The notes under the pieces were generated by a model. That model did not search any database. It had not been told where the DNA came from and saw only the letters and a list, made by a program, of their open reading frames with translations. From positions 1 through 27,297 of the IMG/VR virus record IMGVR_UViG_3300032093_000687: DNA of 27,297 bases. One strand, given 5' to 3'. Each line of letters opens with the position of its first letter. The first letter of the stretch is position 1. Source of the stretch: a virus. Positions 1 through 27,297 of the stretch are shown in pieces. The position numbers were made by a program, and so were the translations under genes.

Positions 1-3000
1 ACTATCGTTTTGCAAATGGTCAGTTGGTGGATGAGCAAGGCAATCCTATTTCACTTGGTCCTGACATCCCGCTTCAAGCGATGCCAGATGGCACATCGAT
101 TTCTGTTGACACACGAATCGCTAGAAACGCCGATGGATCACCTCTCATCCTTTCTCCACGCGAGTCTAAACGCCGCGCAAAGAAGCGTGGTGAAGCTATC
201 CGAAAAGTTATTGACGAAGCAGCAGACGATGACTCTGGCGTGAGATTGGAAGACACAGGCAACGGCAACTATCGCGGAACGCTTTCTCCAACGCAGATTG
301 CAGCAATCAATGCATTGCCAAACGATCTCGTTGCTCCATCACTTAAACGCAAGATTGCATTCTTTAACGATATCTTGGGGCGCAAAGACGGCAGTATCGT
401 TGAGATCGAATACCAAGCTGCGATGCGTGATAAAAAATATCGTGCATTGCAACCGCAGATGAGAACTGAAATCCCGATTGGTTTCCAGTTCGACAAGCAA
501 GGCAATTTCTTGATGACCACCATGTCCATGTCGCGGATGCACGATAAGGCGAATGCTTGGGCGGCAAAGCGTCCTCGCAATCTTCGTTTATGGGGTGGAG
601 ACATGACCAAGTTCTGGGATTCGGTCAGGCAGTATCTGCACAATCATAAAGCAGGATTACAAGGTCACATTAATCTGCATCCAGACCCAGCTATCGCAAT
701 GGAGATGAAGAATCGCATCAACGATCTTTTCAATGTCTATCGCAAAGAGACTCGCGAGGCTAACCCCGAACGCACGACTCTGCCAAAACGCCGAGGTCAA
801 GACAGCATGGATGTGGTTATCCGTTCACGCCGAATGGATCGAATCAATAGCTATGACGAGACGGCAATGCCCAAAATGCCGTTTCAATATGAACTAGCAG
901 TCCAAAACTATCTCCCGGCTGAAAATCCGTTTGCTGAATTACAAACCCCAGAGCAGTTCGCAAGGGGCATGGAGATCGATACCGAACTAGCCAGACTCGC
1001 CGCACAAGGTAATGTCGAGCCTCTAGAACTGCAATTGCACGAACAAGACCTATTGCGTCCTGCCGAGTATGTAGATGTTCAAGACGGCAAACTTCGCGTT
1101 CGCTCCATGTTTGATCCTACGCAAGCCGTGTTCGATCCAATGGAAAGCGAACCAGAAAAACCATCGCTTGAAGTTGTAGAGACTGAAGTCGAGATGCCGC
1201 AGGAATTAGGTAAAATTAAATCAAAAGTTCCTACGCAAGAGGAACTGGATGCTATGAAGGAAAGATTGCCGAAATATAGCACAAAATTAGAAGATATAAA
1301 TGAAACGCAAAAGTATATTTTAATTTATGATGAAAATGGAAATGATGCTGCTAGTGCAGAAGTTTCGTTTAATAAAGATAACAATTCTTTAGATATAGAT
1401 TGGATTGGCACTAACATAAAAAATAAAGGTTTTGGAAGTGCAATATATCGCGAAGTTGCAAGGTATGCTCAACAACAAAATTTTGATACTATTGAAGGAG
1501 ATATTGTTAGTGATAAAGCACTAAAACGAAGAGAAGAATTGCTTCCAACTATTTCTAAAACAAAAAAGCCACTTGGTGATGACGAATATTCTACAACATT
1601 AGTTAGCAAGGTTCCATCTGATATTAGATTCATGCCTGCCGCCGAGATCGAAGCACCATCAGGAGAGCGTGGATTCCAGAGCAAGTTGCAAACTGAAATC
1701 CAACGCAAATTCCAAGGCGCGAATGCAACGCCAGAGCAGTTGAAAGCAGTTCTTGGTAATCCTCAAAATGTCAAACCTGAAGAGATCAAGTGGTCAGGCG
1801 TGATGAACGAGATTGATCGTTTGGCGCAGGAGAATAACGGAAAGGTTCCCGTGCAGGCATTGGTGAATTACCTGCGTGATGAAGGGCAAGTTAAATTTGA
1901 GGAAGTTACCATTGGAGATGATAATGGAATTCAAAAAATTGCTGATCAATATAGAATTAAAATTGAAGAGGAGTATGGGGAAAAAGCATTTTACGATGAA
2001 TTTGATGAGCCTCTTGAATTAGATGAAGTTCCGCCTCAATTATTAGACGCAATATATAAAGCAGGGAAAAAGCCTGATCCAAGATATGCTCAATACCAAC
2101 TCCCCGGTGGGGAAAACTATCGCGAGGTTGTTTTGTCGATGCCAAGAAAAACTCTGCAACCAACTGATGCAGAAGTTAAAGAATATTACGGATTACTACC
2201 TCGCAAAGAAAATTTAACTGGCGATGAATTAGCACCAGACATTGGAGGTTCTATTACAAATATTGTTAATTCAGATGGTCGAATACTTACCTACTATGAT
2301 CAAGCCGACCCAGTTAAACGCAGAGAATTAGCCCAAAGATGGATTGAAGGTAATAAATCCATGTATCCAGATGCGCGATTGGAAGAAGATACAGTTAAAG
2401 GAACCCCAATCTGGCGAGTAAACATCACGCCAGAGATGGAGAATGTCGTTCGCGCAGGGCAGATTCAGTTCATGCCAGCAGATGCTGAAAATATAGAGTT
2501 TGCAAATCCTCCATCCGAACAAGAAGCAATTGATGCATTAAGTTCAAATAAACGCAATTTCTTTGGATTACATAGAGATTTAGAAGATGGTTATCCAGTT
2601 GGATTGAGAATTGATATTCCAGCATTTACATCAAAAGGCGTGTATGTTGTAACTGTTCACGAAAAGAAAAAAGGAAAAGAAAAAGGTCAGGTTGGTGACA
2701 GAATTGGATATGATACTATTGCAAAAGTAACTGATCCTGTTTTCTTTTCTAATGAAATTGGTGCAAAAAAAATAAAATCTGGAGAAGCAAACAAATTCCC
2801 AGTAGCAACAGTTGAAGGTAAATTTAATTCATCAAGAGATATACCAGAAGATATTAATGAATGGACTCCAGTTGGATATAATCCAAAAGATCATTCTTAT
2901 TTTTACGATAAAAGAAATGAAGAACCAGTTTTATCTGGAGATGAAGCAATTTCTGTAGGAAATACTGTTTTTGTCAAAAATCCTGTATATGGGAATAGAT

Positions 3001-5930
3001 CGGATTTTGCATTCATGCCATCAGAGCAACCGCAAGGCATGGAAGATGTGGAAATGCCACAGACATATCGGCGCATCTCTGACATGATTCCTCCATTGCA
3101 AGGCGTTGAGCCTCCTGTTCGTGGTCGAGTTGAAGAACCAGCATTGTCTGGGCTTGCTATGCCAGCAGGACAAATTCAATTCATGCCAGCGGAATCGACT
3201 TCTAAAAAATCAAAAGAACAAAAGTTAAAAAATACATTAAAAGTGCGAATGACAAGAAAAGCACTTACTGATGCTGCATTGAGTCAAGAATCGTGGAAAG
3301 ATTGGTATAAAGAGCATCAGGATGTTCTTGATGATTTTTTTGGAGACTATGCAGAACTATTTCAAGAAATTCTTGCCGTTACTTCTCAAGCCGCATCAGT
3401 AAAAGCAAATGTTGGTCTTGCTTTAAAAGCATTTGGTCAGTTAATGCGTGGTGAAGAATTTGATGCTAGATTGCGTGGAGAGGAAAAGGGAGGATATCTT
3501 GATGGGGTTATCAACAACCTCAATGCCATCAAAAACAAAACTGATGTTTCAGGTAGGAAGATTTCAAATTACAAAGCAGCAAACGAAGGAGATGCAAGTC
3601 GAGTTGTTGTTGATCGTCACATTACCCGCTTGTTGTTTGGAGTAGACACTCCAAGCAAGGCGCAGTATGATTTAGCCGAAAAAGTATTAACAGAAATTGC
3701 CAATGACATTGGTTGGGAACCTTCACAAGTGCAAGCTGCACTATGGGCGCACTCAATCGTACTGTCAGGAAAAAAACCAGAATCTTATGGAGCGTACCTT
3801 ACAAAACTTGAGTCTGCCAAACTCACAAAACGAGAACTCGCAAGTGGACTCACAGGAAATCAACTCACCAGACGAATTGGAGAACTTGCTTATGCAGGCG
3901 CAGGAAGCATTGAATCTGGCAAAGGCAGGGGGAGATATTCTCCAATTAGCGAAGTTGAAATTAACGGAGTTAAGCAAGTAAGATTTCCTACAGATATCAG
4001 ATTCATGCCGTCTGGAGAAATCCCGACTGCTAAAGAGGTTCTTAAAAAGCCTCTTGAAAATCTTCCGTTACGCGAGGCAAGCACTTGGACAGAAATACAA
4101 GAAGCACCTATCATTACACTAAAAGACCTTATTGGGAAAAAGGTATTCCCGACTTTTGCTGATATTACATCTGCTGGAAGAGTATTCAAAGGAATTGATT
4201 CAAGTGAACTTTTAATTCCAATTGAAACTCATGGTGGTCCTGAATGGCCTTTGATCCAAGCAGAAAAAGTTGGAGAAGAAACCAATGTTTGGTCAAACCA
4301 AGGTGCTGGCGTAACAACAACAAAAGCAAAACGAGCAGATGAAGGAGCCATAATGCTTGTCACGCTTATGGATAAAAATGCCCATATGTCAAATACTGAA
4401 GTTGCGAATGCAATTATTGGAACAAATTTGGCATATGTAAGAGATGAAAGAATTACTGCAAATAATTTAAAACTTCTAAACAAAAAAATTAAATCAGAAG
4501 AAGTATTTGATGACTTTGTAGGAATCGACTCTCCTGATATTAATGATTATGTTTCAAAACTTCCATTCCAAGGTGATAAAAGTAGAGCAAGACTTGCTAC
4601 CATTTTGTCATTAAAAGAGTCAGAAGAACTTGGTGCAGCAAATGTTCAGCGCATTCTTGATGAGATGCGTAGTCCAGAATTTGAAGGTGGCAGGATTGGA
4701 GATTCTGTAATTGCTCTGCAATTGTCCAAAGGCGCACCAGTTGTTAAACTGTCAGATTCTGGTGGAATGACTCATCCTTCATATCAATATGCTGTACGAG
4801 GAAAGGTAATTGGAAAATTTGCTCGTCCTATAAATGCTGAAATGATTTATGATGATTTCATTGCACAAAGAAGAGCAGAAGGCAAACCGCAAAAGGGAGA
4901 TCGCAGGGCAATTGATCTTGCAAAACCAGTTCAAGTTATAACAGAACAAATTGCAAGCCGCATACCGCAAACTCCATACAAATATTTAAAATCAGCGCAA
5001 CACGCTAAATTGTTAAAGTATGCGCTTGAAAATAAATGGAAAGATTCAGGCACTGCAAAAAATAAAGGTGGAATTTCTCCAGCAGAATTTATTGACACTT
5101 TAAATTCAAGCGAAGCAAAGGTTGCTCTTAATGATTACACTCTTGATTCAGTAAAAAAAGAAATCAAAGATGGTAAATTAAATTTGTATCAACTTGGAGA
5201 CTCTAAAGTCTTTTTTGGGACAAAGAATACCAACCCTGCAAGCGACTATGGATTAGACCCGAAAGACTACGGGTTTGGTGAAAATGAGAAAACGCTAACA
5301 TTGGTATTGAATGCCGAGCGTGGGACCGCTGGCATGGGAGATGCCATTATGATGAAAGCATTGTCAGAAGGCGTGACTGCTCTCGATTGTTTCGCGATTA
5401 AAAACTCAAGATACCCTGATGGTATGTTGCCTTCATTGTACAAGCGATTCGGATTTGAGGTTGTCGGTGAAATCCCATTTGACCCGCAATACTACACGCC
5501 ACAAAAATTGGAAGACATAAAATTGTTTTGGAAAAATAATGGTTGGGACGAATCTACTGGACTTCCTTCCGTTGTTTTGATGAAATGGAAAGGAAATGAA
5601 AATGACCGAACAGGAACCCTACGAGATATTGCTGGAAAGAGTCCGACAGGTATTCGGGAACGAACTGAACTCGTTGTCGAAAACGCAAGACGCGATTCTG
5701 AACGGACTGATATTGGACAGAGTGGAGTCCCACAAGGGGGATTACAGCAAGGTGAGTCTGGACGAGGTGGAGGGAGTGCGGGAGATGCTGTACAAAGAAT
5801 TCAGCTTGGCAGAGGCACAATAAATGCAATCCAAGAATTGCTTGGAATGAATGATGCTGAACTTAAAAATTTAGGGATCGATCCAACGCAAATTAAAGCA
5901 ATCAAAAAAGCAGTAGGGATGTCGCAATAA
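1..5930 (+). CDS. Giant modular phage polyvalent protein, 5' truncated by window edge
   Basis: The frame is open to the left edge (in-frame residues Y-R-F-A-N-G-Q-L precede the first TTG at 24), so the start lies outside the window; residue numbers here count from that TTG. The 1,968 visible residues are a chain of modules, as in phage polyvalent proteins thought to be packaged and injected. Visible modules: unrecognised N-terminal region 1-390; GNAT-like domain about 425-515 with an N-K-G-F-G-S acetyl-CoA loop; region 640-815 with LPGGENYREV and ITPEM motifs; region 830-1000 with GYNPKDHSYFYD; a helical region 1060-1320 resembling DUF7178; region 1330-1650; a second GNAT-like region about 1700-1860 with G-M-G-D-A and L-Y-K-R-F-G-F-E; and a Gly/Gln-rich tail. 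Five FMP[AS] motifs separate modules. No signal peptide or membrane segment was seen. Domain names are inference from motif resemblance; that this is a phage polyvalent protein is fairly certain. Confidence 0.8.
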   Translation, partial: YRFANGQLVDEQGNPISLGPDIPLQAMPDGTSISVDTRIARNADGSPLILSPRESKRRAKKRGEAIRKVIDEAADDDSGVRLEDTGNGNYRGTLSPTQIAAINALPNDLVAPSLKRKIAFFNDILGRKDGSIVEIEYQAAMRDKKYRALQPQMRTEIPIGFQFDKQGNFLMTTMSMSRMHDKANAWAAKRPRNLRLWGGDMTKFWDSVRQYLHNHKAGLQGHINLHPDPAIAMEMKNRINDLFNVYRKETREANPERTTLPKRRGQDSMDVVIRSRRMDRINSYDETAMPKMPFQYELAVQNYLPAENPFAELQTPEQFARGMEIDTELARLAAQGNVEPLELQLHEQDLLRPAEYVDVQDGKLRVRSMFDPTQAVFDPMESEPEKPSLEVVETEVEMPQELGKIKSKVPTQEELDAMKERLPKYSTKLEDINETQKYILIYDENGNDAASAEVSFNKDNNSLDIDWIGTNIKNKGFGSAIYREVARYAQQQNFDTIEGDIVSDKALKRREELLPTISKTKKPLGDDEYSTTLVSKVPSDIRFMPAAEIEAPSGERGFQSKLQTEIQRKFQGANATPEQLKAVLGNPQNVKPEEIKWSGVMNEIDRLAQENNGKVPVQALVNYLRDEGQVKFEEVTIGDDNGIQKIADQYRIKIEEEYGEKAFYDEFDEPLELDEVPPQLLDAIYKAGKKPDPRYAQYQLPGGENYREVVLSMPRKTLQPTDAEVKEYYGLLPRKENLTGDELAPDIGGSITNIVNSDGRILTYYDQADPVKRRELAQRWIEGNKSMYPDARLEEDTVKGTPIWRVNITPEMENVVRAGQIQFMPADAENIEFANPPSEQEAIDALSSNKRNFFGLHRDLEDGYPVGLRIDIPAFTSKGVYVVTVHEKKKGKEKGQVGDRIGYDTIAKVTDPVFFSNEIGAKKIKSGEANKFPVATVEGKFNSSRDIPEDINEWTPVGYNPKDHSYFYDKRNEEPVLSGDEAISVGNTVFVKNPVYGNRSDFAFMPSEQPQGMEDVEMPQTYRRISDMIPPLQGVEPPVRGRVEEPALSGLAMPAGQIQFMPAESTSKKSKEQKLKNTLKVRMTRKALTDAALSQESWKDWYKEHQDVLDDFFGDYAELFQEILAVTSQAASVKANVGLALKAFGQLMRGEEFDARLRGEEKGGYLDGVINNLNAIKNKTDVSGRKISNYKAANEGDASRVVVDRHITRLLFGVDTPSKAQYDLAEKVLTEIANDIGWEPSQVQAALWAHSIVLSGKKPESYGAYLTKLESAKLTKRELASGLTGNQLTRRIGELAYAGAGSIESGKGRGRYSPISEVEINGVKQVRFPTDIRFMPSGEIPTAKEVLKKPLENLPLREASTWTEIQEAPIITLKDLIGKKVFPTFADITSAGRVFKGIDSSELLIPIETHGGPEWPLIQAEKVGEETNVWSNQGAGVTTTKAKRADEGAIMLVTLMDKNAHMSNTEVANAIIGTNLAYVRDERITANNLKLLNKKIKSEEVFDDFVGIDSPDINDYVSKLPFQGDKSRARLATILSLKESEELGAANVQRILDEMRSPEFEGGRIGDSVIALQLSKGAPVVKLSDSGGMTHPSYQYAVRGKVIGKFARPINAEMIYDDFIAQRRAEGKPQKGDRRAIDLAKPVQVITEQIASRIPQTPYKYLKSAQHAKLLKYALENKWKDSGTAKNKGGISPAEFIDTLNSSEAKVALNDYTLDSVKKEIKDGKLNLYQLGDSKVFFGTKNTNPASDYGLDPKDYGFGENEKTLTLVLNAERGTAGMGDAIMMKALSEGVTALDCFAIKNSRYPDGMLPSLYKRFGFEVVGEIPFDPQYYTPQKLEDIKLFWKNNGWDESTGLPSVVLMKWKGNENDRTGTLRDIAGKSPTGIRERTELVVENARRDSERTDIGQSGVPQGGLQQGESGRGGGSAGDAVQRIQLGRGTINAIQELLGMNDAELKNLGIDPTQIKAIKKAVGMSQ
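1629..4009 (+). repeat. Five dispersed FMP seam repeats (nucleotide core TTCATGCC)
   Basis: The octamer TTCATGCC occurs in frame at 1629-1636, 2469-2476, 3012-3019, 3180-3187 and 4002-4009. It encodes F-M-P inside the peptides DIRFMPA, QIQFMPA, DFAFMPS, QIQFMPA and DIRFMPS (residues 534-539, 814-819, 995-1000, 1051-1056 and 1325-1330). Each copy ends one module and starts the next. Phe is TTC at all five, although the AT-rich modules mostly use TTT. Whether the conservation acts at DNA level (recombination seam) or protein level (linker, cleavage or binding site) cannot be told from this window. Confidence 0.8.
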
Positions 5931-5983
5931 TCGATTCAAGTTTTTTTTGAAAAATTTAATCAAGGGTGTAAAAAAGAAATAAT

Positions 5984-6139
5984 ATGCCACTACGAAAATG
6001 CGCTTCACAAAATTGCTTTGATCGCAATGTTTCCTCGGAAGTAAAGTCAGGAAAATCGGTGAAACAATCGGTGGCGATTGCCTACGCAGTACAACGCAAG
6101 GCGCGAGCGAAAAAAGCTGCTGCTGCTCGCAAAAAATAA
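5984..6139 (+). CDS. Small basic phage protein (51 aa)
   Basis: The ORF encodes MPLRKCASQNCFDRNVSSEV followed by KSGKSVKQSVAIAYAVQRKA and a Lys/Ala/Arg tail. It resembles a widespread family of tiny phage and plasmid proteins with a core of the type 'N-[IV]-x-x-E-[IV]-x-x-G-K-x-x-x-Q-x-V-A-I-A', to which no biochemical function has been assigned. The basic tail (R-A-K-K-A-A-A-A-R-K-K) suggests nucleic-acid binding, which is inference. It lies 53 nt after the polyvalent gene and 5 nt before the tRNA. The leader 'aagggtgtaaaaaagaaataat' has only a weak purine-rich ribosome site. Confidence that it is translated is good because the family pattern is intact; no function is claimed. Confidence 0.75.
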   Translation: MPLRKCASQNCFDRNVSSEVKSGKSVKQSVAIAYAVQRKARAKKAAAARKK

Positions 6140-6144
6140 TTTTC

Positions 6145-6218
6145 CGCAGGATAGAGAAAAGGTATCTCGTCAGGCCCATAACCTGAAGTTCAAGGTTCGA
6201 CTCCTTGTCCTGCAACCA
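6145..6218 (+). tRNA. Initiator-like tRNA, anticodon CAT (tRNA-fMet type)
   Basis: A full cloverleaf can be drawn. Acceptor: CGCAGGA (6145-6151) with TCCTGCA (6208-6214), six pairs plus a C1xA72 mismatch. D stem: GAGA/TCTC with loop AAAGGTA. Anticodon stem: TCAGG/CCTGA with loop CCCATAA, so the anticodon is CAT at 6177-6179. Variable region: AGTT. T stem: CAAGG/CCTTG with loop TTCGACT. Discriminator A and an encoded CCA (6216-6218) follow. The C1xA72 mismatch and the A11:U24 pair in the D stem are known marks of bacterial initiator tRNAs. Two departures: position 33 is C rather than U, and the anticodon stem has only two of the three G:C pairs at 29-31/39-41 (29:41 is A:U). An elongator Met or a k2C-Ile tRNA is less likely because of the 1:72 mismatch. 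Confidence 0.9.
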
Positions 6219-6267
6219 CCCGCAGAGTGAGTATTCATGCGGGTCTGCGGAATACTTGAGTTTTTTG
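6219..6267 (+). terminator. Alternative hairpins and T-tract after the tRNA
   Basis: Three perfect stems can form here. CCCGCA 6219-6224 pairs with TGCGGG 6238-6243; CGCAGA 6221-6226 pairs with TCTGCG 6244-6249; AGTATTC 6230-6236 pairs with GAATACT 6250-6256. The last is followed after four bases by TTTTTT (about 6261-6266), which is the layout of an intrinsic terminator with a 13-nt loop. The stems share or interleave bases and so are mutually exclusive. Termination of the tRNA transcript is the simplest role; a switch is possible. Confidence 0.5.
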
Positions 6268-6294
6268 TCAAGCGTCAAGCATAAATAGTTTTTT

Positions 6295-6349
6295 TATGAC
6301 ACAAGAGTCAAAAAATAATTCTTGATAACCCAAGCGGATTCGGTAGAGT
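6295..6349 (+). promoter_or_regulatory. Promoter P1 of a three-copy family
   Basis: TATGACA (6295-6301) is followed by an A-tract, then TTGATA (6322-6327), a 16-nt spacer ACCCAAGCGGATTCGG and TAGAGT (6344-6349). The same order recurs at P2 and P3. Hexamers and spacing fit a sigma70-type promoter, although the -10 is poor. Predicted transcription start is near 6356, immediately before the ATG at 6357. Confidence 0.6.
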
Positions 6350-6356
6350 GACTGCC

Positions 6357-6563
6357 ATGACAACAAACCAAGCCGACAACGACCTGTATGTAGAATACCT
6401 CTCCCAAGCCACGGGAGAGGAAGAGTTCATCCTTGGAGAAACCAAGTGGCAATATTGCTGGTGCAGGTATAGCGATGGTCGTCGCGACCTCGGCGTCTAC
6501 AGCTTCGCTGGCGACCTCTGCTACGGCTACCAAGCCTTCCGCGAAAAATTCAACCTCAACTAA
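6357..6563 (+). CDS. Small hypothetical phage protein (68 aa), probably leaderless
   Basis: The ATG at 6357 is preferred to the in-frame GTG at 6348, because the GTG lies inside the predicted -10 hexamer of P1. The protein begins MTTNQADNDLYVEYLSQATG and has the aromatic, Cys-containing core WQYCWCRYSDGRRDLGVYSF. It is acidic at the N-terminus and mostly beta-like, with no recognised domain. It is the first gene after P1 and is followed two bases later by the next gene. With transcription starting near 6356 the message would have essentially no 5' leader. No function can be given. Confidence 0.6.
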   Translation: MTTNQADNDLYVEYLSQATGEEEFILGETKWQYCWCRYSDGRRDLGVYSFAGDLCYGYQAFREKFNLN

Positions 6564-6565
6564 CC

Positions 6566-6757
6566 ATGAAACGCGAATTCGACACATTCGGTAAAACCCA
6601 AACTGAAATCCGGGCATACAATAAGCGCACCCGCAAAACACGGGTGCGTGACCTCTGCGCCAAGCACAACACTACTTCCTACTCCGAGGCGCAGCACTTC
6701 GACACCATCGAACTCTGCGCCCGGATCAACGCTCACCTAGCATCACTCAAAAAATAA
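6566..6757 (+). CDS. Small basic hypothetical protein (63 aa)
   Basis: The protein starts MKREFDTFGKTQTEIRAYNK and is strongly basic in its first 30 residues (K-R-T-R-K-T-R-V-R), ending in a helical region with A-R-I-N-A-H-L. It lies two bases after the preceding stop and four before the next start, so it is probably translated as part of the P1 operon. The leader (actaacc) has no Shine-Dalgarno. No family was recognised; nucleic-acid binding would be a guess from charge alone. Confidence 0.55.
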   Translation: MKREFDTFGKTQTEIRAYNKRTRKTRVRDLCAKHNTTSYSEAQHFDTIELCARINAHLASLKK

Positions 6758-6761
6758 TACC

Positions 6762-6983
6762 ATGAACATCACCAAGAAAAAAATTAACCAAGCTATCAAG
6801 CATCTGAACCTTGAAATTATCGGGAATGGTGACGGGTACTTCTACTTCGTAGACCTCGCCACAAGTCACCAGATCGGCAATAGCGTACTTGTTTGCTACC
6901 TGAAGCACCTGACGCTCCAAAGATGGGTTGAAGAGGCTACAGAGGCAAGGAACAGCAACATTATCGAAGGAGTACAGCAATGA
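6762..6983 (+). CDS. Conserved small phage protein, GDGYFYF family (73 aa)
   Basis: The pattern is MNITKKKINQAIKHLNLEII, then G-N-G-D-G-Y-F-Y-F-V-D, then SVLVCYLKHLTLQRWVEE. This matches a common uncharacterised phage family with an N-terminal helix, a central G-x-G-Y-F-Y-F strand and a C-terminal 'L-[ST]-L-x-x-W-V-E' helix. Biochemical role is unknown. It is in the P1 operon and its 3' end overlaps the next gene by four bases (ATGA), which suggests translational coupling. The leader 'aaaataataccATG' lacks a Shine-Dalgarno. Confidence 0.7.
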   Translation: MNITKKKINQAIKHLNLEIIGNGDGYFYFVDLATSHQIGNSVLVCYLKHLTLQRWVEEATEARNSNIIEGVQQ

Positions 6984-7243
6984 ACATCACCGCACCAACA
7001 GTCCACTTGAACGGAACCCCAGCCACAAACCTCTGGGCAGGCTACGAGGCAGCATACGATGCCGTACGGGCCGCGCAGGACGCACTAGCCAAGATCGAGT
7101 TCAACGCTCGCGATTACTATGTGCAAGGCCAAGAAGCGTGGAACAAGGCTCTCAATCACCGCATAGAGCAGGCAGCATCACTTCGTCAGGTCGAGGGCTA
7201 CCTCTTCCAGCACCTGATCGAACTACAGCAACAAAAGAAGTGA
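6980..7243 (+). CDS. Conserved helical phage protein (87 aa)
   Basis: The N-terminus reads P-T-V-H-L-N-G-T, followed by LWAGYEAAYDAVRAAQDALA, ARDYYVQG and a C-terminal helix ending QQQKK. This is a recognisable small phage family (beta strand with HLNGT, helix, R-D-Y-Y-x-Q-G, helix, likely a helical hairpin) of unknown function. A good ribosome site (GGAG, eight bases upstream) lies inside the preceding gene, and the start overlaps that gene's stop (ATGA). An alternative 160-residue frame across this stretch is a shadow. Confidence 0.7.
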   Translation: MNITAPTVHLNGTPATNLWAGYEAAYDAVRAAQDALAKIEFNARDYYVQGQEAWNKALNHRIEQAASLRQVEGYLFQHLIELQQQKK

Positions 7244-7273
7244 ATTTGCTTTACATTCTCGGACATGGCATAA

Positions 7274-7501
7274 ATGCGAAATATGCCGCACAACCATCCA
7301 GCATTCCCTGTTCAAGGGAGTCAGAGTCCGCCGATCAGGCCGAACTCTGGAATGAGTATGCGCGACTGGTTCGCAGGTTCCGCCTTGCAGGGCTACAGGG
7401 CATCAGATAAATTTAGCCAAGCAGATTCGCGTCTTGTAGCGGAGCTATCGTTCCGCGATGCGGATTCAATGCTAGATGAAAGACAAAAAATAAATGAATA
7501 A
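7274..7501 (+). CDS. Conserved small phage protein, 'MSMRDWFAG' family (75 aa)
   Basis: The motifs are H-P-A-F-P near the N-terminus, then G-M-S-M-R-D-W-F-A-G-S-A-L-Q-G-Y, and a C-terminal A-D-S-M-L-D-E-R. This order (PAFP ... GM[ST][LM]RD[YW]FA..AL ... AD.ML..R) is a very common small phage protein of unknown function. The start at 7274 is chosen as the first ATG of the frame after the upstream stop; ATG at 7283 is also possible. It overlaps the next start by eight bases. Confidence 0.75.
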   Translation: MRNMPHNHPAFPVQGSQSPPIRPNSGMSMRDWFAGSALQGYRASDKFSQADSRLVAELSFRDADSMLDERQKINE

Positions 7502-7757
7502 AGACAATAACAACGAAGCTCCGGGAACCCCGGAGGAAGAAATCAAAAACTCTGTCGAGTCAGTTCTTGCTGGCATCGATTTTGAGAAGATCAGTAAGGA
7601 CGATGTGTTTCACGATTTGATGCACAACACAAAATTGTTCAGCTTCCGCTTGATGGTTGCGTCTGCATTGCTAGAGCAACTTCACCTCCGCGAAACTGTC
7701 GGCAAACAAGAACCGGACAATGTCGTTAAATTCTCCGAGGATGAGCCAAAAAGTTAA
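7494..7757 (+). CDS. Acidic hypothetical protein (87 aa)
   Basis: The protein begins MNKDNNNEAPGTPEEEIKNS and continues with a predicted helical core (V-F-H-D-L-M-H-N-T-K-L-F-S-F-R-L-M-V-A-S-A-L) and an acidic tail. There is no recognised family, signal peptide or membrane segment. The leader 'gacaaaaaataaATG' is A-rich without a Shine-Dalgarno. Its 3' end overlaps the next gene by 17 bases in a different frame. It is probably a P1-operon gene. Confidence 0.55.
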   Translation: MNKDNNNEAPGTPEEEIKNSVESVLAGIDFEKISKDDVFHDLMHNTKLFSFRLMVASALLEQLHLRETVGKQEPDNVVKFSEDEPKS

Positions 7758-7893
7758 AGACAACGAGTGGACGAGAAACGGCAAGGGTGACAAACCTCGG
7801 ACCGATACGCAGTCCAAGCAGTACCAAGAAAACTTCGACTCCATCGATTGGAGCGCACACAAAAAATCTAATGAACACAAAAACGAAAAATGA
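7741..7893 (+). CDS. Small conserved phage protein (50 aa)
   Basis: The sequence runs MSQKVKDNEWTRNGKGDKPR and then Y-Q-E-N-F-D-S-I-D-W near the middle. The 'G-D-x-x-R ... Y-x-E-N-[FY]-D-x-I-x-W' pattern is shared by many tiny phage proteins of unknown role. It starts inside the preceding gene and ends inside the next one, which is typical of tightly packed phage genes. No function is assigned. Confidence 0.65.
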   Translation: MSQKVKDNEWTRNGKGDKPRTDTQSKQYQENFDSIDWSAHKKSNEHKNEK

Positions 7894-8041
7894 TCCTCTT
7901 CCCTCGCCTGTACGCCGATTCCTTTCGGAGATCGGAAAGCGTGGAGGAAGCGCAACGAGTGACAAAAAAAGATTGGCGGCAGCACTCAATGGAATGAAGG
8001 GTGGAAGACCTCGCAAAGTTGCGGTAGCCTGCGAAGCCTGA
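7871..8041 (+). CDS. Small basic protein with GRP/K-G-G motifs (56 aa)
   Basis: The ATG at 7871 is preferred to an upstream in-frame start at 7787, because the family similarity begins after it and the upstream residues are low-complexity read-through of the previous gene. Motifs are F-L-S-E-I-G-K-R-G-G and L-N-G-M-K-G-G-R-P-R-K. The G-K-x-G-G ... N-G-x-K-G-G-R-P-[RK]-K pattern is a frequent small phage or bacterial protein. The G-R-P core resembles an AT-hook, so DNA minor-groove binding is plausible but inferred. It is the last gene before promoter P2. Confidence 0.7.
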   Translation: MNTKTKNDPLPSPVRRFLSEIGKRGGSATSDKKRLAAALNGMKGGRPRKVAVACEA

Positions 8042-8089
8042 TTTAATCGGCGTCTGCGGGTGTCAACAGAAATTTAAAAGAATTTTTTC

Positions 8090-8145
8090 TATGACAAAAA
8101 ATATTTTTATTCTTCTATTGCAAACCCAAGCAGGTTCGATATTGT
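8090..8145 (+). promoter_or_regulatory. Promoter P2 of the three-copy family
   Basis: TATGACA (8090-8096) and an A/T tract lead to TTGCAA (8118-8123), a 16-nt spacer ACCCAAGCAGGTTCGA and TATTGT (8140-8145). The spacer matches P1 in 13 of 16 positions. Expected start of transcription is near 8152, leaving a leader of about 48 nt before the ATG at 8200. The 158-nt gap from 8042 to 8199 contains this promoter and a six-codon ORF. Confidence 0.6.
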
Positions 8146-8164
8146 CATCTCCATCGAAGGCACG

Positions 8165-8185
8165 ATGCCGACGAACCAACCATAG
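8165..8185 (+). other. Possible six-codon leader ORF (M-P-T-N-Q-P)
   Basis: ATG at 8165 opens MPTNQP and stops at TAG 8183-8185, between P2 and the gene at 8200. It resembles the start of the first P1 gene (MTTNQA) in both peptide and DNA (AACCAA shared). It may be a leader peptide or simply a remnant of a duplication that carried the promoter. Confidence 0.3.
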
Positions 8186-8199
8186 AAAAAATACATACA

Positions 8200-8916
8200 A
8201 TGAAAGCTACACAAATCGGAACCTGCCAAATCTGCGGATCAGTACAAAAACTCCCTAATGGTCGCCTTGCCAAGCATGGATACACAGTCGAGTACGGATG
8301 GGGATTCAACGGAGTTTGCAATGGTAGTGGAAGGTTACCATTTGAAATCTCCAAGGAATATGCTGAAGCGGCTTTAGCTTCCTCCAAGACCAGTTTTGAG
8401 AATCTTGTTGCTCCTACTGAACAACTCGACAGGCAAGCCGAATGGAGACCAGAAAACTCCTCATTCCTTACCGAAGCTCAACGCACTCTCAAGAAACAGT
8501 GGAACGAGTACAACCAGACGAAACGATACCTCTCTGAATTCATCCGCTTTCAGACTCCTCGTTGCTTTGCTTGGACTCCACAACCTCTCAAGGATGTTGC
8601 CGAGGAGGCAACCAAGCAAGAGACCGCAAAAGTTGCTACACGCAATGTCCGCGCTCTTGCTCGCCATCGTGACGATACAAAGCGTGAGTTGATCCGCTCC
8701 GTTGAGAAAATCGAGAAGGCAGTTGATTGCTACGACCTGTCCTACCCAACGACTGCCAATGCTCAAAAGTATGCAGACCTTGCTCGCAAGAATGGTCAGG
8801 TTGAACTCGCAGACGAGGTAGTCAACAAACTCGCCGCATTCAAGGCCGCGAAATCCGCTCACGCTGATGCAACGGCAGCATACGAATCCGACAAGAAAGC
8901 GGCACTTGCCGCCTAA
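8200..8916 (+). CDS. Zinc-binding, helix-rich phage protein (238 aa)
   Basis: The N-terminal 50 residues carry a likely zinc-binding module: G-T-C-Q-I-C-G-S-V-Q-K-L, then L-A-K-H-G-Y, then G-V-C-N-G-S-G (C9, C12, H26 and C40). This 'C-x-x-C ... HGY ... C-x-G-S-G' signature occurs in uncharacterised phage proteins. The rest is Ala/Lys/Glu-rich and helical, probably coiled coil (about 85-238). It is the first long gene after P2 and precedes the DUF932 gene by 47 nt, a pairing that suggests a shared early function. The leader 'aaaaaatacatacaATG' has no Shine-Dalgarno. Function unknown. Confidence 0.7.
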   Translation: MKATQIGTCQICGSVQKLPNGRLAKHGYTVEYGWGFNGVCNGSGRLPFEISKEYAEAALASSKTSFENLVAPTEQLDRQAEWRPENSSFLTEAQRTLKKQWNEYNQTKRYLSEFIRFQTPRCFAWTPQPLKDVAEEATKQETAKVATRNVRALARHRDDTKRELIRSVEKIEKAVDCYDLSYPTTANAQKYADLARKNGQVELADEVVNKLAAFKAAKSAHADATAAYESDKKAALAA

Positions 8917-8920
8917 CCTT

Positions 8921-8936
8921 TGTTCTCCCCAGAACA
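8921..8936 (+). other. Short hairpin TGTTCT-CCCC-AGAACA
   Basis: This is a perfect 6-bp stem with a CCCC loop in the 47-nt gap between the zinc-binding and DUF932 genes. It has no T-tract. It could be an RNA processing or stability element, or chance. Confidence 0.3.
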
Positions 8937-8963
8937 CAACCATCAACAGAAAGACCCAATACA

Positions 8964-9746
8964 ATGAACATCATCACTCCAACACTCGAAATCGTGAACA
9001 CTAACCCAGTCGAGGCTACCCATGCCTCATCAACCCGGAGCGAACGCTACGGATTCATATCGACACAGCAGATCGTTTCCTCTTTCGAGGAGAACGGCTA
9101 TGTCCCTCGTCAAATCCAACTCGCCAAAGCGAGGAAGGACGAAAACAAGGGATTCCAAAAGCACCTGATCCGTTTCGGTCATCGCGACAACATCACGATT
9201 GCTGGCGAGGCATCACCAGAGTTCGTGTTGATCAACTCGCATGATGGCACATCCTCGGCTCAACTCTCCGTTGGCTTGCAAGTCTTCGCCTGCCTCAACG
9301 GACTCGTAGGTGGGGACATCTTTGAGACGATCAAGATTCACCATCGTCGAGTCGATGTATCGCAGTTTATTGAAGCGGCAACTCGCCTTCGCGACAATGT
9401 GCCGTTCCTTGCCGAGCGTGTTCATGCCTTCAAGAACAAAGAACTCACCGAGGCGGCACAGAAGCAGTATCTGGTCGATGCGCTAAAGCTCCGCTACGAC
9501 CAACCTGAAGCGGATGCGGACTACGCAGATCGCCGGGAGTGGGACACTCGCCTGTTCTATCTCAATCGCGCTCGTCGTTACGCTGACTCTGGAACCAACC
9601 TCTGGCACACATTCAATCGTGTTCAGGAGAACCTCGTCAAAGGCCGACCAGGTTCTGGCATTCGCCGAGTCACCGCACCGACCACCGACTTCAAGGTTAA
9701 CAAGCAACTCTGGAACCTGTCAGAGCAATACCTCCTCAACAACTGA
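8964..9746 (+). CDS. DUF932 (phage/plasmid-like) family protein
   Basis: The 260 residues follow the DUF932 pattern: R-Y-G-F-I-S-T-Q-Q-I-V near residues 28-38, a G-F-Q-K-H-L-I-R-F-G-H strand, F-V-L-I-N-S-H-D-G-T-S-S-A-Q-L, F-A-C-L-N-G-L-V and a later helical half. DUF932 proteins are common on phages and plasmids. Their biochemistry is not established; roles in early takeover or anti-restriction have been suggested from context. No membrane segment is present. The leader is A-rich without a Shine-Dalgarno. It is followed by a strong hairpin at 9754-9780. Confidence 0.85.
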   Translation: MNIITPTLEIVNTNPVEATHASSTRSERYGFISTQQIVSSFEENGYVPRQIQLAKARKDENKGFQKHLIRFGHRDNITIAGEASPEFVLINSHDGTSSAQLSVGLQVFACLNGLVGGDIFETIKIHHRRVDVSQFIEAATRLRDNVPFLAERVHAFKNKELTEAAQKQYLVDALKLRYDQPEADADYADRREWDTRLFYLNRARRYADSGTNLWHTFNRVQENLVKGRPGSGIRRVTAPTTDFKVNKQLWNLSEQYLLNN

Positions 9747-9753
9747 TCTCAAC

Positions 9754-9780
9754 TGGAGCGAGGTCCGATCCCTCGCTCCA
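9754..9780 (+). terminator. Perfect 10-bp hairpin after DUF932 gene
   Basis: TGGAGCGAGG (9754-9763) and CCTCGCTCCA (9771-9780) form a perfect GC-rich stem with a 7-nt loop, eight bases after the DUF932 stop. The following sequence (attcaactaaaaaacc) has no T-tract, so it is not a textbook intrinsic terminator on this strand. A partial terminator or an mRNA 3'-end stabiliser is more likely. Confidence 0.5.
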
Positions 9781-9796
9781 ATTCAACTAAAAAACC

Positions 9797-10027
9797 ATGA
9801 GCAAAAAAGAAGCACTCGCAACCTATCTCGGATGGGACTACGCAGACCTCTGCTTGTACCAACCGCACAACTGGAACCATCCTATCGTTACCTGTGACGA
9901 TGAATGGTACACGGCATCCACGGGAAAATGCAGACCAACGCTACGCAGTCGAGATGGTCACACAATTGTCGATCTCGAAAAGGTTGGTGAGATCGGAACG
10001 AAAACAATCTGGAGGTATCGTCCATGA
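9797..10027 (+). CDS. Hypothetical protein (76 aa)
   Basis: The sequence begins MSKKEALATYLGWDYADLCL and is rich in Trp, Tyr and polar residues (H-N-W-N-H; I-W-R-Y-R-P at the end), suggesting a small compact fold. No known family was recognised. The leader 'ctaaaaaaccATG' lacks a Shine-Dalgarno. Its end overlaps the LuxR-type gene by four bases (ATGA), so the two are probably co-translated. Confidence 0.6.
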   Translation: MSKKEALATYLGWDYADLCLYQPHNWNHPIVTCDDEWYTASTGKCRPTLRSRDGHTIVDLEKVGEIGTKTIWRYRP

Positions 10028-10278
10028 AATCTCTCATCGAAAAATTGTTTGAATTAAAAGCAGGCAAGCTGCCGAAAGCATCGCGGCGTGAACAGGAAGT
10101 TGCTGGTTACATTGCCGCAGGAAATACGAATCAGCAGATCGGAGAAATCCTCGGCATCAGCATCAAGACAGTCGAAAAACATCGCGAATCTTTGCACCGA
10201 AAATTTCATTTCCGAAATACTGCCGACATCTGCCGATGGGCCTTGGCAAAGGGTCTAGCGCACAATGAATGGCTATGA
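10024..10278 (+). CDS. Solo LuxR/GerE-type helix-turn-helix regulator (84 aa)
   Basis: Residues 20-78 form a complete LuxR-type DNA-binding domain: S-R-R-E-Q-E-V-A-G-Y-I-A-A-G, N-T-N-Q-Q-I-G-E-I-L-G-I-S, the recognition helix I-K-T-V-E-K-H-R-E-S-L-H-R-K, and N-T-A-D-I-C-R-W-A. There is no receiver or autoinducer-binding domain, so it is a stand-alone HTH. A clear GGAGGT lies eight bases before the ATG, inside the preceding gene. The stop codon overlaps the TATGACA element of P3, which places the regulator directly against a candidate target. Regulation of P1-P3 is inference. Confidence 0.88.
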   Translation: MKSLIEKLFELKAGKLPKASRREQEVAGYIAAGNTNQQIGEILGISIKTVEKHRESLHRKFHFRNTADICRWALAKGLAHNEWL

Positions 10279-10328
10279 CACAGCAGCAAAAAAAAGTTAT
10301 TGACCACCCAACTTGCTTGGGTTAATTT
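10274..10328 (+). promoter_or_regulatory. Promoter P3 of the three-copy family
   Basis: TATGACA (10274-10280), an A8 tract, TTGACC (10300-10305), then spacer ACCCAACTTGCTTGGG and TTAATT (10322-10327) or TAATTT (10323-10328). The spacer contains an inverted repeat, CCCAA-CTTGC-TTGGG, absent from P1 and P2, which could be an operator. Expected start is near 10334, about four bases before the ATG at 10338. Confidence 0.6.
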
Positions 10329-10337
10329 CAAAATCTA

Positions 10338-10463
10338 ATGGAAATACAAGTACCACTAATCGTCACACTCCAGCATTGCTTGGAGTTCGTGTTCACCTTC
10401 CTGCCAGTTGCCATATTGGCGGGAGCAACCATAACCGCGCTATCAATCGGCAAAAATGAGTGA
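10338..10463 (+). CDS. Tiny single-span membrane protein (41 aa)
   Basis: The ORF encodes MEIQVPLIVTLQHCLEFVFT followed by FLPVAILAGATITALSIGKNE. Residues 5-37 are almost continuously hydrophobic, giving one or two short transmembrane segments with a charged C-terminus. It begins just after P3 with a leader of about four bases and overlaps the next gene by eight bases. Small phage proteins of this kind can be holin-like or membrane-active takeover proteins. No family was recognised. Confidence 0.55.
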   Translation: MEIQVPLIVTLQHCLEFVFTFLPVAILAGATITALSIGKNE

Positions 10464-10614
10464 TCTCTACATCATCTGCGTTGGCATCGCATCCTTCATT
10501 GCAATTTGCGTTGCTTACAGAGCAGGCAGACAAAGCGTCCTCGATGAATACGAGGAATATCGGAAGCGGAGACGGGAACGGGAACAACGCTGGGAAGAAT
10601 TTGAGGAGGACTAA
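10456..10614 (+). CDS. Tiny membrane-anchored protein with charged tail (52 aa)
   Basis: An N-terminal transmembrane helix (MSDLYIICVGIASFIAICVA) is followed by a highly charged helix with Y-E-E-Y-R-K-R-R-R-E-R-E-Q-R-W-E-E-F-E-E-D. The layout is a membrane anchor with a soluble, possibly coiled-coil tail. It overlaps the preceding gene by eight bases and is followed two bases later by the next. An inner-membrane spanin role is conceivable because a lipoprotein follows, but the length is short for that family. The basis is sequence features only. Confidence 0.6.
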   Translation: MSDLYIICVGIASFIAICVAYRAGRQSVLDEYEEYRKRRREREQRWEEFEED

Positions 10615-10616
10615 AA

Positions 10617-10754
10617 ATGGGCATCGAAAAAAACGAAGCGACTTGCCTTCCACCGGAAGCGTACCTGCGGATCATCCGGGCTTGCGAAAATCAAGTTCCG
10701 AAATTCAGAAGCACAGTTTACCCCCAGAAGAAAACCAAGAAGGAGAAAAAATGA
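10617..10754 (+). CDS. Tiny basic protein (45 aa)
   Basis: It begins MGIEKNEATCLPPEAYLRII and ends in a Lys-rich tail (P-Q-K-K-T-K-K-E-K-K). No family was recognised. It starts two bases after the preceding stop and its own stop overlaps the lipoprotein start (ATGA at 10751-10754). Its C-terminal codons contain the AGGAG ribosome site of that lipoprotein, so part of its purpose may be translational coupling. Confidence 0.5.
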   Translation: MGIEKNEATCLPPEAYLRIIRACENQVPKFRSTVYPQKKTKKEKK

Positions 10755-11077
10755 AACTACAGCAACTAGCAGTCATTACTACGGCACTTGCCGTGCAGGC
10801 TTGCTCTACTGTGAGCAAAGAAACCTATACAGAAACAAGGACGCTTTCCTACCCAAAGAAAAGCGTTCCTCACATAAAAGATTTCTACCTGCAAAATCAA
10901 CAGCAGGCAGAAACCCCCGCACCTGTTAACGCACCCGTCTACGCTGGCATCTTGCCAGACAACGATGTGTTGCCACAGGAAAACCCAGAACAAGAGTTGG
11001 AGAGACTCCAGCATCAAAATGCTCTTCTCTCCGCTCAAATCTACAACGAAACACTCCGCAACCAACTAACCCAATAA
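10751..11077 (+). CDS. Small predicted lipoprotein (108 aa)
   Basis: The start at 10751 is chosen because AGGAG lies at 10741-10745 and because MKLQQLAVITTALAVQAC is a short signal peptide ending at a lipobox-like V-Q-A-C (C18). The Q at -2 is unusual, so lipidation is likely rather than certain. The mature part is polar and Pro/Gln-rich (Q-A-E-T-P-A-P-V-N-A-P-V) and ends with a helix rich in Leu, Gln and Glu (about 84-108). It closes the P3 small-protein cassette. Possible roles are an outer-membrane spanin or a superinfection-related surface lipoprotein; neither is shown by motif. A longer reading of this frame from 10460 is rejected. Confidence 0.7.
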   Translation: MKLQQLAVITTALAVQACSTVSKETYTETRTLSYPKKSVPHIKDFYLQNQQQAETPAPVNAPVYAGILPDNDVLPQENPEQELERLQHQNALLSAQIYNETLRNQLTQ

Positions 11078-11084
11078 ATACATT

Positions 11085-11903
11085 ATGCAATTAGCAACAA
11101 CAACCCAACAACCCAGCATCACCGAATTAGAGGCAATGGCTGGACACATCGTCAAATCCGGTCTTTTCGGCATCAAGAAAGTCGAAGAGGCAGTAGCACT
11201 CATGTTGATCGCGGTAGCCGAGCATAGGCATCCCGGTACTGTAGCTAGCGAGTACAATATTATTTTGGGGCGACCTGCTTTGAAAGCAGACGCTATTCTC
11301 GCTCGATTCCAGTCTGCTGGAGGTAAGGTCGAGTGGCATGACTATACCGACACAATCGTGTCAGGCACATTCAGTCACCCTGCTGGCGGATCGCTCAAGG
11401 TGGACTGGGATATGGATCGCGCCAAAGCGGCAGGACTTGGCGGCAAAGACAACTGGAAAAAATTTCCACGGCAGATGCTTCGCGCCAGATGCATCTCGGA
11501 CGGGGTTCGCGGGGTATATCCTGCTGTTTTGCAGGGATTTTATACTCCAGAGGAAGTTCAAGACTTCGCGCCATCTACATCTGCACCAGCACCAGCACCC
11601 GCTCCAGCACCTGCTCCTGCGAAGAAAGCGAAGAAGGTCGAGCCAGAACCAGAGGTGATCGAGATCAAAGCTGAAGAGATCGTCGTTGTCGAAAACAACA
11701 TTGTTGCCGAGGACAACTCATGGATCAACGACCTTGAGCCTGTTCTTGGTCAGAACGAAGATGCGGTTAACGCATTCCTAGCTACGAAGGGTCAGATCGA
11801 CGCTGGCAAGACATGGCGCGATCTTGAGGACAACGAATACCGCAAGCGCATCATTGCGAATCCAGCAGGGTTCGTTGGAGCGGCTACCGGAGGAAAGAAA
11901 TGA
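11085..11903 (+). CDS. RecT-like single-strand annealing protein
   Basis: Residues 12-160 match the phage RecT-type annealing family: A-G-H-I-V-K-S-G-L-F-G-I (19-30), Y-N-I-I-L-G-R-P-A-L-K-A-D-A (57-70), L-A-R-F-Q-S-A-G-G-K-V-E-W (72-84), F-S-H-P-A-G-G (96-102), W-K-K-F-P-R-Q-M-L-R-A-R (124-135) and Y-T-P-E-E-V (153-158). Such proteins anneal complementary single strands during phage recombination. A Pro-Ala repeat (about 166-180) and an acidic linker lead to a small C-terminal domain (about 215-268), perhaps for partner binding. The next gene, overlapping by four bases, is a PD-(D/E)XK nuclease, so the two form a Red/RecET-like pair. The leader is A-rich without a Shine-Dalgarno. Confidence 0.85.
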   Translation: MQLATTTQQPSITELEAMAGHIVKSGLFGIKKVEEAVALMLIAVAEHRHPGTVASEYNIILGRPALKADAILARFQSAGGKVEWHDYTDTIVSGTFSHPAGGSLKVDWDMDRAKAAGLGGKDNWKKFPRQMLRARCISDGVRGVYPAVLQGFYTPEEVQDFAPSTSAPAPAPAPAPAPAKKAKKVEPEPEVIEIKAEEIVVVENNIVAEDNSWINDLEPVLGQNEDAVNAFLATKGQIDAGKTWRDLEDNEYRKRIIANPAGFVGAATGGKK

Positions 11904-12898
11904 TTAGGCACTCTGCACTACCAAAATTGCAAGCCTGCCCATGCTTTGAGTCTGCCGGGGGAACATCCCCGGCAGCAAGCAGGGGAACGAAAATTGACGC
12001 AGTTCAACGCAGGATGCTCGCAGGAGAGGATTCTGCGATCAATGACCTGACAGAACAGAGAGACATTGATGCGGCAGTCTGGGGCGTACAGGAACTACTG
12101 CGCCTTGCGAATGGCGCGGAGGTGGAAACCAAGGAGGAAAACCTAAAGGTTATTACGCCGGGCATGACTCATGTCGGAACCGAGGATTCCAGAGCATCCA
12201 GCATCTGCACCTCATGGGATTTTAAGACCGGACAAATCTACGATTACGAGGCGCAGGCGGCAGCATACTGCTACGGAAACATGGAGCGTGAATTCGCAGA
12301 CGAGTGGACCCTTCACCTGTTATTCACCGACCAGAAGATCGTGGTCACTCATCACTTCAATCTTGCGGAAGCAAGAGCAATCGTGGAGCGAATCATTGCG
12401 GCGTACAACGATCCAGACAAGCAACCATCCGCCTGCCAGTTTTGCTCATGGTGCGCCAAGAAGTCTACTTGCCTACAGATTGTAAAGCCTGCCGAGCAGA
12501 CGCTACGAGTTGTCAATAACGAGGTATCACTTGATACATTGAAGGCGCAACTCGCCGAGCCAGAGAAGTTGGGGAAATTTCTTAAAGCCTGCAATATTTT
12601 CAAAAAAGAATTGTGGGACTGGGCGAAGGAGGAAGCTAGGGAGCGTATCGAGCGAGGCGAGGTGGTCCCCGGATGGAGGATTTCCAAGGCAAAAGGCAAG
12701 GAGGAATTCACTCCTGAATCTGTAGCTTTTGCCGCGCAATCGTGCGGGGTCACCTATAAGGAACTCGCGGAGTTATTCGGAAACATTGGCGCGGAAGACT
12801 TCCGCAAGTGGGCAGCGGCACGGGATTACTTCCCGTCTAATGAAGATGTTGTGATCGGAAAGGAATCAACCCGGTTAATCGAGGACAAAAAGAAATGA
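11900..12898 (+). CDS. PD-(D/E)XK exonuclease with Cys cluster (Cas4/RecB-like)
   Basis: The 332-residue protein has the order expected of DUF2800/Cas4-like phage exonucleases. H-S-A-L-P-K-L-Q-A-C-P sits at 4-14. The nuclease core is H-V-G-T-E-D (91-96), W-D-F-K-T-G (106-111, with D107 and K109) and Y-E-A-Q-A-A-A-Y (116-123). A C-terminal cluster follows, C179-x2-C182-x2-C185-x5-C191, which with C13/C15 could hold an iron-sulfur cluster. The likely role is resection of double-stranded ends for the adjacent RecT-like protein. GGAGG precedes the ATGA overlap. Cofactor and polarity are inferred. Confidence 0.85.
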   Translation: MIRHSALPKLQACPCFESAGGTSPAASRGTKIDAVQRRMLAGEDSAINDLTEQRDIDAAVWGVQELLRLANGAEVETKEENLKVITPGMTHVGTEDSRASSICTSWDFKTGQIYDYEAQAAAYCYGNMEREFADEWTLHLLFTDQKIVVTHHFNLAEARAIVERIIAAYNDPDKQPSACQFCSWCAKKSTCLQIVKPAEQTLRVVNNEVSLDTLKAQLAEPEKLGKFLKACNIFKKELWDWAKEEARERIERGEVVPGWRISKAKGKEEFTPESVAFAAQSCGVTYKELAELFGNIGAEDFRKWAAARDYFPSNEDVVIGKESTRLIEDKKK

Positions 12899-13221
12899 GT
12901 CAATATCCATACCCAAAATTAAAAAAAGCATTACTTGAACAGATTGAAAGCGATTTAGAAGTTTGGCTTGCCGATTTCGGGCCTCAATGGGCTGAACCAT
13001 TTGTTACTCTAGATTCAAAAGGTAATGGATTTTATGTATCACTTACTGAAGATGTAGAAAACGATAAATTGTTATCGTGGTCTAAATTTATGGAGCAACA
13101 ACAATGCCCAAACTTTGCGTCAATTACTGCGGCAAAGAAACATCTTAAAAATGCTAATAAACTAGTTAAGATGCTTGAAATTGAAGTTAAAAAAATGGAG
13201 GAATATGAAAGAAAAATATAA
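12895..13221 (+). CDS. Hypothetical protein with coiled-coil tail (108 aa)
   Basis: It begins MSQYPYPKLKKALLEQIESD and ends with a Lys/Leu/Glu helix (A-N-K-L-V-K-M-L-E-I-E-V-K-K-M-E-E) likely to be coiled coil. The middle has a short beta-rich stretch (G-N-G-F-Y-V-S-L-T-E-D). It is more AT-rich than the exonuclease gene, with which it overlaps by four bases. No family was recognised. Confidence 0.6.
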   Translation: MSQYPYPKLKKALLEQIESDLEVWLADFGPQWAEPFVTLDSKGNGFYVSLTEDVENDKLLSWSKFMEQQQCPNFASITAAKKHLKNANKLVKMLEIEVKKMEEYERKI

Positions 13222-13408
13222 TGAGTTTATGGGATTCCCGCTGCGGTGTGTTCCTCACCATCAGGACGATTGCGCCAGATGGGACTACGAAGTTGAGATC
13301 GATGGCAAGTGGCATTCGGTTATTGAGGAGGGATTAGGTTGGAATCGTGAAGAAGCATTAGAATCATTGGTAAGAATCTTGAAAAAATATGGAACAGAAC
13401 GAATTTAA
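13205..13408 (+). CDS. Small hypothetical protein (67 aa)
   Basis: The start at 13205 is chosen over an in-frame ATG at 13175 because a GGAGGA run (about 13198-13203) lies directly before it, though very close. The protein begins MKEKYNEFMGFPLRCVPHHQ and holds H-H-Q-D-D-C-A-R-W-D-Y, W-H-S-V-I-E-E-G and a C-terminal helix E-A-L-E-S-L-V-R-I-L-K-K-Y. It overlaps both neighbours. Function unknown. Confidence 0.5.
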   Translation: MKEKYNEFMGFPLRCVPHHQDDCARWDYEVEIDGKWHSVIEEGLGWNREEALESLVRILKKYGTERI

Positions 13409-13733
13409 TTTCGAGCCGATTAACGAGGTTAAAGGTGATTCGATCCCTGAACGCTTCAAAAGATTCCATGCGGCAAATCCTCATGTTTACGATGCTCTGG
13501 TCAACCTCGCTAGACAGTTCAGAGATCGCCGAGGAGAGAGCAAGATCGGCATAGGAATGCTGTACGAGGTTCTCCGGTGGAACTACTACATGACCACCGA
13601 TTCAGAGGACGATTATAAATTGAGTAATGATTTCCGGGCTTGCTACGCACGAAAGATCATGTCAGAGAACGCAGACTTAAAAGGAATATTCCAAACCAAA
13701 CAAAGCATCGCAGATGAAAATTTTAATAATTGA
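13389..13733 (+). CDS. Conserved phage protein, 'IPERFKRFHAANPHVY' family (114 aa)
   Basis: Recognisable motifs are I-P-E-R-F-K-R-F-H-A-A-N-P-H-V-Y, L-V-N-L-A-R-Q, G-I-G-M-L-Y-E-V-L-R-W-N and D-F-R-A-C-Y-A-R-K-I-M followed by L-K-G-I-F-Q. This is a frequent, all-helical phage protein of unknown biochemistry found near replication genes. Its last 20 bases overlap the next gene in another frame, an unusually long overlap for this window. Confidence 0.75.
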   Translation: MEQNEFNFEPINEVKGDSIPERFKRFHAANPHVYDALVNLARQFRDRRGESKIGIGMLYEVLRWNYYMTTDSEDDYKLSNDFRACYARKIMSENADLKGIFQTKQSIADENFNN

Positions 13734-14724
13734 AGCGACTTCTAAATCTAAACCTTTGTGCGAAAACTATTCAGACACATCTATTGTTCATTGCAGAAAT
13801 TCAATAATCCTTAAAAATGAATTAAATGCTGATCTTTGTGATGGAGAATATGCATTCCATAAATTAATAAACAATAAATATGATATTATAATTTGCTGTT
13901 ATGCAAGCCCATATATGCCGCACAAGTTGTACAGGCAGTTTATTGATAACAATCCAGATGCTAGACTTATCTGGTTAGTAAACGATCACGATCTTGAGGA
14001 TAACCAATTGTTGAGATATGCAATTGTCGAAAAAAACAGAAAGTACGACATGATATGCAATAATCCGAGATCAGGTTATAGGCATTGGATTTTAAGTAAA
14101 AACATTGCAGAAAAAAAGTTAAATGATTTTATCGATGAATGGCATACCTGTAATTTAAACTGCTTAATATTTAGAAATGATATTGAAATCAAAAAAGACC
14201 TAATCGAAAACGAGAAAGAAAGAATAATTTATTATGGAACTTATCGAAAACATAGGTCTGAAGACTTTCAAAAATATTTACATTCTGGATTAACTGTTTC
14301 CACAAGCAGCAAGCATTGGAAAAAATTACAAGATTTAGGATGCACTTCTAAATGCACAAACACATTAAGTTGGGAAATTGGAATGGAATCTTTAAGAAAT
14401 TATAAATATAGCTTGTACATTGAAGACAAGCATACGCATGAAAACTTTGCATTCATGGCAAACAGGTTTTACGAAGCACTCATGTGCAATGTTGGATGCC
14501 TGTTCGCTCCGAACACAATTCAGACGATAAAAAAAAGCGGATATGCCATTAACCCGAAATCAATTTTGCCAGAAGATTGTTTTAAACAAAATCTCAATGA
14601 CTACATTGATTCGTTAAACCATGAAGAAATAATTTCTTCACAAATGCAATTAAGCAGCAAAATTCTTTTAGAGAAAAAAGAAGTAATATCTGGAATAAAA
14701 ACATTCTTAAAAATACATGAATAA
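13714..14724 (+). CDS. AT-rich GT-B-like glycosyltransferase (336 aa)
   Basis: The C-terminal half has a glycosyltransferase signature: Y-K-Y-S-L-Y-I-E-D-K-H-T-H-E-N-F, M-A-N-R-F-Y-E-A-L-M-C-N-V-G-C-L-F (about 244-266), as in GT-B enzymes where the acidic motif binds the nucleotide-sugar ribose. The N-terminus (MKILIIEATS) begins a Rossmann-like strand. Donor and acceptor are unknown; phage DNA hypermodification or a surface glycan are both possible. Composition is markedly AT-rich: two 60-base lines inside (13861 and 14221) have 15 and 14 G+C, against 32 at 13501 just upstream. This marks it as a recent insertion among replication genes. It overlaps its neighbours by 20 and 8 bases. Confidence 0.65.
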   Translation: MKILIIEATSKSKPLCENYSDTSIVHCRNSIILKNELNADLCDGEYAFHKLINNKYDIIICCYASPYMPHKLYRQFIDNNPDARLIWLVNDHDLEDNQLLRYAIVEKNRKYDMICNNPRSGYRHWILSKNIAEKKLNDFIDEWHTCNLNCLIFRNDIEIKKDLIENEKERIIYYGTYRKHRSEDFQKYLHSGLTVSTSSKHWKKLQDLGCTSKCTNTLSWEIGMESLRNYKYSLYIEDKHTHENFAFMANRFYEALMCNVGCLFAPNTIQTIKKSGYAINPKSILPEDCFKQNLNDYIDSLNHEEIISSQMQLSSKILLEKKEVISGIKTFLKIHE

Positions 14725-15469
14725 ATCACCCGCATTTCAATTCTACCCACAGGACTTTTTGGTAGGAACAGCAATGCTGTCCGCCGAGGAGACTGGCGCA
14801 TACATTCGGTTGCTTTGCTACCAATGGACGAACGATGGATTACCTAACGACAAGGTTATTCTTGCTCGCATTGCAGGATGCGATGGGAATGCCGTGGGAT
14901 CAATCTGGGATAAGTTTGGCATATGCCACGATGGTAAACTTCGTAACGCTAGACTTGAATCAATCCGAGTTAAGCAAAACGAATATCGCGCTAAACAAAA
15001 GGCGAATTCAGAAAAACGATGGAAAAACGAAGAAAATGGCAAAGTATGTATCCCAACGGATATCCCATCGCATTCATTTGGGATATCCCAAGTGCCATCC
15101 CAAAGCGATGCTCTTCATTCTTCATCTTCATATACTAATACTCTATCTAAAGATATCGTATTAGTTAGCGACAACAACAACGATGATGCGGTGGGAATGC
15201 CATCGCATTCTGAAGAAAAAGTTGAGGAACCGAAACCCAAACGCAAGCGTCAGCAAAAACTGATTGATGCCGAATGGATCGCTGACCTGAAACGCCACTA
15301 CCCTGACATCGCCATCGATTCCGAACTCGGCAAAATGGAAGCATGGTGCAGCGCAAACAACAGGGAGATGACCCGCAAGTTCGTTGTTGGTTGGCTCAAC
15401 AGGCATAAGCCAACAGCACCGCAAGCACCGAAAAACGATATCCCGCCAGAGTACGACTTCTCTTGGTAA
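14717..15469 (+). CDS. DUF1376 replication-region protein (250 aa)
   Basis: The N-terminus is diagnostic for DUF1376: P-A-F-Q-F-Y-P-Q-D-F-L-V-G-T (5-18) and then L-S-A-E-E-T-G-A-Y-I-R-L-L-C-Y-Q-W. A Ser/Thr/Asn-rich linker (about 110-160) and a basic K-R-K-R-Q-Q-K patch lead to a C-terminal DnaT-like region, H-Y-P-D-I-A-I-D-S-E-L-G-K-M-E-A-W, ending in G-W-L-N-R-H. DUF1376 proteins occur beside phage helicase loaders and are thought to take part in replication initiation. The next gene is such a loader, 14 bases downstream. Confidence 0.85.
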   Translation: MNKSPAFQFYPQDFLVGTAMLSAEETGAYIRLLCYQWTNDGLPNDKVILARIAGCDGNAVGSIWDKFGICHDGKLRNARLESIRVKQNEYRAKQKANSEKRWKNEENGKVCIPTDIPSHSFGISQVPSQSDALHSSSSYTNTLSKDIVLVSDNNNDDAVGMPSHSEEKVEEPKPKRKRQQKLIDAEWIADLKRHYPDIAIDSELGKMEAWCSANNREMTRKFVVGWLNRHKPTAPQAPKNDIPPEYDFSW

Positions 15470-15483
15470 CCAACTAAAAACTA

Positions 15484-16185
15484 ATGATCACTACAACGAA
15501 ACCATGTGCAGGAGAGGGATGCTTTGAATGCGTCGAAGTACCCATCATCGAGGCATTGGGGCGTACGCTTGAATTCAAACTACTCTGCGAGTCATGCGAG
15601 CAAAAGTATAAGGAAGAGGAAGACAGGAGAGCCTCGCTTGAGCGCAGAATTAGGCTTAAAACTGCGTTTGATGCTATTTGCCCACCTCTGTATAGGGAGA
15701 CAGACTTAAAACGAATCTACGGGGCATTTAGCGCGATTGCGGAATCTTGGAAGTATTCACCAACTGGATTGCTTCTGGAAGGCTATGCTGGCACAGGCAA
15801 GACCCGTGCAGCATGGCACATCTTGAAGCGCATGACCGAGGAGGGACGATCCTGCTACGGATTAACAGCAACTCAATTTGCCAAGGCAGCAGCAGACCAA
15901 TGGCATTCAAACAACGAGGAAAAAGGCGAGGCAATCGAGGCAATGGATCGTTGCAGGCGTACATCGCTTCTGCTTATCGATGACCTCGGAAAGCAGAAGA
16001 TGACTGAACGATCCGAGGTCGAACTCTACGATGTTCTGGAGCATCGAACTAACAATCTGAAACCAACAATCGTAACAACAAACGCAACTGGAGCGCAGTT
16101 AACAAAGATGCTTTCAGAGGACCGGGCGCATCCGATTCTTCGACGCATTCGTGACTTTTCAACAATCGTTAAATTTGAAAAATGA
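15484..16185 (+). CDS. DnaC/IstB-like AAA+ helicase-loader ATPase
   Basis: The 233-residue AAA+ ATPase has Walker A G-Y-A-G-T-G-K-T at 100-107, Walker B L-L-L-I-D-D-L-G at 162-169, a sensor-like T-I-V-T-T-N near 195-200 and an R-R-I-R-D arginine-finger region near the C-terminus. The N-terminal C-A-G-E-G-C-F-E-C and C-E-S-C clusters form a probable zinc finger, as in many phage helicase loaders. It would load a replicative helicase at the phage origin, probably the host's since no helicase gene is visible. The leader 'aactaaaaactaATG' lacks a Shine-Dalgarno. The next ATG overlaps the stop. Confidence 0.85.
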   Translation: MITTTKPCAGEGCFECVEVPIIEALGRTLEFKLLCESCEQKYKEEEDRRASLERRIRLKTAFDAICPPLYRETDLKRIYGAFSAIAESWKYSPTGLLLEGYAGTGKTRAAWHILKRMTEEGRSCYGLTATQFAKAAADQWHSNNEEKGEAIEAMDRCRRTSLLLIDDLGKQKMTERSEVELYDVLEHRTNNLKPTIVTTNATGAQLTKMLSEDRAHPILRRIRDFSTIVKFEK

Positions 16186-16355
16186 AAAAATACACACCAA
16201 CAAAATGTGCTGGGGTATTCGGAAAGAAATGCAAGATGCAAGCACAAAAAAAATATGGCTTTGTGCATCCGGGCAAGAAAGGAATTCACGGCAGACATTA
16301 CTGCAAAAATTGCTATTACGAATTAAAAGAATTTTATAAAAACAATGAAAGATAA
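16182..16355 (+). CDS. Small zinc-finger-like protein (57 aa)
   Basis: The protein begins MKKYTPTKCAGVFGKKCKMQ and has a second pair, Y-C-K-N-C-Y-Y. The four cysteines (C9, C17, C41, C44) plus H40 suggest one zinc site. It is Lys-rich (nucleic-acid binding is plausible). It overlaps the helicase loader by four bases (ATGA) and the next gene by 11 bases. Confidence 0.6.
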   Translation: MKKYTPTKCAGVFGKKCKMQAQKKYGFVHPGKKGIHGRHYCKNCYYELKEFYKNNER

Positions 16356-16707
16356 AACATTTATTTTCTCGCATGACGATGAGGATGCCATTGAAGAAAT
16401 CTGCGAACATATCGTCAACGCAGAGATCGCAAATGAACTAGGCTGGAGGTTCTCCGAGGCCGATCAATGCTGGTTCCGCGAGCATGATGAACTAGACTTC
16501 GTGCCTGACTACCTGAACGATCTCAACCTCTGTCAAGACATTTACAACGACCTCCGCGAAGACGAAGAAATTATTTATGCGAACATCTTGACATCGATAA
16601 TTAATAATGGAATTATAAACGAAGGACAGGGTTTCAGGCCTTGCCCACTTATATTCGCAAATGCTCGTCAGCGATGCCAAGCATTCGTAATATTAAGAGA
16701 AATATAA
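16345..16707 (+). CDS. Conserved acidic phage protein (120 aa)
   Basis: The protein is strongly acidic (D-D-E-D-A-I-E-E-I-C-E-H). It contains L-G-W-R-F-S, F-V-P-D-Y-L-N-D-L-N and, near the C-terminus, N-A-R-Q-R-C-Q-A-F-V. The 'P-D-Y-x-x-D-L-N' and 'A-R-Q-R-x-x-A-F' motifs recur in small uncharacterised phage proteins. Its position between replication genes suggests a replication-phase role, without direct evidence. Confidence 0.65.
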   Translation: MKDKTFIFSHDDEDAIEEICEHIVNAEIANELGWRFSEADQCWFREHDELDFVPDYLNDLNLCQDIYNDLREDEEIIYANILTSIINNGIINEGQGFRPCPLIFANARQRCQAFVILREI

Positions 16708-16718
16708 ATAAATAAATT

Positions 16719-16931
16719 ATGAAAAAGAACACGAAGCTAGTCATCTCGGCTTTCACCCGTAAAAAGCATACCCCACCCGTAGGTACGCAAATCGAAATCT
16801 CCATGCCACACGATAAAGCCGTAGCATGGGCAGAAAAGATCGTTCCGGTCCTCAATAATATGAGAGATCAGATCGAGGCGGAAAACGCCGAGAACAACCA
16901 GCAGGCGCAAACAACAACGCAACCAGAATAA
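16719..16931 (+). CDS. Small hypothetical protein (70 aa)
   Basis: It begins MKKNTKLVISAFTRKKHTPP. A central helix (H-D-K-A-V-A-W-A-E-K-I-V-P-V-L-N-N-M) is followed by a Gln/Glu/Asn-rich tail. The A-rich leader 'aaataaataaattATG' has no Shine-Dalgarno. It lies four bases before the SSB gene and may be an SSB-operon accessory. No family was recognised. Confidence 0.55.
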   Translation: MKKNTKLVISAFTRKKHTPPVGTQIEISMPHDKAVAWAEKIVPVLNNMRDQIEAENAENNQQAQTTTQPE

Positions 16932-16935
16932 ATCA

Positions 16936-17463
16936 ATGAGCAAATATCAAATTGACCAAGAGGGAACATACAAAGGAATCGTCGTTGAACCAATGTATGA
17001 ATGGCTAGGCGAAGGCAAAGGCGGATCGCGCTATGTCTGCGTTCCAGTTCAGATAACAGAAGGCAGCGAGAAAGGGAAAACCATCAATTGGTATGGCAAC
17101 CTCGGCAATGATGTCGGCAGGGATGGCAAAACAAAAACAGAACGCACAGTTGAAACTCTAGAAAATGCATTTGGAATCAACTGGGACTGGAACAACATAA
17201 ATTGGGCAGGAGCATCTGTTGAAGTCGTAGTCTCGGAGTATAACGGAAAACTCCGAGCGCAATACCTCAATCCACCTGACAAGCCTCGTCTCACATCAAC
17301 TGATAACGAAGCAAAAAAAGCAGAGGCACTAGAGAAATCTAAAGAGATCGCAAACGAACTTCTTGTATCGTCTCCTCGTCGCAAATCTAACGCTAAACCT
17401 GCAATCAAAACTACGCCTTCAGTTAAGACTCACGATGATGAAGGCGTAGAAATTCCCTTCTGA
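16936..17463 (+). CDS. ssb: Phage single-stranded-DNA-binding protein
   Basis: The 175-residue protein has a beta-rich OB-like N-terminal region (Y-K-G-I-V-V-E-P-M-Y, Y-V-C-V-P-V-Q-I-T-E-G, I-N-W-Y-G-N-L, W-A-G-A-S-V-E-V-V-V-S-E-Y, Q-Y-L-N-P-P; about 10-118). A flexible Lys/Ser/Thr linker ends in D-D-E-G-V-E-I-P-F. The acidic tail ending I-P-F is the known SSB peptide that recruits replication and repair partners. The N-terminus belongs to a phage type rather than classical bacterial SSB, so the call rests on both parts together. It is followed directly by a 51-aa gene (TGATG overlap). Confidence 0.78.
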   Translation: MSKYQIDQEGTYKGIVVEPMYEWLGEGKGGSRYVCVPVQITEGSEKGKTINWYGNLGNDVGRDGKTKTERTVETLENAFGINWDWNNINWAGASVEVVVSEYNGKLRAQYLNPPDKPRLTSTDNEAKKAEALEKSKEIANELLVSSPRRKSNAKPAIKTTPSVKTHDDEGVEIPF

Positions 17464-17618
17464 TGAAAAAAGACTACCAAGACGACCCTGAAGAGTACTT
17501 CCAAATGCTCAAGGATCGCGAAGAACAAAAGACCGAGGACTTCAATAAACATTGGGAACGAACCAGACCAAACGAAGTTCCGGGTGGCAACACTTTCAGC
17601 TACCTTCCGAAAGAATAA
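17463..17618 (+). CDS. Tiny acidic protein (51 aa)
   Basis: The sequence begins MKKDYQDDPEEYFQMLKDRE and ends in a conserved-looking N-E-V-P-G-G-N-T-F-S-Y-L. Its ATG shares one base with the SSB stop, so it should be translated by coupling. The first 30 residues are charged and helical. No family was recognised. Confidence 0.55.
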   Translation: MKKDYQDDPEEYFQMLKDREEQKTEDFNKHWERTRPNEVPGGNTFSYLPKE

Positions 17619-17705
17619 ACCTTGGGTATTGCGGCGGCATCCTGTAGTTGCTGGTCATCATTAGAACCCGTGGAGTAACCGCATAAAACTCCACAACCCC
17701 ACCCA
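17619..17705 (+). other. Structured leader upstream of the RusA-like locus
   Basis: This 87-nt gap holds a perfect 6-bp stem, GTGGAG (17670-17675) with CTCCAC (17689-17694), and a 13-nt loop containing CCGC that could pair with GCGG near 17633. It is more G+C-rich than neighbouring gaps. No promoter-family element or Shine-Dalgarno is seen. Regulatory RNA is possible. Confidence 0.3.
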
Positions 17706-18107
17706 ATGAATTGGACGCATGAACAACTCAAAAAGCTCGGTTACCACAGACACCCGGACGGGAACTATTACCCTGACCCTCCATCTCACAGGGTACTTGA
17801 CGCCCAGCCTCAACACGATCCTGTCAAACCATTGGTCCCATCTACACAAGCACAAACAAAAAGCAAAACTCGCGTTACTCTCCACATTGAGCGAGTTAGC
17901 ACTAAACTCCAAGACTTCGACAATTTCGTCGGAGGAACAAAACCACTTACCGATCAACTTCGATACTCTGGACTCATTCCTGATGACGATCCCGAATCAA
18001 TCACCGCACATTACAAACAACAAAAGTGTAAGCACAAAAGAGACGAGAAAACCATCGTCCAAATCGTCTACAACCCCCAACCATCATCCACCCGCAAACC
18101 CGCATAA
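17706..18107 (+). CDS. RusA-like Holliday junction resolvase (frame A)
   Basis: The C-terminal half has the RusA core: R-V-T-L-H-I-E-R-V (strand), L-Q-D-F-D-N-F-V-G-G-T-K-P-L-T-D-Q-L-R-Y (acidic active-site region about 69-86), S-G-L-I-P-D-D-D-P-E-S-I, and a final basic strand. RusA enzymes cut four-way junctions in recombination and packaging, which fits the RecT/exonuclease/SSB context. The N-terminus (MNWTHEQLKKLGYHRHPDGN) is Pro/Gln/His-rich and is not the usual RusA beginning. The usual beginning is encoded in the overlapping +1 frame. A start at 17706 without a Shine-Dalgarno is the only ATG option. Confidence 0.75.
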   Translation: MNWTHEQLKKLGYHRHPDGNYYPDPPSHRVLDAQPQHDPVKPLVPSTQAQTKSKTRVTLHIERVSTKLQDFDNFVGGTKPLTDQLRYSGLIPDDDPESITAHYKQQKCKHKRDEKTIVQIVYNPQPSSTRKPA

Positions 18108-18135
18108 ACACTACACAAACACAACTGCGAAGTAA
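17719..18135 (+). CDS. Overlapping frame B with RusA-like N-terminal half (138 aa)
   Basis: This frame overlaps frame A almost completely. Its first half reads G-T-I-T-L-T-L-H-L-T-G-Y, then P-S-L-N-T-I-L-S-N-H-W, then a Lys/Leu/Ala helix (H-K-Q-K-A-K-L-A-L-L-S-T-L). That is the order expected at the start of RusA-type proteins (I-T-L ... P-S-x-N ... helix). The second half is Ser/Thr/Asn/His-rich and looks unselected. It could be a real overprinted gene, half of a frameshift product with frame A, or a remnant. Stop TAA 18133-18135 is followed directly by a hairpin. Confidence 0.45.
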   Translation: MNNSKSSVTTDTRTGTITLTLHLTGYLTPSLNTILSNHWSHLHKHKQKAKLALLSTLSELALNSKTSTISSEEQNHLPINFDTLDSFLMTIPNQSPHITNNKSVSTKETRKPSSKSSTTPNHHPPANPHKHYTNTTAK

Positions 18136-18151
18136 GAACAACTCGTTGTTC
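18136..18151 (+). terminator. GAACAA-CTCG-TTGTTC hairpin
   Basis: A perfect 6-bp stem with a CTCG tetraloop starts at the base after the frame B stop, 32 bases before the small terminase gene. There is no T-tract (ctgcggagctatttta follows), so termination would be weak. It could mark an operon boundary or a protein-binding site. Confidence 0.35.
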
Positions 18152-18182
18152 CTGCGGAGCTATTTTAACGACCACTTCTAAA

Positions 18183-18641
18183 ATGAGTCAAGACAAACCT
18201 GAAGAAAATTTAGAGAAATCTGAAAAAAAAATTACAGGCAGACCATGCGAATTCTCACAAGAAATTGCTGACGAAATCTGTAACAGATTAGCAAAAGGCG
18301 AAACGCTTCGCACCATCATCGCTTCTTCAGAACATCTGCCAGATCGTACCACAATCTATCGTTGGATGCGCTCAAATGAATCCTTCTGCAACCAGTACGC
18401 ACAAGCGCGCGCAGAGCAAGCCGATTACTACGCAGAACTTATAGTAGACGAATCCTACTCTTCGCATGACGCAGGCATAGGCAGGCTACGGGTTGATGCG
18501 CTCAAGTGGGCAGCATCCAAAATGGCTCCAAAAAAATACGGAGAGAAGATCGAGATCGAGACTGCACAACCTCTCACATTGGCTTTCCAGCTTCCAACAC
18601 GCAGGATTGAGCTAGAGGAGAACAAGCAACTTGAGAACTGA
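18183..18641 (+). CDS. terS: Terminase small subunit-like protein
   Basis: After a charged, disordered start, G-R-P-C-E-F-S-Q-E-I-A-D-E-I-C (19-33) and L-R-T-I-I-A-S-S-E-H-L-P-D-R-T-T-I-Y-R-W form an HTH of the small-terminase type. F-C-N-Q-Y-A-Q-A-R-A-E-Q-A and R-L-R-V-D-A-L-K-W-A-A-S-K-M-A-P-K-K-Y-G follow, both typical of Sf6-like TerS. It recognises phage DNA and feeds the large subunit. Here the large subunit is 5.8 kb downstream rather than adjacent. The leader 'cacttctaaaATG' has no Shine-Dalgarno. Confidence 0.8.
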   Translation: MSQDKPEENLEKSEKKITGRPCEFSQEIADEICNRLAKGETLRTIIASSEHLPDRTTIYRWMRSNESFCNQYAQARAEQADYYAELIVDESYSSHDAGIGRLRVDALKWAASKMAPKKYGEKIEIETAQPLTLAFQLPTRRIELEENKQLEN

Positions 18642-18831
18642 CCTAGAGATCAGGCTAACCATCTGCCTGAACGGATGCCCAATCGGACCTCGCATCCAAC
18701 GAGGAGAGCCACTCCCAAAGTACCAGCACACTTATAACAATACGCCTGATGGACTCCTAGAGGCTAAAAAGGACATGGAAGAGATTCAAGCGTATATCAC
18801 TAGAAACCAGAAGATTATTAAGCGGAAATAG
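18631..18831 (+). CDS. Small hypothetical protein, TTG start (66 aa)
   Basis: The frame opens with TTG at 18631, overlapping TerS by 11 bases; an A-G-A-G-G-A-G run lies about 11 bases upstream. Motifs are L-T-I-C-L-N-G-C-P-I-G-P-R-I-Q-R-G-E-P-L and Y-N-N-T-P-D-G-L-L-E-A, followed by a helix. The 'G-P-R-I-x-x-G-E-P-L-P' and 'Y-N-N-T' combination looks conserved. Function unknown. Confidence 0.55.
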   Translation: MRTDLEIRLTICLNGCPIGPRIQRGEPLPKYQHTYNNTPDGLLEAKKDMEEIQAYITRNQKIIKRK

Positions 18832-18847
18832 GCTATAACTTCCAATA

Positions 18848-19270
18848 ATGCAGATTGTCGATAATAGAGTGCCATTTATGCAAGACACACAAAATAAGCA
18901 AGAACCAACATATGCCCAGTTCGTGGAATCACTCTGCAAGCCGGGTATTGATATCCTCGTTCAAATGGAACCAAAGGATGCCCACCTGACCCATATGGCT
19001 ATGGGGGTTGCAGGCGAGGCAGGAGAACTCCTAGATGCCATCAAGAAGTCCGTTATGTACAGGAAGCCTCTGGATCGCGAGAATGTCCTTGAGGAGTGTG
19101 GTGATATCCTTTTCTTCATCCAAGGCATCCTGAACCATTATAACAGCACAGAGGACGATCCTGTGACCATCCAAGAGGTAATCCGCATGAACCGGGTCAA
19201 ACTATCTCGGCGATACCATCAAGGAACCTACAGCAACGAACAGGCGCAGGAACGAGCGGATAAGGCATGA
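18848..19270 (+). CDS. MazG-like NTP pyrophosphohydrolase
   Basis: The 140-residue protein has the all-alpha NTP-pyrophosphatase signature: H-L-T-H-M-A-M-G-V-A-G-E-A-G-E-L-L-D-A (47-64) and E-N-V-L-E-E-C-G-D-I-L-F-F (78-90). E57, E60, E82, E83 and D86 are the likely metal ligands. The C-terminus Y-S-N-E-Q-A-Q-E-R-A is typical of the phage subtype. Phage MazG-like enzymes hydrolyse nucleoside triphosphates, possibly non-canonical ones or alarmone-related pools. A dCMP-deaminase-like gene lies downstream, so a nucleotide-pool role is likely. ATG at 18881 is an alternative start. Its end overlaps the next gene (ATGA). Confidence 0.85.
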   Translation: MQIVDNRVPFMQDTQNKQEPTYAQFVESLCKPGIDILVQMEPKDAHLTHMAMGVAGEAGELLDAIKKSVMYRKPLDRENVLEECGDILFFIQGILNHYNSTEDDPVTIQEVIRMNRVKLSRRYHQGTYSNEQAQERADKA

Positions 19271-19509
19271 TCCAGACCAAGGAAGACAAAGAAGCGATGT
19301 TCGTTAGGAATATCCTCTGCGAGATCATTCATCAGGCAATGGCAGATGCCGCTATTGATGAAACCAAGATCGTTTGCGAACGCAACAGGGAGATTGCAGC
19401 AAGCTGGAGAGAAGATGCGGTGCGCTTTATCAAGACCAGATCATTTGAAGGCATTTGCAACACACTAGGTTTAGAGGTCGATCCATTCCGCAAGAAAGCA
19501 TATCTATGA
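19267..19509 (+). CDS. Small phage protein, paralogue of the gene at 22992 (80 aa)
   Basis: Motifs are N-I-L-C-E-I-I-H-Q-A-M-A-D-A-A, then A-S-W-R-E-D-A-V-R-F-I-K and F-E-G-I-C-N-T-L-G-L-E-V-D-P-F-R-K-K. The last block (F-x-x-I-C-x-x-L-x-[IL]-E) is typical of small phage proteins with a 'surface or HTH-like' C-terminus of unknown role. The gene is bracketed by ATGA overlaps. The gene at 22992 has the same block order (see findings). Confidence 0.65.
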   Translation: MIQTKEDKEAMFVRNILCEIIHQAMADAAIDETKIVCERNREIAASWREDAVRFIKTRSFEGICNTLGLEVDPFRKKAYL

Positions 19510-19760
19510 CACTACAAGAAAAACTAGAAGAACACGAAAGCGATGCAGGTCTAATCCTCGCAGATGGGTTTGACGATGCTTTTATCGGGACTGGATGGCA
19601 ATGCGGCAATGAGCCTTGTGCGGTCTACGATAGGGAAAAGTGCATTGAGATACTTGTCGAGCAAGGGATGGAGCATGATGATGCTGTTGAGTATTTCGAG
19701 TTTAATGTTGCAGGAGCATATGTTGGAAAACAAACGCCGATATTTTTAGAAAGAATATGA
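19506..19760 (+). CDS. Conserved phage protein, 'FNVAGAYVGKQTPIF' family (84 aa)
   Basis: ATG 19506 overlaps the previous stop (ATGA) and removes 17 unlikely N-terminal residues of the longer frame. Motifs are F-D-D-A-F-I-G-T-G, P-C-A-V-Y-D-R-E-K-C-I-E-I-L, H-D-D-A-V-E-Y-F-E-F-N-V-A-G-A-Y and V-G-K-Q-T-P-I-F. This is a very common phage family of unknown function. It is coupled to the glycosyltransferase by another ATGA overlap. Confidence 0.78.
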   Translation: MTLQEKLEEHESDAGLILADGFDDAFIGTGWQCGNEPCAVYDREKCIEILVEQGMEHDDAVEYFEFNVAGAYVGKQTPIFLERI

Positions 19761-20875
19761 GATACCACATACTGGGGCTACCCCACACAGTAACAAGCAA
19801 AGAGTACAACGCCTGCGCCTACACGCAGAAGGTTGTCAAATTCGGGAAGATGATGACTAGGCGCGGCCATGAGGTCTTGCACTATGGTCACAGAGATTCG
19901 GTGCTGGAGTGTACTGAACACATTCCTGTCTTGGAGAACGAGGACTGGCAGGTTGCCTATGGAGACCATGACTGGCGCAAGACCTTCTTCAAATTCGATG
20001 TCAACGATCACGCCTATCGTACATTCTACGCTAATGCGATCAGGGAGGTAGGGCTTCGCAAGCAGAAGCATGACTTCATTCTGCCTTTCTGGGGCAGCGG
20101 AGTTCGACCAGTCTGCGATGCCCATCCAGACATGATTGCGGTGGAACCCGGCATTGGTTATGCGGGTGGGCATTGGTGTCGGTGGAAAGTGTGGGAGTCC
20201 TATGCAATCTATCATGCCTATTGCGGATTGCAGTCTGTTGGAACCTGTAGGCAGGATTGGTACGATGTGGTGATCCCGAATTACTTTGATCGTGAGGACT
20301 TTACCTATCGAGGTAATGACGAGAAGGAAGACTACTTCCTGTATCTTGGACGAGTCTATGGAGGCAAGGGATGTGATGTGGCATTTCAGGCAGCAGAACG
20401 AGCAGGAGTGAGGTTGTTGGTAGCAGGGCAGAAAGAGGAAGGCTACAAGTTGCCTGACCATGTCGAGTACATTGGTTATGCCGATACGGAGAAGCGTCGA
20501 GAACTGATGAGCAAGGCCAAAGGGTCACTCATTCCTTCGCAGTATGTTGAGCCATTCGGTGGGGTCCAGATCGAGAACCTTTTCTCTGGTACGCCAACGA
20601 TAACGACAGATTGGGGTTCGTTCGCGGAGAACAATCTGCATGGCATTACAGGCTATCGGTGTCGAACGATGGGAGACTTTGTGGATGCGATCAAGGCTAT
20701 CCAACAAGGCGCGATCTCTAGTGAATCATGCAGACTCTGGGCAGAAAACTTCTCATTGGAGAAGGTTGCGCCTATGTATGAGAAGTATTTCTCGGATGTG
20801 CTGGATGTGTACGAAGGCAAGGGATGGTACGCAGACGGGAATGGACTTGAAGCAATGACAAGAATGTTACCCTAA
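19757..20875 (+). CDS. Family 4-type GT-B glycosyltransferase (372 aa)
   Basis: The N-terminal half begins M-R-Y-H-I-L-G-L-P-H-T. The C-terminal half has Y-F-L-Y-L-G-R-V-Y-G-G-K-G-C-D-V-A (GT4 'GR...KG' start), L-L-V-A-G-Q-K-E and the catalytic-type E265-P-F-G-G-V-Q-I-E273 followed by S-G-T-P-T-I-T-T-D-W-G. E-x7-E is the retaining GT4 signature. Donor and acceptor are unknown. It heads a cassette with a methyltransferase and a second glycosyltransferase joined by one- and four-base overlaps, so the three probably build one modification, on DNA, the virion or the host surface. No transmembrane segment is present. Confidence 0.85.
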   Translation: MRYHILGLPHTVTSKEYNACAYTQKVVKFGKMMTRRGHEVLHYGHRDSVLECTEHIPVLENEDWQVAYGDHDWRKTFFKFDVNDHAYRTFYANAIREVGLRKQKHDFILPFWGSGVRPVCDAHPDMIAVEPGIGYAGGHWCRWKVWESYAIYHAYCGLQSVGTCRQDWYDVVIPNYFDREDFTYRGNDEKEDYFLYLGRVYGGKGCDVAFQAAERAGVRLLVAGQKEEGYKLPDHVEYIGYADTEKRRELMSKAKGSLIPSQYVEPFGGVQIENLFSGTPTITTDWGSFAENNLHGITGYRCRTMGDFVDAIKAIQQGAISSESCRLWAENFSLEKVAPMYEKYFSDVLDVYEGKGWYADGNGLEAMTRMLP

Positions 20876-21450
20876 TGCCATTTTCATCTTCTACATTTGA
20901 TGCTGTATTGGCATCGCATTTGATCAAGATTGAGGCTAGGAGCGTCTTGGATGTTGGATCAGGTGCTGGCAAGTACGGAAGGTTGCTGAAGCAAGTATTG
21001 CCGAATACAAGGATTGAAGGCATTGAACCTACGAAGGAGTACATTGAGCAGTACAAGTTGCGGGATTGCTACGATGAAATCCATGAGATGCGATTGAGCG
21101 AGTATTGTGATCGACATCCAAGCAAGCGTCACGAAGTTGTAATCTTTGGGGATGTGCTAGAGCATTTCTTTAGATCGGAGGCAATCGACTACATTGATTA
21201 TTTCCTTTATCGATCGGAATGGGTGATTGTGATTTGGCCGACAATGATGCCACAGGATGATGTGGGAGGAAATGCGTTGGAGATTCACAAGAGCAATTTT
21301 GGTCTTGGAGACTTGGTTGGTAAGTTCGATGTGCATCGTTACGAGAAAAAGTTTGGATGGTTCCATTGGAACGATGCAGAGATGACGCATTGCGAATACA
21401 ACTATGCGGTGCTGCGAGGGTATGTGACCAAGAGGAATGTGAGTCTATGA
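20875..21450 (+). CDS. Class I SAM-dependent methyltransferase (191 aa)
   Basis: Motif I is V-L-D-V-G-S-G-A-G-K-Y-G (24-35), the acidic ribose-binding residue is E51 (I-E-G-I-E-P), and the motif II-III region reads V-V-I-F-G-D-V-L-E-H (88-97). After that comes I-W-P-T-M-M-P-Q-D-D-V-G-G-N-A-L-E-I-H-K-S, a pattern shared with methyltransferases encoded beside phage or surface-glycan glycosyltransferases. Substrate is unknown; sugar O-methylation is a reasonable inference from the neighbours. It starts within the TAATG overlap of the upstream gene. Confidence 0.85.
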   Translation: MPFSSSTFDAVLASHLIKIEARSVLDVGSGAGKYGRLLKQVLPNTRIEGIEPTKEYIEQYKLRDCYDEIHEMRLSEYCDRHPSKRHEVVIFGDVLEHFFRSEAIDYIDYFLYRSEWVIVIWPTMMPQDDVGGNALEIHKSNFGLGDLVGKFDVHRYEKKFGWFHWNDAEMTHCEYNYAVLRGYVTKRNVSL

Positions 21451-22349
21451 AACGAGTGCTGTTCTTCACACAGAATCGATGGGCATTTGGATCGATCCAT
21501 CATGGGTTGGCAAAGGAGATGTGGAAGCATGGGCATTACGCGAATCTGTTGGACTGGACGATTGGATATACAGTTGAAGAGTTCAAGTTGATGCGGGATT
21601 CGTACGATGTGTTCGTGACGATGCCAGATGCGGTTTTGTCGCTTCATTACAAGTATGGAGTTGAGTTGGAGAGGATCGTTGCTGTGGCGCATGGACAATG
21701 GGACATCCTGTTGGCAAAGCAGCAAGCCGATCAGGACTTTTACCCATTGCTAAAAGGGTTTGGTGTGATCAGTCAGGTGCTGAAGAGGAAGTGTGAGGAG
21801 TGGACGATATCTAGGGTTCCAGATGTTGTGGAATTAGGAATCCATACAAGCGTGTATAGTGGGTCAATACCTGATAGACTAGAGGTGGTGGGATATGGTG
21901 GTAGTGGAGAGACGAAGAACTGGTTTGGTCAAGAGATCAAAAGGCCGGGGTTGGTTGAGCGAGTTGTTGAAGGTGCTGGGTTGGAGTTGAGGAAGCATCA
22001 GTTCTACAATCACCTTGCGATGCCGGGTTACTACAGGCAGGTAGATGCTGTTGTGATGAGCAGCATTGAAGAGGCTGGAGGCTTGCCCATGATGGAGTGT
22101 GCGGCGGCAGGCAGGTTGCCTATTGGGACTCCTGTTGGGTACTTTGAAGAGAACGCAAAGAAAGGTGGAGGGGTACTTGTGCCGTTGGATGAAGAAGAGT
22201 TTTTGGCAACAACAAAATTGATCTTGAAAGATTTCAAAAACGATCCACGAGCATATCGACAGAAGTGTGAGTGGGTGCGTGAATATGCTATCCAAAATTA
22301 CGATTGGAGCGTAAAGGTTGGAGACTGGATAAATTTGTTATGCAAATAA
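21447..22349 (+). CDS. Second GT-B glycosyltransferase (300 aa)
   Basis: ATG 21447 (ATGA overlap) is chosen because it restores a clean Rossmann start (MKRVLFFTQNRWAFGS); the in-frame extension upstream is read-through of the methyltransferase. The C-terminal E209-A-G-G-L-P-M-M-E217 and G-R-L-P-I-G-T-P-V-G match the GT4 E-x7-E region. The gene is G-rich and favours TTG for Leu, unlike the replication genes, which suggests a separate origin for the cassette. Donor and acceptor are unknown. Confidence 0.78.
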   Translation: MKRVLFFTQNRWAFGSIHHGLAKEMWKHGHYANLLDWTIGYTVEEFKLMRDSYDVFVTMPDAVLSLHYKYGVELERIVAVAHGQWDILLAKQQADQDFYPLLKGFGVISQVLKRKCEEWTISRVPDVVELGIHTSVYSGSIPDRLEVVGYGGSGETKNWFGQEIKRPGLVERVVEGAGLELRKHQFYNHLAMPGYYRQVDAVVMSSIEEAGGLPMMECAAAGRLPIGTPVGYFEENAKKGGGVLVPLDEEEFLATTKLILKDFKNDPRAYRQKCEWVREYAIQNYDWSVKVGDWINLLCK

Positions 22350-22357
22350 AATAAACT

Positions 22358-22615
22358 ATGAAAGCAACACTAGAATTCAATCTTCCAGAGGAACAATGGG
22401 AGCATGAGTATGCAGTACACGGGGTAGATGCGTTATTGTTAATTAGCGATCTAGAAGGAGAACTGCGAGCGATGGTCAATGATGATTGCGGTGAGTTCAC
22501 GAAGTGGCGGAACGAGGACGAGAAGGAGTGTCATGGAGATTACGAAACGCTTCAGAGGGTCTGGGACTTTATCCTTCGCGAGAAGGAAAGAAGGAGGCTA
22601 CCTGAATTAATATGA
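22358..22615 (+). CDS. Conserved small phage protein, 'MKATLEFNLPEE' family (85 aa)
   Basis: The M-K-A-T-L-E-F-N-L-P-E-E-Q-W-E-H start followed by a short helix and L-E-G-E-L-R-A-M-V is a well-recognised phage family (strand, L-P-E-E, helix, L-R, helix) of unknown biochemical role. The leader 'aaataaaataaactATG' lacks a Shine-Dalgarno. It is coupled to the deaminase by ATGA. Confidence 0.75.
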   Translation: MKATLEFNLPEEQWEHEYAVHGVDALLLISDLEGELRAMVNDDCGEFTKWRNEDEKECHGDYETLQRVWDFILREKERRRLPELI

Positions 22616-23010
22616 CATGGATTGAATATGGAATGCAGTTGGCATTTGCCGCTGCGACGAAGAGCAAAGACCCGTGGAGGAAGGTTGGAGCGGTAGTATT
22701 CCGGAAGGACAACTCTGTTGCTGGGGTTGGGTACAATGGGTATCCGACTGGGATGTTTGAGGACTGGGATGACAGGGAAGGCAGGCGGAAGTTTGTGATC
22801 CACGCCGAGGCGAATGCGTTGAGGTATTGTAGGCCCGGAGAGGTGTGGTTGCTATGCTGTACTACACTTCCATGCAACGAGTGTTTGCGGAGTGCGGCGG
22901 CATATGGAATCAACACGATTGCTTATTCGGACAAGTACGAGAACGATCCGAGTACAATTGAATTGGCTTTTGAATTTGCGATTGAACTTGTATGCGCGAA
23001 ATCGATGTAA
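22612..23010 (+). CDS. dCMP/cytidine deaminase-like zinc enzyme (132 aa)
   Basis: The zinc-dependent deaminase signatures are complete: H64-A65-E66 (I-H-A-E-A-N-A-L) and P87-C88-N-E-C91. D-P-W-R-K-V-G-A-V-V and Y-N-G-Y-P-T-G match the dCMP-deaminase branch. Such enzymes convert dCMP to dUMP for thymidylate synthesis or clear modified cytidines. The domain is shorter at the C-terminus than typical dCMP deaminases. With the MazG-like gene it suggests phage control of the nucleotide pool. The 3' end overlaps the next gene by 19 bases. Confidence 0.85.
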   Translation: MTWIEYGMQLAFAAATKSKDPWRKVGAVVFRKDNSVAGVGYNGYPTGMFEDWDDREGRRKFVIHAEANALRYCRPGEVWLLCCTTLPCNECLRSAAAYGINTIAYSDKYENDPSTIELAFEFAIELVCAKSM

Positions 23011-23261
23011 ATGAAATCAACAACATTCGTAATTTGCTATGCGCGATGATTGAGATTGCCGTGGTGGATGTTAGGAGCAAGGCGAAGTTTAAAAGCCATT
23101 ACAAGCAGAAGGAGATCGATGATAATCGAGCGTCAGCAAATGAGTGGATGAATGGAGAAGCGGAAAGCAAGATTAAATTTCAAGAAATCTGCGATGCATT
23201 GGCTATTGAAACGGAACCAATATTTGAGTTATTAAAGAAAGAGAATGAAACCCTACCCTAA
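22992..23261 (+). CDS. Small phage protein, paralogue of the gene at 19267 (89 aa)
   Basis: Motifs are N-L-L-C-A-M-I-E-I-A-V-V-D-V, A-N-E-W-M-N-G and F-Q-E-I-C-D-A-L-A-I-E-T-E-P-I-F. The spacing of these blocks parallels the protein at 19267 (I-L-C-E-I-I, S-W-R-E-D, F-E-G-I-C-N-T-L-G-L-E-V-D-P-F). Function unknown. The start lies inside the deaminase gene; its end overlaps the next gene by 17 bases. Confidence 0.6.
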   Translation: MREIDVNEINNIRNLLCAMIEIAVVDVRSKAKFKSHYKQKEIDDNRASANEWMNGEAESKIKFQEICDALAIETEPIFELLKKENETLP

Positions 23262-23418
23262 CTGGTGCTGTTCCGAATGTGGAATGAAGCATGGCAAGCT
23301 AGTGAACAAAGTATCGACATGGCATTACGGAAAGTGTGATGTCTGCGAGAGGAACAACAATGTGACCGAGGTTAGAGACTTTGGTCACTTTCCAAATTGG
23401 TTTAGAAAGAAAAAATGA
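23245..23418 (+). CDS. Zinc-ribbon phage protein (57 aa)
   Basis: The protein reads MKPYPNWCCSECGMKHGKLV, then S-T-W-H-Y-G-K-C-D-V-C-E, then V-T-E-V-R-D-F-G. Four cysteines in two pairs (C9/C12 and C31/C34, with C8 extra) form a likely zinc ribbon. This 'W-C-x-x-C-G ... S-T-W-H-x-G-x-C-x-x-C ... V-T-E-x-R-D-F-G' pattern is a conserved phage family. DNA, RNA or protein binding is possible; no role is established. Confidence 0.72.
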   Translation: MKPYPNWCCSECGMKHGKLVNKVSTWHYGKCDVCERNNNVTEVRDFGHFPNWFRKKK

Positions 23419-23909
23419 ACGAGCGGCCTACACCAGAGACTGATGCGGAACACGCGAAATTTGCGATGGGAGGATTTACCCTAGATTTCTGCCGCAAGCT
23501 GGAGCGCGAGCGCGACGAGGCGCGGGAGGAACTGCACGACATCCGGTTAAATCTAGGTGAGGATGCGGATGGCTACACTTTGCTTCACGCCGTTTGCGTC
23601 TTACAAAACGAGCGCAACGAAGCTATGGAAGATAGCCTGGAACAAGCAAGATTGCTTGGCATGGGGTCAGAACGAGAAGCAAAACTCATCTCGGATTTAG
23701 AATTTCGGCGTGGTCTTTACAAGGTTCAAGAGCAATACCTTGAGACGGCAAGGCGCGAGCGCGACGAGGCGCGGGAGGAGTGCAAAGAAGCGCAATATGA
23801 ATCCGAGCAACAATCAAGATTGCTAGGAATTAGTGCAGAACGCGAATACGCATTGCGAGGAAAGATATTTGAGTTAGAAAGAAAAATCTTACAACTTGAG
23901 GCAAAATAA
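23415..23909 (+). CDS. Coiled-coil protein with internal duplication (164 aa)
   Basis: The protein starts M-N-E-R-P-T-P-E-T-D-A and is then almost entirely charged coiled coil. Two blocks are related: E-R-E-R-D-E-A-R-E-E-L ... R-L-L-G-M-G-S-E-R-E and R-R-E-R-D-E-A-R-E-E-C ... R-L-L-G-I-S-A-E-R-E. The first copy carries an extra L-N-L-G-E-D-A-D-G-Y-T-L-L-H-A-V stretch. P-T-P-E-T-D-A starts recall proteins I associate with Verrucomicrobiota and their phages. Function unknown; oligomerisation is likely. Confidence 0.65.
   Translation: MNERPTPETDAEHAKFAMGGFTLDFCRKLERERDEAREELHDIRLNLGEDADGYTLLHAVCVLQNERNEAMEDSLEQARLLGMGSEREAKLISDLEFRRGLYKVQEQYLETARRERDEAREECKEAQYESEQQSRLLGISAEREYALRGKIFELERKILQLEAK
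23504..23779 (+). repeat. 27-nt perfect direct repeat inside the coiled-coil gene
   Basis: The same 27 bases (starting gcgcgagcgcgacgaggcgc) occur at 23504-23530 and 23753-23779, 249 bases (83 codons) apart and in frame. They are far more G+C-rich than their surroundings. Perfect identity at third codon positions suggests recent duplication or gene conversion. Confidence 0.85.
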
Positions 23910-23912
23910 TTA

Positions 23913-24068
23913 ATGAATACATTCTGGAAAAAAGCCAAGATATGGATTGCTGTAATTGTAATTATAATTATTTATTTAACAACTGCTTGCATTGTATTTA
24001 GAGAGCAAGTTGACAATAGAGCAAACATGGAAATATGTCCTCTATGCAACATGGAAGTTTACAAATGA
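23913..24068 (+). CDS. Tiny membrane protein with CxxC tail (51 aa)
   Basis: The N-terminus MNTFWKKAKI is basic; residues 11-29 (W-I-A-V-I-V-I-I-I-I-Y-L-T-T-A-C-I-V-F) are one transmembrane helix; the short tail has I-C-P-L-C-N. The positive-inside rule predicts a cytoplasmic N-terminus with the C-x-x-C in the periplasm. The next gene overlaps by four bases. Function unknown. Confidence 0.55.
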   Translation: MNTFWKKAKIWIAVIVIIIIYLTTACIVFREQVDNRANMEICPLCNMEVYK

Positions 24069-24223
24069 ATAAACTAGAAGAATATATCGCAGAAAGCTGG
24101 AGCGATGAAGTCAAGACAATGAATGATCTGCAAGACTTTGGCGTAATTAGTGACAATTCTATCATGGCTAAAGATGTTTGCGAGTCAGAAGCAAAGAAGG
24201 CAGTTGAGTGGCTTAAAAAATGA
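24065..24223 (+). CDS. Tiny acidic hypothetical protein (52 aa)
   Basis: ATG 24065 (ATGA overlap) gives MNKLEEYIAESWSDEVKTMN and a C-terminal helix E-A-K-K-A-V-E-W-L-K-K. A longer frame from 24035 adds ten unlikely residues. No family was recognised. It is flanked by ATGA overlaps on both sides. Confidence 0.5.
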   Translation: MNKLEEYIAESWSDEVKTMNDLQDFGVISDNSIMAKDVCESEAKKAVEWLKK

Positions 24224-24453
24224 ATATCCTTACGAAAGCATCTAATTTCGCGAAGAGTGCTTTTGCATTTGTGAAAGCTGGGTTGCCATGTGTGGACGAG
24301 CGAGAAATCGCTAGGAGGCTACGCATCTGCGCGGATTGCCCGAACTTTGATGTGGAAAAATACAATGGTGCTGGTGAATGCAAGATTTGCGGGTGCAACA
24401 TGGAAATCAAAACGATCATGGCTACGGAGAGTTGTCCTGAAGGAAAATGGTAG
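24220..24453 (+). CDS. Four-Cys zinc-ribbon phage protein (77 aa)
   Basis: The motif order is R-L-R-I-C-A-D-C-P-N-F-D, then G-E-C-K-I-C-G-C-N-M-E-I-K, ending E-S-C-P-E-G-K-W. This 'C-x-x-C ... C-x-x-C-G-C ... C-P-x-G-K-W' pattern is a common small phage zinc-binding protein. It sits immediately before terL (7-base overlap). Its position suggests a packaging or late-switch role, which is not proven. Confidence 0.75.
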   Translation: MNILTKASNFAKSAFAFVKAGLPCVDEREIARRLRICADCPNFDVEKYNGAGECKICGCNMEIKTIMATESCPEGKW

Positions 24454-26303
24454 ACTCTGTACAGCAAGTATTGAAGATTGCCGAGGCAGTCAGGGCAGAA
24501 GCGGATCGCGATGACCGCATGGGCTTGCTGTATGCGGCAAAGTACATTCTTGCTAATGTTGCGACTGGAGGCGTGAAATCTAGCGTAGTTCTGGACGAGA
24601 AAGTTTCTAAAAGCGTAGTCATGCAGTTTGTTCAATCTTTGCTGGAGGCGGACCATTTTGAAGCTGCGGCGACGATTCTGTGGGGACCGAGCGTTTACGA
24701 TTGGCGACCTCGTTCCGCGCAGGACACATGGAGATGCTTATTTAGTTACGACAAGTTGCTGGTGCAGGGAGCAGGTGCGATGGGCAAGACATTCAATGCC
24801 GCCGCATGGTTTCTTTTAGATTGGATGCGCGACCCAGAGTACACTTGTATCAAGGTTGTTTCGTTGACCGAGCAACACGCACAACGAAATGTTTTCGCGG
24901 CTATTAAAACCTTTTATCGTACTGCTCTGGTTAAGCCAGAGTACAAAGGCGAATCAGACTTGGTGAAGTCGATTCAGGTCAACGATGACGATAAAAACGG
25001 AATTCACCTTGTGGCAATCCCGAAAGGTGATGCAGGAACTGGAACTCTTCGCGGTTTCCACCCTAGTCCACGCCAGAAACCGCATCCGAAGTGGGGGGCG
25101 ATGAGTCGAACTCATGTGGTGCTTGACGAAGCTGAAGAAATTCCCGCTGGCGTTTGGGAAGGTTTGCAGAACATCCTGTCCGCTGCTGATACGACAAGTA
25201 GCAGAGGACGCATTAAAATTTTCGGCGCATCGAATCCGAAGGATCGGAATAGTGAATTCGGCAAGCGATGCGAACCTGTCGGTGGATGGTTGCGAGTAGA
25301 CTGCGAAGAAGACTTTGAATGGACTAGCCGAGAAGATTGGCACATCCTCCGATTAGATGCCGCTCGGTGCGAGAATGTCACGAATCGCAAGATCGTGTTC
25401 CCCGGCTTCCAGACCTACGAGGGTTTCATGTCGTACGAGGCGCGAGGAAAGACTGCCGAGTATTACACAATGGCGCGAGGGTTCTTCCCGCAGGAGGGTG
25501 TGGCAATGGCAATCATCACGCCTGCAATGATGGACAACTCAATGGGTCAGGTGCGCTTTATTGGTCCTGTAGTGGGTCTAGCAGCGTTCGACTTGGCGTT
25601 GGAAGGTAAAGACCAAGTTGTGTGTTCCTACGGGAGATTTGGGCTTTCTGATGGATGGACTCCTATGGATGGCAAGTTTAGAGAGTTTAAATCGCCAAAA
25701 GTCGTTCTTCAGCTTGATTCGCAAATTAACTTTCCTAAACGAGCAACGCTTGAGCAGGCAGATGCGATTATGAATTTCTGTAAGCAAATGCGAATTGGTC
25801 CGGGTTGGTTGTCTGTTGATCGGACAGGCAATGGATCAGGAATCCACGATGCATTATGTAGTTTATTTGGAAAAGAAGTCTTGGGAGTTAATTATTCTTG
25901 GGCGGCATCCGAGACCCATGTGTTAGGTGACGATTCGCAACGAGCAAACGAACTTTACTCCGGGGTGGTTACCGAGTTGATATTTGGATTAGCAAAGTAT
26001 CTGGAATTTGAGTTTCTTAAAATATCACCTTCGTTTCGTACTGAAGAATTAGTTAGGCAAGCAACTTCGCGGCGATATAAACAAATTGGTCAAGGATTAG
26101 TTCGTGTCGAAAGTAAAGGAGATTATACAAAGCGTACTAGACAAAATAGTCCTGACCAACTTGACTCATTAAGTTTATTGGTATACCTCATGCGTCAACG
26201 AGGTGGTGCAGTTGCAACTATGACAGAGCAAAAACCAGAGAACTATCGTGAAAAAAGACTTCTATCTATTGAAGCAATGGAGTATGTTGATTTTTCCGAC
26301 TAA
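24447..26303 (+). CDS. terL: Terminase large subunit (618 aa)
   Basis: The ATPase domain has Walker A G-A-G-A-M-G-K-T (108-115), Walker B V-V-L-D-E-A-E-E (224-231, D227/E228) and coupling motif F-G-A-S-N-P-K. The RNase-H-like nuclease domain has candidate metal ligands D382 (A-A-F-D-L-A-L-E-G), D458 (S-V-D-R-T-G-N-G-S-G) and D570/D573 (S-P-D-Q-L-D-S-L). TerL cuts concatemeric DNA and pumps it into the procapsid, working with TerS and the portal. About 140 residues downstream of Walker B are longer than average. The last 300 bases are more AT-rich than the rest of the gene. Confidence 0.92.
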   Translation: MVDSVQQVLKIAEAVRAEADRDDRMGLLYAAKYILANVATGGVKSSVVLDEKVSKSVVMQFVQSLLEADHFEAAATILWGPSVYDWRPRSAQDTWRCLFSYDKLLVQGAGAMGKTFNAAAWFLLDWMRDPEYTCIKVVSLTEQHAQRNVFAAIKTFYRTALVKPEYKGESDLVKSIQVNDDDKNGIHLVAIPKGDAGTGTLRGFHPSPRQKPHPKWGAMSRTHVVLDEAEEIPAGVWEGLQNILSAADTTSSRGRIKIFGASNPKDRNSEFGKRCEPVGGWLRVDCEEDFEWTSREDWHILRLDAARCENVTNRKIVFPGFQTYEGFMSYEARGKTAEYYTMARGFFPQEGVAMAIITPAMMDNSMGQVRFIGPVVGLAAFDLALEGKDQVVCSYGRFGLSDGWTPMDGKFREFKSPKVVLQLDSQINFPKRATLEQADAIMNFCKQMRIGPGWLSVDRTGNGSGIHDALCSLFGKEVLGVNYSWAASETHVLGDDSQRANELYSGVVTELIFGLAKYLEFEFLKISPSFRTEELVRQATSRRYKQIGQGLVRVESKGDYTKRTRQNSPDQLDSLSLLVYLMRQRGGAVATMTEQKPENYREKRLLSIEAMEYVDFSD

Positions 26304-26321
26304 CTGCTAACTTTTTTATAC

Positions 26322-26900
26322 ATGGCACAACCCATAGATGGATTAATACCGCCCGGCGGATGGCATTACTGGCAAGGAGATGTTAAGCTCGATGGATATA
26401 GCTTGGAAAACTTATATAAAGTCGTTCAAGACTTTCGTGCAGAAAATCATTTTTCTATTGGTGATGTTCATGGCGATGTTAACAGTTATATCTGTGGCAA
26501 CTTTCCTCGTAATTGCCACGGGGTTGATTCGGTTGTTGTCGTTAGCGTCGATCCGCCAACCAGACAGAACGAATTGCTTAACGATATTACAGTCTGGGCA
26601 AAAAATATTTTATTAAGTCAGAAACCGATCAAGATGGTTTCTGATGAACTTGCTGAAGCACGGGCATTGACTTGCATGAAGTGTCCTAGAAATTCTGTAT
26701 GGAAGCAGGGTTGTGGCAGTTGCATCACGGCAACGGAACGCTTGACTGCCAGCATTAGACAGGGTAGAGACACTCGTTCCACCAAGAAAATAAAAGGTTG
26801 TGCATCACTTCGACATGACAATCGAGCAGCAGTTTTCTTTGACAAAGAGCATTTTGAGGTCACAAATAGTGTTCCGCAAAATTGTTGGCTGAAAATTTAA
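26322..26900 (+). CDS. Cys-rich protein between terminase and portal (192 aa)
   Basis: The N-terminus has L-I-P-P-G-G-W-H-Y-W-Q-G-D followed by a helix. The C-terminal half carries T-C-M-K-C-P-R-N, W-K-Q-G-C-G-S-C-I-T-A-T and K-G-C-A-S-L-R, a probable zinc site (C-x2-C ... C-x2-C). The P-P-G-G-W start recurs in phage proteins beside terL. The role is unknown; by position it could assist packaging or portal assembly. The gene is AT-rich at its start and end. Confidence 0.6.
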   Translation: MAQPIDGLIPPGGWHYWQGDVKLDGYSLENLYKVVQDFRAENHFSIGDVHGDVNSYICGNFPRNCHGVDSVVVVSVDPPTRQNELLNDITVWAKNILLSQKPIKMVSDELAEARALTCMKCPRNSVWKQGCGSCITATERLTASIRQGRDTRSTKKIKGCASLRHDNRAAVFFDKEHFEVTNSVPQNCWLKI

Positions 26901-26902
26901 TT

Positions 26903-27297
26903 ATGGCAAATTTTAACGATCCATTACCTGTAGAGGTTATAAATACATTTGCAACTAAAGCACCTAGAACGCTTGAGGCTGGAGATAAGAATACTAAATC
27001 TCGGCTCAATATGGTCATGCCGGGGGTCAATCAGACCGACGAAGTTGTCAATGAAGAGACGCTAGAAGTTAAGCGCACATTCCGAAATGCCGAGCAGGCT
27101 TATTCAGCTTATCGTCGCTTGAAGCAACAGAATGTTGAAAGGAATCGCAAAAATGCACTCATACAAAAGAAACTAAATAATGAACCTCCATATTCTGCGA
27201 AAAAGCTGGAGAGCATGGGTCAGAATTGGCGAAGCAATCGCCCGACCGGGTTCCTATCTACAATGGTTTCGCGAATTCAGTCACCTTTCAAACAGGT
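26903..27297 (+). CDS. Probable portal protein N-terminus, cut by window edge
   Basis: The ATG at 26903 opens MANFNDPLPVEVINTFATKA and remains open to the last base (131 codons). The visible part is helical and basic: a long R-N-A-E-Q-A-Y-S-A-Y-R-R-L-K-Q-Q-N helix, then Y-S-A-K-K-L-E-S-M-G-Q-N-W-R-S-N and G-F-L-S-T-M-V-S-R-I. A helix followed by 'G-x-x-W-x-x-N' is how several phage portal proteins start, and the position after terL supports it. No portal core is visible, so the call is inference from position. Confidence 0.5.
   Translation, partial: MANFNDPLPVEVINTFATKAPRTLEAGDKNTKSRLNMVMPGVNQTDEVVNEETLEVKRTFRNAEQAYSAYRRLKQQNVERNRKNALIQKKLNNEPPYSAKKLESMGQNWRSNRPTGFLSTMVSRIQSPFKQ

Follow-up and report, generated by a model that had tools for sequence, protein, structure and literature searches.

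The locus raises the question of why one short peptide, F-M-P-[AS], recurs along a single large phage protein and whether it marks joints at which whole domains are exchanged. The stretch of DNA analyzed here (the window), a linear fragment of 27,297 bases, makes up an entire IMG/VR record, and the protein in question is a polyvalent protein whose ORF has lost its 5' end at the contig edge; intact relatives are 2041 to 4193 aa long. A first-pass annotation made from the sequence alone had reported five in-frame octamers encoding F-M-P-[AS] and had read them as the seams of a cassette system. All five were confirmed together with their coordinates: TTCATGCC occurs on the + strand at 1629, 2469, 3012, 3180, and 4002, in frame within the ORF at 3..5930, in the contexts SDIRFMPA, GQIQFMPA, SDFAFMPS, GQIQFMPA, and TDIRFMPS (seams 1 to 5). 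A sixth copy of TTCATGCC at 9421 lies beyond the polyvalent ORF, and 2.0 octamers would be expected per window. In the polyvalent ORF, FMP is observed five times against 0.08 expected, and no more than three copies arose in 20,000 residue shuffles. The first-pass annotation missed a degenerate sixth seam, EVEMPQE at nt 1185-1205, referred to here as seam 0. With this seam included, the ORF divides into the following features.

3..5930, + strand: ORF of the polyvalent protein, 1975 aa, truncated 5' at the contig edge
3..1184, + strand: C-terminal portion of cassette A, the conserved core; the part that bears HExxH in relatives is upstream, off the contig
1185..1205, + strand: seam 0, degenerate EVEMPQE; homology to L032 runs up to 1205, and homology to L058 runs from 1185
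1206..1619, + strand: GNAT acetyltransferase cassette, AT-rich, GC3 0.16 (likewise in L029, L042, and L044)
1620..1640, + strand: seam 1, DIRFMPA
1641..2456, + strand: cassette B, internally shorter than in relatives, C-terminal ITPEMENVVRA
2457..2480, + strand: seam 2, GQIQFMPA; several relatives have homology blocks that stop at nt 2476
2481..2999, + strand: cassette X, weak Phage_L5_gp82 match, GC3 0.11, 85% identity to L004
3000..3023, + strand: seam 3, SDFAFMPS; left block stops at 3020, right block starts at 3012
3024..3167, + strand: short proline-rich linker cassette, present too in L007, L005, and L044
3168..3191, + strand: seam 4, GQIQFMPA
3192..3989, + strand: cassette Y, DUF7178-like, 84% identity to L016
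3990..4013, + strand: seam 5, TDIRFMPS, without a GC step
4014..5930, + strand: C-terminal cap K, 91% identity to L004 and 89% to L006

The DNA had also been said to change character at the seams, on the basis of seven by-eye counts of G+C, every one of which proved exact. Over 120 nt to the left and right, GC moves from.33 to.53 at seam 1, from.48 to.34 at seam 2, from.31 to.52 at seam 3, and from.51 to.33 at seam 4; the claim fails at seam 5, where both sides stand at.43. The mean absolute GC difference at the seams was.142 (p ~0.003 by comparison with the seam set shifted to other positions in the ORF). Unguided GC segmentation of the ORF placed the strongest change at nt 1203, at the degenerate seam EVEMPQE, and a further one at 1569, 60 nt to the left of seam 1; seams 2 to 4 were not recovered by this segmentation of the ORF alone. 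Comparison of codon use and GC across the seams showed that the cassettes carry their own base composition, including third-position GC. The GNAT cassette has a GC3 of 0.16, 0.16, 0.14, and 0.14 in four proteins that average 0.27 to 0.30, cassette X has 0.11 to 0.19, and cap K has 0.23 to 0.25; the exception is the distant GNAT of L052, at 0.41. GC flips at the seams because each cassette retains its own composition.

Relatives were collected from IMG/VR by scans with the whole ORF (16 loci), with an alignment of the conserved core (39 loci), and with the DNA encoding DIRFMPAE (9 loci, of which 8 lay clearly in large polyvalent-type ORFs; the ninth, L024, has a truncated ORF that is of the polyvalent kind as well). 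When 26 related IMG/VR proteins were cut at F[ML]P, about 20 recurring cassette families were obtained. The core always comes first, four alternative caps are found at the C terminus, and the order of cassettes is mostly unique to each protein. Most proteins have 3 to 7 seams, and their cassettes are internal and re-ordered. The GNAT cassette, for example, precedes cassette B in the window and follows it in L006, L018, and L044, so that module order differs between relatives with the seams fixed, as the cassette proposal had anticipated. The same order with uniform divergence throughout would have refuted that proposal and was not seen: between L004 and the window, identity is 35% in the core (over the overlap), 85% in cassette X, and 91% in the C-terminal cap, and the core of L004 is only about 25% identical to those of other members. 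These changes of order and partner support swapping of domains at a short shared seam. Cassettes do change order and partners between related phages, and we regard it as nearly certain that they shuffle at the seams. An alignment across all cassettes, built for the question of a single fold, misaligned because cassette order differs, and it was dropped. A scan of genome contigs with the core found no prophage and no host, and a PDB sequence search with the whole ORF as query returned no match. Among cultured phages, none with clear repeated seams was found; the ART domain occurs in Tunturi_5, phiGT1, and vir555 with no obvious repeated seam. At L010:5034-12745 (a contig shared with L036), the polyvalent gene consists of two overlapping ORFs split within cassette B, which is a frameshift or an assembly error.

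The breakpoints of homology between relatives place the joints more precisely. Within the F[ML]P group, 43% of breakpoints lay within 20 aa of an F[ML]P against 11% expected, a value reached by none of 2000 random shifts; an earlier count in 29 proteins gave 45-50% against 12%. Joints thus concentrate strongly at a short peptide of the approximate form x-(I/L)-x-F-(M/L)-P. Roughly half of all breakpoints lie away from F[ML]P, for example inside cassette B and in proline-rich linkers. At the level of DNA, blocks of homology to relatives stop at 1636 (L018), 2476 (several loci), and 3020 (L004 and L056) and start at 1628 (L044, L059, and L023) and 3012 (L032), so that at seams 1 and 3 the octamer is the only stretch covered by both the left and the right partner. 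At seam 0, L032 tracks the window up to 1205, and L058, which has a distant core, shows 99% identity from 1185 onward until its contig ends. A different arrangement was observed at residues ~2000-2250 of the L011 protein (ORF 5034-13211), where a proline-rich linker holds a nested insert of ~280 aa that is 94% identical to part of L004 and is flanked at both ends by PTI[GS]EK; this insert is a second joint type besides F[ML]P. Two genes elsewhere in the window are relevant to how exchange might proceed.

11085..11903, + strand: RecT-like annealing protein, a candidate for the recombinase that exchanges cassettes (an inference)
11900..12898, + strand: exonuclease-like protein, adjoining RecT

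Rad52-like phage recombinases have been linked to relaxed homologous recombination, according to the title of PMC3945230. We hypothesize that cassettes are exchanged by short-homology recombination in or beside the seam codons and that the RecT-like protein and the exonuclease may drive it. Recombinants without the correct seam would then be selected against, the peptide having a role in the protein.

It is possible that the octamer is instead kept as DNA, as a shared short homology, and that the peptide is merely a tolerated linker. Such a DNA-level seam would agree with the way homology blocks meet inside the octamer (seams 1 and 3) and with the presence of a RecT-like protein in the window. 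The codons also lend it some support: Phe is TTC at all five window seams, as had been pointed out in the first-pass annotation, and in 112 of 126 seams against 39% TTC overall, and the choice of Pro codon is a little more uniform within proteins (0.475 versus 0.372). However, TTC is already used at 36 of 45 (80%) non-seam F-M pairs of the same proteins, against which the FMP seams (89 of 96) are only marginally special (Fisher p = 0.04), and usage of the seam Pro codon is near background. Moreover, the FLP seams (30 of 126) break the octamer but still act as joints, and TTCATGCC/TTTATGCC occurs outside seams in relatives too. The fixed TTC is mostly codon-pair context, and once the encoded peptide is taken into account, little about the octamer stands out as DNA; selection therefore appears to act on the peptide. 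We consider selection on the seam peptide probable and a purely DNA-level seam rather improbable, and we infer that recombination uses or tolerates the same place. The ATG in the seam also allows for internal translation starts, by which each F-M-P would begin a separate cassette protein. Shine-Dalgarno-like sites lie upstream of 6.6% of seam ATGs versus 10.6% of other in-frame ATGs, and with no such enrichment this explanation was disfavored. The FLP seams have no ATG, and the seams of the S-type proteins described below (YSI and FSI) have no Met, which leaves internal starts with very little to recommend them.

Selection on the peptide must also be weighed against a passive linker, in which only joints between domains survive and F[ML]P is a habit inherited from one duplicated ancestral linker. 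The few plausible Pfam matches in these proteins (GNAT, ART-PolyVal, DUF7178, and L5_gp82) are mostly weak, and in seven proteins no seam crossed one, so that the scattering of FMP inside folded domains that would have refuted the cassette proposal was not seen. In an AlphaFold2 model of the GNAT cassette the middle is confident, and pLDDT falls below 50 at residues 1-10 (seam 0) and again from residue 151 on, the FMP occupying 149-151. Pfam support for this GNAT is weak; Foldseek matched the model to GNATs with a best E value of 2.9e-7. ART-PolyVal was above the cut-off in L018, the ART was aligned in nine relatives, and its cassette starts directly after F-L-P. The suggestion that the seam serves as a protein linker is thus borne out for one cassette only. 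A passive linker would account for the seams that border the GNAT fold, for the freedom of the residues that flank seams, and for the many joints elsewhere, such as those in proline-rich linkers. It would also be expected to drift, but F[ML]P survives between cores that are only ~22% identical.

Variation of the seam among host proteins provides further evidence. The residue at position +2 after Pro is Glu in the clade of the window and Arg in three other clades, and its agreement within proteins was not reached in any of 5000 shuffles. A scan with the ART cassette yielded 80 loci, in many of which YSI, FSI, or (once) FQP precedes the ART instead of F[ML]P; these tripeptides recur in the same proteins. 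In counts made without selecting proteins, those with [FY][ML]P before the ART had F[ML]P at 53 further places, against an expectation of 6.2, and S-type motifs at 9, against 12.3; those with an S-type motif before the ART had S-type motifs at 97 places, against 23.9, and F[ML]P at 14, against 10.9. Breakpoints behave accordingly: in the S-type group 40% lay within 20 aa of [FY]S[ILMV] against 12% expected (0 of 2000 shifts reached 40%), and in the F[ML]P group, which served as a control, breakpoints did not cluster at [FY]S[ILMV] (0% versus 6.5%). In a second ART domain, the homologous tail terminates in DIRFMPAE, DMNFLPKR, SIAFSIG, DINYSIG, or EISFSMI, depending on the host protein. Seam type, F[ML]P or [FY]S[ILMV], therefore follows the host protein and not the cassette, and within the family the choice of E or R two residues after Pro follows the host protein as well. 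Both results are drawn from few independent lineages, the F[ML]P proteins belonging to a single broad family and the S-type proteins to a few families, and the p values overstate independence because the relatives form so few lineages; the copies of a seam may be alike through shared descent. Nevertheless, the lineage-specific tail endings and the clade-wise switch at +2 are not what a passive linker would produce, and we consider such a linker unlikely. The existence of at least one other phage lineage with a private seam peptide suggests a functional junction rather than a random linker. L101 and L086 contain possible further private seams (FQP and LFS), each in a single protein, and L024 and L027 belong to a different polyvalent family in which the ART tail also ends in DIRFMPAE.

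What such a junction would do can only be inferred. The polypeptide consists of a conserved N-terminal core, which has HExxH in relatives, then shuffled domains (GNAT, ART, DUF7178-like, short linkers, and others), and then one of several caps. The seam may serve as a site of recognition or processing at which the enzymes are released singly, either during assembly or once the protein has been ejected, and the HExxH region of the core is a candidate protease for the seams. Processing is our leading guess and explains a repeated, peptide-level, host-specific junction with the fewest assumptions; no proteolysis data stand behind it, and it is offered tentatively. HExxH, the motif of the zincin peptidases, was found in all 33 core regions recovered, and HExxH and further Glu residues are invariant in 29 aligned relatives. 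The AlphaFold2 model of this region is of low confidence (mean pLDDT 58), and Foldseek with that model found no significant fold match; a zincin fold could not be assigned, and the putative zincin identity of the core rests on the motif alone. Only 5 of the 20 captured ORFs of S-type proteins contain HExxH, and since most lack it, one zincin acting in cis cannot explain all seams. A head protease as the cutter gained no support, as no S78 or ClpP-type protease match was found in 10 relatives, whose records may be incomplete; the S77 search was uninformative, having given no signal in any control.

Part of this picture is already known. Iyer et al. (2017; PMC5512222) described polyvalent proteins of phages and conjugative elements as mosaics of domains, proposed that zincin-like peptidases autoprocess them, and reported the zincin-like MPTase as the commonest but not an obligatory domain. 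Like those proteins, the proteins of the present family are large and multidomain and join unlike enzymes (GNAT, ART, and a predicted metallopeptidase), and they satisfy the polyvalent definition of at least two unlike activities per polypeptide (GNAT fold, ART-PolyVal in relatives, and the HExxH core). In contrast, the passages searched in that paper mention neither a junction peptide that repeats nor a cleavage site nor a seam specific to a lineage, and the joints of the present family are mapped to within a few residues. The literature searched names no cutting site or joining rule for polyvalent proteins. New here are the missed seam 0, the composition bound to cassettes, the codon control for TTC, and the lineage-private seam.

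In the polymorphic toxin CdiA, delivery depends on precise cleavage after VENN (PMC9424206, PMC3482391), and there, as here, a conserved short peptide precedes swappable cassettes. However, CdiA has one junction before a single variable C-terminal toxin, a criterion that the window family, with several seams and internal re-ordered cassettes, does not meet. In phage SPN3US, ejected head proteins such as gp245 are cut by the prohead protease at an AXE motif (PMC10052503). The short motif specific to a phage lineage is common to both, but cutting has been shown for SPN3US and not here, the peptide is F[ML]P-x-[ER] rather than AXE, its sites separate domains instead of removing propeptides, and 10 relatives gave no match to an S78 or ClpP-type protease.

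Eukaryotic viral polyproteins are single polypeptides with a repeated, lineage-specific junction consensus between the mature proteins. The present family resembles them in its one chain and its repeated, lineage-specific junction consensus, whereas its cassette order is shuffled and its cleavage is not demonstrated. A bolder and still more tentative reading is that phage polyvalent proteins amount to genuine polyproteins whose junctions follow a code particular to each lineage (F[ML]P-AE, F[ML]P-xR, NYSI, FSI, and perhaps FQP), that a matched factor cuts or unfolds the chain, and that incoming cassettes need the code of the recipient. Our overall reading, a polyvalent protein of cassette architecture with short-homology exchange, a selected seam peptide, and processing as the inferred role of the seam, is held with moderate confidence. 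The repeated seam allows cassette borders to be drawn exactly in proteins for which domain libraries offer hardly any annotation, and it makes the older processing proposal directly testable at named residues. Splitting a giant phage protein at its private seam, one enzyme per piece, offers a route to new early-infection effectors.

The protein is probably injected into bacteria, a judgment that rests on genomic context only, and in-frame cassette exchange would give the phage a way to renew its injected arsenal. In relatives, the gene directly upstream of the polyvalent gene (L035:5976-7565 and L029:5904-7610) matches phrog_2534, "released from the phage upon host infection," a context in keeping with ejection.

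Follow-up and report, generated by a model that had tools for sequence, protein, structure and literature searches.

Two overlapping phage genes that likely encode the halves of one RusA-like resolvase

The window considered here, i. e., the complete 27,297-nucleotide stretch of the IMG/VR virus record IMGVR_UViG_3300032093_000687 (positions 1 to 27,297), contains two open reading frames, referred to as A and B, that overlap almost wholly, with frame B lying in the +1 frame relative to A and starting 13 nt later (Table 1). The locus is placed between recombination and replication genes, namely those for a RecT-like annealing protein, an exonuclease, a primosomal-type protein, and a DnaC-like loader, all upstream, and the terminase genes, the large subunit of which is found at 24447. 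Such a neighborhood is a usual place for a phage resolvase.

Table 1. Features of the A/B locus and the gene that follows it (positions in the window).
Feature	Position	Strand	Basis
Frame A gene, putative RusA catalytic-half subunit, 133 aa	17706..18107	+	ORF, viral relatives, weak PHROG matches
Frame B gene, putative RusA N-half subunit, 138 aa	17719..18135	+	ORF, own-profile conservation, stop-free
ATGA: A start codon overlapping a B-frame stop codon; possible termination-reinitiation site	17706..17709	+	
Frame A N-terminal mini-domain MNWTHEQLxxLGYxxxPDGxY	17706..17765	+	A-frame constrained: codon-position entropy, invariant residues, model secondary structure
RusA N-half in frame B: strand TITLTLHL, PSLN, HW, Lys-rich helix to about SEL	17764..17898	+	Alignments
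N-half motifs in frame B	PSLN 17803-17814, HW 17830-17835	+	
B-constrained stretch; frame A reads a proline/glutamine-rich linker, kept open	17766..17865	+	Entropy, substitutions, stop counts
Dual-coding core: B helix end KLALLSTLSEL / first A catalytic-half strand TRVTLHIER	17866..17904	+	Profile-hit overlap, mixed constraint
RusA catalytic half in frame A	17868..18068	+	C-half profile match, E 5e-32
Catalytic motifs in frame A	DxDN 17913-17924, K 17940-17942, DDD 17982-17990	+	
Frame B basic C-terminal tail, overprinted on the catalytic half	17899..18132	+	Open, sequence not conserved
Terminase small subunit, directly downstream	18183..18641	+	phrog_1482, E 2.6e-37

An earlier note on this stretch, made from the sequence alone, had read the locus as a RusA-like resolvase split over two overlapping frames, with the usual RusA beginning in frame B and the catalytic half in frame A. 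Both statements held, as the motifs, the openness of the frames, and their conservation beyond the window were all confirmed. The catalytic residues of frame A (D70-x-D72-N73, K79, and D93-D94-D95) are invariant in 20 aligned relatives, as are T-P-S-L-N and H-W of frame B across the relatives aligned for that frame. The N-terminus of A contributes invariant positions of its own to the alignment of relatives (W3, H5, Q7, L8, L11, Y13, and G19).

When the frames of the window were searched singly against PHROG, the catalytic half alone was matched, and only weakly so, by the RusA-like families phrog_1682 (E 1e-3, 19.5 bits) and phrog_34 (E 5e-3), the former also being matched by 20 of 20 frame A relatives. 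A composite of frame B through its helix and the catalytic half of A, by comparison, matched phrog_1682 across both halves (29.4 bits, E 9.7e-7). Contiguous relatives, in which the N-half motifs lie in frame with the catalytic half, match the same families of RusA-like resolvases as the composites (phrog_1682, phrog_34, phrog_4632, and phrog_11894). Furthermore, contiguous relatives and composites were compared as a profile with the RusA of E. coli and 16 RusAs of Verrucomicrobiota, with one strict hit per locus, giving an E value of 1e-5 with DxDN, K, and DD in register; the DLDN..K..DD of E. coli RusA aligns with the catalytic motifs of frame A, and in global mode the alignment with RusA runs end to end.

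At its cut-off, the Pfam family PF05866 matched neither A nor B, nor the composites or the contiguous relatives, and no match to it was found in 12 phage records; the controls from E. coli, B. subtilis, and C. vibrioides were matched. Since none of these proteins or composites is scored by PF05866, membership in this Pfam family is not claimed. Searches of NCBIfam and Pfam and a sequence search of the PDB returned nothing relevant. In the BFVD, a relative of frame A with 40% identity over the whole length is present as A0A6J5LW61, labelled "uncharacterized protein". Structure prediction, which the earlier note had proposed as a check, was carried out for A and B alone and gave low confidence for both single chains (AlphaFold, pLDDT 61 for A and 64 for B). 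Low pLDDT was likewise seen in the linker stretch of A, and the N-terminal mini-domain of A is predicted as a helix followed by a beta hairpin (pLDDT 74-81). A Foldseek search with the frame A model found no RusA in the PDB, which is uninformative for half a domain. The 12 phage records, several of them 56-64 kb in length, contain no further match to the RusA profiles of the A/B locus, and the pair is therefore likely to represent the RusA-type resolvase of these phages, its nuclease activity being inferred.

Uncultured phages with the split layout form a large group, and at least part of it is linked to Verrucomicrobiota. With frame A as query, 80 viral loci were retrieved, ranging from 100% down to 42-45% identity, and frame B, assessed with its own profile, is conserved in 80 loci. 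The relatives inspected hold both frames, and within the family of the window B starts at a fixed +1 offset. The same layout is common to three contigs of Verrucomicrobiota MAGs, L092 (Terrimicrobiaceae), L093, and L094 (Chthoniobacterales). A search of 388 Verrucomicrobiota genomes with the catalytic half led to three far more divergent loci (L183, L184, and L185), where a PSLN/PSWN N-half again lies in the +1 frame. In the viral relatives L186-L213, PSxN occurs in the +1 frame in 27 of 28 and in frame 0 in none; the remaining one (L188) has a PSRN variant, also in +1. Groups within this set have quite different frame A N-termini.

In total, 159 distinct catalytic halves from IMG/VR and the Verrucomicrobiota genomes were classified with N-half and C-half profiles. 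The N-half was found in the +1 frame in 148 of them, in frame, i. e., contiguous, in seven distant relatives, and in the third frame in none of the 159; no N-half was seen in the other four, which are truncated or divergent. The ratio of 148:7 does not represent a natural frequency, as the queries were mostly split loci; the loci are also correlated by descent. The sample consists of metagenomic records only, no isolate was found, and INPHARED protein searches with A, B, and an L191-type A gave no match.

The geometry of the split loci is nearly constant. For 137 of the 146 split loci, the distance from PSxN to DxDN amounts to exactly 110 nt (36 codons + 2 nt; 17803 to 17913 in the window); the corresponding span is 50-69 residues in four contiguous relatives. 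In the split loci given as examples, the hits of the two half-domain profiles overlap by 10-28 nt, whereas contiguous relatives leave a gap of 30-78 nt between them. How often the split arose is left open, since a tree test did not reject a single origin (AU p 0.307) but the tree of the C-half alone places L184-L189 among the contiguous relatives, with weak support. One origin is thus possible, though not shown.

Both frames are under purifying selection in the relatives. The earlier note had suggested testing synonymous constraint across homologues, and this check found constraint in both frames, switching along the locus in the order A-B-A. Codon-position entropy, computed for 59 distinct loci of the window type, peaks at the third position of A from 17706 to 17765, moves to the first position of A (the third of B) from 17766 to 17885, and then returns to the third position of A. 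This switch was seen independently in the L183/L190 family, which was analyzed separately. In 41 near pairs, changes that are silent in B but not in A reached 2.63 times the expected number over 17766-17862, and those silent in A but not in B only 0.42 times, figures that reverse after 17905 (0.62 and 2.81, respectively); constraint is mixed in the dual-coding core.

Stop codons were assessed against a null model that keeps the A protein fixed and redraws synonymous codons. Frame B is stop-free over 17718-17904 in 59 of the 59 loci (16.4 expected) and over 17904-18021 in 58 (10.6 expected). Among 41 divergent representatives, B stays open over a 40-codon part of the catalytic half in 37 (10.6 expected), with nine +1 stops in this half as compared to 51.9 expected. 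As a control, other genes of the same loci gave a +1 stop ratio of 1.01, and the contiguous relatives had 19 such stops (21.8 expected). Conversely, none of the 41 representatives has a stop in frame A within the B-constrained stretch; the product of the individual chances is approximately 5e-31, although these chances are not independent. The same caveat applies to all stop and openness counts, as the loci are related.

Start codons for both frames were found in the 41 representatives. Of 85 window-type loci, 80 have RTGA at the A start and 25 an SD-like site ahead of A, and in none of the 85 was an SD-like site seen ahead of B. Because B lacks such a site and the A start overlaps a stop in 80 of 85 loci, termination-reinitiation at closely spaced starts is suggested; this is an inference, and how B starts is not known. 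The net charge of the B tail is positive in 37 of the 41 representatives (median +9). As the tail is basic and free in sequence, non-specific DNA binding is a plausible role, again an inference.

Several variants of the locus deserve mention. In L293 (L293:860-1400), frame B stops about 30 codons ahead of the catalytic half, and frame A has acquired an inserted, longer linker rich in glycine and lysine. This locus might be an intermediate between the contiguous and the overprinted layouts. A joined product of normal length could be formed here, although separate subunits fit just as well. In L185 (minus strand; relatives L186-L189), a Zn-ribbon-like CC..CPIC at the N-terminus of A replaces the WTHEQL mini-domain, and further N-termini occur in other groups. 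The short motif xxxLxxxGYxxxPDGxY/W is found at the frame A N-terminus of the window (17706-17765) and of L094, L184, L197, and L210, and hence recurs in otherwise divergent groups. The differing N-termini of A suggest an exchange of modules on the catalytic subunit.

We consider it likely that the two overlapping genes are co-translated and that their products, an N-subunit and a catalytic subunit, come together as a single RusA-like Holliday-junction resolvase. Conservation, frame-switching constraint, open frames, domain halves, geometry, and gene neighborhood are shown; the translation of both frames, the association of their products, nuclease activity, and a role in branch resolution are inferred, as the reading rests on metagenomic records without expression data and is supported by neither protein nor ribosome-profiling evidence. 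According to this reading, one mRNA region would serve both products, with A starting at the ATGA and B between a few and a few dozen nucleotides further into A. Frame B would give a small N-subunit built from the first strand, the PSxN loop, the HW motif, a long basic helix, and the basic tail at its end, and frame A a catalytic subunit with a variable N-terminal mini-domain, a flexible linker, and the DxDN...K...DD half. Association of A and B would rebuild the RusA fold, and the rebuilt resolvase may then resolve branched replication or recombination DNA before packaging. Two polypeptides with half a domain each would account for the openness of both frames along their whole length, for the selection on the N-terminus of A in its own frame, for B remaining open past the junction, and for the need to use the overlap twice to complete the fold.

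A bolder version, toward which we lean only slightly, holds that a single catalytic domain was broken into two subunits with permanently overprinted genes, that the tail of B was gained from the coding sequence of the catalytic half, that the layout has been stable over deep divergence, and that the N-terminal module of A was repeatedly exchanged.

The main rival is programmed -1 ribosomal frameshifting from B into A, which would yield a single joined RusA and leave the upstream part of frame A incidental or as a second product. In its favor, the order B then A corresponds to the common direction of phage frameshifts, the longer linker of L293 could give a joined product of normal length, and a one-line remark in a study on frameshift prediction (PMC10885494) counts RusA/RuvC among frameshifted genes. 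However, a canonical slippery heptamer was found in only 7 of 41 representatives, at differing positions, and none is conserved. The earlier note had proposed that a -1 shift around 17855-17875 would join the frames, which held only in part: the frames do join, but a complete RusA is not formed, because one set of bases, read in two frames, encodes both the last part of the B helix and the opening strand of the catalytic half of A. With 36 codons between PSxN and DxDN, the joined product is about 14 or more residues shorter than the contiguous relatives. In addition, it scores no better than A alone or falls below the composite: for the window, phrog_1682 gives 19.6 bits, the same as for A alone; for L191, 22.3 bits as compared to 30.8 for the composite; and for L094, no match to phrog_1682 (composite 17.5 bits) and 21.4 bits with phrog_34 (composite 23.1). 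Moreover, the N-terminus of A is constrained in its own frame, A is open through the stretch where B is constrained, and B is open far past the junction. Programmed -1 pairs such as those of phage tail assembly chaperones are a well-known example of overlapping ORFs read B then A in the -1 direction; unlike these, the A/B locus has no conserved slippery site, its joined product is incomplete, and its zero frame is open past the junction. Taken as a whole, we regard frameshifting as unlikely.

Similarly improbable is that frame A by itself is the functional enzyme, in which case its N-terminus and linker would stand in for the RusA N-half and B would be a separate overprinted accessory protein or a remnant. 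This view is supported by A being a complete ORF in 41 of 41 representatives and by A being the frame recorded in the protein database (the BFVD entry above). Against it, the RusA N-half motifs in B are kept under selection in the split families, the linker of A is free in sequence, and the N-termini of A are wholly different between families. A complete RusA in frame A alone, which would have refuted the split, was not met in close homologues, the relatives with a complete single-frame RusA being distant; nor is B unconserved or interrupted in relatives, the other observation that would have spoken against it.

Production of one continuous protein by double frameshifting from A to B and back to A would mirror the A-B-A pattern of constraint but is very unlikely, as A need not then stay open mid-locus, yet does so in 41 of 41 representatives, and half of the dual-coding core would be lost. 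Finally, a decayed or mis-sequenced RusA, caused by a frameshift mutation or an assembly error, could resemble the present arrangement in that early decay would also place a frameshift between two halves, but is excluded by the same frame relation in 148 distinct loci, the 110-nt geometry in 137, purifying selection in both frames, and the layout shared by the three Verrucomicrobiota MAG loci. Of the options raised by the earlier note, overprinted genes are hence supported, a frameshifted fusion is disfavored, and decay is ruled out.

The two-subunit reading invites comparison with known systems. As an activity, RusA stands for dimeric, metal-dependent cleavage of Holliday junctions, and for the A/B pair such nuclease activity is inferred only. 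The E. coli DLP12 RusA (b0550, PF05866) shares with the A/B locus a PSxN-type motif, the first strand and helix, DxDN...K...DD, and a phage location between replication and late genes; the A/B locus differs in using two overlapping reading frames instead of one and in adding the N-terminal mini-domain of A and the basic tail of B. The lambda Rz/Rz1 genes are a nested overlapping phage gene pair, and the likeness, which is untested, lies in a small ORF in the +1 frame of a larger one and in products proposed to cooperate. In contrast to Rz/Rz1, which are separate proteins, frames A and B hold halves of one ancestrally single catalytic domain.

No account of a RusA that is split, overlapping, or frameshifted turned up in the literature searches beyond the remark in PMC10885494. 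The usual explanation for overlapping genes is that a novel protein has evolved on top of an existing one. In the A/B locus, each frame encodes a part of the same ancient, homologous domain, and the origin thus resembles gene fission squeezed into an overlap. The reason for keeping the overlap, whether dosage coupling, assembly, or compactness, is testable. The "uncharacterized" frame A proteins of these phages probably represent only half of an enzyme, with the other half absent from the annotations, which would mean that resolvases are under-counted in these phages. The data suggest a two-part resolvase that has escaped gene finders.

The window contains further genes that caught our attention. 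Just upstream of the locus (16936-17463), a 175-aa protein without PHROG match is encoded where a single-stranded-DNA-binding or comparable replication protein would be expected. An open frame of 1975 aa that is cut at the window edge (3-5930) has a recurring IRFMP/IQFMP-type motif and is possibly a polyprotein-like or virion-associated fusion. Between the terminase subunits (19757-23010), glycosyltransferase-like genes at 19757 and 21357, a methyltransferase-like gene at 20875, and a deaminase-like gene at 22612-23010 were recognized, all by eye only.
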